The notes beneath the pieces are model-generated. The model made no database searches. It was not told the origin of the DNA and saw only the letters and a list, made by a program, of their open reading frames with translations. Below, in pieces: positions 1-52,256 of a stretch of 52,256 nucleotides of DNA (its first letter is position 1; each line of letters opens with the position of its first letter). The translations under genes and the position numbers were made by a program. Source of the DNA: an uncultured Chloracidobacterium sp. (GTDB lineage: Bacteria > Acidobacteriota > Blastocatellia > Chloracidobacteriales > Chloracidobacteriaceae); the NCBI GenBank assembly GCA_937966115.1, contig CALCKX010000024.1:1-52256 (forward strand), read 5' to 3'.

Positions 1-1
1 G

Positions 2-154
2 GCGCCGCCCGCCGCGCCGCTTGACGCGCCGCCCGCCAGCGCGTCCGGCGATTCGACCCGGGCGTCGGGCGCCGACGCCATTTTCTCGCCCCGCTCGCGC
101 CCGCCGGAGCGCCCGCTCGCGCCGGCGGTCGAGGCCGTTGGATATGAAGGCTAA
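2..154 (+). CDS. C-terminal tail of a probable TatA/TatB protein (partial)
   Basis: An open frame enters from the left edge and runs 50 codons to a TAA. It encodes a Pro/Ala/Ser-rich, low-complexity tail that ends VEAVGYEG. No conserved domain is visible in this part. It stops 45 bases before tatC on the same strand, and TatA/TatB proteins usually end in such Pro/Ala-rich tails and precede tatC, so a Tat component is the best guess. The assignment rests on position and composition only; the domain-bearing N-terminus lies outside the window. An overlapping frame that starts at 21 has an Arg-rich translation and looks spurious. Confidence 0.45.
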   Translation, partial: APPAAPLDAPPASASGDSTRASGADAIFSPRSRPPERPLAPAVEAVGYEG

Positions 155-199
155 TGCGAAGGCTGGCGCGCGAGCGCCCGCCGCGGAAGGACGCCCGCT

Positions 200-1300
200 A
201 TGGCTCGTGACCCCTTGACCGCCGACAAGTCGGACCAGCTGCTCGACGAAGTCGAGGAAGCTGGGGCCATGGGCTTCCTCGACCACCTGGACGAGCTGCG
301 GCGGCGCGTGTTCTACGTCGTGGCGTTCGTCGCCGTTGTCTTCATCGTCTGCTGGGGCTTTGCGGACGCCATTTACGGCTTTCTCGCCAAGCCGGTCGCC
401 GACGCGCTGCGCGCCTCGCGGCTGGCGCAAGTGAAAGCCCAGACGCCGCTCCCAAGCCTGGCGGAGCTGCCGGATGGCGCGCCGGTCGCCTATGTTTTCG
501 GAGCGGGCGTCGCCATCGAGGGCGTGACCATTCCCGCCGGAACGACCGTCCCGGCGCGCATCACCCGCGACGCTCAAGGCAAGCGCGGGCTGGAAACCGC
601 TCAGACGCTGGTCATCAACCAACGGGTGGTGCCGGAAGGCTTCGCCCTGCCTTCCGCGGAACTCTTCGCCGCCGCCCCCGACCCATTGGGACAGTTGGTG
701 GTGCATACCGTCCAGGGGGCGTTCAACCTCTACATCAAGGTCGCCTTCTATGCGGCGATCTTCTTTTCGATTCCGTTCGCGCTCTATCAGCTTTACGCCT
801 TCATCGCGCCGGGCCTCTATCGGCATGAGCGGGCGTACATCTACCCGGCGCTTGTTCTCGGGACGGGCTTTTTCCTGCTCGGCGCGGCCTTTGGCTACTA
901 TATCGCCTTTCCGCAGGCCTGCTTGTTCTTGCTCGGCGCGGCAAAGGATTTTCAGCCAATGATCGAGGTCAACGAATACTTCGATCTCATCATCGCCATC
1001 GTGCTGGGGCTGGGCCTCGTTTTCGAGCTGCCGACGGTGGTGTTTATCCTGGCGCGACTGGGGCTGGTGACAGCCGGCTTCCTGCTTCGCATCTGGCGGC
1101 TGGCGGTGATGGTCATTCTGATTCTGGCGGCCGTCATTTCGCCGACCGCCGATATTCCCAATATGATGATCTTCGCCCTGCCGATGCTGGCGTTGTATTT
1201 TCTGAGCGTGGGCATCGCATACGTCTTTGGTCGGCAGCGCGAGTCAGACGAGGCCGCTTCAGCCGCGGACGCCGCCGGCGAGCTGCGCTCTGTAGGGTAA
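200..1300 (+). CDS. tatC: Sec-independent protein translocase TatC with enlarged first periplasmic loop
   Basis: Core membrane subunit of the twin-arginine translocase, which binds the signal peptides of folded exported proteins. The family N-terminal motif FLDHLDELRRR is at residues 26-36, the conserved FELP in a later helix, and the C-terminal stretch ISPTADIPN is present. There are about six membrane helices. At 366 residues it is about 100 longer than E. coli TatC (258 from memory). The excess is a hydrophilic block at about residues 75-165, between helix 1 and helix 2, so it should face the periplasm. The start ATG follows GGAAGGA at 185-191. hisD follows after 9 bases. The family call is secure; the role of the insert is unknown. 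Confidence 0.96.
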   Translation: MARDPLTADKSDQLLDEVEEAGAMGFLDHLDELRRRVFYVVAFVAVVFIVCWGFADAIYGFLAKPVADALRASRLAQVKAQTPLPSLAELPDGAPVAYVFGAGVAIEGVTIPAGTTVPARITRDAQGKRGLETAQTLVINQRVVPEGFALPSAELFAAAPDPLGQLVVHTVQGAFNLYIKVAFYAAIFFSIPFALYQLYAFIAPGLYRHERAYIYPALVLGTGFFLLGAAFGYYIAFPQACLFLLGAAKDFQPMIEVNEYFDLIIAIVLGLGLVFELPTVVFILARLGLVTAGFLLRIWRLAVMVILILAAVISPTADIPNMMIFALPMLALYFLSVGIAYVFGRQRESDEAASAADAAGELRSVG

Positions 1301-1309
1301 TCGGAACTT

Positions 1310-2689
1310 ATGCAGATTCTTCGCCTTGACGACGCGGCGGGCCAGGCGCGCCTGGCCGCCATCCTCGAACGCCAGGCGACGGTGGCCGCCCCGGACATCG
1401 CCCAGACCGTCGCCGACATCATCCGCCTCGTGCGCGACACGGGCGACCAGGGGCTGTTCGCGCTGACGGAGAAGTTCGACGGCGTATCGCTTTCGCCGCA
1501 GAATGCGCGGGTCGAGCCGGCGCTGCTGAGGAAACTGGCCGAGCAAGCGTCGGACGAGGCGCGGGCCGCTCTGCGCGCGGCGGCCAACAACATTCGGCGC
1601 TTTCATGAGTTGCAGCGCGAATACACGCGGGTGCTGGAGCAGCCGGACGGCGTTCGGCTTACGCACCGCGTGCAGCCGCTGGACGCGGTCGGGCTGTACA
1701 TCCCCGGCGGACAGGCCGCCTATCCGTCCACCGTGCTCATGACGGCCATTCCGGCGCAAGTGGCGGGCGTCCCCCGGCTGGTCGCCGTGACGCCCCCCAA
1801 GACGTTTCTCACCCAGCCTGTCCTCGCGGCGGCGCTGGTCGAGGCCGATGTGACGGAGGTCTATACCGTCAGCGGGGCGCAGGCGATTGCGGCGCTGGCC
1901 TATGGCACGGAGAGCATTCCGCGCGTGGCGAAGATCGTCGGGCCCGGCAATCGCTATGTGGCGGAAGCCAAGCGGCAGGTGTATGGCGCGGCGGACGTGG
2001 ATGCCATCGCCGGGCCAAGCGAGGTGGTCGTTCTAGCCGACGACACGGCTGACCCGGTGCTGGTGGCCGCCGACCTGCTGGCGCAGGCCGAGCATGACGA
2101 GCTGGCCGCCGCAATCTGCGTCACGACCAGCGAAACGCTGGCGGGCGCGGTGGCCGAGCAGTTGGCCTACCAGGCGGCGACGCTTTCCCGGCGCGACGTG
2201 GCGGAGGCGTCGCTTGACCGATTCGGGGCGATCTTTCTCGTATCGTCGCTGGCGGAAGCCATCCGGCTCGTCAACCGGATCGCGCCGGAACACGTCGAGG
2301 TGATGACGGACGAGCCGGAGCGCCTGGCGGAAGAAATTACGTTCGCCGGGGCGATTTTCATTGGCCCGGCTTCGGCCGAGGCGGTTGGCGATTACTTCGC
2401 CGGGCCAAGCCATGTGTTGCCGACGGGCGGCGCGGCGCGCTTTTTCTCGCCGCTGGGCGTCTATGACTTCGTTCGCCGGACGAATGTCATCCGCTACACG
2501 ATGGGGCGGCTAGTCAAGACCGCCGACCTGATCGCCTGCCTGGCCGAGGCCGAGGGACTGGATGGGCATGCCCGCTCGGTTCGCTTGCGGATTGAGCGTC
2601 ACAGCGGGCCGCTCGCGCCGACGACGAATCCGCTTTCCGAAAGCAAGCAAAACCTGTTGGCGGTTGAAGGGCCGCTCGAAACCCGATGA
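1310..2689 (+). CDS. hisD: Histidinol dehydrogenase
   Basis: Zn- and NAD-dependent enzyme catalysing the last two oxidation steps of histidine synthesis, histidinol to histidine, in the cytosol. The protein has 459 residues. Family signatures are VGLYIPGG, the IVGPGN / AGPSEVVVLAD region and the catalytic pair Glu327-His328 in APEHVE, which matches the E. coli positions (326/327) almost exactly. The C-terminus extends slightly beyond the usual end with a low-complexity tail. No other his gene is in the window, so the pathway is dispersed here. The 3' end overlaps the next gene by 4 bases (ATGA), which points to co-translation with the acyltransferase. Confidence 0.97.
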   Translation: MQILRLDDAAGQARLAAILERQATVAAPDIAQTVADIIRLVRDTGDQGLFALTEKFDGVSLSPQNARVEPALLRKLAEQASDEARAALRAAANNIRRFHELQREYTRVLEQPDGVRLTHRVQPLDAVGLYIPGGQAAYPSTVLMTAIPAQVAGVPRLVAVTPPKTFLTQPVLAAALVEADVTEVYTVSGAQAIAALAYGTESIPRVAKIVGPGNRYVAEAKRQVYGAADVDAIAGPSEVVVLADDTADPVLVAADLLAQAEHDELAAAICVTTSETLAGAVAEQLAYQAATLSRRDVAEASLDRFGAIFLVSSLAEAIRLVNRIAPEHVEVMTDEPERLAEEITFAGAIFIGPASAEAVGDYFAGPSHVLPTGGAARFFSPLGVYDFVRRTNVIRYTMGRLVKTADLIACLAEAEGLDGHARSVRLRIERHSGPLAPTTNPLSESKQNLLAVEGPLETR

Positions 2690-3447
2690 CGCGGCGGCTG
2701 ACGACCGCGGCGACGCTGGCGACCGCGGCGACGCTGGCGCTGCGGGCGCTGGGCTGGACGGTGCGCCTCGACGCTTCCAACCTGCGCGACCTGCCCGATC
2801 CGCTACACGGGCGCCTGCCTCCGACGACGCCGATTATTTACACTTTCTGGCACAACCAGATTCTGGCGGCGACGCTGTTTTTTCAACGACGCGGCATTGT
2901 CGTCATGACTTCGCTCAGTCGGGATGGGGACATCATCGCCGAGGTCATCCGGCGGTTCGGCTTTGGCGCGGCGCGCGGCTCGGCGACGCGGGGCAGCGCG
3001 GCGGCGCTCAAAGCCATGGTCAAGGCGATTCGGCGCGGCGCGGACGCGGCTTTTACGATTGACGGCCCGAAGGGGCCGCGCTACCGGGCGAAAGAGGGCG
3101 CGGCGATGCTGGCTAGCCTGAGCGGCGCGCCCATTCAGCCGGTGTGCATCGTGACCGAGCGCCACTGGACGCTGAACACCTGGGACCGCTTTCGCGTTCC
3201 GAAGCCTTTTACGGTCGGGCGAGTGTTTTACGGTCAGCCGATTTGGGTGCGACGCGGCGCGGCGGAGGAGGAGATCGCCGCCGCGACCGCTCAGTTGCAA
3301 GCCGAGCTCGACGCGCTGCTGAGGGCGTGGGAAGCGCGTCGCCCGCAGGGCGCGGCGAAGGGCGAGGTCATGCTAGAGTCGCCGGCGCTAGCCGCCGCGG
3401 AGGCGCTCCCGAAGGCGGAGACAGTCTCGAAGACGGAGACGGAATAA
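2686..3447 (+). CDS. Lysophospholipid acyltransferase-like protein (DUF374 type)
   Basis: This 253-residue protein matches the DUF374 branch of the LpxL/PlsC-like acyltransferases, thought to acylate lipid or lipid A-type acceptors at the inner membrane. The visible signature is the series FWHNQ (the His of the active-site motif), SLSRDGDIIA, RGSATRGSAAAL and DGPKGPR, in that order and spacing. The N-terminus is weakly hydrophobic. About 25 C-terminal residues are Ala/Glu-rich and probably disordered. The start codon overlaps the hisD stop (ATGA), and carA begins 3 bases after its TAA, so the three genes look like one transcript. The acyl donor and acceptor cannot be told from sequence. Confidence 0.85.
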   Translation: MTRRLTTAATLATAATLALRALGWTVRLDASNLRDLPDPLHGRLPPTTPIIYTFWHNQILAATLFFQRRGIVVMTSLSRDGDIIAEVIRRFGFGAARGSATRGSAAALKAMVKAIRRGADAAFTIDGPKGPRYRAKEGAAMLASLSGAPIQPVCIVTERHWTLNTWDRFRVPKPFTVGRVFYGQPIWVRRGAAEEEIAAATAQLQAELDALLRAWEARRPQGAAKGEVMLESPALAAAEALPKAETVSKTETE

Positions 3448-3450
3448 GCC

Positions 3451-4566
3451 ATGGAAGCCATACTCGCGCTCGAGGACGGGCGCCTCTTTTGCGGCAGGAG
3501 CATTGGAGCGGCCGGCGAAACGACCGGCGAAGTGGTCTTCAACACCGCGATGACGGGCTACCAGGAAGTGCTTACCGACCCGTCGTACGCCGGGCAGTTG
3601 GTGACGATGACCTACCCGCACCTGGGCAACTATGGCGTCAACGCGGAGGATGCCGAGTCGCGGCAGCCGTTCGTCGCTGGCTTTATCACGCGCGAGCTGT
3701 CCGCCGTCACGAGCAACTGGCGCGCAACGGAGTCGCTCGACGCTTACCTGAAGCGGCATCGCATTGTCGGCATTGAAGGCATTGATACGCGGGCGCTGAC
3801 GCGGCGCATCCGCGAGCGGGGCGCGATGCGCGGCGTCATCTCCACCATCGAGCGCGATGCGCGCCGCTTGGCGGCGAAAGCGGCCGCCGCGCCGAGCATG
3901 GTTGGCGCGGCGCTGGCGAAAGCCGTGACCTGCGCGGCGCCCTATACGTGGGCGTCGGCTGCCCCGGACGCGCGGCGCGGCGGCCCGCCCTGGCGCGTCG
4001 TCGCGTTTGACTTCGGCATCAAGCTCAACATTCTGCGTCATCTCGCCGCGCTGGGCTGTCGGGTGACGGTAGTCCCGGCGACGACGACGGCGGAAGAGGC
4101 GCTCCGCCTTTCCCCGGATGGCTTGTTTCTTTCCAATGGGCCTGGCGACCCCGAGCCGCTGGCCGATATTGCCCGCGAAGCGCGCATTTTGGCCGAGCGG
4201 CTGCCGACCTTCGGCATTTGTCTCGGGCATCAGATTCTGGCGCTGGCTTTCGGAGGCAAGACGTTCAAGCTCAAATACGGCCATCGAGGCGCCAATCATC
4301 CGGTCAAGCATCTGGCCACCGGGCGAGTTGAAATCACCTCGCAAAATCATGGCTTCGCCGTCGATGGCGACAGCCTGCCGGATGATCTCGAAATCACGCA
4401 TGTCAATCTCAACGACGGCACGCTCGAAGGCTTTCGCCACCGCCACCTTCCGGTTTTTTGCGTGCAGTATCACCCGGAAGCCGCGCCCGGGCCGCATGAC
4501 GCCTTGTATCTGTTCGAGTCCTTCGCGGCGCTCCTGCCGGCCCGCTCGGCGGAGGCGGCGGCCTGA
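3451..4566 (+). CDS. carA: Carbamoyl-phosphate synthase small subunit (glutaminase)
   Basis: Glutamine amidotransferase subunit that hydrolyses glutamine and passes ammonia to CarB for carbamoyl phosphate, the precursor of pyrimidines and arginine. The N-terminal CarA domain opens with [11 protein letters not shown]-like sequence (residues 3-12) and holds the [11 protein letters not shown] motif. The class I glutaminase triad is complete: Cys257 in GICLGHQ, His341 and Glu343 in YHPEA. Its length of 371 residues is normal. No carB is nearby, so the two subunits must be encoded apart. The stop TGA shares one base with the start of the next gene. Confidence 0.96.
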
Positions 4567-5504
4567 TGTCAGCGCGCTGGGGGATTGGCAGAGCGCTGGC
4601 CATCTTGGGCGTCGGCCTGTGCGGAGCGCTCGCCCCCGGGCAGCAGCCGCTCCCTCCCGCGCCAACCATCCCGACGGCCGCGGCGACGCTCAAGGCCGAA
4701 GGCAAGACGGAGAGCGGGAGCTTGTTTCGGGAATACGTCCGCGAGCAGAAAATGCGCTTCGAGTACGGGCGGGCGCTCAAAATCACCTTGCCGCCGAACG
4801 GCAGCCTTGCCGTCAGCGGCAGCAAGCGGGCGGAACTCGTCGCGCGGGCGACCATTCGGGTGGAAGGCGCGTCAGCGGAAGACCTCGCCGCGCTGGCGGA
4901 GCGGATTGGCTTTCAGCTCGACGCGCGCGACGCCCGGCTGCACTTGATGTCCATTGGACCCGCGGTCAAGAGCTTGTCGCGCAAGGAGCGCCGCGCCGTC
5001 GCGGACGGCTTGGCGAGTCCGCTGCTGCGCTTGCCCTATCGGATTGATTATGTCCTCGATGTCCCGGAATACACCGACCTGGAAATATCCGTCTTTGACG
5101 GCGAGCTGACGCTGGGCGGCATCTATGGCGGCATTGTCTTCACCGTGCAGCGCGGGCGGGTCACGCTCAGCGGCATCGCCGGCACGGTCGTCGGACGCCT
5201 GGCGACCGGCGATGCGCGGGTCGAGTTGAGCGGGCGAAGCTGGCGCGGCTCAGGGCTGGACTTGCGCGTCGGCGCGGGCAACATTGTGCTCAGCGTGCCG
5301 CGCGGCTTCGCCGCGGATGTCACCCTGGCGGCAAGCGCCCCGCTGGACATTCGCTATCCGCTGAATCGCGGCCCGGATGCGCCGCCGGACCTGCCGTTTG
5401 GCGTCCAGACGCGCGGGCGGTTCGGCGTCGGCGGCGCGGAACTGCAACTGACGACTGGGCAGGGCGTGATTCGCGTCGAGCCATATCCGCCGGACGGCCC
5501 GTGA
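4566..5504 (+). CDS. Secreted or anchored DUF4097-like beta-repeat protein of unknown function
   Basis: A 312-residue protein with an N-terminal hydrophobic segment (about residues 8-23) followed by a Pro/Gln-rich stretch, consistent with export. The second half (about residues 155-300) is made of short alternating beta strands such as LEISVFDGELTLGG, GRVTLSGIAGTVVG and ARVELSGRSWRGSG, the pattern of the DUF4097 putative adhesin fold. No catalytic motif is seen. The start overlaps the carA stop by one base (TGATG), so it is translated as part of that operon, although a functional link to pyrimidine synthesis is not evident. Confidence 0.7.
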   Translation: MSARWGIGRALAILGVGLCGALAPGQQPLPPAPTIPTAAATLKAEGKTESGSLFREYVREQKMRFEYGRALKITLPPNGSLAVSGSKRAELVARATIRVEGASAEDLAALAERIGFQLDARDARLHLMSIGPAVKSLSRKERRAVADGLASPLLRLPYRIDYVLDVPEYTDLEISVFDGELTLGGIYGGIVFTVQRGRVTLSGIAGTVVGRLATGDARVELSGRSWRGSGLDLRVGAGNIVLSVPRGFAADVTLAASAPLDIRYPLNRGPDAPPDLPFGVQTRGRFGVGGAELQLTTGQGVIRVEPYPPDGP

Positions 5505-5533
5505 CGCGCCGAGCGGTCCGCGTCGGGCGGCAT

Positions 5534-5563
5534 TTGCTTCTGGCCGCGCAGGCAAGCTATGGT
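5534..5563 (+). promoter_or_regulatory. Weak candidate sigma70-type promoter before the RiPP island
   Basis: TTGCTT and TATGGT are separated by 18 bases in the 110-base gap before the ATP-grasp gene. Both boxes match the consensus only partly (3 and 4 of 6). It would give a leader of about 45 bases before the ATG at 5615. This is suggestive at best. Confidence 0.25.
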
Positions 5564-5614
5564 TGTGGCTCCATCCGAAACATTCCAGATCGCTTTCGAG
5601 TTTTTGAGCCCGTC

Positions 5615-6832
5615 ATGACCAATGCCGAACGAACCGTTGTCTGTTTAGCGAGCTATTTCAAAGGCGTTGAATTCCTCCGCGAAGTCAAGCGTCAGGGCTC
5701 CCGCGTCGTCCTTGTGACGAAAGAGAAGTTTCGCCACGAGGACTGGCCGTTTGAAAGTCTCGACGAGTTTATTCCGCTGCCGAACGACGCGTCGCCGGAG
5801 CTGTTCGTTTATACCGTGGCGCAGTTGGCGCGCCCGCGCAAGCTGCACGCCGTCGTGGCGCTCGAAGAGTTCGACGTGCTGACGGCCGCGCTCATCCGCG
5901 AGCACTTGCGCTTGCCGGGCATGGGCAGCACGACGGCGCGGCGCTTCCGCGACAAGCTCGCGATGCGCATCGAGGCCGAGGAAGCCGGCGTGCGCGTCCC
6001 GGAGTTCGTGCATGTGCTCAACTACCAGGACCTGGAAACGTACATGCAGCGCGTCCCGCCGCCCTGGGTCATGAAGCCTCGGACGGACGTGTCGGCTATT
6101 GGCATCAAGAAGCTATATGACAGCGAGCAGGTCTGGCGGACCATTGATTATCTCGACGCCCGCGACCGACTGAGCGAGCGGTCGAGCAACTACGTCCTGG
6201 AGCGGTTTGTCGCCGGCGACGTGTATCATGTGGATTCGCTGGTCGAAAACGGCGAGGTCATCTTTGGCGGCGTGAATCGGTACGGGCGGCCGCCGATGAG
6301 CGTCGCCCACGACGGCGGCGTGTTCACGACCCAAACGCTGCCTTATGACGCGCCGGATCGGGCGCGCCTGCTCGACATCAACCGCAAGCTCATCGCCGGG
6401 CTGAAAATGCGCCGCGGCGCCACGCACGCCGAATTCATCAAGAGCGCCGAGCAGGGCGAGTTTTATTTCTTGGAAATTGCCGGGCGCGTCGGGGGGGCTT
6501 ACATCGCGGAAGCGCTCGAAGCGGCGAGCGGCGTCAACATCTGGGCCGAGTGGGCCAAAATCGAGCTTGGGCGCGGGGAAGTTCCGTATGTCTTGCCGCC
6601 GACGCGCCAGGAATACGGCGGCGTAGCGCTGTGTCTAGCGCGTCAGGAGTACCCTGACACATCGGCGTTTACCGATCCGGAAATCACCCATCGCATCAAG
6701 AAGCGTTATCACATCGGGCTGGTGGTGCGCTCAACGAGTCATGAGCGAGTGACAGAGCTATTGCAGGACTACGCCGCTCGCTTCGAGCGCGAGCACTGCG
6801 CCATCATCCCGCCGCTGGAACGACCGGAGTGA
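5615..6832 (+). CDS. ATP-grasp domain protein, possibly part of the RiPP island
   Basis: A 405-residue enzyme of the biotin-carboxylase/carbamoyl-phosphate-synthase-like ATP-grasp type, which activates a carboxylate as acyl phosphate for ligation. It has a pre-ATP-grasp domain (ERTVVCLASYFKGVEFL), the VMKPR strand with the ATP-binding Lys (near residue 150) and a late metal-binding motif EIAGRVGGAYI. I chose the ATG at 5615: an in-frame GTG at 5501 would add 38 residues of unlikely sequence ahead of the first beta strand. Its stop overlaps a GTG that may start the next gene (GTGA), so it could be co-translated with the B2-like protease. The substrate is unknown. It could serve the RiPP pathway, or be an unrelated amino-acid ligase. 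Confidence 0.8.
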   Translation: MTNAERTVVCLASYFKGVEFLREVKRQGSRVVLVTKEKFRHEDWPFESLDEFIPLPNDASPELFVYTVAQLARPRKLHAVVALEEFDVLTAALIREHLRLPGMGSTTARRFRDKLAMRIEAEEAGVRVPEFVHVLNYQDLETYMQRVPPPWVMKPRTDVSAIGIKKLYDSEQVWRTIDYLDARDRLSERSSNYVLERFVAGDVYHVDSLVENGEVIFGGVNRYGRPPMSVAHDGGVFTTQTLPYDAPDRARLLDINRKLIAGLKMRRGATHAEFIKSAEQGEFYFLEIAGRVGGAYIAEALEAASGVNIWAEWAKIELGRGEVPYVLPPTRQEYGGVALCLARQEYPDTSAFTDPEITHRIKKRYHIGLVVRSTSHERVTELLQDYAARFEREHCAIIPPLERPE

Positions 6833-7425
6833 CGGGCGCGCCGACTGCCGCGGGCGGGGCGCGCCAGGAAACAACTTGCGCCCAAGCTTCTGGATCGCCT
6901 ATGCTTTTGCGCAAGGTCACAAGACAACTACCCCGCTCGCCCAATGGTGGATGCTCGTTGGAGATGCAGTTCGCTCAGTTTCATCCAGCCACCTGGCGTC
7001 GGCATCCGCCGAAGGCGGTCGCGCGCTGCCTTTTTTGGGCCTGCTGGCTGTGGCCGCGCGTTCGGTGGGGGACATTGCCGGCGGCGCTCCACTATCTGGA
7101 CCGTCAGCCGAATCGGCGCTTGGGACGCGCCCGCGCGACGCTAACCCCAGAGGCCGTAGCCCAAACGGCGGGCGCGATTGCGCGGCGCTTGCCGCGCCTG
7201 GGCGTTGGGGAGTGTTTATTACGCTCGCTGGTGATTTACGCCGTGTTGCGCCGCCAGCGGCAGATGCGGATTGAGTTTGTGCTGGGCGCCGGGCCGCTTG
7301 ATGAAACTGGACGACCCGCCCTACACTGCTGGATTGAAGCGAATGGGCGACCGCTGCTCGAGGCGGCCGATCCTCGGCAGCGCTTTCGCGCGCTGCTCCG
7401 TCACCGGGCGCCGGAGGCGTCCTGA
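6829..7425 (+). CDS. Lasso-peptide B2-like transglutaminase-fold leader protease
   Basis: The C-terminal half matches the Transglut_core3 / lasso B2 family, cysteine proteases that cut the leader from lasso precursors. The triad is visible: Cys129 in GVGECLLRSL, His166 in ALHCWIE and Asp181 in EAAD. A Trp/Arg-rich stretch lies around residues 55-80. The start is uncertain. The GTG at 6829 overlaps the ATP-grasp stop, but the first 24 residues look unconserved; alternatives are ATG 6901, TTG 6958 and ATG 6964. A weak TTGCGC-18-TATGCT element at 6877-6906 would favour a downstream start. It sits directly before the precursor gene, consistent with leader removal. Confidence 0.82.
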   Translation: MTGAPTAAGGARQETTCAQASGSPMLLRKVTRQLPRSPNGGCSLEMQFAQFHPATWRRHPPKAVARCLFWACWLWPRVRWGTLPAALHYLDRQPNRRLGRARATLTPEAVAQTAGAIARRLPRLGVGECLLRSLVIYAVLRRQRQMRIEFVLGAGPLDETGRPALHCWIEANGRPLLEAADPRQRFRALLRHRAPEAS

Positions 7426-7466
7426 TCCTAAATATCTAACCTCAATCTTTTCAAGGAGCGAAATTC

Positions 7467-7622
7467 ATGACCACATCTGAAATCAAGCTGGTCGTGGCGG
7501 ACTCGGCAATCGTTAAGAAGACTTTCATCGAACCCGAACTCAAGGAATTCGACCAACTGGAAAAGCAAATCCAAGGGCTGCGCGTCTTGGAAGCTTTTAC
7601 GGCGAGCTTTATCGCGCCGTAG
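7467..7622 (+). CDS. Candidate RiPP precursor peptide with lasso-type leader motif
   Basis: A 51-codon ORF with the textbook ribosome site AAGGAG at 7453-7458, 8 bases before ATG. The AT-rich upstream gap contrasts with the GC-rich surroundings. The leader contains KKTFIEPELKEF (residues 17-28), an F-x2-P-x-L variant of the lasso recognition motif Y-x2-P-x-L-x3-G-x5-T. On the same spacing the usual Gly is Asp29 and the usual penultimate Thr is Ile35, so the core would begin at Gly37 and read GLRVLEAFTASFIAP. The peptide has no Cys. Glu42 (core position 6) is the only acidic residue in that core; lasso rings normally close at positions 7-9. If cleavage fell before Ile35, Glu42 would be position 8. 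Precursor identity is inferred from motif, size and neighbours. Confidence 0.78.
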   Translation: MTTSEIKLVVADSAIVKKTFIEPELKEFDQLEKQIQGLRVLEAFTASFIAP

Positions 7623-7645
7623 CCCGCCGTCGCGCGAATTGCCAT

Positions 7646-7687
7646 CGCGGCTGAGCGGGCTGGGCGGGTCCTGCCCGCTCAGCCGCG
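7646..7687 (+). terminator. Perfect 15-bp hairpin between precursor and kinase genes
   Basis: CGCGGCTGAGCGGGC at 7646-7660 pairs perfectly with GCCCGCTCAGCCGCG at 7673-7687 across a 12-base loop. It begins 23 bases after the precursor stop and ends 12 bases before the kinase ATG. No T-run follows. This suggests partial termination, 3'-end stabilisation of the precursor mRNA, or reduced translation of the kinase. Such an element would keep precursor levels above those of the enzymes. Confidence 0.7.
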
Positions 7688-7699
7688 AAGTCTCGCTAG

Positions 7700-8695
7700 A
7701 TGGATGCCGCCACCAATCTTTCCTTTGGCGTCTCAAGGCAGGAAGCGCGCCGGCTCGAGCCGGTCATTCTCACCTGCCGTTACCTTGGCTTGTCCGAAGT
7801 CGCTCCAGAAGCGGCCGATATCATTCTCGTCGAAAGCGCGCCGACCGCGCCGCTTGGTCCTGGCGAGCCGTGGCTCAGTTGGAAAGAGCTGACGATTTAT
7901 CGCCAGGAAAGTCGGCTGACATTCGCTTACGGCGCGTGGCGAGTCGCCATCGACGTGGCGCGCCGCCAGGTAACGCCGCTGGCGCTCCCGTCGGATGGCG
8001 ACCCGTTCGTCTCGTACGCTTGCCATTCATACTTGCGGCTCGCGCTGTTATTCCTGCTGCGCCGCCTTGGATGGTTCGAGCTGCATGGCGGCGCGTGCGT
8101 CCGGGACGGGCAGGCATATGTCTTCGTCGGCGCCTCCGGCAGCGGAAAGACAAGCGCCATCCTCGGGTTGCTGGAGGCCGGCTGGCGTTATGTTTCTGAC
8201 GACGCCCTGCTCATCAAGCGCATCGGCGAAGGGGACGCCGGCGCGGGCGACGCCATCTGCGCCCGCGCCGGGCGGGCGCTGTTCTCCGTGACGATGGACG
8301 GGCTTCGGCGGTTTCCGCGCTTGCAGCCGCATGCCGAGCCGCGCCTGCAATCCGCCGAGAAGCGGGTGGTGGACCCGCGCGCCGTTTGGCCCGACCGCTT
8401 CGAGCCGGTGGCGAAGCCGGCGTTTTTGTTCTTCTGCCAGCTTTGCGACGCCGAGCGGACGCAGGTCTCGCCGCTTCCGCCCGCTGACGCCCTGGCCCGC
8501 TTGATGATGAGCACGCCCTGGCTGGCGCTCGACCGCGAGACGGCGGAAGCGCACCTGGCGACATACCGTCGGCTGGCCGAATCGTGCTATAACTTCGCCT
8601 TGCTTGCGGGACGAGACCTTTTACGCTCTTCATCGGCACTGGCGGCGCGTCTCGACGCATCCCATCTCCGTCGGCTGCATTGCGCTTATGCCTGA
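7700..8695 (+). CDS. HprK-related (HPr kinase-like) P-loop kinase of RiPP type
   Basis: A 331-residue protein. The region around the P-loop G144-ASGSGKT-151, the preceding FELHGGACV and the following SDDALLI (Asp167-Asp168) match the HprK-related kinases found in lasso clusters rather than true HPr kinase. In paeninodin-type clusters such kinases phosphorylate the precursor, typically at a C-terminal Ser. The peptide here ends in Pro but has Thr45 and Ser47 near its end. The N-terminal part is poorly conserved. No clear ribosome site precedes the ATG, which lies 12 bases after the hairpin. The 3' end overlaps the radical SAM gene by 8 bases. Its substrate is inferred. Confidence 0.82.
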   Translation: MDAATNLSFGVSRQEARRLEPVILTCRYLGLSEVAPEAADIILVESAPTAPLGPGEPWLSWKELTIYRQESRLTFAYGAWRVAIDVARRQVTPLALPSDGDPFVSYACHSYLRLALLFLLRRLGWFELHGGACVRDGQAYVFVGASGSGKTSAILGLLEAGWRYVSDDALLIKRIGEGDAGAGDAICARAGRALFSVTMDGLRRFPRLQPHAEPRLQSAEKRVVDPRAVWPDRFEPVAKPAFLFFCQLCDAERTQVSPLPPADALARLMMSTPWLALDRETAEAHLATYRRLAESCYNFALLAGRDLLRSSSALAARLDASHLRRLHCAYA

Positions 8696-9728
8696 GACCG
8701 CCTTCCCTGACCTGCTGCCCGTCAAACGCCTGACCGTTGGGCTGACCAATCTGTGCAATCTCGATTGCGACTACTGTCTCCGGGTGGCGGAGACTGAGCA
8801 TCTGGACTTCGACCTCCTGAGCGATGTCTTGGCGCAGGCGCGCGACTATGGCGTGCTGGCCGTGACCTACACGGGCGGCGAGGCGATCCTCCACCCGCGG
8901 TTCCAGGATGTCATTCGCCGGACGGCGGCGCTTGGGATGTCCTACTCGTTCGTCACCAACGGCTGGCACTTTCCCAAAGCCGCGCCGATTTTGACCGAGA
9001 CAAGAAGCGCGCTCTACCGAGTGTTTTTCAGCATGGATGGCGCGACGGAAGAGGCGCACGACGCCGTCCGCGGGAAAGGCTCATTCCGCAAAATCATGGC
9101 GGCAATGGCGCTGTGCCGCTTTCATGGCTTGCCGTTTGGCGTCAACCTCGTCGTCACCCGGCGCAGCGTCGCCGCCATCGAGGCCCTCGCGGTGCTGGCG
9201 GCGCGACTTGGCGCGGATGTCGTGCAGCTCATGCACTTGCTGCCGACATCGGAGGAATACGATCAGAAGCTATCCTTGACCCCCGATGAGCGGCGCGCCG
9301 CCGAGCGCGAGGCGCTGGCGGTGGACGCGATTCTCAAGATTCGCGTTCAGTTCGCCGCGGGCAGCTCGACGCCCCAGCCGGGCGCGCCCTGCGTTTCGCT
9401 TTCCGGCGAGACGGTCAACCTCGACTGTCGCGGACGCCTCACGCTGTGCTGCACGCTCTCGGACTACCGCAACGCCGTGGGCGAGGGCGACATCGTGGCC
9501 GATATGCGGACGACCTCCTTTCAAGAAGCCTGCGAGCGCGTCCATCGCCTCGCGCTGGCGCAGCGCGAGCGCCGGGACGCCGCGCTGGCAGCCGGTCGCC
9601 CGGAGGCTGAGTTTCCCTGTCACTTCTGCATCAGGACATTTGACAAAGTCGCTTGGCAAGCGCCCGCGCTTGTGCAGCTTGGTCGGGCAACCGGGTCACG
9701 CCTGCTTTCAGCGAGCGCGCCCGTATGA
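8688..9728 (+). CDS. Radical SAM enzyme with C-terminal auxiliary-cluster cysteines
   Basis: The 346-residue protein has the radical SAM motif Cys23-x3-Cys27-x2-Cys30 (CNLDCDYC), the GGE motif at 63-65 that contacts the SAM amino group, and a TIM-barrel-like core. The C-terminal third carries Cys235, 247, 254, 255, 282, 311 and 314, with CRGRLTLCC resembling the GxLxxC start of SPASM/twitch domains and a closing CHFC. At least one extra Fe-S cluster is likely. I chose ATG 8688, which overlaps the kinase stop; an in-frame TTG at 8604 would add 28 residues within the kinase gene. It overlaps the PqqD gene by 4 bases (ATGA), tying it to peptide modification. The reaction is unknown; thioether formation is excluded if the Cys-free peptide is the substrate. 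Confidence 0.9.
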   Translation: MPETAFPDLLPVKRLTVGLTNLCNLDCDYCLRVAETEHLDFDLLSDVLAQARDYGVLAVTYTGGEAILHPRFQDVIRRTAALGMSYSFVTNGWHFPKAAPILTETRSALYRVFFSMDGATEEAHDAVRGKGSFRKIMAAMALCRFHGLPFGVNLVVTRRSVAAIEALAVLAARLGADVVQLMHLLPTSEEYDQKLSLTPDERRAAEREALAVDAILKIRVQFAAGSSTPQPGAPCVSLSGETVNLDCRGRLTLCCTLSDYRNAVGEGDIVADMRTTSFQEACERVHRLALAQRERRDAALAAGRPEAEFPCHFCIRTFDKVAWQAPALVQLGRATGSRLLSASAPV

Positions 9729-9988
9729 CAAGCTTTCGCCCCCATCCATCAGTGGTTTCCACCGACGTCGAAGACGCTATGGTGCTGCTCCACCTCGATA
9801 CGAAGCGTTACTTCACGCTCAACAGCACCGGCGCGGCGATTTGGAAACGCCTTTCGCAGGGCAAGGCGGAGGATGAGATTGTGTCCGCCTTAGCTGAAGA
9901 ATATGACGCCGATCCGAGCCGCCTTGCCGCCAGCGTCCGGCGGCTGCTTGAACAGCTTGAAAAAGCGGCGCTGATCGAGCCAGCCTGA
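9725..9988 (+). CDS. PqqD-like RiPP recognition element protein
   Basis: An 87-residue stand-alone PqqD-family protein. These small winged-helix proteins bind the leader peptide and present it to the protease, cyclase or radical SAM enzyme; lasso B1 is the same fold. Signature: MVLLHLDTKRYFTLNSTG followed by AAIWKRL, then EDEIVSAL and a C-terminal helix ending ALIEPA. The ATG at 9725 overlaps the radical SAM stop (ATGA). An in-frame upstream start at 9653 would lie inside that gene and is unlikely. The Y-x2-P-x-L leader motif in the precursor is the expected ligand. Confidence 0.9.
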   Translation: MTSFRPHPSVVSTDVEDAMVLLHLDTKRYFTLNSTGAAIWKRLSQGKAEDEIVSALAEEYDADPSRLAASVRRLLEQLEKAALIEPA

Positions 9989-10055
9989 AGGACTGAGCGA
10001 GTGTGAGTCAGCTTGGCCGAAATGGCTCGCAGTCAGGCCGGCGGATGGACGGCCC

Positions 10056-11174
10056 ATGCCGACGCGCTACCCCGACATCATGCCGCATCGAGACAACGGC
10101 GTCGTGGCCGAACGCCAGCTCGAGCGCTTCATGGCTTGCCTGCCGGAAGACGAAGCCGCGCTGGCGGCCGGCGCGGCGGAAGTCGAGGACTGGTCGGCGC
10201 TTCTGAGAAGCGCTGTCGATCACGGGCTGGAAGATTATCTGTTTCGGCGACTGATCCGCATCGGCGCGGGTCTGCCCGATGCAACGGTCGCTCGCTTTCG
10301 GCAAATTCAGTCTCGCAAGGCTGCCTGGACGCTGCACCTCATCGCGCAGCTCGACCGAATCCTGGACGCCCTGGCGGCGGCTGACATCCCGGCCGTCGCG
10401 CTCAAGGGCCCGCTCCTTGGCGAGCGACTCTATGGCGCGGATGGCTTTCGCTCTTCGAGCGATCTCGATGTGCTCGTCGCGTATGCGCAGCTCCGGCCGG
10501 CGCTTGCGGCGCTCGCGCCGCTCGGCTATCGCGCGGACGAGATTGCGCTGGCCCGCGCCCTGGCCGGCGACCACAATGTCGCGCTCGACAGCGCGTCGCC
10601 CCCGCTGGAGCTGCATTTTCATCTCTTTCGCCGCTTTGGCGTCACGCTCCGCTCGGATGACTTTCTGGCGCGCGCCGCGCCTTACCAAACCCGGCGCGGA
10701 CGCCTCGTCCAGACGCTGGCTCCGGAAGATGAATTTTTGTTCCTGTGCGTGCACGCCGCAGCGCACAGCTTCGCCCGGCTGGCCTGGCTGTTTGATCTGA
10801 AACTGCTGCTTGGCAAGCAGCCCGCGCTCGATTGGGACGCCCTGCTGCAACGCGCGCGAGACTGGCGCGTGCTCACGTCAGTGGCGTTTGCCTGCGCGCT
10901 GCTGCGGCAACGGCTGGGCGTGGAAACGCCGCTGCTGGCGCGGCTCACAGGGCGGCAACGCCAATGGCTAGGCGTCAATGAGCGGCTCTTTGACCAGGCC
11001 ATGCGCCGCTACAATCGGCCGCGGAATTCGTTCGGGGCGAAGCTCGGCTTTTTCCTGGCCTCGCAGCTTTATCAATCCAGCCTTCATGACCGGTGGCGCA
11101 GCCGCGCACGCTTTCTGGGGCTGACGGCGCTCCGAACCCTACAGGGGCGGAGCTTGCCGCCGGGCGACGCCTAA
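10056..11174 (+). CDS. NTP_transf_5 family nucleotidyltransferase of RiPP-cluster type
   Basis: A 372-residue protein of the nucleotidyltransferase family often found with HprK-like kinases and PqqD proteins. ALKGPLL holds Lys117, and SSSDLDVLV gives the metal-binding Asp136/Asp138 pair of the polymerase-beta fold. The C-terminal part has HAAAHSF and LAWLFDLKLLL, typical of the family. In pseudomycoidin-type clusters a member acts on the phosphorylated lasso peptide (from memory), so peptide tailoring is plausible here. It starts 67 bases after the PqqD gene; a second in-frame ATG is at 10080. It is the last gene of the island. Confidence 0.82.
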   Translation: MPTRYPDIMPHRDNGVVAERQLERFMACLPEDEAALAAGAAEVEDWSALLRSAVDHGLEDYLFRRLIRIGAGLPDATVARFRQIQSRKAAWTLHLIAQLDRILDALAAADIPAVALKGPLLGERLYGADGFRSSSDLDVLVAYAQLRPALAALAPLGYRADEIALARALAGDHNVALDSASPPLELHFHLFRRFGVTLRSDDFLARAAPYQTRRGRLVQTLAPEDEFLFLCVHAAAHSFARLAWLFDLKLLLGKQPALDWDALLQRARDWRVLTSVAFACALLRQRLGVETPLLARLTGRQRQWLGVNERLFDQAMRRYNRPRNSFGAKLGFFLASQLYQSSLHDRWRSRARFLGLTALRTLQGRSLPPGDA

Positions 11175-11190
11175 GCGCCGCCCAAACGGG

Positions 11191-11220
11191 TTGTCATCCC
11201 AAGCGAGCCATCGCTAGACT
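11191..11220 (+). promoter_or_regulatory. Candidate promoter of mnmG
   Basis: TTGTCA (5 of 6) and TAGACT (4 of 6) with an 18-base spacer sit between the RiPP island and mnmG. A 7-bp hairpin, CCAAGCC / GGCTTGG at 11222-11245, lies in the predicted leader just before the start codon. The element marks mnmG as a new transcription unit and hence the right edge of the island. Confidence 0.4.
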
Positions 11221-11259
11221 GCCAAGCCTGATCTTGACGGCTTGGGGCTTGCGGCAACG

Positions 11260-13155
11260 ATGACCGAGCATCGTTTCAATGAAGTCTTTGATGTCATCGT
11301 GATTGGAGCCGGCCACGCCGGATGCGAAGCGGCGCATGCCGCCGCCAAGCTAGGCTGCCGGACGGCCCTCATCACGCTCAATCTCGACCTCATCGCTCAG
11401 ATGTCGTGCAATCCGGCCATTGGCGGCATTGCCAAGGGCCACCTCGTGCGCGAGATGGACGCGCTCGGCGGGCTGATGGGCAAGATCATTGACCGAACCG
11501 GCGTGCAGTTCCGCCTGCTCAACCGCAGTCGCGGGCCAGCCGTGCAGTCGCCGCGCGCGCAGGCCGACCGCGGGCTGTATCGGACTGAAATGCGCCGCTT
11601 TCTCGAAACGGTCGAAAACCTTTGCCTGCGGCAGGGCGAAGTCATTGACCTGCTGGTTGAGCAGGATCGCATTCTGGGCGTTGAAATGTGGGACGGCCGC
11701 CGACTTGGCGCGTCAGCCGTGATCATCTGCACGGGAACGTTCCTCAACGGTCTCATCCACATTGGGACGCGCACCTATCAGGCGGGTCGCGCGGGCGAGC
11801 TGCCTTCGATTCTGCTGGCCGAAAGCTTTCGCCGACTGGGCTTTCGCGTCGGGCGGCTCAAGACGGGCACGCCGCCGCGCATCCACGCCAAGACAATTGA
11901 CTGGTCGAAGTGCGAGGAGCAGCCCGGGGACGCCGACCCGACGCCCTTTTCCTTCGGCACGAAAGCCATCGCGCGGCGGCAACTGTCGTGCTACATCACC
12001 TATACCAACGCGGAAACCCACCGAGTCATCCGCGAAAATCTTGACAAGTCGCCGATGTATAGCGGGCAAATCCAGTCCGTCGGACCGCGCTACTGCCCGT
12101 CCATCGAGGATAAGGTTGTCAAGTTCCCCGACAAGGAGCGTCACCAGATTTTCCTCGAGCCGGAGGGCTTCGACACCTGCGAGGTCTATGTCAACGGCAT
12201 TTCGACCAGCCTGCCCATCGACGTGCAGGAGCGGATGGTCCGCACCATCCCCGGCCTCGAGCGAGCGCAGCTCATTCGCCCGGGGTACGCCATCGAGTAC
12301 GACATGGTGGACCCGACCGAACTCAAGCCGACGCTTGAAACCAAGCGCGTGCGAGGGCTTTTTCACGCCGGACAGATCAACGGCACAACCGGTTATGAAG
12401 AGGCCGGCTGCCAGGGCCTCGTCGCCGGCATCAACGCCGCCCGCTTGGTCAAAGGGCAGCCGCCGGTGACGCCCGACCGGGCGACCAGCTACATTGGCGT
12501 TCTGGTGGATGACCTGACGACGCAGGGCGTGGATGAGCCCTACCGGATGTTCACCTCGCGCTCGGAAGTTCGGCTCTTGCTGCGCATTGACAACAGCGAC
12601 CAGCGCTTGACGCCGCTGGCGCGCGCGATTGGCATGGTCAGCGATGCCGAATACCACAGCTTTCAGCAACGGCAGGCGCGCATCCAGATGTGCCGGATGC
12701 GCCTCGACGCTGTCGCCATCGCCCCGGATTCGAGCGCGGCCGACGCTTTCGCGGCCGAAGCCGGCGCGCCCATCAAGGAAAAGCAGCGCCTGTCCAGCTT
12801 GGCTCGCCGCCCGGAAGTCACGGCCGAGCATCTGGCGGCGGCGCTCCGCCGCGCCGGCGTGACTGATTTCGACGAGTCCGAGTTGAGCGTCGCCGTGAAT
12901 GACTTGAAATACGAGGGCTACGCGCGCCATCACGCGGCGACGGCCCGGAAGCTGGCCAAGGCCGCGGAGCTTGTTATTCCGGCGGATTTCAAGTTCGCCG
13001 GGCTGCCGGGACTGTCGCGCGAAATGACGGATAAGCTGACGCGCGCCCGTCCGTCCACGCTCGGACAAGCGGCGCGGATTCCCGGCGTGACGCCAGCCGC
13101 GCTCGCCCTGCTCAGCCTGCATCTCGGCACCGGGAAGCGCGCCGCCGCGCCCTAG
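11260..13155 (+). CDS. mnmG: tRNA uridine 5-carboxymethylaminomethyl modification enzyme MnmG (GidA)
   Basis: FAD-dependent partner of MnmE that installs the carboxymethylaminomethyl group on wobble U34 of several tRNAs. The FAD Rossmann motif [10 protein letters not shown] is near the N-terminus; [21 protein letters not shown] (key part NPAIGG-KGHL), LKTGTPPR and YEEAGCQGL are family signatures. I chose ATG 11260 (631 residues); an in-frame TTG at 11242 adds six residues inside a hairpin. mnmE is not in the window. It ends 31 bases from the convergent aminotransferase gene. Confidence 0.97.
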
Positions 13156-13186
13156 CCGCGCCTCTCACAGGTTTCCCAAAGACGCC

Positions 13187-14347
13187 TTAGCGGCGGCGCG
13201 CTGAAAGCGCCCGCGCGATTGCGCTTGTCACGCGCAACTGAACGCTCTCCGCGATCTCCGGCCAGATCGGCAGACTCAGGACTTCGCCCGCCGCCGCCTC
13301 GCTGACCGGCTGCGGCGGAAACCGACCGGCATACACCGGCAGTTGATGAATCGGCGTCGGGTAGTAAACCATTGTCCCGATACCCTGCTCCGCCAGCGAT
13401 TGGCGCACGGCATCGCGCCGCCCATCCAGCAGACGGAGCGTGTACTGGTGGAAGACGTGCCCGGGCGTCACGGCTGGCGCGACGACGCCCGGCAGTTCCG
13501 CGAGCGCTTGCCGGTAGGTCGCGGCGACGCGCCGCCGGGCGGCGTTCCACTCGGCGACAAAGGGCAGCTTCACTCGCAAAATCGCCGCCTGAAGCGCGTC
13601 GAGCCGCGAGTTGTAGCCCAGCATCTCGTTCCGATACGGCGCGAGCGAGCCATGCGAGCGCAACTTGCGGCAGCGCTCGGCGAGCTGCGGGTCGTTGGTG
13701 ACGATGAGGCCGCCGTCGCCATACGCGCCAAGATTTTTTGACGGATAGAATGAAAAAGCGCCCAGGGTTCCCAGCGTTCCGACGTATCGCCCTTGAAGAC
13801 GCGCCTGGGTCGCGGGCGCGCAGGCAGGGGCGGCGCAGCCGACGCACGGCGGCGCGTACCGCGCCCCAAAGGCCTGGGCGGCGTCTTCGACCACGGCCAG
13901 CCCGTGGCGCTCCGCCAGCTCCAGCAGCGCGCCCATCGCGGATGGGCGACCAAAGAGGTGAACCGGGAGCAGCGCCCGCGTGCGCGGCGTCAGGCGCGCC
14001 GCGACTTGGCGCGGATCGAGGTTGAAGCTTTCGGCCTCGATGTCGGCGAAAACCGGCGTCGCGCCAACCAAGCTGATAGCCTCGGCCGTCGCAAAGAAGG
14101 AAAACGGCGTCGTGATGACTTCATCGCCGGGGCCGATGCCGAGCGCCCGGAGCGCAATCACCAGGGCGTCCGTGCCGGAGTTGACGCCGATGGACTGGGC
14201 GACGCCCAAGTATTGCGCGGTTTCGTCCTCAAACGCCTCGACTTCCTCGCCAAGGATGAATTGCTGCGAGCCGCACACGCGCTCGAGCGCCGCCTGGAGC
14301 GCCGGGCGTAGCGCGCGGTACTGCGGCTCAAGGTCGAGTATCGGCAC
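13187..14347 (-). CDS. DegT/DnrJ/EryC1/StrS-family PLP aminotransferase with a Cys-bearing insert
   Basis: Sugar-type aminotransferase that converts a nucleotide-linked keto-sugar to an amino sugar, usually for surface polysaccharide. Signatures: PILDLEPQYRALRP at the start, NSGTDAL, VEDAAQA with the PLP-binding Asp155, and FSFYPSKNLGAYGDGG with the internal aldimine Lys204. The start is taken as GTG 14347, because the family begins exactly at this strand and no ATG lies nearby; the longer frame to 14515 runs into the upstream gene. Residues about 165-187 form an insertion with Cys168, Cys171 and Cys176 near the active-site Lys. It follows the next gene on the minus strand by 19 bases. Confidence 0.9.
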   Translation of the reverse strand: MPILDLEPQYRALRPALQAALERVCGSQQFILGEEVEAFEDETAQYLGVAQSIGVNSGTDALVIALRALGIGPGDEVITTPFSFFATAEAISLVGATPVFADIEAESFNLDPRQVAARLTPRTRALLPVHLFGRPSAMGALLELAERHGLAVVEDAAQAFGARYAPPCVGCAAPACAPATQARLQGRYVGTLGTLGAFSFYPSKNLGAYGDGGLIVTNDPQLAERCRKLRSHGSLAPYRNEMLGYNSRLDALQAAILRVKLPFVAEWNAARRRVAATYRQALAELPGVVAPAVTPGHVFHQYTLRLLDGRRDAVRQSLAEQGIGTMVYYPTPIHQLPVYAGRFPPQPVSEAAAGEVLSLPIWPEIAESVQLRVTSAIARALSARRR

Positions 14348-14366
14348 GAAGCCGGCGGACGCGGTT

Positions 14367-15506
14367 TCAGGAAACTTCTTCGACAAGCGGCTTTGCCAGC
14401 TCGGCGCGCGCGGCGACTTCGTTGAATTCCAGCCCGAAAGCCACGCAGGCCGACTGCACCTCGCGGAGCGTGATGTCGGGCCGACCATACCACTCCCGCG
14501 CCCGCCCGACGACATGCGCCGCCTTGCGCAAGGCTTCCTGCTCAGGGGTGAGCGCGCCGCTGCGCTTGAGCCGCGATTTGACCGGCGGCATCACCAAGTG
14601 CAAATCCGGGATGTTTGGCTCGGGCGAGCGCCCGCCCTCGGAAACCGGTCCGCCAAGGTGGTCCTGACTGTCCGCGGCTCTGAGAATTTCCACCAGACGG
14701 CGGGAAAGCCGGGAGGTGTCCAGTTGCGGCGACGGCGCATGGCGCCCGGCTTCGGCATCCCCTTTGTCGGGCGCTTTGTCGGACGCCGGGTTGTCATGTC
14801 CCGGTCGCGCCGCTTCGCTAGGACGCATCGCCGCTGGGCTTGAGCCGGACGGATTCGTCGCCAGCGCGTCGCGCGCCCGCGCTGCCGCCTCCACTTCCTC
14901 GAACAAGCTCGCCAGGCGGTCTTTTTCCGACGCTGGCGCGGGCGTCTCGCGGTACATCATCAGGGCCGGGGAGGGCGGCGCCGACGCGGCGCGATCTTGC
15001 CGGGCGAAGCGATTCAAAGGCCGCGGCCCCGCTTGGTCGGCGGCTTCCTGACCGAGCGCTTCCGGCGCGGCGTAGAGGCTTTCATACACGGGCAGCAGCG
15101 CGGCGGCCAGCAACTCATAGCGGTCGTCTATGTTCTGGGTGTCCAGGATATCGGAAATCGCGCCGAGCGCCTGCCGGAAGCCAAGCTGGACGCCCGACGG
15201 CAAATCGTCGGCCAGCGCCGCGCCTTCAAGCTGAAGCCGGCTGTACCACGCCAGCAGCGCTTCCTGACTCGTGACCTGCGGCAGGCGGAGCTGACGCAAT
15301 AGCGCGACCGCCTTGGCATCCAAGGCGGCGGCGTCCGCTGCGCCGGGCGCCTTCCGCTGGAGCGCCTCCGGCGACGTCTCGCCCGGCGACCGCCCGCGCC
15401 CCGCGCGAGCGCCGAGCCGAAAGGCCAGCAGCGCGCCGCCCACCGCCACCACTTGCCCGGCCAGCCCTAACACTGAAAGGAACAGCAGTTGCACTCCGTC
15501 GCCCAT
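14367..15506 (-). CDS. Membrane-anchored protein of unknown function
   Basis: A 379-residue protein with one N-terminal hydrophobic helix (about residues 5-28). A helical segment (about 60-150) follows, then a long Pro/Ala/Ser/Asp-rich low-complexity stretch (about 155-300), and a C-terminal block of about 70 residues with predicted helices (LTPEQEALRKAAHVVGRA). I recognise no family. The start ATG 15506 is preferred over 15566, which would add 20 residues before the membrane helix. It is followed after 19 bases by the aminotransferase gene, so the two are probably co-transcribed. Confidence 0.6.
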   Translation of the reverse strand: MGDGVQLLFLSVLGLAGQVVAVGGALLAFRLGARAGRGRSPGETSPEALQRKAPGAADAAALDAKAVALLRQLRLPQVTSQEALLAWYSRLQLEGAALADDLPSGVQLGFRQALGAISDILDTQNIDDRYELLAAALLPVYESLYAAPEALGQEAADQAGPRPLNRFARQDRAASAPPSPALMMYRETPAPASEKDRLASLFEEVEAAARARDALATNPSGSSPAAMRPSEAARPGHDNPASDKAPDKGDAEAGRHAPSPQLDTSRLSRRLVEILRAADSQDHLGGPVSEGGRSPEPNIPDLHLVMPPVKSRLKRSGALTPEQEALRKAAHVVGRAREWYGRPDITLREVQSACVAFGLEFNEVAARAELAKPLVEEVS

Positions 15507-15630
15507 GGCGCATCTCGCTTCCAAGAAAGGTCCGGCGCAACGCGGAGACGAGGTCACATACGGCAAGTGCAGACGTTGCGCGCCTTCTCTTTCACCCTAC
15601 ATTGCCGCGGCCACCAAGCCAAGTTTCGTT

Positions 15631-15658
15631 TTGTGACGCTTCACGCGCTCGTTATAGA
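15631..15658 (+). promoter_or_regulatory. Candidate promoter of folD
   Basis: TTGTGA and TATAGA (4 of 6 each) with a 16-base spacer lie in the divergent gap. The predicted transcript would start near 15665, which leaves about 50 bases before the GTG at 15714. That supports the short folD start over the long frame beginning at 15489. Confidence 0.45.
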
Positions 15659-15713
15659 CTTTAGGGCGGCAGGCGCGCGGCGCGCGTCACTCTTACTCCT
15701 CGGAGATGCCGTT

Positions 15714-16634
15714 GTGGTTGCTCAAGTGCTAGATGGAACTCTTGTTGCCTCGAAGCTCGATGCCGAAACGGCGGAGCGTTGCAGCCATTTGACGGCGCGG
15801 CGCGTTCAGCCCGGGCTAGCGGCCGTTCTCGTGGGCGACAATCCGGCGTCGCGCACCTATGTGGCGAGCAAGGCCCGGGCCTGCGCCCGACTGGGGCTGC
15901 GCTCGGAGGTCATCGCGCTGCCGTCGGCGACGACGACGGCGGAGCTGGTCGCGCTGGTGGCGACGCTCAACGCCCGCGCCGATATGCATGGCATCCTCGT
16001 CCAGATGCCGCTGCCGGCGCAGATTGACGCGCAAGCGGTCATCCAGGCGATTGACCCGGCAAAGGACGTGGACGGCTTTCATCCGGTCAATGTCGGTCGC
16101 CTGGCGCTCAAGCAGGACGGATTCGTTCCCTGCACGCCGGCGGGCGTCATGGCGTTGCTCGACTACTACGACCTTCCCGCGCGCGGGCGGCGCGCCGTCG
16201 TGCTGGGGCGCAGCGCCATCGTCGGGTTGCCGCTTTCGCTGCTGCTGCTGCACCGTGACGCGACGGTCACGGTCTGCCACTCCCGGACGGCCGACCTCGC
16301 GGCGGCGGCGCGGTCAGCCGACATCCTGATCGCGGCCATCGGGCGGACGGCGCTGGTCACGGAGGACTTTGTGCGCCCCGGCGCGACGGTGATTGATGTC
16401 GGCATCAATCGCGTGACGACCCGCGAGGAAGTCGCGGCCTACTTTGGGGACGACCCGGCCCGCTTGGCGGACATTGAAAAAAAAGGCTACACGCTCATTG
16501 GGGATGTCCATCCGCGTCAGGCGGCCGCGCGCGCCGGGCAGGTGACGCCCGTGCCGGGCGGGGTCGGACCGCTGACCATCGCCATGCTGATGCGCAACAC
16601 GACGCTTGCCGCCGAGCGCGCTTGCCGTCAATGA
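15714..16634 (+). CDS. folD: Bifunctional methylenetetrahydrofolate dehydrogenase / methenyltetrahydrofolate cyclohydrolase
   Basis: Interconverts methylene-, methenyl- and formyl-tetrahydrofolate using NADP. The motif ASRTYVASKARACARLG contains the catalytic Tyr and Lys, followed by VQMPLPAQ, the NADP-binding VVLGRSAIVGLPL and the C-terminal PVPGGVGPLTIAML. The GTG at 15714 is chosen: GGAG at 15702-15705 sits 8 bases upstream and the protein then begins VAQVLDG like other FolDs. This gives 306 residues. A stretch of about 20 residues between DVGINRV and LIGDVHP is longer than in E. coli FolD. Confidence 0.95.
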   Translation: MVAQVLDGTLVASKLDAETAERCSHLTARRVQPGLAAVLVGDNPASRTYVASKARACARLGLRSEVIALPSATTTAELVALVATLNARADMHGILVQMPLPAQIDAQAVIQAIDPAKDVDGFHPVNVGRLALKQDGFVPCTPAGVMALLDYYDLPARGRRAVVLGRSAIVGLPLSLLLLHRDATVTVCHSRTADLAAAARSADILIAAIGRTALVTEDFVRPGATVIDVGINRVTTREEVAAYFGDDPARLADIEKKGYTLIGDVHPRQAAARAGQVTPVPGGVGPLTIAMLMRNTTLAAERACRQ

Positions 16635-16649
16635 AGAATGTTTCATAAT
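16622..16649 (+). promoter_or_regulatory. Candidate promoter of rimI
   Basis: TTGCCG (4 of 6) and CATAAT (5 of 6) are 16 bases apart at the end of folD, about 70 bases before the rimI ATG. Confidence 0.35.
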
Positions 16650-16720
16650 CGCCGCCATTCGTCGGCGTCCCTCCGCCGCGAAAGGTCGCCCTGGTCCGAG
16701 TTGGCGTTTGGCGCGTGGTT

Positions 16721-18846
<2,126 letters not shown>

Positions 18847-18858
18847 ACCAGCCCGGGG

Positions 18859-18908
18859 TTCGGCGCGCCGAAAGGCCGCCCCTTTCCTGGGGCGAAGCTT
18901 GCGCAAGC
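18859..18908. terminator. Cluster of three hairpins between convergent guaB and ndk
   Basis: Three self-complementary elements lie in a row: the palindrome TTCGGCGCGCCGAA (18859-18872), the stem CGCCCC/GGGGCG with loop TTTCCT (18877-18894) and the palindrome GCTTGCGCAAGC (18897-18908). They fill the 65-base gap between two converging genes, so a bidirectional terminator is likely. No long T-run is present on either strand. Confidence 0.55.
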
Positions 18909-18911
18909 AGC

Positions 18912-19331
18912 CTAGAGCAGCTCGCTCGTCGCAAAGAAGAACGCGACTTCCGACCGGGCGCTTTCCGGCGAATCCGAGCCATGCGCCGCATTTTCCCCGA
19001 CATCCGTGCCGAAGTCGCCCCGGATCGTTCCCTTGGGGGCGTCCTTTGAGTTGGTCGGCCCCATCAGATCCCGCCAGGCGCGGATGGCGTCTTCCTTTTC
19101 GAGCGCCATGACGACAACCGGGCCGGAACACATGAAATCCACCAGCTCGCCAAAGAACGAGCGTTCCCGGTGAACGGCGTAAAAGCCTTCAGCCTGCCGG
19201 CGGGTCAGATGCATGAGGCGCAGGCCGCGCAGCCGGAAGCCGGCGTCGGCGATGCGTTGAATGATATGCCCGGCGTTGCCGGCGCGGACGGCGTCGGGCT
19301 TGACAATAGCCAGCGTCGTTTCAAGCGACAT
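18912..19331 (-). CDS. ndk: Nucleoside diphosphate kinase
   Basis: Transfers the gamma-phosphate of ATP to nucleoside diphosphates through a phospho-histidine. At 139 residues it has the normal length. Lys11 in AIVKPDAV and His117 in ENAAHGSDSPE, the phosphorylated residue, are present. The ATG at 19331 is preferred because the family begins here; upstream in-frame sequence to 19625 overlaps sucD. It lies 112 bases after sucD on the same strand, a pairing seen in several phyla, where Ndk can balance ATP and GTP made by succinyl-CoA synthetase. Confidence 0.97.
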   Translation of the reverse strand: MSLETTLAIVKPDAVRAGNAGHIIQRIADAGFRLRGLRLMHLTRRQAEGFYAVHRERSFFGELVDFMCSGPVVVMALEKEDAIRAWRDLMGPTNSKDAPKGTIRGDFGTDVGENAAHGSDSPESARSEVAFFFATSELL

Positions 19332-19443
19332 AACGTGAATCAACTCCATGCGAGCGAGATCAGGCGCTCCACAGCTTAGCCACGCCGCGCCCCGCCCGGC
19401 AACCTGAAGCGGCACAGCCAGGATGAGCTGAACGGACGCCGGC

Positions 19444-20322
19444 TCAGGCCGCGTGACCGATGACTTCGGCGACTTTCGCGCCGATGTCGGCCGGGCTTTC
19501 GACGACATGCATCCCGGCGGCGCGCATGGCTTCCATTTTTTCAGCCGCCGTGCCTTTGCCGCCGGCGATGATCGCGCCGGCGTGACCCATGCGGCGTCCG
19601 GGCGGCGCCGTTCGTCCGGCGACAAACCCGATGACCGGCTTGGTCATGGACGCTTTGACGAACGCGGCGGCGACTTCCTCGTCCGTCCCGCCGATTTCGC
19701 CGATCATGATGACGGCGTCGGTATCGGGGTCATCCTGGAAGAGCCGTAGCGCGTCCACGAAGCGCAGGCCGATGATCGGGTCGCCGCCAATGCCAACGCA
19801 GGTAGATTGCCCCAGCCCCAGTTGCGTGAGCTGGTGAACGGCCTCGTAGGTCAGAGTGCCGCTGCGGGAAACCACCCCGACGCGCCCGGGCCGGTGAATG
19901 TGCGCCGGCATGATGCCGACCTTGCACTCGCCGGGCGTGATGACGCCCGGGCAGTTTGGCCCAATCAGCCGCGCCCCGCGCTTCGCGACAAAGTCAAACG
20001 CTCGCATCATGTCCACCGTCGGAATGCCTTCCGTGATGCAGACGACCAGCGGAACGCCGGCTTCGACGGCCTCCAGGATGGCGTCCGCGCCGAAAGCGGG
20101 CGGGACGTAAATGACGCTGACGTTGGCCCCGGTGGCAGCCACGGCCTGCGCGACGGTATCAAAAACGGGAATCCCATCGTGAACCGAGCCGCCCTTGTTG
20201 GGCGTCACCCCGGCCACGATATTCGTGCCATAGTCCTTCATCTGGCGGGCGTGAAAAGTGCCTTCGCGCCCGGTGATGCCCTGCACCACGAGACGAGTCT
20301 CTTTGCTGACGAGGATGCTCAT
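19444..20322 (-). CDS. sucD: Succinyl-CoA synthetase alpha subunit
   Basis: TCA-cycle ligase subunit that carries the CoA-binding Rossmann domain and the phosphorylated histidine. [16 protein letters not shown] is the CoA-binding start, IGPNCPG is conserved and His247 in GHAGAII is the phospho-acceptor (E. coli His246). Length 292 is standard. The beta subunit gene sucC, usually directly upstream, is missing here; an MCE gene takes that position. ndk follows. Confidence 0.97.
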
Positions 20323-20384
20323 AAGCGGGATGCCAAGTCCTCGCCGCGCGAGCCGACTAGCCGGGCGGCGGGGCGGGAAAGGAC

Positions 20385-21527
20385 TCAGAGCCTGAGTCGG
20401 ATGTATTTGAATGGAGAAAGACGAATGTCGTAAATGGTTTTCGTCAGCTCCGCCGTGAAGTCGGCGAGTTCGCGCCGGAGACGCCCGTCATGAAGCAGCT
20501 TGCCAGCGCTCCCCTCGGCGCGGTCGAGACGCCCGCGGACGGCGGCGGCGCGGTCGCGCGCCGTCTGAAGCCGCTGACGAAATGACGCCTCCTTGGCCAG
20601 GCGCCCAAGCGCGCCCTGCTCGGCCGTCTTTTGAAACGCCTCGAAGCGCGTCAGAAGCGCGTCATAGCGCGCTTGGAGGCTGGTGACGAGCGCCCGCCAA
20701 GCCGGGTCGGCGCTGAGCTTGCCCGCCGCGCCGCGCCCGGCTTCGAAGTCGGCGCGCAGGCGGCCGGCGGCTTTCTGGAGCGCCGTCAGTCGCGGCTGTA
20801 GCCGGCGGCGCGCGACCGAGGCCAAGCCCGGCCCGGCTCTGAGCGATTGCTCCAGCGCCTTTAGCTCAGTCTGGAAGGTCGCGAGGCGGCCGTCGAGCTC
20901 GCTTCGCTTGAGCGCCGCGCCCAGCGTGCCGTCTCCGCGCTCGATGCGGGCTTGAACCTTCAGGAGCGACTCGCGCATCGCGGTCAGGTTCTGGTTGATA
21001 TCGGCGCTGCGCAGGGCGATGGTGCGCGAGTCGCCTTCCATGCGCCCGGCGATGAAGTCGCCTTCGGCGACGAGCGGCGCGCCGGCGCTGCCGGGGGCGA
21101 TGTCCACGATGCGATCGGCTAGCGTGCCGTCGCGCCGGAGCGTGGCGACCGCGTCCCGGTGAATCAGTTGGGCGGCGCTGAGTCCGGTCAGCCGGCGGTC
21201 AATGCCGAGCGCGACCTGCACCTGCGGGGTGTCGCGCTCGATGCGCCCGCGCACATCGAGCATTTCGACGCGCTCCACCGCGCCCACCTTGACGCCAGAG
21301 AGCCTGACTTCCGCGCCCGGCCGCAGCCCATCCACATCGTGGAAAACCGTGTAGAGCATAAAGCGATTGCGCGCCTGATAGGCTTGCCAGGCAACCGCCG
21401 CCGCGACAATGGAGAGCGCCAAGACCGCCATCCAAAACGTCCGTCGCTGAGCTGGCTCATGGCGCTCGGCGCTACGGGTCGGCGCGATTTCCTTGATGGG
21501 CGCTTCGGTTGGCGGGCGGGAAGGCAT
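20385..21527 (-). CDS. MCE/MlaD-family lipid-transport protein
   Basis: A 380-residue inner-membrane-anchored periplasmic protein. One membrane helix is at about residues 31-49. An MCE domain (about 56-150; [16 protein letters not shown] is the hallmark) follows, then a long Arg/Ala/Leu-rich helical region (about 170-350), as in MCE proteins that form hexameric rings or tubes for phospholipid transfer between membranes. No MlaE permease or MlaF ATPase lies nearby. It is 62 bases upstream of sucD. The presence of MCE supports a double-membrane cell. Confidence 0.88.
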
Positions 21528-21623
21528 GCGGCGGGCACTGGAATGGAGTCAACCGTACGCCGCGCAGCATAGCGCCCTGAGTCAACCCGAGGCAACTGAG
21601 CGCCTGACTGACAAAACTTTTCT

Positions 21624-21650
21624 GGAACAGGTCCGGCGAAACACAGTATA
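21624..21650 (+). promoter_or_regulatory. Speculative ECF-like promoter before the Tricorn gene
   Basis: GGAAC and GTATA are separated by 17 bases, reminiscent of ECF sigma elements (GGAAC near -35), about 100 bases before the ATG at 21751. The 223-base divergent gap shows no better sigma70-type match to me. Low certainty. Confidence 0.22.
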
Positions 21651-21750
21651 GGTTTGCGTCATGCCTTGGACCGGCTTCGGCTCGGCAGCGCCCGCCTCCC
21701 CCCGACCTGCGGCGCGCCGCGCGACTTTCGCAACCATCTTTGCAACTATC

Positions 21751-24700
21751 ATGGAACGTCTGCTTCGCTACTTCTGGTTAGCGGCTTGCGCGGCGGCGCT
21801 CGCCAGCGCGGCGGCGGCGCAGGAAAGCGCCCGCCCGCTGCTGGCTCGAACGCCGACCGCCAGTCGCGCCTACATTGTCTTTTCCTTCGCCGGCGACCTC
21901 TGGCGCGCGCCACGGGGCGGCGGCGAAGCCATTCAGCTCACCAATCACCCCGGCATCGAGTCAGATCCGCTCTTTTCCCCTGACGGCAGCCTGATCGCTT
22001 TCACCGGCCAGTATGACGGCAACACGGATGTCTATGTCATTCCGGCGGCGGGCGGCGTTCCGCAGCGGCTTACCTACCACCCCGACGCGGATCGGGCCGT
22101 TGGCTGGACGCCGGACGGCAAGCGCGTCCTGTTCGCCAGCGCCCGGCTGAGCGAGTCGGGCCGGACGCAACGCCTGTTCACGGTAGACAAAGCCGGCGGC
22201 CCGGCCACGCCGCTGCCGTTGCCGATGGCGGCGCACGGGAGCTTCGCGCCGGATGGCGCCAAGCTGGCCTACGAGCCAGTGCCGCGCGCCTTTTCCGCTT
22301 GGAAGCGCTACCGCGGCGGGCGAGCGTCGTATCTGTGGGTGGCCAACCTGGCCGATTCCAGCGTGACCAAGGTGCCCCGCGGTGACGCCAACGACTTCAA
22401 CCCGATGTGGATCGGCAAGACGATTTACTTTCTCTCCGACCGCAACGGCCCGGTCACGCTTTTCGCCTACGACCCAACCTCCAACAAAGTGACGCAGGCG
22501 CTCAAAAACGACGGGCTGGACATCAAATCCGCCTCGGTAGCGGTCGGCGATGACGACGCCATCGTCTATGAGCAGTTTGGCGGTCTGCACGTCTTCGACG
22601 TGAAAAGCGGCAAGCGCGCCCCGGTCGCGATCACGCTCAACGGCGATATGGTTGGCGTCCGCCCGCGCTTTGAAAAGGTCGGCGCGCAGATCGCGAACGC
22701 GGCGGTGTCGCCGACCGGCATGCGCGTCGCCTTTGAAGCGCGCGGCGACATCCTGACCGTCCCGGCTGAAAAAGGCACGATTCGTAACCTGACGGCGACG
22801 CCGGGCGTGGCCGAGCGCGACCCGGCCTGGTCGCCGGATGGGAAGTGGGTCGCCTATTTTTCCGACGCTTCGGGCGAGTATGAGCTGCGCCTGCGCGAGC
22901 AGAGCGGTCTTGGCGAGCTGAAGACCATCAAGCTGGAGCCGTCCTTCTATTATTCGCCGACCTGGTCGCCCGACAGCAAGAAAATCGCTTTCACCGACAA
23001 GCGGCTCAACTTCTGGCTCGCCGATGTGGAAACCGGCGCGGTCGCCAAGTTTGACACGGCGCAGCGAGCCGGCGGCGCCGGCTTCCGTCTGCGCGGGCTG
23101 GCGTGGTCGCCCGATAGCCAGTGGATTGCCTACACCAAGCCAATGCGCTCGGCCTACAGCGCGGCTTTTGTCTATAGCCTGGAAAGCCAGCAGGCGACGC
23201 AACTCACCAATGCGGCCAGCGACGTGACCGGCGCGATTTTTGACCGCAACGGCAAGTATCTCTACTTGCTGTCGAGCACCAACGTCGGACCGGCGCTCAA
23301 CGGCTTCGATATGTCCAGCTACGCGCACCGCAACGACACCGTCCAGTCGGTGCATGCCGTCGTGCTGCGCAAAGCCGACCCGTCGCCCGTCGCCCCGGAA
23401 AGCGACGATGAAAAAGTCGCCGAAGACAAAAAGCCCGGCGACAGCGCGCCGCCCAGCGCGCCCGGCGGCCCCGGGCGACCTGGCGACAAGCCCAAGGAAA
23501 CGCCGAAAGTCGTCATTGACTTCGACGGGCTGAGCCAGCGCATCGTGGCGCTGCCCATCCCGGCGCGCGCTTTTGTCGGCTTCGGCGCGGGCAAGCCCAG
23601 CCTGCTTTACGTGTATGAGTCCGCGTTCGGCAGCCCCGGACTCATCATTCACAAGTTCGATGTCGAAAAGCGCAAGCTCGAAAAAATTCTGGAAGGCGTT
23701 TCCAACTTCCAGCCGACGGCGAACGGCGAGAAATGCCTCTACCGGCAGGGGCCGAGCTGGTTCATCGCCTCGCTGGCGGGGCCGATCAAGCCGGGCGAGG
23801 GCAAGCTGCGGACGGACGAGATGGAAGTCAAAGTCGAGCCGCGCCTCGAGTGGGCGCAGATGTACCGCGAGGTCTGGCGGCTCGAGCGCGATTTCTTCTA
23901 TGACCCGACGCATCATGGGCTGGACTTGCAAGCAACGGCGCGGAAATACGAGCCGTATTTGAAGGCGGTGATGCACCGGGCGGACTTGAACTATCTGTTT
24001 GACGAGATGCTCGGCGAGCTGAGCGTCGGGCATCTGTATGTGCGCGGCGGGGATGTGCCGGAAGTCAAGCGCGTGCCGGGCGGCCTGCTTGGCGCGGACT
24101 ATGCGGTTGAAAACGGTCGCTACCGCCTTGCCAAGATTTACGCGGGCGAGAACTGGAATCCGCAGCTTCGCGCGCCGCTGACCGAGCCGGGCGTCAACGT
24201 CAGCGTTGGGGACTACATCCTGGCGGTGAACGGCGAAGAGGTCGTCGCAACGGAGGACATTCACCGCTACTTTGAAGGGACGGCCAATAAGCAAATCGCG
24301 TTGAAAGTCGGCCCGACGCCGGATGGCGCTGACGCCCGAACGGTCACGGTCGTCCCGGCGGGGAGCGAATTCAGCCTCCGCAATCTGGCCTGGATAGAAG
24401 ACAACCGGCGCCGCGTGACCGAGCTGAGCGGCGGCAAGCTGGCCTACCTCTGGCTGCCGGACACGGCGGCGGGCGGCTACGCGAACTTCAACCGCTATTT
24501 CTTTTCGCAGCTCGACAAGCAGGGCGCGGTGGTGGACGAGCGGTTCAACGGCGGCGGACAGGCGGCCGACTACATCATCGACTACCTGCGCAAGCCGCTG
24601 CTAAGCTACTGGGCGGTGCGCGACGGCGAGGACTTCCGCACGCCGTTCGGCACGCTGCCCGGGCCAAAGGTCATGATTGTCAACGAGTACGCCGGCTCGG

Positions 24701-25047
24701 GCGGCGACCTGATGCCATGGATGTTCCGGCAGTTGGGCATCGGGCCGCTGGTCGGCAAGCGCACGTGGGGCGGGCTGGTCGGCATTGGCGGCTATCCGGT
24801 CCTGATGGACGGCGGCACGGTCACGGCGCCGCACTTCGCGTTCTATTCGCCGGAAGGCAAATGGGAAATCGAAAATCGGGGCGTCGCGCCGGACATCGAG
24901 GTCGAGCTTGATCCCCAGGCCTGGCGCGCCGGGCGCGATACGCAACTCGAGCGAGCCGTGGCGGTCGCGATGGAAGCCCTGACGAAGAACCCGCCGCCAG
25001 CGAAACCGCAGCGGCCGGCGTATCCGAACTACCACCGCAAGCGGTAG
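21751..25047 (+). CDS. Secreted Tricorn-type protease (PD40 propeller, PDZ, S41-like core)
   Basis: A 1098-residue exported peptidase, probably cleaving oligopeptides in the periplasm. The N-terminal signal peptide ends near AAAAQ. WD40-like PD40 repeats follow (repeated SPDG/SPDSK-type strands) to about residue 540, then a Lys/Pro/Gly/Asp-rich linker (about 545-590), a helical C1 region, a PDZ domain (about 815-880) and a C2 catalytic core. Candidate catalytic residues are His761 (SVGHLYV), Ser983 (AGSGGDLMPW) and Glu1041 (ENRGVAPD); the 222 and 58-residue spacings match archaeal Tricorn (219 and 58, from memory). The Ser beside the catalytic His in Tricorn is Gly here. The start at 21751 fits the signal peptide; an earlier in-frame ATG at 21661 adds 30 unlikely residues. 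Confidence 0.92.
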   Translation: MERLLRYFWLAACAAALASAAAAQESARPLLARTPTASRAYIVFSFAGDLWRAPRGGGEAIQLTNHPGIESDPLFSPDGSLIAFTGQYDGNTDVYVIPAAGGVPQRLTYHPDADRAVGWTPDGKRVLFASARLSESGRTQRLFTVDKAGGPATPLPLPMAAHGSFAPDGAKLAYEPVPRAFSAWKRYRGGRASYLWVANLADSSVTKVPRGDANDFNPMWIGKTIYFLSDRNGPVTLFAYDPTSNKVTQALKNDGLDIKSASVAVGDDDAIVYEQFGGLHVFDVKSGKRAPVAITLNGDMVGVRPRFEKVGAQIANAAVSPTGMRVAFEARGDILTVPAEKGTIRNLTATPGVAERDPAWSPDGKWVAYFSDASGEYELRLREQSGLGELKTIKLEPSFYYSPTWSPDSKKIAFTDKRLNFWLADVETGAVAKFDTAQRAGGAGFRLRGLAWSPDSQWIAYTKPMRSAYSAAFVYSLESQQATQLTNAASDVTGAIFDRNGKYLYLLSSTNVGPALNGFDMSSYAHRNDTVQSVHAVVLRKADPSPVAPESDDEKVAEDKKPGDSAPPSAPGGPGRPGDKPKETPKVVIDFDGLSQRIVALPIPARAFVGFGAGKPSLLYVYESAFGSPGLIIHKFDVEKRKLEKILEGVSNFQPTANGEKCLYRQGPSWFIASLAGPIKPGEGKLRTDEMEVKVEPRLEWAQMYREVWRLERDFFYDPTHHGLDLQATARKYEPYLKAVMHRADLNYLFDEMLGELSVGHLYVRGGDVPEVKRVPGGLLGADYAVENGRYRLAKIYAGENWNPQLRAPLTEPGVNVSVGDYILAVNGEEVVATEDIHRYFEGTANKQIALKVGPTPDGADARTVTVVPAGSEFSLRNLAWIEDNRRRVTELSGGKLAYLWLPDTAAGGYANFNRYFFSQLDKQGAVVDERFNGGGQAADYIIDYLRKPLLSYWAVRDGEDFRTPFGTLPGPKVMIVNEYAGSGGDLMPWMFRQLGIGPLVGKRTWGGLVGIGGYPVLMDGGTVTAPHFAFYSPEGKWEIENRGVAPDIEVELDPQAWRAGRDTQLERAVAVAMEALTKNPPPAKPQRPAYPNYHRKR

Positions 25048-25095
25048 CCGACAACGCGCCTGTCCAAGCGCGCGGCAACGCCCGCAGTGAAGCTC

Positions 25096-25133
25096 GCCCC
25101 GGCAGCGCCGCTGTTCGCCGCCGGGGCTTTTTT
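25096..25133 (+). terminator. Rho-independent terminator of the Tricorn gene
   Basis: GCCCCGGC (25096-25103) pairs with GCCGGGGC (25120-25127) and is followed directly by six T residues, 48 bases after the stop codon. Confidence 0.88.
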
Positions 25134-25361
25134 GTCTTCGCGGATATGGGGCTGGCTTCCGAAACGCCGTCGAGGGAGCTTTTTTGCGCTTCCGCTGGCC
25201 GCGCCCTGCTTACAAGCCCCACTTACAATTGGCGGCTTTGCGCAAAGGCGCGGCGGCGTTCAGGTCGCCGAGGCTGACGCCGATTCCAAGACGCGCCAGC
25301 CGGGGAGGGCTGGCTTCGCGGCCGCTTCTCATCCGCCGCGGGCGGGAAGCGCGCTTGCTCT
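25134..25361. other. Non-coding gap between convergent Tricorn and sirtuin genes
   Basis: I see no convincing gene. A frame open from 25087 to 25518 on the + strand runs through the terminator and into the sirtuin gene and looks accidental. One hairpin, GCCAGCC/GGCTGGC with loop GGGGAG (25295-25314), lies 48 bases past the sirtuin stop and may end the minus-strand operon, though it lacks a T-run. Confidence 0.5.
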
Positions 25362-26096
25362 TCAAGCGACATCCTCAAATAGGCGCGGCACGATGTCGCC
25401 GGCCCGGCCGCGCAGTGAAAGCGTCAGATGCGGCGTCAGATCAGTCGCTTCAGGATTGATTTCAATCACGGCCGCGCCAGCGTCGCGAGCCGCGAGCGGA
25501 ATGAGCGCCGCCGGATAGACGACGCCCGACGTGCCGATGACCAAGCAGGCATCGCAGCGAGCCGCCGCGATTTCGGCTTCTTCAAACGCGCCCGCCGGCA
25601 GCATCTCGCCAAACAGGACGACATCCGGGCGGAGCGGCTCATCGCCATCCCCGCGCGGCGGTAGCGCCGGCAGCGGCGCCGCCGGCAAATCGTAACGCCG
25701 GCCGCTGCGCAGGCCGCGCCCGCGCCAGATGTTGCCGTGCAACTCGACCACCCGGGCGCTACCCGCTTTCTGGTGCAGGCCATCCACGTTCTGCGTCACG
25801 ACCAGAAACTCCGCAAAGCGCTTTTCCGCCTGCGCCAGCGCGATGTGGGCGGCGTTAGGCGAAACGGCCTTGAGCAACGTCCGTCGGTAGTCGAACCACT
25901 CCCACGCGGTCGTCAGGTCTTGCTCCAGCAAGCCGATGGACGAGGCAACCGCCGCTGGGATGCCTTTCCACGTCGCGTCGCTGCCGCGAAACGTCGGCAC
26001 GCCCGACTCGGCGGAAATGCCCGCCCCAGTGAACGCGACGACCCGTTTCGCCTGCGCCAGATACCGTCGCGCCTGCCGGCATTGCTCTTCAGTCAT
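25362..26096 (-). CDS. Sir2-family NAD-dependent protein deacylase lacking the zinc cysteines
   Basis: A 244-residue sirtuin, the class that removes acyl groups from lysine using NAD. NAD-binding motifs are intact: GAGISAESGVPTFRG (24-38), TQNVDGLHQ (101-109) and the catalytic His120 in ELHGN. LFGEMLP and VIGTSG also match. WEWFDYRR (66-72) resembles the Tyr/Arg motif of class III desuccinylases, with Phe for Tyr. The four zinc-binding Cys are all replaced: Gly128, Ser131, Arg148 and Gly151, while the flanking sequence aligns without gaps. The fold may be held without zinc, or the protein may be altered in function. ATG 26096 is 13 bases after pssA, as the last gene of the operon. Confidence 0.9.
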   Translation of the reverse strand: MTEEQCRQARRYLAQAKRVVAFTGAGISAESGVPTFRGSDATWKGIPAAVASSIGLLEQDLTTAWEWFDYRRTLLKAVSPNAAHIALAQAEKRFAEFLVVTQNVDGLHQKAGSARVVELHGNIWRGRGLRSGRRYDLPAAPLPALPPRGDGDEPLRPDVVLFGEMLPAGAFEEAEIAAARCDACLVIGTSGVVYPAALIPLAARDAGAAVIEINPEATDLTPHLTLSLRGRAGDIVPRLFEDVA

Positions 26097-26109
26097 GGCC
26101 CTGAGCCGC

Positions 26110-27021
26110 CTATTGGAGGGTTTCCGCCGAAGCGGGCGCCGGCGACGAGGCCGCTTTGCGGCGGAAAAGACTGGCCAGCTTGCTGGCTGGCCCCTGCCCG
26201 GCGTAGAGAATCGCCAACGCCAACAGCGTCCATTCGGAGTAGTTGTACACAAGGAAAATCAGCAGGCCCAGCGACAGCAGCGCCACCTGCGGGTGGCGCG
26301 TGTAGGGGCCCAGATCCTTGAAGCTGTTGAAGCGCAGCGTGCTAACCATCAGCAGCGCGAGCGTCACGGCCAGCACGAACAAGCCAAGCGCCCATTCGAC
26401 CGGCGTGATGACGAACTCCCGCCCAAGCGCTTCATAGTAGGTTTCCTGATAAACCACCGGCAGCGGCGTGAAATGGACGATCGCCGCCAGCAGCCCGGCC
26501 GCGGCCGGCGTCGGCAGCCCGACAAAAAACCGCTTGGCGGTTTTCGCCCCGGCGTCCGCCGCCGGCGATTTCGCCGCCTGCACATTGAACCGCGCCAGTC
26601 GCAGCGCGCAGCAGATTAAGTGAATAAACGCCGCCCCCCACGCCAGCTTCTGAAAGGCCGGAATGCCCGAAAACCCCCACGTGTAAAGCAACACCGCTGG
26701 AGCGATGCCAAAGCTCAGCACGTCGGCCAGGCTATCGAGCTGTACGCCAAACTCGCTCGTGGCGTGAACCAGCCGAGCGATGCGCCCGTCCAGAAAGTCG
26801 CACAGCACCGACCAGCCAATGCAGAGCGCCGCCATGTCGAAATGGCGGGTGGCTGTTTCCGGGTCGTTGAGGGCAACGTGCTTGTAGCCTTTCAAGCTCT
26901 CGACCACGGCGTAAAAGCCCATGTAAATGTTGACGCAGGTGATGAAGCTTGGCAGAACGTACACGCCCTTGCGCAAGCGGCGACGAGCGAGCCGTTGCTT
27001 GGCTTCCGTTTCACGATTCAT
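26110..27021 (-). CDS. pssA: CDP-diacylglycerol-serine O-phosphatidyltransferase
   Basis: Makes phosphatidylserine from CDP-diacylglycerol and serine in the inner membrane. The CDP-alcohol phosphatidyltransferase motif D-G-x2-A-R-x8-G-x3-D-x3-D runs from Asp78 to Asp100. About eight hydrophobic segments are visible and the length (303 residues) is at the long end for the family, with an Ala/Ser/Pro-rich C-terminal tail. A GTG at 27027 in the same frame overlaps the psd stop; ATG 27021 is preferred. psd directly upstream makes phosphatidylethanolamine from its product. Confidence 0.95.
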   Translation of the reverse strand: MNRETEAKQRLARRRLRKGVYVLPSFITCVNIYMGFYAVVESLKGYKHVALNDPETATRHFDMAALCIGWSVLCDFLDGRIARLVHATSEFGVQLDSLADVLSFGIAPAVLLYTWGFSGIPAFQKLAWGAAFIHLICCALRLARFNVQAAKSPAADAGAKTAKRFFVGLPTPAAAGLLAAIVHFTPLPVVYQETYYEALGREFVITPVEWALGLFVLAVTLALLMVSTLRFNSFKDLGPYTRHPQVALLSLGLLIFLVYNYSEWTLLALAILYAGQGPASKLASLFRRKAASSPAPASAETLQ

Positions 27022-27023
27022 GT

Positions 27024-27707
27024 TCACGATTCATGGCGCAAGCTCAGGGCGCAAACGTCGGCAAGGGATGAGTCCGGCGGGCGGATTCGCCCGATGATGG
27101 TCGCCCCGCCCACCACGCGCTCGCCCTGCTTGACGCAGAGCGCGACTTCGGGGGGGACGATCAAATCCGTCCGCGAGCTGAATTTGATCAAGCCAATCCG
27201 CTCGCCGCGGGCGACGCGGTCGCCAGCTTTCTTCCACTGGACGCACCGGCGGGCGATGAGGCCGGCGATTTGCTTGAGCGTTACCGTGACGCGCTCGCCT
27301 TCGAGCGTCAGGATGAACTGCTCGTTGATGAGCGCCGCGTCTTCCCGCAGCGCGCTTTTGAACTGCCCTGGATGGTGCAGCGTCTCCCGGATGACGCCAG
27401 CGATGGGCGCGCGGTTGATGTGCACATCCAGCGGGGACAAGAAAATGCTCACCAGCCACGGCGACGCCGGATCGTTCGGCGCCACCGGCGTCAGCCGCGT
27501 TATCAGCCCGTCGGCCGGCGCCACCACCAGGTCGTCCCCCGTCGGGATGACGCGCTCCGGATCGCGGAAGAAATACGCCACGAACGCGGCGAGCAGGCCC
27601 AGCAGCCCGACCAGCCACCACAGCGGCGGGAACCACCCGGCCAGCAGCGCCAGCGCGGCGGCGACCGCAGCGCACCAGATGAGGTACGGATAGGCTTCCT
27701 TGGCCAT
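27024..27707 (-). CDS. psd: Phosphatidylserine decarboxylase proenzyme (short, PsdB/archaeal-like type)
   Basis: Decarboxylates phosphatidylserine to phosphatidylethanolamine with a self-made pyruvoyl group. Two membrane helices (about 9-24, 27-46) precede the catalytic domain: FRDPER, APADG, FLSPLDVHINRAPIAG, and the self-cleavage site GLIKFSSR. The second Ser (Ser178) should become the pyruvoyl group; many relatives have Gly-Ser here, this one Ser-Ser. At 227 residues it is of the short class. It starts 14 bases after eno. Confidence 0.94.
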   Translation of the reverse strand: MAKEAYPYLIWCAAVAAALALLAGWFPPLWWLVGLLGLLAAFVAYFFRDPERVIPTGDDLVVAPADGLITRLTPVAPNDPASPWLVSIFLSPLDVHINRAPIAGVIRETLHHPGQFKSALREDAALINEQFILTLEGERVTVTLKQIAGLIARRCVQWKKAGDRVARGERIGLIKFSSRTDLIVPPEVALCVKQGERVVGGATIIGRIRPPDSSLADVCALSLRHES

Positions 27708-27721
27708 ACGCGACCAGCGAC

Positions 27722-29505
<1,784 letters not shown>

Positions 29506-30048
29506 ATGCGCTTGTCAATTTGCGTTCTCGCGTTTTCACTGTTTTTTTGGCTATGGTCGAGTTCCGCTTCCGCCCAGTGCAACATGCGCGTGATGGACGC
29601 GCGCGAGCTTACCCTTAACGCCGACTTGATTGCTCGGGCGCGGGTGCGCTCCGTCAAAAGCATTCGCAATCCGATGTATGGACAAGTCGCCGTGCTGGAG
29701 CTGGTCGAGGTCATTTACGGCGATCCCCGCCGGCGGGAAGCCCGCGTATGGGCGATGAGCGCGACCTATTGCGCCCGCGACGCCTACGCGCCCCAGCAGG
29801 AAATGCTGGTTTTCCTGGCGCGCGACCAGACCTCCTTTCACACCGTCAACTGGCAGTACGGTCAGTTTCTGATGACCAACGACACTGTCGAGGACTGGCG
29901 TAGCCGCGCCGACGGAAACGGCGTGGCGACGCCGGCGAGCGATGGGCGGCGGCCTGACGCGCCCCTGGGACGCCCGCGCCCCTTCGCCGAGGTCAAGCAG
30001 GAAATTCTGACGCTGCTCGAGGAAGCGCGGCGCTCAGTCCGGCGCTAA
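29506..30048 (+). CDS. Small secreted protein of unknown function
   Basis: A 180-residue protein with a strong signal peptide (hydrophobic residues 4-23, likely cut after ASA). The mature part starts QCNMRVMDARELTLNADLIARARV and continues with short beta strands and three Cys, broadly like secreted OB/NTR-type domains. A Pro/Arg/Asp-rich linker and a C-terminal helix follow. I do not recognise a named family. The ATG at 29506 is chosen because the signal peptide begins there. Confidence 0.72.
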   Translation: MRLSICVLAFSLFFWLWSSSASAQCNMRVMDARELTLNADLIARARVRSVKSIRNPMYGQVAVLELVEVIYGDPRRREARVWAMSATYCARDAYAPQQEMLVFLARDQTSFHTVNWQYGQFLMTNDTVEDWRSRADGNGVATPASDGRRPDAPLGRPRPFAEVKQEILTLLEEARRSVRR

Positions 30049-30102
30049 GCCGCCAGCCCGTCTCAGGAACCGCCAGCCCAGCTCGTCGCCTCTCCAAGGC
30101 GG

Positions 30103-30765
30103 TCACTGCCTGTTGACGCGGGCCTGGAGTCGCCGGGCGTGATTGCGCGCAATCAGCGACAGCCGCAGGTCGCCGGCGAGGCTTCCCAACAAATCGCTTA
30201 GCGCCGCCGGCTCGGCGATGCGCTGAGCGTTGAGGTCGACTTCCAGATCGCGCAGCAGCTTCGGCACGTCGAGCGGCTGATATCGGCGCGCCACTTGAAT
30301 CTGCTCGACCCGCTGATGCTGCGTGACGAGTCCGCGGAAAAAGCGGGCCAGCTCCAGCGCGTCCGGCTGTTGCGTATAGGTAAACGCCACGCAAGCCGGC
30401 TTCCCGCTCACGACCAACGTCAGCTTGCTCAGACCCAGATTGGCATGCTTTTCCGAGGGCGATTGGGGCGGCAGCGCCGCGACCTTGGCGGCGAGCTGTT
30501 GCAGCCGCGCCAGCGACTCGGGACGCAAGGCGACCGGCGCCCGGATGGGTTCCGGCGCGTCCTGCTCAACATACTCCAGCGTCCCGCGCCCGGCGGCGTC
30601 GAGCGCGATGACAATCCGCGTGACCAAAAAGCGCGGCTGCTCAAACTCGTAACGGTATGCCTCGGCCTGAGCGCCGGCGACGACATCCCGCCAGCCGCCG
30701 CCCAGCAGCAGGACGAGCGCCAGGGTCATCCCGTATGGTCTCGGCTCGCAGCGCGTTAACTTCAC
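30103..30765 (-). CDS. Secreted protein of unknown function downstream of an acyl-CoA ligase
   Basis: A 220-residue protein with an N-terminal hydrophobic stretch (about residues 13-32) ending in VAGAQA, which looks like a signal peptide. The body is mixed alpha/beta, with RFLVTRIVIALDAAGRGTL as a clear strand-turn-strand. No family was recognised. The GTG at 30765 overlaps the ligase stop (GTGA) and supplies a positively charged start to the signal peptide; ATG 30729 is the alternative. It is translated together with the ligase. Confidence 0.62.
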   Translation of the reverse strand: MKLTRCEPRPYGMTLALVLLLGGGWRDVVAGAQAEAYRYEFEQPRFLVTRIVIALDAAGRGTLEYVEQDAPEPIRAPVALRPESLARLQQLAAKVAALPPQSPSEKHANLGLSKLTLVVSGKPACVAFTYTQQPDALELARFFRGLVTQHQRVEQIQVARRYQPLDVPKLLRDLEVDLNAQRIAEPAALSDLLGSLAGDLRLSLIARNHARRLQARVNRQ

Positions 30766-32387
30766 AGCTTGCCTTCGGCGTGCATCCGGCGCAGCGCTTT
30801 TTTGTCGAACTTGCCCACGGAGGTTTTGGGAATGCTTTCAACGAAGCGAAACTCGTCGGGAACCCAGAACTTCGCGCAGTGCGCCGCGACCAGGTCATGC
30901 AGCTCTTCCGGCGTCGGGCAATCGTCAGCCTGGCGCGGCACGACCAATGCCAGCGGGCGCTCGCTCCACTTTTCATTGGGAACAGCGATCACCGCCGCTT
31001 CGAGAACCTTGGGATGCGCCATGATGACGTTTTCGAGGGCGACGCTCGAAATCCACTCGCCGCCGCTCTTGATGAGGTCTTTCGTCCGGTCGGTGATGGT
31101 CAGCAGGCCCTTGGGATCGATGGTCGCCACGTCGCCGGTGCGAAACCAACCGTCAGGCGTGAACTGCGCGGCAGCGGAGTCGTCCTTGTAATACGCTCCG
31201 ACAACCCACGGCCCGCGCACCTGAATTTCGCCGACTGATCGACCGTCCCACGGCAGCGCCTGCCCGTCGTCGCCGACGATGCGCATCTCGACGCCGGCCG
31301 GCGCGTAGCCCTGACGGGTCTTGATGGCAATGCGCTCGTCCGGCGAAAGGTCGCTTCGCGCCGTGAGCGTGCCGGTGGAGGTGCCCATGGGCGACATTTC
31401 GGTCATGCCCCAGGCATGGACGACCGGAATGCCCAGTTCCTTCTCGTAAGCCTCGATCCAGTTCTTAGGAAACGCCGCGCCGCCGACAATGAGCGCCCGC
31501 AGGCTCGACACGTCGAAGCCATGCGCCTTGATGGCCTGATACATCCCAATCCAGAGCGTCGGGACGCCAGCCGCCACGGTCACTTTCTCGTCCTGAATGA
31601 GCTGCGCCAGCGCTTCCGGCCGGAGGTGCGGTCCGGGCAGCACGAACTTGAAGCCCAGCGAGGCGCTCAAGTATGGCAGCGCCCAGGCGTTGGCGTGAAA
31701 CATCGGCACGACGGCGATGACCGTATCGGCGCTGGAAAGCGAAAGCGCGTCGCCGCCCCCGGCCGCAATTGTGTGAATGAACTGCGACCGGTGACTGTAG
31801 AGCACGCCTTTGGGATTGCCAGTCGTTCCGCTCGTGTAGCACAGCCCTGCCGCGGCGCGCTCATCGAGCTGCGGAAAATCAAAGGTCTCCGGCTCGTCGC
31901 GGAGGAGGTCTTCATAATGCAGCGCATTCGGCAGCGTCGTCTGAAAATTCGGCGGGGCGTTGATGATGATATAGCGCTCGACGCTCGCGAGATGGGGCTG
32001 AATGGCTTCCAGCATCGGCGCCAGGCTGGCGTCGGCGAAAATGAAGCGGTCTTCAGCGTGGCGGATGACATAGGCCAGTTGCTCCGGCGCCAGGCGCAGG
32101 TTGAGCGTGTGCATGACAGCCCCGTAGCAAGGGACGGCAAAGTACAGCTCGAAATGCTGATAATGATTCCACGCCAGCGACCCGATGCGGTCGCCTGGTT
32201 GCGCGCCCAGCCGCGTCAGCGCGTTCGCCAGGCGGCAGACGCGCCGATAGGCGTCGCCGTACGTGTAGCGGAATAGCGAGCCGTCGGGCTGCTTGGTCAC
32301 GATTTCAACATCGTGGTGGTAACGCCGAGCGCGCTCGAGAAAGTGCGTCATCGTCAGCGGGTAATCCATCATGAGGCCGTGTAACAT
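30762..32387 (-). CDS. Medium/long-chain fatty acyl-CoA ligase (AMP-forming, AlkK-like)
   Basis: A 541-residue adenylate-forming enzyme that activates fatty acids with ATP and CoA. The phosphate-binding loop YTSGTTGNPKG is at 184-194; VHAWGMTEMSP and the C-terminal catalytic Lys in PKTSVGKFDKKALR are present. The N-terminal motif MMDYPLT and the overall order match the AlkK/FadD-like medium-chain group. AAGGAG lies upstream of the ATG but 13 bases away, more than usual. A secreted unknown protein follows with a 4-base overlap. Confidence 0.92.
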   Translation of the reverse strand: MLHGLMMDYPLTMTHFLERARRYHHDVEIVTKQPDGSLFRYTYGDAYRRVCRLANALTRLGAQPGDRIGSLAWNHYQHFELYFAVPCYGAVMHTLNLRLAPEQLAYVIRHAEDRFIFADASLAPMLEAIQPHLASVERYIIINAPPNFQTTLPNALHYEDLLRDEPETFDFPQLDERAAAGLCYTSGTTGNPKGVLYSHRSQFIHTIAAGGGDALSLSSADTVIAVVPMFHANAWALPYLSASLGFKFVLPGPHLRPEALAQLIQDEKVTVAAGVPTLWIGMYQAIKAHGFDVSSLRALIVGGAAFPKNWIEAYEKELGIPVVHAWGMTEMSPMGTSTGTLTARSDLSPDERIAIKTRQGYAPAGVEMRIVGDDGQALPWDGRSVGEIQVRGPWVVGAYYKDDSAAAQFTPDGWFRTGDVATIDPKGLLTITDRTKDLIKSGGEWISSVALENVIMAHPKVLEAAVIAVPNEKWSERPLALVVPRQADDCPTPEELHDLVAAHCAKFWVPDEFRFVESIPKTSVGKFDKKALRRMHAEGKL

Positions 32388-32404
32388 GGGCGGCTTTTCG
32401 CTCC

Positions 32405-32432
32405 TTGCACAGATTAGCTTGTCTTATACAAT
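32405..32432 (+). promoter_or_regulatory. Weak candidate promoter of the M48 protease gene
   Basis: TTGCAC (3 of 6) and TACAAT (5 of 6) are 16 bases apart in the divergent gap, with a leader of about 180 bases. On the opposite strand the same AT-rich spot reads TATAAG, which could be a -10 box for the acyl-CoA ligase. The rest of the 233-base gap shows nothing clear. Confidence 0.28.
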
Positions 32433-32620
32433 TGCCCGTGCCGGCGCTCAGTCCGCGGCGGCACCGCAGGGCAGGCAGCGCGCGCGGCTTCTCGCTCATC
32501 GCACAGGCCGCATCTTTGTGTCATTGACCTCGCGTCGCTTACTTTGACTTTTGGACTGCTTTTGGCTTTTCGACCTGCGCGCGATGCCGCAAGCCGCTTG
32601 GGCAAGCTATTAGAAAGGCG

Positions 32621-34039
32621 ATGATACTCATGCTCGCAAGGAATTTGAAGTCAAAGCTGGAAAAGAGCGCGCCGGCGGTCGGCGCGCCCAGTTCGCCGGG
32701 CAAGTCGCGCATGACGCGCATTATGGCCCTCGCCATTAGCGCCTTGTTGCTGACCGGACTCGCCCTCCCGCCAGCTTGGGCAAGCGATCGCTCGCGATCA
32801 TCAGGCCCAAATCCCTATGACAAGTTTCGTCGCCTGGATGACCGCGCGCGCTCGCGCGGCGCGCTGTCGCTGCGCGACGAGCTCGCCTTCGCCGAAATGG
32901 CCCACCAGGAAATCGCCAAGCAGTATCGCTTTGTCGCCGACCCAGTGATTGTCGAGTATGTCAACCGCGTCGGACGGCGCGTGGCGGAAGTTTCCGGTCG
33001 GCCCGATCTGCCCTACCAGTTCTATGTCGTGCAGAACGATCAGATTAACGCCTTCACGCCGGGCGGCGGGCGCATTTACATTCACACGGGGTTGCTCAAG
33101 CAGGCGACGACCGAGGGACAGGTGGCCGCCGTCCTGGCCCATGAAGTCGGACATAACGTCGGCTATCATCTCAGCGCGACGCTGCGCCGGGCGCAAACCA
33201 CCGGGCTGCTGGTCGGCATCGCCGGGGCGATTTTGGGCGGCGGCGCGGCCGGGTCGCTGGCTCAGCTCGGCATCGCGCTCGTCGCCAATGGCACGATGTT
33301 CAAACGCTCGCGCGACCAGGAGCGAGAAGCCGATTTTCTGGGTCTCTACGACCTGCACAACGCCGGTTACAACACCGACGAAATGAACAACATGTTCCGC
33401 CTGCTCGGCTCGCTGATGCAGCGCAGCCCAGGCGCGCTCGATAAAATTTTCGCCTCGCATCCGCCGCCGGATGAGCGGCTTCAGAACACCCAGCGCGAAA
33501 TTGCCCAGCACTTGGCCGGCTCCGACCGGCGCGGAACGCGCACCACGCAGGCCTTCATCAATGTGCAGCGCCGCCTGGGCGTGACCAATCGGGCGCTGCC
33601 GCCGACGCCGGATGACGAGACCGCCGCCCTGCCGACCGACGTCGCGGGCGACCCATCCGCCCCGCGCGGCAATGAAGTGACCTACGACGACGCCGAGGAA
33701 ATTTTCTCCCGCGCGCGGATCGCGAATGCAACGCCGCTGCGGGCTGTGCGCGGCGATTTTTTGGGCGGCAGCGTCGGCAGTGACACGGTCATCGCCTACG
33801 AGCAAAACGGTCGCGTCGGCGCGCTGGCGGATATCGGCGGTCGCGTCTATCAGCTTCAGATTGAAGACCGCGGGCGAACGACGCCCGCGCTGCCCCTTGC
33901 CCCGGATGACGTGTCGGCGGTGGGCATCGCGCCGGTCTCCCGCGGGCGGCGGGCGCAAGTCCTCGTGGTCAGCAAAGGACAAGTCAGCTATGTTTGGGAG
34001 TGGACTGGGCGCGGCTTCCGCTACCTGGGCGCTCAGTAA
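32621..34039 (+). CDS. Periplasmic M48-family zinc metalloprotease (BepA/YfgC-like)
   Basis: A 472-residue exported protease. A positively charged lead (residues 1-30) precedes a hydrophobic signal (about 34-54). The zinc motif is HEVGH at 174-178 and the third ligand Glu236 is in EREADFLG. Family relatives degrade or help assemble outer-membrane proteins. The C-terminal part (about 350-472) is a beta-rich domain, not a TPR as in BepA. Starts at 32621 (with GAAAGG four bases upstream), 32630 or 32711 are possible; the last would give a conventional short signal peptide. Confidence 0.88.
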   Translation: MILMLARNLKSKLEKSAPAVGAPSSPGKSRMTRIMALAISALLLTGLALPPAWASDRSRSSGPNPYDKFRRLDDRARSRGALSLRDELAFAEMAHQEIAKQYRFVADPVIVEYVNRVGRRVAEVSGRPDLPYQFYVVQNDQINAFTPGGGRIYIHTGLLKQATTEGQVAAVLAHEVGHNVGYHLSATLRRAQTTGLLVGIAGAILGGGAAGSLAQLGIALVANGTMFKRSRDQEREADFLGLYDLHNAGYNTDEMNNMFRLLGSLMQRSPGALDKIFASHPPPDERLQNTQREIAQHLAGSDRRGTRTTQAFINVQRRLGVTNRALPPTPDDETAALPTDVAGDPSAPRGNEVTYDDAEEIFSRARIANATPLRAVRGDFLGGSVGSDTVIAYEQNGRVGALADIGGRVYQLQIEDRGRTTPALPLAPDDVSAVGIAPVSRGRRAQVLVVSKGQVSYVWEWTGRGFRYLGAQ

Positions 34040-34125
34040 CCCTGAATGGTCGGCCGCGCTGGCGGCGCGCAGCATCCCAGGCGAGGCATTTCAGCGACGG
34101 GCCATCTCAGCGAGGAAGAGTAAGC

Positions 34126-34665
34126 ATGCCGGAACGACCGAAGAGGCCGGATGCGGCGCCAAGCGCGTCTTTTCGCGAGGAGTTCGAGCTATTTCACCGC
34201 CATTTGGTCAAGCATCGGCTCAAGCGCACCTCCCAGCGCGACTTGATCTTGCAAACCTTTCTCGAAACCGAGGCGCATCTGAGCGTCGAGGAGCTTTACG
34301 ACTTGGTCAAGCGGCGCGACAAAACCGTTGGCTTCACCACGGTCTATCGAACGCTGCGGCTGTTGGTGGAAGCCAAGCTCGCCCGCGAAGTCAACTTCAA
34401 CGACGGCCGCGCCCGCTACGAGCACGAGTATAAGCACGATCACCACGATCACCTGATCTGCACCGAGTGCGACGCGCTCGTCGAGTTTTTCAGCCCTGAC
34501 ATCGAGCGCCTGCAAGAGGAAATTGCCGGCCAATACGGCTTTGTCATTTCCGACCACAGCCATCGGGTGTTCGGGATGTGCAAAGCCCATTACACGAACA
34601 GCGATGACTACCCCCCGTATTGTCGCAAGCGCCCCGGCGCGACTTCGGGAGGGGAGCGCCGCTGA
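34126..34665 (+). CDS. fur: Fur-family metal-responsive transcription repressor
   Basis: A 179-residue Fur-type regulator. The winged-helix domain (HRLKRTSQRDLILQTFL ... GFTTVYRTLRLL) is followed by the metal-binding part: YKHDHHDHLICTECD, with its His cluster and the CxxC, and a closing CKAHYTN and YC. The ligand set fits an iron or zinc sensor (Fur or Zur); PerR is possible. GAGGAAGAG sits just upstream of ATG 34126. It lies 31 bases before a histone-deacetylase-like gene. It may control that gene or unlinked metal genes. Confidence 0.9.
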   Translation: MPERPKRPDAAPSASFREEFELFHRHLVKHRLKRTSQRDLILQTFLETEAHLSVEELYDLVKRRDKTVGFTTVYRTLRLLVEAKLAREVNFNDGRARYEHEYKHDHHDHLICTECDALVEFFSPDIERLQEEIAGQYGFVISDHSHRVFGMCKAHYTNSDDYPPYCRKRPGATSGGERR

Positions 34666-34696
34666 CCTGGCGGGGTCGGCGGACTGTCTGCGCGGC

Positions 34697-35596
34697 ATGT
34701 TCGTTTCTTACGCGCCCGGCTATTTCGTGGACATCGGCGACGCGCATGCGTTCCCGATGCGCAAGTTTCCGCTCGTCTATGAGCGACTCATCAGCGACCG
34801 CGTCCTCGCGCCGAGCGAAGCGGTCGCCCCAAGCCCGGCGCGGGATGAGGACATTTTACTGGCGCATACCCGCGATTACTGGACGCGCCTCGCCGCCGGG
34901 CGACTGACGGCGCGCGAAATCCGGCGGCTGGGCCTGCCGTGGTCGGAAGAGCTGGTGACCCGCTCGCGGCTGGCGACGCAAGGCACGCTCAACGCCGCTC
35001 GCCATGCCCTGGCGGATGGCGTCGCGGGCAATCTCGCCGGCGGCACCCACCATGCCTTTCCCGACCATGGCGAGGGCTTCTGCGTCCTCAACGACATCGC
35101 CGTGGCCGTTCGCGTCCTCCAGCGCGAGGGCGATGTCGAGCGCGTGGCGCTCATTGATTGCGACGTGCACCAGGGCAACGCCAACGCGGTCATTTTCGCC
35201 GGCGAGTCGGACGTGTTCACGTTCTCGATGCACGGCAAAAACAACTACCCGCTGCGCAAGCCGCCGGGATCGCTCGACATCGAGCTTCCCGATGGCCTGA
35301 CAGACGCCCCGTATCTCGAGATCGTCCGCGAGCAGGTGCCCCGGATATTGAGGGAGTTTCGCCCGGACTTGGCGTTTTATCTAGCCGGCGTCGATCCCTA
35401 CCGTCATGACCGCTTTGGGCGCTTGGCGCTCTCTCTGGAAGGGCTGATGCGGCGGGATGAATTCATTCTGCGCGCCTGTCGCCGGGCCGGCATCCCGGTG
35501 ACGATCACGCTCTCCGGCGGCTATGCCCGCGACCGGCAAGACACGGTCGAAGCGCATTGCAATACCTACCGCGCCGCGCGCGAGGTCTTTGGCTAG
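34697..35596 (+). CDS. Histone deacetylase-fold hydrolase (class IV / HDAC11-like)
   Basis: A 299-residue zinc amidohydrolase of the arginase-deacetylase fold. Conserved elements are GGTHHAFPDHGEGFC with the His pair, NDIAVAV, IDCDVHQGNA with the metal-binding Asp and His, AGVDPYRHDRFG with the second Asp and TLSGGYARD. The pattern resembles the HDAC11-like bacterial group (acetyl- or fatty-deacylase). ATG 34697 is used; in-frame starts upstream (34607, 34523) overlap fur. In bacteria the substrate may be an acetylated polyamine, lysine or lipid-linked group. Confidence 0.9.
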   Translation: MFVSYAPGYFVDIGDAHAFPMRKFPLVYERLISDRVLAPSEAVAPSPARDEDILLAHTRDYWTRLAAGRLTAREIRRLGLPWSEELVTRSRLATQGTLNAARHALADGVAGNLAGGTHHAFPDHGEGFCVLNDIAVAVRVLQREGDVERVALIDCDVHQGNANAVIFAGESDVFTFSMHGKNNYPLRKPPGSLDIELPDGLTDAPYLEIVREQVPRILREFRPDLAFYLAGVDPYRHDRFGRLALSLEGLMRRDEFILRACRRAGIPVTITLSGGYARDRQDTVEAHCNTYRAAREVFG

Positions 35597-35598
35597 CG

Positions 35599-35660
35599 GC
35601 GCGGGCTTTTCGCGGGTTTTCAGCGCGGGGTTTTCAGCGCGGGCTTTTCAGCGCGGGCGC
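35599..35660. repeat. Imperfect 14-bp tandem repeats at a convergent gene junction
   Basis: Units of the form GCGCGGGSTTTTCA occur about four times (two full copies at 35623-35636 and 35637-35650, with partial copies on either side). They lie between the deacetylase stop and the permease stop, and the last copies encode the permease C-terminus and its TGA. Slippage expansion is the likely origin. Confidence 0.75.
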
Positions 35661-36460
35661 TGCTTGGGGTCGAGTCGCTCGCGCAGCCCATCGCCCAGCA
35701 AATTGAAGCCCAGCACAGTCAAGGCGATCATCGCCGCCGGGAAGACGGTCATGTGCCAGCCGGAAGCGAAGTGCGTCCGGGCATCGCTGAGCATCGCGCC
35801 CCAGCTTGGCGTCGGCGGCGGGATGCCCAAGCCCAAAAAGCTGAGGCTGGCCTCGGCCAGGATGGCGCCGGCCATGCCAAGGCTGGCCTGCACAATCAGC
35901 GGCTGGATGGCGTTGGGCAAGATGTGCCGAAACAGAATGCGCGCGTCGCTCGCTCCCAGCGCGCGGGCGGCGGTGACGAAGTCATATTCCCGCACCTTGA
36001 GCGTCTGCGCCCGAATCAGCCGGGCGTAGCCGACCCATCCAATCGCGCACAGGGCGAAGATGAGATTGGCCAGGCTCGCCCCGAGAAAAGCGACCGTGGC
36101 AATCGCTAGCAGTATGCCGGGAAAAGCCAGAAACACGTTGAACCAAAAGCCGGCGATGACGCGATCCGCCCAGCCTCCGACATAGCCGGAGAGCAAGCCC
36201 AACAGCAGGCCGACCGAGGCGGAGATGGCGACGACAATCACGCCGACGGTCAGCGAAACCCGCGCGCCATAGACCACCCGCGCCAGTATGTCGCGCCCGT
36301 TTTCGTCGAGTCCCATCGGATGCGCCCGGGATGGCGGGTCAAAGCTCCGCTCGAGGTCCTGAAAGGTCACTTGCTCCGGCGCGATAAAGAGCGGGCCGGC
36401 GAGCGCCGTCAGCGCCAGCGCCGCCACGATGGCTAATCCAATTTTTCCAGCAAGATTCAT
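35648..36460 (-). CDS. Dipeptide/oligopeptide-type ABC transporter permease (DppC/OppC-like)
   Basis: A 270-residue inner-membrane permease. The family N-terminal pattern HPMGLDENGRDILARVVYGAR is present, as is the cytoplasmic EAA loop AARALGASDARILFRHILPN that contacts the ATPase. There are six predicted helices. Partner genes (DppB-like permease, two ATPases, binding protein) are absent from the window; they may be encoded elsewhere. The C-terminus ends inside a tandem repeat. Confidence 0.92.
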   Translation of the reverse strand: MNLAGKIGLAIVAALALTALAGPLFIAPEQVTFQDLERSFDPPSRAHPMGLDENGRDILARVVYGARVSLTVGVIVVAISASVGLLLGLLSGYVGGWADRVIAGFWFNVFLAFPGILLAIATVAFLGASLANLIFALCAIGWVGYARLIRAQTLKVREYDFVTAARALGASDARILFRHILPNAIQPLIVQASLGMAGAILAEASLSFLGLGIPPPTPSWGAMLSDARTHFASGWHMTVFPAAMIALTVLGFNLLGDGLRERLDPKQRPR

Positions 36461-36601
36461 GGCGAGCTTCTAAAAAAACGGCGGAAACAAGCTGTTGCTC
36501 ATCGCCCCGGCAGACAAACTTCGCTACCATAGGTGGCCACTTCTCTTTTTGTTGGGTGGCGACGCCGGTCGCGGCAGCTCGGCTGGCGCGAGAAAGGATG
36601 C

Positions 36602-38278
36602 ATGCGAGCCGTGAACGATACCAGATTGGAAATCATCCCGCTCGGCGGACTTGGCGAGTTCGGAATGAACTGCATGGTCATGCGCTACGGCGAGGACATC
36701 ATCGTGGTTGACGCCGGGCTGATGTTCTCCGAAGTCGGTCACTTTGGCGTGGACTCGATGACGCCGGACTTCACCTTTCTTGAACGTCACCGGGAGCAGG
36801 TTCGCGCCGTCATTCTCACGCACAGCCACGAAGACCACATTGGATCGCTCCCGTTCCTGCTCCAAAAGGTCAATGCGCCGGTGTATGGCACGCCCTATAC
36901 GCTGCGGATCGTCGAGCCGCGGCTGGAAGAGCGCCGCCTGCTAGCGTCCGCCGCGCTGCGCTCGGTTCAGGCGGGCGACAGCATTCAGGTCGGGGCGTTT
37001 TCAGTTGAATACATCCGCGTCTCGCATTCCACGGTAGACTGCTGCGCGCTGGCCATCACGACGCCCATCGGAACCGTCGTTCACACGGGCGACTTCAAGT
37101 TTGACGCCACGCCGGTCTGCGGCGAGCCAATTGACGTCGACCGGCTGCGCGAGCTTGGTCGGCGGGGCGTGCTGGCTCTGTTGTCGGATTCGACGAACGT
37201 CGAGCGTCCTGGCCAAATGCCCTCGGAGCGGGTCGTGATCCCGGCGCTGGAGGACATTTTCGACCGGGCCGCGGGACGCATCTTCGTCAGTTGCTTCGCG
37301 TCCAGCATCCACCGCATCCAAATCATCTTCGACCTGGCGCGGCAGTTCGGGCGGCAGGTCGTGGCGGTCGGGCGGGCGATGGAGCGTAACATCGAGCTGG
37401 CCGAGCGCACGGGCTTCCTTGACACGGCGGGCGCGCTCGTCAGCGCCAAGGACTTCAAGCGCTTTGACCCAAGCGAAATCGTTGTCTTGGCGTCGGGCTG
37501 CCAGGGCGAGCCAATGGGCGCGATGTGGCGCATCGCCGACCGGAGCCACCGGCAGGCCTGGATGGACGCCGGCGACACCGTGGTGCTGTCGGCGCGTCAA
37601 ATTCCGGGCAATGAAAAAGCCATCTCGAAGCTCATCAACCGCTGCTATCGCAATGAAGCGCCGGTCATTGACTCCACCCAGGCGCGCATCCATGTCTCGG
37701 GGCACGGCGCGCAGGAAGACCTGCGACTGATGCTTGAGGCGGTGCGCCCAAAGTACTTCATCCCCATTCACGGCGAATACCGTCAGCTTTATCGGCACAA
37801 GATGTTCGCCTGCCAGACGCTGGGCTATGCGCCCGACCGCGTGATCCTGATTGAAAGCGGCGACGTCATCACGCTGGACGGCGAGACGGCCCACATCGGC
37901 GACAAGATTGCGGTCAACCGGGTGTACATTGACGATACCTGCTCCCTTGAGCTGGATGAAACCCTGCTGCGCGACCGGCGCCGCCTCGCCTATGAAGGGG
38001 TTATCATTGCTGGCATCGCGGTCGAGGAAGCCACCGGAAGCTTGCTTGGCCCGCCCGAAATCACGACGCGCGGCTATCTTGGCGTGGACGGCGACGAAGA
38101 GGAAATCGCCGAGCTGCGCGATGTCATTGTCTCTGCCGTGGAGGCGATTCCGCCGCGGGAGCGCGTCAATGGCGACAAGGAGCGCTTCCAGGAACACTTG
38201 CGGCTGGCGCTCAAGCGCCACATCATGCGCCTGACCGGTCAAAAGCCGGCGATTGTCCCGCTGGTCGTCGCGGTCTGA
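36602..38278 (+). CDS. rnj: Ribonuclease J
   Basis: Beta-CASP metallo-beta-lactamase-fold nuclease with 5'-exonuclease and endonuclease activity on RNA, important for mRNA decay and rRNA processing. The zinc motif HSHEDHIG starts at His74; LGGLGEFGMNCM at the N-terminus, SDSTNVERPG, SARQIPGNE and HVSGHGAQEDL are further family blocks. It has 558 residues. GAAAGGA precedes ATG 36602. Its TGA shares one base with the priA start, which joins the two genes in one transcript. Confidence 0.96.
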   Translation: MRAVNDTRLEIIPLGGLGEFGMNCMVMRYGEDIIVVDAGLMFSEVGHFGVDSMTPDFTFLERHREQVRAVILTHSHEDHIGSLPFLLQKVNAPVYGTPYTLRIVEPRLEERRLLASAALRSVQAGDSIQVGAFSVEYIRVSHSTVDCCALAITTPIGTVVHTGDFKFDATPVCGEPIDVDRLRELGRRGVLALLSDSTNVERPGQMPSERVVIPALEDIFDRAAGRIFVSCFASSIHRIQIIFDLARQFGRQVVAVGRAMERNIELAERTGFLDTAGALVSAKDFKRFDPSEIVVLASGCQGEPMGAMWRIADRSHRQAWMDAGDTVVLSARQIPGNEKAISKLINRCYRNEAPVIDSTQARIHVSGHGAQEDLRLMLEAVRPKYFIPIHGEYRQLYRHKMFACQTLGYAPDRVILIESGDVITLDGETAHIGDKIAVNRVYIDDTCSLELDETLLRDRRRLAYEGVIIAGIAVEEATGSLLGPPEITTRGYLGVDGDEEEIAELRDVIVSAVEAIPPRERVNGDKERFQEHLRLALKRHIMRLTGQKPAIVPLVVAV

Positions 38279-40860
38279 TGACGGCGGCCAGGGGTCAAGC
38301 CGTCTGCGCTTTCCAAAGCGGGACAGAGACTATGCCGGAAGCCACGCGCTCGCTAGCCGATCAAGCTCCCGACTCCCTGCCAGACCTCTTTGCGGAAGTC
38401 GCCGTGCCCGCCGCGGTGAGGCGGACTTACGCCTACCGCGTCCCGCCGCGCTATCAAGCCTGGGCTGCGCCGGGCTGCCGCGTGGTCGTCCCGTTCGGAC
38501 GCCAAACGCTGATCGGCTATGTCGTCGCCGTCAGCGAGCGGCCGCCGGACCAGGTGAACCCCGGCGACCTCAAGGACATCCTCGACTGGCTCGACGAGAC
38601 GCCCGTCATCAATGCGGAGATTCTGGCGCTGACGCAGTGGGTCGCCGATTACTACTATGCGCCGTGGGGCGAAACGCTGAAAGCGGCGCTGCCGGCCGGA
38701 CTCGATGTGGCTCTCGAAGAATGGGCGATGCTGACGGAAGACGGGCGGGCCGCGCAGGCGCGCCGCCCGCCCGCGCCTGCATCCGCGCCGACGCGCAACG
38801 AGCGCTTTCTCGACTGGCTGGCCGAGGTTGGCGGCGAGAGCGCGCTTGAGGGGCTGCCGACGGATCGCTTCGGGAAGCATCCGCGGCAAGTCGCGCGCGA
38901 CCTCGAGCGCGCCGGCCTGGTGACGATTGCCGCGCGACCGACGCAGGCGCGGGCGGGCGCCCGGCGGCGGCTCGTCGCTCGCCTGCTGACGACCCCGAAA
39001 AAGCCCGTCTCGCCGGGGCAAGCGCGGGTGCTGGAGCAGCTCCGGAAAGGCGCGGCGGAAGCCGTGGCCGACCTGGCCATGCGCGCTGAAGTCAGCCCCT
39101 CCGTCATTCGTCAGATGGCCAAGCAAGGCCTGGTCGAGATTATCCCGGAGACGGTTCGACGCAACCCGCTCGCGCACCTGGCCAACCTGCCGGCCGCGCC
39201 GCCCCTCGCTCTAAACGACGCCCAGCGCCAGGCCTGCGAGGCGATCCTCGCGGCCCATGACGCCGGCAAGTTCCACACGTTCTTGCTCCACGGCGTGACG
39301 GGCTCAGGCAAGACGGAAGTTTATTTGGAGGTTATCGACGCCGTCCTCAAGCGGGGCGGCTCAGCCCTGATGCTCGCTCCGGAAATCGGACTGACGCCCA
39401 TGCTGGCGCGGCGGCTCATCCAGCGGTTCGGGTCGCTGGTGGCGCTGCTGCACTCCTCGCTTTCGCTCGGCGAGCGCGTGGACGAATGGGAGCGTATCCG
39501 CGCCGGCGAGGCGCGGGTCGTCATTGGCACGCGCTCGGCGGTGTTCGCGCCGCTGGTCAACCTGCGCCTGATCGTCGTGGATGAGGAACACGACAGCTCC
39601 TACAAGCAGTCCGAGGGCGCGCCGCATTACCACGGGCGCGATACGGCGATTCTGCGCGCCAGTCGGCTCGACTGCCCGGTGATTTTAGGCAGCGCCACCC
39701 CGGCCATTGAAACCTTTCAGCACGCCCAGGCTGGAAAATACACGCGCTTGACGCTGCCGCAGCGCATCGGCAACCGCCGCCTCCCCGAAGTGACGCTGGT
39801 GGACATGCGCGAAGTTTTCAAGCGCCATAAGGCGCCGCGCTTCATTTCGGACGAGCTGCAAGCTGCCATCAGTGAAACCTGCGCCCAAGGCGAGCAGGCG
39901 ATGATCCTGCTCAACCGGCGGGGCTTCGCGAGTTGCTGGCTGTGTCGGGAATGCGGCTTCGTGGCCGAGTGTCCGCACTGCTCGGTAACGCTGACCTACC
40001 ACCGGAGAGACCACTATCTGGCTTGTCACTACTGCGGCTACACCGCGCCGCCGCCCAGCGTCTGCCCGGAATGTCGCGGCGAGGGGATCGCGTATGTCGG
40101 CGAAGGCACGGAGCAGCTCGAAACGCGCCTGCGGGAGTTGTTCCCGACGCTCTCTATCGCTCGTCTGGATCGGGACACGACCCGGCGGCGCGGCGCCTTC
40201 GAGCGCATCTTCAACGACTTCGCTTCGGGCAGCCTTGACATCCTAGTTGGCACGCAGATGATTGCCAAAGGGCATGACTTCCCGAATGTCACGCTGGTGG
40301 GCGTGGTCTCGATTGACGCGGGACTGATGATGCCGGATTTTCGGGCGCCGGAGCGCGCCTTCCAGCTCATCGCGCAGGTAGCCGGCCGGGCCGGGCGCGG
40401 CGACCGCCCCGGGCGCGTGATCGTTCAAACCTATCGCCCTGATCACTACGCCCTGGTCGCCGGGTGCAAGCAGGACTACGCAGCCTTTTTCGAGCAGGAA
40501 ATCATTCAACGGCGCGAGATGTATTACCCGCCCTTCTGCGTGCTCGCCAATATCATCATCCGCCACGAGCGCGAGCTGGAGGGGCAGGCGATCGCCGAAA
40601 AGGCGGCGGCCATCCTGCGCTCATCGCTCGGGGACGCCGCCCTGGCCCGGGACGGGCAGAGCGACAAATACGCCTTGCGCGCGCTGGGGCCGGCGCCGGC
40701 GCCGCTGGCGCGGCTGCGCGGCGAGCACCGCTTTCAGATTCTGCTCAAGGCGCGGCAGCGCCGCCGCCTGCGCCAGGCGCTGGAGCGACTCTTGCCGGAA
40801 CTGACCGACACTGAGCGTCGCCACCTGTTCATCGAGATTGACCCGCTCGACCTGATGTGA
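38278..40860 (+). CDS. priA: Primosomal replication restart helicase PriA
   Basis: 3'-5' helicase that reloads the replisome at stalled forks. An N-terminal DNA-binding domain (AYRVPPRYQ ... GCRVVVPFG) precedes the helicase core: Walker A GVTGSGKTE from Gly339, Walker B DEEH from Asp435. The zinc-binding domain (CWLCRECG, CPHC, CHYCG, CPEC) is inserted as usual, and the C-terminal domain is present. At 860 residues it is somewhat longer than E. coli PriA (732), mainly through the winged-helix region. ATG 38332 is an alternative start. Confidence 0.97.
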   Translation: MTAARGQAVCAFQSGTETMPEATRSLADQAPDSLPDLFAEVAVPAAVRRTYAYRVPPRYQAWAAPGCRVVVPFGRQTLIGYVVAVSERPPDQVNPGDLKDILDWLDETPVINAEILALTQWVADYYYAPWGETLKAALPAGLDVALEEWAMLTEDGRAAQARRPPAPASAPTRNERFLDWLAEVGGESALEGLPTDRFGKHPRQVARDLERAGLVTIAARPTQARAGARRRLVARLLTTPKKPVSPGQARVLEQLRKGAAEAVADLAMRAEVSPSVIRQMAKQGLVEIIPETVRRNPLAHLANLPAAPPLALNDAQRQACEAILAAHDAGKFHTFLLHGVTGSGKTEVYLEVIDAVLKRGGSALMLAPEIGLTPMLARRLIQRFGSLVALLHSSLSLGERVDEWERIRAGEARVVIGTRSAVFAPLVNLRLIVVDEEHDSSYKQSEGAPHYHGRDTAILRASRLDCPVILGSATPAIETFQHAQAGKYTRLTLPQRIGNRRLPEVTLVDMREVFKRHKAPRFISDELQAAISETCAQGEQAMILLNRRGFASCWLCRECGFVAECPHCSVTLTYHRRDHYLACHYCGYTAPPPSVCPECRGEGIAYVGEGTEQLETRLRELFPTLSIARLDRDTTRRRGAFERIFNDFASGSLDILVGTQMIAKGHDFPNVTLVGVVSIDAGLMMPDFRAPERAFQLIAQVAGRAGRGDRPGRVIVQTYRPDHYALVAGCKQDYAAFFEQEIIQRREMYYPPFCVLANIIIRHERELEGQAIAEKAAAILRSSLGDAALARDGQSDKYALRALGPAPAPLARLRGEHRFQILLKARQRRRLRQALERLLPELTDTERRHLFIEIDPLDLM

Positions 40861-40901
40861 AGCGCGGAGCGTAACGCGCTCTCCGTCCCAGCCTTTCAGC
40901 C

Positions 40902-42818
40902 ATGTCGAAGATTCGCATTTTGCCGGACTCCGTCGCCAATCGCATTGCCGCGGGCGAGGTCGTCGAGCGTCCCGCCTCAATTGTCAAGGAATGCCTCGAA
41001 AACGCCCTCGATGCCGATGCGCGGCAGATTGACATCGCCATCGAGCGCGGCGGCAAGGAGTTCATTCGCATTCGAGACGACGGCGAAGGCATGACGCGCG
41101 ATGACGCCCTTCTGGCCTTTGAGCGTCACGCGACCAGTAAAATCCGCGCGGCGGAAGACCTCGCCAAGATTCAAACCTTCGGCTTTCGCGGCGAAGCCTT
41201 GGCGGCCATCGGCTCGGTCACGCGCATCACGCTCACGACGAAGCCGCGCGGCGCGACCTGCGGCACGGAGGTCTCAATCGAAGGCGGAAAAGTTCGCCAC
41301 GTCCGCGACGCCGCCGCGCCGGGCGGCACGGAAATCATTCTGCGCGATCTGTTCTTCAATCTGCCGGCCCGGCGCAAGTTTCTCAAAACCGACGCTACGG
41401 AGGCGTTTCACATCGTCAACCTCGTCACGCACTACGCGCTGGCCAACCCGACGCGCGGCTTCCGCCTCGAGCATAACGGACGGCAGACGCTGGGCGTCAC
41501 GGCGACGACCGACTTGCGGGCGCGCGCCTACCAGCTTTTTGGCGCGGGCTTGCTCGACAGCCTGGTTCCGATTGACTTCGCTCAGGATGACGTGGTCGTT
41601 CGCGGCTTCGCCTCGCGACCGCACATCCAGCGGACCAGCCGCGACGGGCAGTATCTCTTCGTCAACGGGCGCTTCGTCCGCGACAAGCTCCTCGGGCGGG
41701 CGCTTTCCGACGCCTACCGGAACATCTTGCCGCCGGGCGCTTTCCCAGCAGCGATGCTCTTCGTGGAGGTGCCGCCCGAAGCGGTCGATGTGAACGTTCA
41801 CCCGCAGAAGACCGAAGTTCGCTTTCGAGCGCCGCAGCGGGCGCTGGAAAGCGTCGTGGCGGCGGTGCAGCGAGCCCTTGGCGCCGCGCCCCGCTTCGCG
41901 CCCTTCCCAGCGCGGCCGGCATCGCCCCCGTCCCGAACGGACGCCGGCGCGCCGCCGCCCAGCCCAGCCGCCGTACAGGCCGCGCTCAGCGCCTTCGCGC
42001 CAGAGCCGCCGCGCCCGCCGGAGCCGCCGCCCATCTCGGACGGCAAAGGCGAGCGGCAGCCGCCGCCTTTTTTCGCCGCGCCGCCGCCCCTGGAATCGGC
42101 CCCGCCGGCGGATGGCCGGGCGACGGAGGACGCGGCGGCGCAGCGTCTCAGCGCCATTCTGGGCGGGCGACCCCGCGCCCGCTGCGCCGGCGCCACTCGC
42201 TCGGCGGGCGCGCCGGCGGCAGGCGCCCGAGACGCCCGCCGGGCCGACGTCCGGATTTTAGGGCAGATTCATGATAGCTACATTGTGGCGGCCGATGCCG
42301 ACGGGCTGCTGCTCATCGATCAGCATGTGGCGCACGAGCGGATTTTGTTCGAGCAGCGCGCGCGGGCGCTGCTGGCCCGCGAGGTCATCACGCAAATGTT
42401 GCTGACGCCCCTCGTCGCCGACTTGTCCCCGGCGCAGGCGACGGCGTTCGACGCCATTGCCGACGAGCTGGAAGCGGCCGGCTTTCGAGCGACGCGCCTG
42501 GCCGGGCGAACCGTCGCCATCCAGGGCGTGCCGGCCGACTTGGCGGCTGAAGACGCCCACAGCTTGCTTGCCGAGCTGCTCGACACCCTGGCCGCCGAGC
42601 GCCAGGGCGTTTCGCGCGAGCATTTCCTGCGCGAGCTGGCCGCTGGCCTCGCCTGTCGGGCGGCGATCAAGATCAACCTGAGCCTGACGCCGGAAAAGAT
42701 GACCTGGCTGGTGGACGAGCTGTTTCAGTGCGCGCAGCCAACCAACTGCCCGCACGGGCGGCCGATCATCCTGCGCTTCGACCTGCCGATGATCGAGCGC
42801 GGATTCAAGCGAATCTAG
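40902..42818 (+). CDS. mutL: DNA mismatch repair protein MutL with endonuclease motif
   Basis: GHKL ATPase that links mismatch recognition by MutS to strand incision. ATPase motifs are ECLENALDAD, DDGEGM and GFRGEAL. After a Pro/Ala-rich linker (about residues 330-445) the C-terminal domain has DQHVAHERILFE from Asp473 and the CPHGRP motif from Cys616. These match the DQHA-x2-E-x4-E and C-P-H signatures of nicking MutL proteins, as found where MutH is absent. mutS is not in the window. A 6-bp hairpin (GAGCGG/CCGCTC) overlaps the stop region. Confidence 0.96.
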   Translation: MSKIRILPDSVANRIAAGEVVERPASIVKECLENALDADARQIDIAIERGGKEFIRIRDDGEGMTRDDALLAFERHATSKIRAAEDLAKIQTFGFRGEALAAIGSVTRITLTTKPRGATCGTEVSIEGGKVRHVRDAAAPGGTEIILRDLFFNLPARRKFLKTDATEAFHIVNLVTHYALANPTRGFRLEHNGRQTLGVTATTDLRARAYQLFGAGLLDSLVPIDFAQDDVVVRGFASRPHIQRTSRDGQYLFVNGRFVRDKLLGRALSDAYRNILPPGAFPAAMLFVEVPPEAVDVNVHPQKTEVRFRAPQRALESVVAAVQRALGAAPRFAPFPARPASPPSRTDAGAPPPSPAAVQAALSAFAPEPPRPPEPPPISDGKGERQPPPFFAAPPPLESAPPADGRATEDAAAQRLSAILGGRPRARCAGATRSAGAPAAGARDARRADVRILGQIHDSYIVAADADGLLLIDQHVAHERILFEQRARALLAREVITQMLLTPLVADLSPAQATAFDAIADELEAAGFRATRLAGRTVAIQGVPADLAAEDAHSLLAELLDTLAAERQGVSREHFLRELAAGLACRAAIKINLSLTPEKMTWLVDELFQCAQPTNCPHGRPIILRFDLPMIERGFKRI

Positions 42819-42865
42819 AGCGGTCGCGCCGCTCCAGAACAGTCGCGCCGTTGAGGGGGGGGGCG

Positions 42866-44581
42866 CTACTCGGCCGCGACGATGCCGGGGCGCTTGAGGG
42901 TTTCGATGTATCGCTTGATGCCGTCGCACAGCGAATCGGCGATGCTCTGCCGAAACTCGATGGCGCGCAGGGCCTCGCCGTCCTTGGGATGGCTCAGGAA
43001 GGAGACTTCCGTCAGGACGCTGGGCATGTTCGCGCCCAGCAAAACCACGAACGGAGCTTTCTTGACGCCGCGATTGAAGCCGGCGGTCGGGCTGATGCGC
43101 CCCAATCCGGAGACGAGGCTCGACTGAATGCTCTGGGCGAACGTTCGCGACTCGGTCACGCGCGTGTCGGTCACGATGCGCTGGAGCAGCCCTTGCAGCT
43201 CTCCGGCGCTGCGCGACGTGGTGGCGTTTTCGCGGGTCGCCACGTCGAGCTCCTCCTTGGTCGCGTCCAAGCTCAGGAAGTAGGTTTCCACGCCGCTGGC
43301 CAGGGGCGTCGGGCTGGAGTTGAGGTGAATGGAAATGAACAAATCGGCCTGGCGAGCGTTGGCAATCGCCGTGCGCTCTTCCAGCGGCACGAAGCGGTCC
43401 GTATCGCGCGTCAAGACCACCTCGACGTCCCTCAGCTCGCGCTGAATGGCGGCCCGCAGGCGCAGGGCGATGTCGAGCGCGATATCTTTCTCGTACATCC
43501 CGTCCCGCCCAATCGCGCCGGTGTCCGAGCCGCCATGGCCGGGATCGACGATGATGCGCTTGACCTTGAGGCCAAGGGCGCGCATCAGCGAGCCGGTCAC
43601 CGCTTCCGACGCCGGCAGGGACGGCGCCTCCGCGACCAGCGACGGCTCTTCGGCAATCGGCTGCGCCCCGCGCACATCCGCGACGAGGCGCGCCGGATTG
43701 TCAAGGGCGAAGATGGCGAAGTCGCGGAGACGGGCGCACTCTATCCGAATCTCGACCGCCCCGTCCCGACTGCTGAGTCGGATGTGCCGCAGCATCCCGC
43801 CGGATGACGCGAGGCTTTGCGTCGGCGTCACCAGCGGCGACAGCCTGGCCGACGGGAGCTTAATGATGAGCGCCGTCCCCTCGACGCGCCGCTCATAGGC
43901 CGCGCCCACGCTCAAGTCGAGGATGACCCGCGCGTAGTCCGGTCCCGAAAAATGCCGAATTTGGCTGATGGTCGCAATCCCGGCGGCGTCTTCTTCGGAA
44001 TGCGCCTCGGCCACGTCGCGCGGATGCCGCTCTCCGGCCGTGGCCCGCAGGCGCGCCACGCAGGCGACCGCCTCGCGGGCGCTGACCGACTGGGGAAAGC
44101 GGAGAATGATTTCGCGGTACGCCTGCTCGGCGGCATCCGGCGCGTGCAGATCGCGCTCGTGAATGCGCGCCACGCCGACCAGCGCCCGCACCAGGAACGG
44201 CCCTTCCGGGTAACGCCGCAACACGCTGTCGTAGCTGTCCAGCGCGGCATAGAAGTACCGCGGCTTGTCGAAAAGCTGGGCCATCTCGCGGAAGATTTCG
44301 GCCCGCGCCACAAGCGCGGCATCGCCCGTCACGGCGGCGGCATCCAGGGCGATGGCGCGGGTATAGACATCCGCCAGCGCCAGATACTCGCTCTCTTCGC
44401 GGGCGGCGGGCGGGCGGCTATACAACGACTGCGCCAACAGCGTCGCCCGGTGCATCAGCTCATCCGCGGCGGAGAGCGTCGGCGTCGCCTGCGGGTGCGC
44501 CTGGTGCTCGCGCAGCGGGGCGAGCAAGACGAGCAAAAGGCTGAGCAGGAGCGAGTAACACAGCCTGAGCGAACGTTTCAC
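42866..44581 (-). CDS. N-acetylmuramoyl-L-alanine amidase with AMIN domain (AmiC-like)
   Basis: Zinc amidase that cleaves peptide from peptidoglycan, typically for daughter-cell separation. A signal peptide (hydrophobic residues 8-22) is followed by a helical TPR-like segment (about 40-180), an AMIN domain (about 202-305) that targets the septum or outer membrane, and the Amidase_3 domain (from about 340). Zinc ligands: His349 in DPGHGG, Glu364 in MYEKDIAL and the His of ISIHLNSSP; the catalytic Glu is in VLTEVSFLS. The helical domain ahead of AMIN is an addition to the E. coli layout. Confidence 0.94.
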   Translation of the reverse strand: MKRSLRLCYSLLLSLLLVLLAPLREHQAHPQATPTLSAADELMHRATLLAQSLYSRPPAAREESEYLALADVYTRAIALDAAAVTGDAALVARAEIFREMAQLFDKPRYFYAALDSYDSVLRRYPEGPFLVRALVGVARIHERDLHAPDAAEQAYREIILRFPQSVSAREAVACVARLRATAGERHPRDVAEAHSEEDAAGIATISQIRHFSGPDYARVILDLSVGAAYERRVEGTALIIKLPSARLSPLVTPTQSLASSGGMLRHIRLSSRDGAVEIRIECARLRDFAIFALDNPARLVADVRGAQPIAEEPSLVAEAPSLPASEAVTGSLMRALGLKVKRIIVDPGHGGSDTGAIGRDGMYEKDIALDIALRLRAAIQRELRDVEVVLTRDTDRFVPLEERTAIANARQADLFISIHLNSSPTPLASGVETYFLSLDATKEELDVATRENATTSRSAGELQGLLQRIVTDTRVTESRTFAQSIQSSLVSGLGRISPTAGFNRGVKKAPFVVLLGANMPSVLTEVSFLSHPKDGEALRAIEFRQSIADSLCDGIKRYIETLKRPGIVAAE

Positions 44582-44833
44582 GGCGCATTCCCTCGGTGGC
44601 GACGATGACCGGCAGTTCCAAAATCGCCGGACATTTCCCTGGCAGAGGCAAAACCTAACTTGTGACCGTGGCCAACCTCAAGCATAGCACAGCCCGCCAT
44701 TCGGCCAATGCCGCAATACCGCAAGAAGCTGCGCCGATACTGGAGAAAGCCGCTCGCCCATCCGTTCCTTGCCGCTATTCCTCGCCGCGGCTCTTGCCTG
44801 GCCAAGGCGCGGCGCCCGCCTGGCCGCTCGGCG
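44582..44833. other. Gap upstream of the amidase gene
   Basis: 252 bases between two minus-strand genes, with no convincing coding frame. On the minus strand TTGGCC and TATGCT (4 of 6 each) lie 16 bases apart, near 44690-44717, and could be the amidase promoter. Nothing else was noted. Confidence 0.3.
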
Positions 44834-46567
44834 CTACCGCGGCGGCGGAAGCCGCTCCGCGAGCGATTCGTTGAGCACCCGCCCGACCGCGCCGTTGGGC
44901 GCGGCGATCCCCAGCAGCGCGGCCAGGGTCGGCGCGATGTCCGACGGGCTGGCTTCCGTCAGATAGCGTCCGGCCCGGATGCCCCGCCCCATCAGTGACA
45001 GCGGCACGTGCGTGTCATACGGATGGGGCGTGCCATGCGTGGCGGCGACTTTGTAAAGCTCATCTCCAAAGAAGCAAAACGGCTCCGGCACGAGAAACAC
45101 ATCGCCGCCGCGCTGCGGGTGAAACGCCATCTGCACGCGCTGGGCGATGGGCGTTCGCGGCAGCGCGCCGGATAGAATTTGCGTCCGCGTGAAGGCGGCG
45201 GCGATCCCGCCGACGCCCAATGCGGCTTCCGCCGCGACCCGCTCGACGTCCGAGCGATCCAGCTTCTTGTCGGCCAGCGTCGCGAGGTCAAAGTAAATCG
45301 ATTCGGCTGAAAACCCGGCAAACCATGCCCCTTCCCCAAACTTGGCGTCCAGGGCGCGCTTGATGGCCACGGCGACCTGCTCGAAAGGGATTCGGCGGCT
45401 GTTGAGCCGCTGCCGCGCGGCATACTCCGGCACGGGCGCCACGCCATGGTCGGCCGTGAGAAAAACGAGCGTCTTATCAAGCCCTACCTTGCGGTCAATC
45501 AGGTCGAGCAAGCGCGCCAGGGTTTGGTCGGTGCGCACGGTCATGTCGAGCGCCTCGTGGCTGTTGGGCCCGAAGGCGTGTCCCGCGATGTCGTTGGCCG
45601 AGAAGCTGATGGCGAGGAGGTCGGGAATGGCGTCCGCGCCGAGCTTCTCGCCCTCAATGGCCGCCGCGGCGAAGTCGACAAGATAATCATTGGCCCAGGG
45701 CGTCATCGTGAAATCGTCGTAGAAGCGCGCATTGGGCTTGTCGCCGCGCCCGACCACGTGCGGGAAAGCGGGGCCGCCGCCGGCGAACCGCCCCTCATAG
45801 GGCGCGTCATCCGCGTCGCAGCGGTCATAGGCGCTTTGCGGCAGGGCTTTTTCCCACGTCTTGCCAAACCACTGGTCGGGGATCCGGCGGGCGTTGAAGC
45901 TCGTCGCCCAAGCGGGCAGCTCCTTCAAGTAGTAGGAGCTGGTCTGCATCTGGCCGCGCTTGTCATCAAACCAATAGGCGGCGTCGGCGGCGCGCCCGGC
46001 GGGCAAGATGGCGCCGCGATTCTTGAGCGAGACGCCGATGACCCTGGCCCGCCCGCCAGTCGCGCCCTTGAGCTCATCGCCCAGCGTCGAAACCAGCAAC
46101 CGGCGGGGCGAAGCCCCTTTCCCTTCCGGCACGCCGGTCGTCTCGTCGTCGGTGATGCTCTCGATTGACTTGCCGGTTTCGCGGTCATACCACTTGTTTC
46201 CAATGATGCCTGTGACGGCGGCCGTCGAGCCGGTCGTGACGACGGCGTGGCCCGGCGCGGTGTAGGTGCAGGCATGGAGATAATGGGCGTTGGCGAAGTA
46301 AGCCCCCTTCGCTTTGAGGCGCTTGAAGCCCCCTTCGCCAAAAAGGTCGTCGAATCGCTCCAGATAATCGGCGCGCAACTGGTCAACCACGATCCCCACG
46401 ACCAGCCGGCACTCGCTGGGCGCGGGAGGCAGCGGGCGGCTTGCCGCGCAGGCGGCCAGCTTGGGCAGGCCCGCAAGCGGCAGGATGACGACCGCCGCCG
46501 CGCAGGCGGCCAGTCTTCGGCTATAGGACAGGCTTCGGCAGTATGAGCGGCAGTATGAGAGGCGCAT
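44834..46567 (-). CDS. PafA-type alkaline phosphatase / type I phosphodiesterase family protein
   Basis: A 577-residue exported phosphatase of the alkaline phosphatase superfamily. The first metal-binding Asp62 is in VVGIVVDQLRADYL, the nucleophile is a Thr in TYTAPGHA, and further metal ligands are in SANDIAGHAFGP and FLTADHGVA. The N-terminus is hydrophobic and includes LAAC with Cys40, a plausible lipobox, so a lipoprotein is possible. GAGGAA lies five bases before ATG 46567; the longer frame to 46717 has no such support. It is divergent from the redox fusion gene. Confidence 0.92.
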   Translation of the reverse strand: MRLSYCRSYCRSLSYSRRLAACAAAVVILPLAGLPKLAACAASRPLPPAPSECRLVVGIVVDQLRADYLERFDDLFGEGGFKRLKAKGAYFANAHYLHACTYTAPGHAVVTTGSTAAVTGIIGNKWYDRETGKSIESITDDETTGVPEGKGASPRRLLVSTLGDELKGATGGRARVIGVSLKNRGAILPAGRAADAAYWFDDKRGQMQTSSYYLKELPAWATSFNARRIPDQWFGKTWEKALPQSAYDRCDADDAPYEGRFAGGGPAFPHVVGRGDKPNARFYDDFTMTPWANDYLVDFAAAAIEGEKLGADAIPDLLAISFSANDIAGHAFGPNSHEALDMTVRTDQTLARLLDLIDRKVGLDKTLVFLTADHGVAPVPEYAARQRLNSRRIPFEQVAVAIKRALDAKFGEGAWFAGFSAESIYFDLATLADKKLDRSDVERVAAEAALGVGGIAAAFTRTQILSGALPRTPIAQRVQMAFHPQRGGDVFLVPEPFCFFGDELYKVAATHGTPHPYDTHVPLSLMGRGIRAGRYLTEASPSDIAPTLAALLGIAAPNGAVGRVLNESLAERLPPPR

Positions 46568-46818
46568 GCGGATTCCTCGGTCAGCAAAACGTCGCCAGAC
46601 TTGGGCGGGACGGATGTGCCACGCCTGGCAAGGCTTTGCAAGGCTGAGCCGAGCTTGTGACGCAAATGTGTCGCGCCGGGCGGCAGGCGCGAAAAACTTT
46701 CCCGCCCAAAACTTCATCCCCCTGGAAGAGTGTGCTTTTATTCACCAATCAGCTATCCTTCCCCTGCGCGTCCACATCCTGACCTGAATCGCGGCGCCCG
46801 CCCGCGAAAAAGCCCGCT
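46568..46818. other. Divergent promoter region between phosphatase and redox-fusion genes
   Basis: 251 bases with no convincing gene. It presumably holds promoters for both directions. The stretch 46730-46760 is the most AT-rich part, but I cannot define -35/-10 pairs with confidence. Confidence 0.35.
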
Positions 46819-49419
46819 ATGAGCGCCACCGCCACGGCTCCTGCGCCGGTCGCCGCGACCCAGCGCCAAGAAATCGTCAATCGGCATGCCATTCTGGAAG
46901 CGATTCGCGCCATTTCGGCCATCGAGGAGCTGGTCGAGCGCGAACCGGGTCAGGGATACAAGTTTGGCGTGGACCTGGAAGTGTCAGTCTATGGACGCAA
47001 CTACGGCCCAGGCAAGAAGGTCGGCCCCTACATTCGGATGTATGACTACCCGCCGGGACTGGAAGTCGTCCGGCAAGGCGACTGGGACACCAACACCTTC
47101 TACATCGTCGTCGCCGGCGCGGCGGAAGTGTTCGTGACCGGCGTCGCCGAGCCGGTGGCGATTTTCGAGCCGGGCAAGCCCTTTGGCGAGATGGGCGTCC
47201 TGGCCGGCGCGCCGCGCAGCGCGACGGTTCGCGCCCATCGCCAGCGCGGCGCGCGCCTGCTCGAGGTGCAACGCCCGGCGCTGCGCGTCCTCCGCAAGCT
47301 CAGGAAGTTCGGGGCGGCGCTTGACATCGCCTATCGCAATAACGGCCGCGGCGCGGCCGTCAGCGAGCTTCAGATTTCAGACGAACTCAAAAGCAAGCTC
47401 GCTGACATCGCCGATTTCCGCCTCGTGGCGCGCGGGCATGTCCTCGCCGGAGAGGGCGAGCCGATTCGCCGCCTGCTGTTTATCCGCGACGGGTGGGTCA
47501 AGCGCGCTAGCCAGACGCAAGTCGGCGCAACGACGGACTACCTCGGGCCGGGCTACATTTTGGGCTTCAACGCCCTGACCGTCCGCGACGCGCGGTTTCC
47601 CTACCGCGTCGTCGCGATGAGCCGAACGGAAACGCTCGATATTTCGCTCGACGCCCTGCGCCGCGACCCGCAACTGCTCGAAGGTCTCAAGGCCGCCCTG
47701 GGCGTGGCCGGCGAGGTTGGCACTCCGCTCCAGCCGGCCAAGGAACTGGCATTCAACCCGGCGGTCAAGCGCGCGCAGGAGCGCCTGCTCGACCGGGGCC
47801 TCGCCGATGCCAACAACCTGCTGCTGATGGACATGGACCTGTGCATCCGGTGCGGCAACTGCTCGCTCGCCTGCCACCAGATTCATGGGCAATCCCGTCT
47901 CAAGCGAACGGGCATTCACGTCTTGCGCCCGCGCGCGCCGATGCAGCCAAAGCTCGACCAGTCGCTCCTGATGCCGGCGGTATGCCTGCACTGCAAGGAC
48001 CCGGAGTGCCTGACGGGGTGTCCGACCGGGGCCATTGCGCGCTTCGAGGGCGGGCAAGTGGACATCCTCCCCAGCCTGTGCATCGGGTGCAGCGATTGCG
48101 CGACGCAGTGCCCCTACAACGCGATCTCGCTTATCCCGCGCAGCGAGCTTAAGAAATCCCCGGCCAAGCCGTCCGCCAAAGCGGCGCCATCCAAAAACGG
48201 CAAGGGCGCCCCGAATAAAGGCCCGGACGCCGCGCCCGAGGCAACGTCGCTCGACCCATTCGCGACCTTCGGGCTGCGCTTCGATCCCAAGCCCGCCCCG
48301 GTGACGCAGGACGAGGACCTGGTCGCCATCAAGTGCAACCTGTGCAATAACACGCCGCTCAATCCCAAGGATGCGACCGGCAAGCCGGCTTACGCCACGC
48401 ACAAGTACAACTGCGAGGAAAACTGCCCGACCGGCGCGCTCAAGCGCGTCAAGCCCGCCGCGTACTTCAATGAAATCGCCCAGATTCACGGCCCGGCGTT
48501 CCGCCGGGTAGGCGAGATGATCGTTGGCAATCGCTTCGGCCACGCCGATCGGGCGAAGACGCTGGCGCATGCGTTCGGCATCGGGCTGACGCTGGCGCTC
48601 TGCGGCGGGACAATGGCCGGCATTGTCCAGTATGGGCTGGGCACGCCGCTCTTCAAATCGGACTGGTTCAACTTCCGGTGGATCACCGGGCTGGTCGGCC
48701 TGGCCGGCATCGTCATCGTGATGCTCTATCCCGTCCGGCGGCAAATGTGGCGCCGCCGCGCCGGGGCGCTCAAAACGTGGATGCTGGCGCATGCCTACGC
48801 GGGCGTCGTCGCCGGCATCGTGTTGCTGCTCCATGGCGGGACGAATCTCGGCGGTCCCGTCACGGCGGCGCTCATGATTTCGTTCGACCTAGTAATTTTG
48901 ACCGGACTTATCGGCATCTTGCTGTACCAGCTCGGGCCGCGCCTGCTGACCACCATCGAGGGCGAGCCGCTGCTGGCGGAAGACTTGGCGCGGCGGCGCG
49001 ACGAGCTGTATCAAGAAATCGCCGACCTGACCGTGACGGCGCAGGAACAAGCCGAGAAAGAAGGGCGGAAGGCGCAGTTTCAGCAGACCTTCCTGCCAGC
49101 GCGCGACCGCGTCATTCGCGCCGTTTTGTCGCTGGGCTTCCTGCTGCGCCAATACGTTCGCCGCGAGAGTCTCGACGACCTCCTCGCCGACGCTCGCAAG
49201 CGGTTTGCCGACGCGACGACCAAGCAGACCACCCTGGCCGAGCAGGATGTCCTGCGGCAGATCGTTGAAGCCGCGGCGACCATCCGGCGGATTGACGCTT
49301 TGCTGTACGTCCACCGGGCGCTCAAGGCGTGGCTTCCGCCCCATGTGATTTCAACCTCGGCGATGCTCGCCCTGCTGGTCGTGCACATCCTCCAAGTCGT
49401 GTACTACTTGTGGCGGTAA
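46819..49419 (+). CDS. Fusion of two cNMP-binding-like domains, four-cluster ferredoxin and b-cytochrome-like membrane domain
   Basis: An 866-residue protein. Two cyclic-nucleotide-binding-like domains come first: about 75-165 (with PFGEMGVLAGAPRSATV) and about 195-290. A HybA/NrfC-like ferredoxin part follows: Cys342-x2-345-x2-348-x3-352, Cys389/392/397/401, Cys421-x2-424-x2-427-x3-431 and Cys506/509/532/536, enough for four clusters, with a Lys/Pro/Ala-rich insert at about 440-500. The C-terminal half has about five helices (583-607, 619-637, 654-673, 683-703, 846-864); His584, 658, 672, 831 and 856 could bind heme. The layout suggests a quinone-linked electron-transfer subunit gated by a nucleotide. 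The electron partner is probably the next gene product. The function is inferred. Confidence 0.85.
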   Translation: MSATATAPAPVAATQRQEIVNRHAILEAIRAISAIEELVEREPGQGYKFGVDLEVSVYGRNYGPGKKVGPYIRMYDYPPGLEVVRQGDWDTNTFYIVVAGAAEVFVTGVAEPVAIFEPGKPFGEMGVLAGAPRSATVRAHRQRGARLLEVQRPALRVLRKLRKFGAALDIAYRNNGRGAAVSELQISDELKSKLADIADFRLVARGHVLAGEGEPIRRLLFIRDGWVKRASQTQVGATTDYLGPGYILGFNALTVRDARFPYRVVAMSRTETLDISLDALRRDPQLLEGLKAALGVAGEVGTPLQPAKELAFNPAVKRAQERLLDRGLADANNLLLMDMDLCIRCGNCSLACHQIHGQSRLKRTGIHVLRPRAPMQPKLDQSLLMPAVCLHCKDPECLTGCPTGAIARFEGGQVDILPSLCIGCSDCATQCPYNAISLIPRSELKKSPAKPSAKAAPSKNGKGAPNKGPDAAPEATSLDPFATFGLRFDPKPAPVTQDEDLVAIKCNLCNNTPLNPKDATGKPAYATHKYNCEENCPTGALKRVKPAAYFNEIAQIHGPAFRRVGEMIVGNRFGHADRAKTLAHAFGIGLTLALCGGTMAGIVQYGLGTPLFKSDWFNFRWITGLVGLAGIVIVMLYPVRRQMWRRRAGALKTWMLAHAYAGVVAGIVLLLHGGTNLGGPVTAALMISFDLVILTGLIGILLYQLGPRLLTTIEGEPLLAEDLARRRDELYQEIADLTVTAQEQAEKEGRKAQFQQTFLPARDRVIRAVLSLGFLLRQYVRRESLDDLLADARKRFADATTKQTTLAEQDVLRQIVEAAATIRRIDALLYVHRALKAWLPPHVISTSAMLALLVVHILQVVYYLWR

Positions 49420-49475
49420 CGCCTGCACGCTCCCCAGCGAGCGACATCTCGCCTCCCCCCGGCCCCAGCGACGCC

Positions 49476-52256
49476 ATGGCCCAACTCACCCGCTTCACGA
49501 TCCAGCGCAAAGACCTCTTGGACAAGGGCGAGCTTGTCCTGGAGCTGGAAGGTCTCGTCATTGGCTCGCAGCCCGACTGCGACTTGTCGCTCAACCATCC
49601 GACCGTGTCGCGCATTCACGCCGGCATTCGGGAAGTGGATGGTCGCTGGTGGCTGACGAACCTCTCCAGCACGAATGGCACGCAGGTCAATGGCGCGCTC
49701 GTCGAGACCGTCGAGCTTCAGCCCGAAGATGTCATTCGCATTGGCGTTTTCATCCTGCGCCCATCCTTTGCGGAGGGCGCGCTCGCGCTCGACGTGGATC
49801 GCCAGGTGGACGCCTACGCGGCGTCCGAGCGCAGCACGCGCCTGCTGGGCGACCCCATCCAGGCGACCGCCCAGGGTAAAACCGCGCTGCTGCCAAAGCT
49901 GACCGGGTACTTGCAGCAACGCGGGATGACCCAGCCCCTGCGTGGTCAGACCCAGCGGCTCGCCGAGACGCCGCCCGCCGCGGACGCCCCGGAAGCGCCA
50001 TCGCCGCCGCCGCCGAGCGCCACCGGGCTGCTGCAAGCCGCTCGCCTGCAACGCGGTCTGACCGGGCTGCTGACCTCCATTTTGTCGCTGCCGGAGTCGG
50101 AGCAGAAGCGCTTCCAGCAGGCGATGAACGTCTTCTGGGAGCGGCGCAAGGCGGCCATCAAAGGCGAGCAGAAGCTCGACGAGCAATCGCCGCTCGAACC
50201 CCGCGAGCTACCCGAGGAACTCAAAAGGCACAACCTGCACCTCGGCAAAAAGCGCTTCAACTGGACGCCGACCGACGACCTGATTCGCCCGTGGCCGCGC
50301 GGGTATCTCTATGTTTTCGGGGCGCTGACGACCCTCCTGTGCGCCATCGCCTTTTTTGCCTGGGAAGCGGCCTATTTGCCGGGCGACACGTCGAACCCGC
50401 ATGCGCTGCCGGCCGCGAAGCTGCCCGCGCCGATTCAGGAGCGCCTCAGCCTCAGGCTGGCGGCGAACGCGCCCGTCGAGAATAAGTGCAGCGCCTGCCA
50501 TGCGGCAACGACTTCCATGCAGACTAAGTGCGTGGACTGCCACGAGACCGATCACTTCAACACGACGGTTATCGCCAAGCATGAGGAGGCCAAAATCCAG
50601 TGCGTGGATTGCCACACCGAGCACAAGGGCGCGGATTTCCGCCCCGGCCTCGTGTCGCGCAGCATGTGCATTGACTGTCACCGCGATGGGCCGACCCATC
50701 CCAAGGCCGTGAGCTTGAAAGACGGCTCGCCCCTGGGCGAGCCGCACCGCGGCTCGTTTGGCTATCCGGTCGAAAACGGCGTTTGGTCGTGGCAACGCCC
50801 GAGGAATCCGAAGTGGGCCAAGCTCTTTTCGGAAAGCCGGACGCCGCTTGACCCGTCCGCGCAATTCCACCTGGTGCACGCGGCGGTCGCGCCTTCCGCG
50901 AGCGCCTGGAAGTGCAGCGAGTGCCACGCCGGCGCCTTTGCCAAGGGCGCGTCCGAGGTCAAAGTCATCAACCGCGACAAGTGCGCCATCTGTCATGGCC
51001 AGGCCTACGTCCAGTCGGCATCGCTCAAGGAACTCGATACCGACGCCCTGCGGCTCGGCATTGACTGCAACTCCTGCCACGGGCAACACCCGCAGTCGCA
51101 AGCGCTGAGGGCGGCGCGCCGTCCGGCGGGAAGCGGGCCCGAGCCCGTAGTCTTTACCAAGGATCGCGTCTATCGCGGCGGCAAGGACTGGCAGTGGACC
51201 AGCCTGGCGGCCAAGTTCGGCGGCTTCACCATCGGCCACTGGGCGCTCTTTTTCAGTCTCATTCCGCTGACGGGCATTGGCTTTATCACGTTTGACACGC
51301 TGCGCAAGCGCCGCGAGCAGTCCATCCTCAAGGGTCAGGCGCTCGACTTGGCGAATCGGCATCGCAAGTTTACCGACACGCGCTACGCCGAGCGGTGGGA
51401 ATCCGCGACCCAAGTCGAACGCGCGCGGGCCTCGGCGCAGGAAAATCCCATTCCGCACCCGGTCATCAACTACGAGACCTGCATTGGCTGTCATGCGTGC
51501 ATTCTGGCCTGTCCGCAGGACGTGCTGGGCTTCGACGAGCAGGAGCACCACGCGATCGTGGTCAACCTCGAGCAGTGCATGGAGGACACGGGCTGTCAGC
51601 AGGCGTGCCCGACGGTGCCGCAATCGTGCGTGCTCATCAATACGCGGCAGAACATCCGCGAGGCGCCGAAGCCGCTGCGCAAGGGAGCCACCGAAGGCTT
51701 TGAAACCGAAAGCGCGGCGGGCATCTACCTTGTCGGCGACGTGTCGGGCGTGCCGCTCATTCGCAACGCCATCAAGGAGGGCCGCCTCGCCATCGAGCGC
51801 ATTGCCGAAAAGCTCCGGGCGGAAGGCGCGCCGGCAAACGCCGACTACGATGTCGCGATCATCGGGATCGGTCCGGGCGGCATTGCCGCCGTCGCCCGCG
51901 CGGCGGAGCTGGGCCTGCGCTATGTGGCGCTCGAGCAGGGACGCCGGTACTCGACTATCGCCGAGAAGTATCCGGCCGGCAAGTATGTCGCCTTCAATCC
52001 CTTCAACCCGGCCGACCCGCCGCTCGGCGCGATTCGCCTCGACGGCCCCGGCGACCTGAAGGAGACGATGCTGGCGTGGTGGGATGAAACGGTCGAGAAG
52101 CTCGGTCTGGTCATTAACGAGTATGAGGGCTGCAAGGAAATCGCCCGCGAAGGCGATGGCTTCCTTGTCAAAACGACGAAGAACCCCGCGGGCTACCGGG
52201 CGCGCAAAGTCTTGCTGGCGATTGGCAACGCCGGCGAGCCGCGCAAGCTGGGCTGT
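49476..52256 (+). CDS. Fusion of FHA domain, heptaheme cytochrome c, ferredoxin and FAD/NAD(P) oxidoreductase domain (partial)
   Basis: An uninterrupted 927-codon frame runs off the right edge. An FHA domain (residues 1-100; SRIH at 45-48, STNG with Asn67) should bind phospho-threonine. A coiled, Pro-rich linker leads to a membrane helix (276-299). Seven CxxCH heme sites follow, with first Cys at 338, 352, 376, 398, 480, 503 and 531. A second helix is at 581-607. A ferredoxin module has Cys669-x2-672-x2-675-x3-679-P and Cys701/707/711/718. A GxGxxG FAD motif is at 797-802, preceded by an FAD-type GD motif at 754-755. Two helices place the hemes outside and the FHA, Fe-S and flavin parts in the cytosol. 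It follows the previous fusion gene by 56 bases; no strong ribosome site is seen. Confidence 0.88.
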   Translation, partial: MAQLTRFTIQRKDLLDKGELVLELEGLVIGSQPDCDLSLNHPTVSRIHAGIREVDGRWWLTNLSSTNGTQVNGALVETVELQPEDVIRIGVFILRPSFAEGALALDVDRQVDAYAASERSTRLLGDPIQATAQGKTALLPKLTGYLQQRGMTQPLRGQTQRLAETPPAADAPEAPSPPPPSATGLLQAARLQRGLTGLLTSILSLPESEQKRFQQAMNVFWERRKAAIKGEQKLDEQSPLEPRELPEELKRHNLHLGKKRFNWTPTDDLIRPWPRGYLYVFGALTTLLCAIAFFAWEAAYLPGDTSNPHALPAAKLPAPIQERLSLRLAANAPVENKCSACHAATTSMQTKCVDCHETDHFNTTVIAKHEEAKIQCVDCHTEHKGADFRPGLVSRSMCIDCHRDGPTHPKAVSLKDGSPLGEPHRGSFGYPVENGVWSWQRPRNPKWAKLFSESRTPLDPSAQFHLVHAAVAPSASAWKCSECHAGAFAKGASEVKVINRDKCAICHGQAYVQSASLKELDTDALRLGIDCNSCHGQHPQSQALRAARRPAGSGPEPVVFTKDRVYRGGKDWQWTSLAAKFGGFTIGHWALFFSLIPLTGIGFITFDTLRKRREQSILKGQALDLANRHRKFTDTRYAERWESATQVERARASAQENPIPHPVINYETCIGCHACILACPQDVLGFDEQEHHAIVVNLEQCMEDTGCQQACPTVPQSCVLINTRQNIREAPKPLRKGATEGFETESAAGIYLVGDVSGVPLIRNAIKEGRLAIERIAEKLRAEGAPANADYDVAIIGIGPGGIAAVARAAELGLRYVALEQGRRYSTIAEKYPAGKYVAFNPFNPADPPLGAIRLDGPGDLKETMLAWWDETVEKLGLVINEYEGCKEIAREGDGFLVKTTKNPAGYRARKVLLAIGNAGEPRKLGC

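Follow-up and report, generated by a model that had tools for sequence, protein, structure and literature searches.

A six-gene island in the genome of an uncultured Chloracidobacterium species most likely encodes a RiPP pathway in which a front end of the lasso or linear polyphosphorylated peptide (LPP) type is combined with core modification by a radical SAM enzyme, phosphate tailoring and release by a B2 protease, and in which no macrolactam is formed. A probability of roughly 0.8 is assigned to this reading. The island has the appearance of a genuine peptide family that has so far not been characterised, as the same gene set was detected in two phyla that are only distantly related. Somewhat more likely than not, the loci form a distinct RiPP family of Acidobacteriota and anammox Planctomycetota, whose lasso RRE and B2 protease would serve radical SAM cross-linking or oxidation of a short core with Phe, together with phosphate or nucleotide tailoring, with no macrolactam being made.

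Gene content and limits of the island

The analysed window is a stretch of 52,256 nucleotides from a 2.8-Mb assembly that is 85% complete, and the island lies between an ATP-grasp gene and mnmG. All six genes are encoded on the plus strand in the order B2-type protease, precursor, HprK-like kinase, radical SAM enzyme, lasso-type PqqD and NTP_transf_5 protein. Profile matches and coordinates confirmed this order and strand, which had been proposed by a sequence-only reading, and the overlaps of 4-8 bases that it described among the central genes amount to 8 bases between the kinase and radical SAM genes and 4 bases between the radical SAM and PqqD genes. A promoter and terminator scan yielded nothing usable. 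The limits of the island could be set by the loss of a block in one genome of the same genus (G005), in which 4.29 kb are gone and 120 bp are found in their stead; the missing stretch starts shortly after the ATP-grasp gene and extends into the final part of the NTP_transf_5 gene. The flanks on the two sides of the lost block match those of G001 by 96.1% and 92.7%, and the scar still contains the last codons of the NTP_transf_5 gene. The ATP-grasp gene was considered as an island member and rejected, as it is retained by G005 and by every one of the 10 family genomes.

Both the B1-type RRE and the B2 protease of lasso pathways are present. The first gene (6829..7425) encodes a transglutaminase-like leader protease that matches PF13471 (7e-11) and scores 40.8 bits against the NCBIfam model lasso_biosyn_B2 (NF033537, cut-off 33). 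Residues Cys105, His142 and Glu154, numbered from the ATG at 6901, are invariant in 15 sequences. The true start of this protein is uncertain, with a frame that is open from a GTG at 6829 and a first ATG at 6901; the earlier assignment of the start to the GTG found no support, since the N-termini of relatives do not align there. A Foldseek search of the protease model against the PDB returned no significant match. The PqqD-like RRE (9725..9988; PF05402, 5e-22) scores 75.8 bits against lasso_PqqD (NF033530, cut-off 70), and its closest solved relatives are lasso B1 proteins, with TbiB1 (5v1u) as the best PDB sequence match. The kinase (7700..8695) shows weak matches to HprK_C and HprK_rel_A, which stay below the curated HMM cut-offs, and membership in HPr-rel-A was rejected on this score. 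Its residues H129, K150, D167 and D168 are conserved and are the counterpart of the His-Lys-Asp-Asp set named for lasso kinases. The last gene (10056..11174) encodes a nucleotidyltransferase of the NTP_transf_5 type (PF14907, 1e-45) with conserved KGP and DLD motifs.

The precursor family and its occurrence

The precursor gene (7467..7622, plus strand) encodes 51 amino acids and is preceded by a Shine-Dalgarno-like AAGGAG (7453..7458, plus strand). Its conservation extends across the genus and to every relative that has a precursor, and a small open reading frame with the motif K-x-F-x-E-P is located upstream of the kinase at every locus where this region is present; the related genomes retain the small ORF that the sequence-only reading had singled out. 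In the genus and in a sister genus, synonymous changes far outnumber non-synonymous ones, for example 12 versus 2, and the precursor is under purifying selection (dN << dS). The leader of lasso precursors follows the register Tyr(-17), Pro(-14), Leu(-12) and Thr(-2), and Ile(-2) has been shown for BsfA (PMC10368454). This YxxPxL register, with Phe replacing Tyr, is carried as F(-17)xEP(-14)x[LIVM](-12) by all 30 precursors examined. The anammox precursors from the survey of Brocadia relatives were retrieved with a pattern that included the register and give it no independent support. With the Pro of FxEP set as -14, position -2 is Thr in 21 and Ile in 9 of the 30 precursors, without exception. 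Among 5688 further small frames at these loci, none has the motif K.[FY].EP.[LIVM].

In the window, this register predicts a leader of residues 1-36 (7467..7574) with F20(-17), P23(-14), L25(-12) and I35(-2), followed by a putative core of 15 amino acids, GLRVLEAFTASFIAP (7575..7619). A first guess, with a cut after LEAFT-A near the C-terminus, was dropped, as the Thr/Ile(-2) counted from the leader Pro lies much earlier and fits all lineages. The predicted cores have 8-15 residues and differ in length and sequence among lineages; all contain Phe, Tyr is not common to all, and none of the 30 precursors contains Cys. In most Blastocatellia precursors (L054-L075), the leader motif is not preceded by an ATG, and translation apparently starts at TTG. 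Two precursors occur in tandem at one locus (L063 6299-6849), and another (L170 1958-10698) has two precursors that are each near a kinase, which suggests a duplicated cluster. In the anammox precursors (L074 6780-6968, L167, L169-L171), two copies of the leader motif directly follow one another (FAEPKLTFIEPKL).

The radical SAM gene and the precursor are present in the same order in five of the six same-genus relatives, with G005 as the exception. Beyond the genus, the same gene set was found in anammox bacteria and at more than 20 further loci of Blastocatellia; in a scan of species genomes, orthologous loci turned up in Candidatus Brocadia pituitae as well as in numerous Blastocatellia. The kinase, radical SAM, PqqD and NTP_transf_5 genes recur, save at loci cut by contig ends, and B2 was identified by HMM at 21 of 29 loci, often on the opposite strand. 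All loci were collected via the radical SAM enzyme, whose presence in every locus is by construction. The enzyme itself is patchy and was detected in 8 of 396 genomes of a phylum-wide sample and in 10 of 59 Brocadia relatives; most of the latter that were inspected have kinase, PqqD and B2, and seven have a precursor, while one Brocadiales locus (L168) contains only the radical SAM and PqqD genes. The island is considered more than a chance assembly because two phyla share the gene set and the precursor and because the precursor is under purifying selection and its leader motif is confined to these frames within the loci. No precursor was found on viral contigs. A member of another genus of the same family (G007) has two island-type precursors (L048 5248-5400; L049 1433-1582, minus strand), one of them beside B2, and its assembly of 1090 contigs yielded neither a kinase nor a radical SAM orthologue. 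A secreted FecR_C-like protein is encoded next to the Blastocatellia islands (for the flanks, see L054 5812-6705 and 11085-12362), some of which also have an HTTM/DCC1-like membrane protein at their flank.

The radical SAM enzyme and the cyclase question

The radical SAM enzyme (8688..9728, plus strand; PF04055, 6e-17) contains a CxxxCxxC motif and five C-terminal cysteines (235, 254, 255, 311 and 314), all conserved in 29 orthologues; the latter are as would be expected for one auxiliary iron-sulfur cluster. Its AlphaFold model (pLDDT 84) was matched by Foldseek to BlsE, SkfB, SuiB and PqqE, three of which are peptide-modifying enzymes. None of the HMMs of known radical SAM families scored above its cut-off for the window enzyme, and viral Foldseek and PHROGs searches gave generic radical SAM matches only. 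With the CxxxCxxC motif, auxiliary-cluster cysteines, RRE and precursor, the broad features of radical SAM RiPP pathways are all present. Assignment to the sactipeptides or ranthipeptides was rejected, as the 30 precursors offer no core Cys for thioethers.

An Asn-synthetase-like cyclase gene was not found near any island tested, in agreement with the earlier proposal that this gene is missing. The Asn_synthase matches in the window's own genome were rejected as cyclase candidates, as they correspond to QueC and MnmA. The absence from this genome is not informative, because the assembly is incomplete and also lacks a flank of the lasso cluster of the genus. Blastocatellia genomes contain many Asn-synthetase-like genes, so that no conclusion on cyclase absence can be drawn there, and the anammox bacteria provide the stronger test. 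The lasso cyclase model NF033535 has no match in the complete Brocadia genome G028, and the Asn_synthase matches in G028 and G440, both single-contig anammox genomes with an island, are short and score 20.9-25.9 bits; neither genome has a cyclase-like gene. G001-G006 do encode an Asn-synthetase-like cyclase, which is part of a full and separate lasso cluster. This cluster (L149 6196-10639, L150, L151, L152 and L154) comprises PqqD, B2, cyclase, HprK-like kinase and one or two precursors with Asp9, a residue present in five genuine lasso precursors from the genus.

The composition of the predicted cores bears on ring closure as well. Asp or Glu is absent from positions 7-9 in 23 of 30 cores, including that of the window, which has Glu6 only, and is present in the other 7; eight of the 30 have no acidic residue of any kind. 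Given the predicted cut site, lasso closure is therefore excluded for those cores. The radical SAM gene sits where a cyclase gene would be expected, and the earlier proposal that it replaces the cyclase is an inference, both for the history of the cluster and for a role in closing a ring.

Relation to known systems and proposed pathway

A cyclase-free kit of kinase, RRE and NTP transferase is already known from the LPP pathways described by Popov et al. 2026 and reported as restricted to Bacillota (PMC13381572). The island resembles these pathways in its discrete RRE, HprK-like kinase, NTP transferase, aromatic-xxP leader motif and lack of a cyclase, and LPP clusters can likewise share a genome with lasso clusters. 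In contrast to the island, LPP clusters use an SpI-like peptidase and an MsbA-like transporter, and their core set lacks B2 and a radical SAM enzyme, while the LppA core has 45 residues (PMC13381572); the island has B2 and neither an SpI nor a transporter gene. The clusters of phosphorylated lasso peptides (paeninodin, pseudomycoidin and Bsf; PMC9266682, PMC10368454) share B1, B2 and the HprK-like kinase with the island, that of pseudomycoidin also the nucleotidyltransferase, and their leaders have P(-14), a hydrophobic residue at -12 and Thr/Ile at -2. The island differs from them by its radical SAM enzyme, the missing cyclase, the mostly missing acid at core positions 7-9 and a core without C-terminal Ser. 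RRE-Finder had recorded about 300 lasso-type RREs beside radical SAM genes without the requisite lasso genes; these were reported as false positives of the model, without the gene set or the precursor family of the island (PMC7470986). The gene set of the island was not found described in the open-access literature. What is new is the addition of B2 and a radical SAM enzyme to the kinase, RRE and NTP transferase kit, the short, Cys-free and Phe-containing cores, this precursor family and its occurrence in these phyla. The earlier proposal of a separate RiPP class is largely supported in its lasso-type parts for leader recognition and cleavage and in the lack of a linked cyclase, but less is new than it claimed, since the cyclase-free kit as such and the pairing of lasso-type RREs with radical SAM genes had been reported before. 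The SynChlorMet cassette contains two radical SAM genes. It also brings together HprK-like, PqqD-like and radical SAM proteins (NCBIfam ScmC, ScmD, ScmE and ScmF), and membership of the island was rejected at scores of 15, 31, 69 and 69 bits against cut-offs of 125, 100, 400 and 400, respectively.

Given the LPP precedent for the same kit without a cyclase and the conserved catalytic residues of lasso kinases, phosphorylation could be the main reaction and the radical SAM enzyme a minor tailoring factor of a linear phosphopeptide pathway. This is a possible but unlikely reading: a B2 protease is present instead of an SpI peptidase, and the cores of 8-15 residues are short next to the 45 of LppA; the presence of a radical SAM gene at every locus follows from the construction of the locus set and carries no independent weight. 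That the island is a lasso cluster served by a cyclase encoded elsewhere, with the radical SAM enzyme tailoring a lasso peptide, is improbable. The lasso-type leader and proteases and the cyclase of G001-G006 speak for it, yet that cyclase belongs with a separate set of precursors, PqqD, B2 and kinase, and the unlinked but co-conserved cyclase that would have pointed this way is not seen: G005 retained the cyclase and lost the island, and G028 and G440 have the island without a cyclase-like gene. For the anammox bacteria this reading is largely refuted, and the eight cores without any acidic residue count against it further.

About equally improbable is a role of the peptide as starting material of a small redox cofactor, comparable to that of PqqA in PQQ and of MftA in mycofactocin biosynthesis. 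The combination of PqqD and a radical SAM enzyme is the layout of these pathways, the enzyme scores near MftC and PqqE in HMM searches and PqqE is among its structural matches, but the island lacks PqqB/C/F or Mft partners, its kinase and NTP transferase point to tailoring, and the cores vary among lineages without a shared Tyr. Hardly any weight is given to the view that the island acts on another protein and that the small ORF does not encode its substrate. The gene is short and many relatives use a TTG start codon; against this stand its position, leader motif and register, which are conserved in all 30 cases, purifying selection and its loss together with the enzymes in G005.

For the favoured RiPP pathway with radical SAM core modification, homology and the leader register suggest that FIEPEL in the leader is the binding site of the PqqD-like RRE, which in this way would bring the leader to the enzymes. 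By analogy with PsmK/PsmN and LppK, the HprK-like kinase would phosphorylate a core Ser or Thr (Thr9 or Ser11 in the window), and the core phosphate may then be decorated by the NTP_transf_5 protein. The radical SAM enzyme might abstract a core hydrogen and install an oxidative or cross-linking modification, tentatively at or next to Phe, a target that is suggested only because every core has Phe and none has Cys. From the -14/-2 register, B2 is predicted to cut after residue 36 as the last step and to release GLRVLEAFTASFIAP, and no lasso macrolactam would be made.

The analysis defines a precursor family, with a predicted site of cleavage and cores predicted to be short (8-15 residues), that is suited to co-expression. 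The island also explains part of the cyclase-less lasso-RRE matches that genome-mining tools count as false positives. If the proposed pathway is true, the lasso leader system of RRE and B2 would be a portable module that can serve quite different core chemistry, here that of a radical SAM enzyme.
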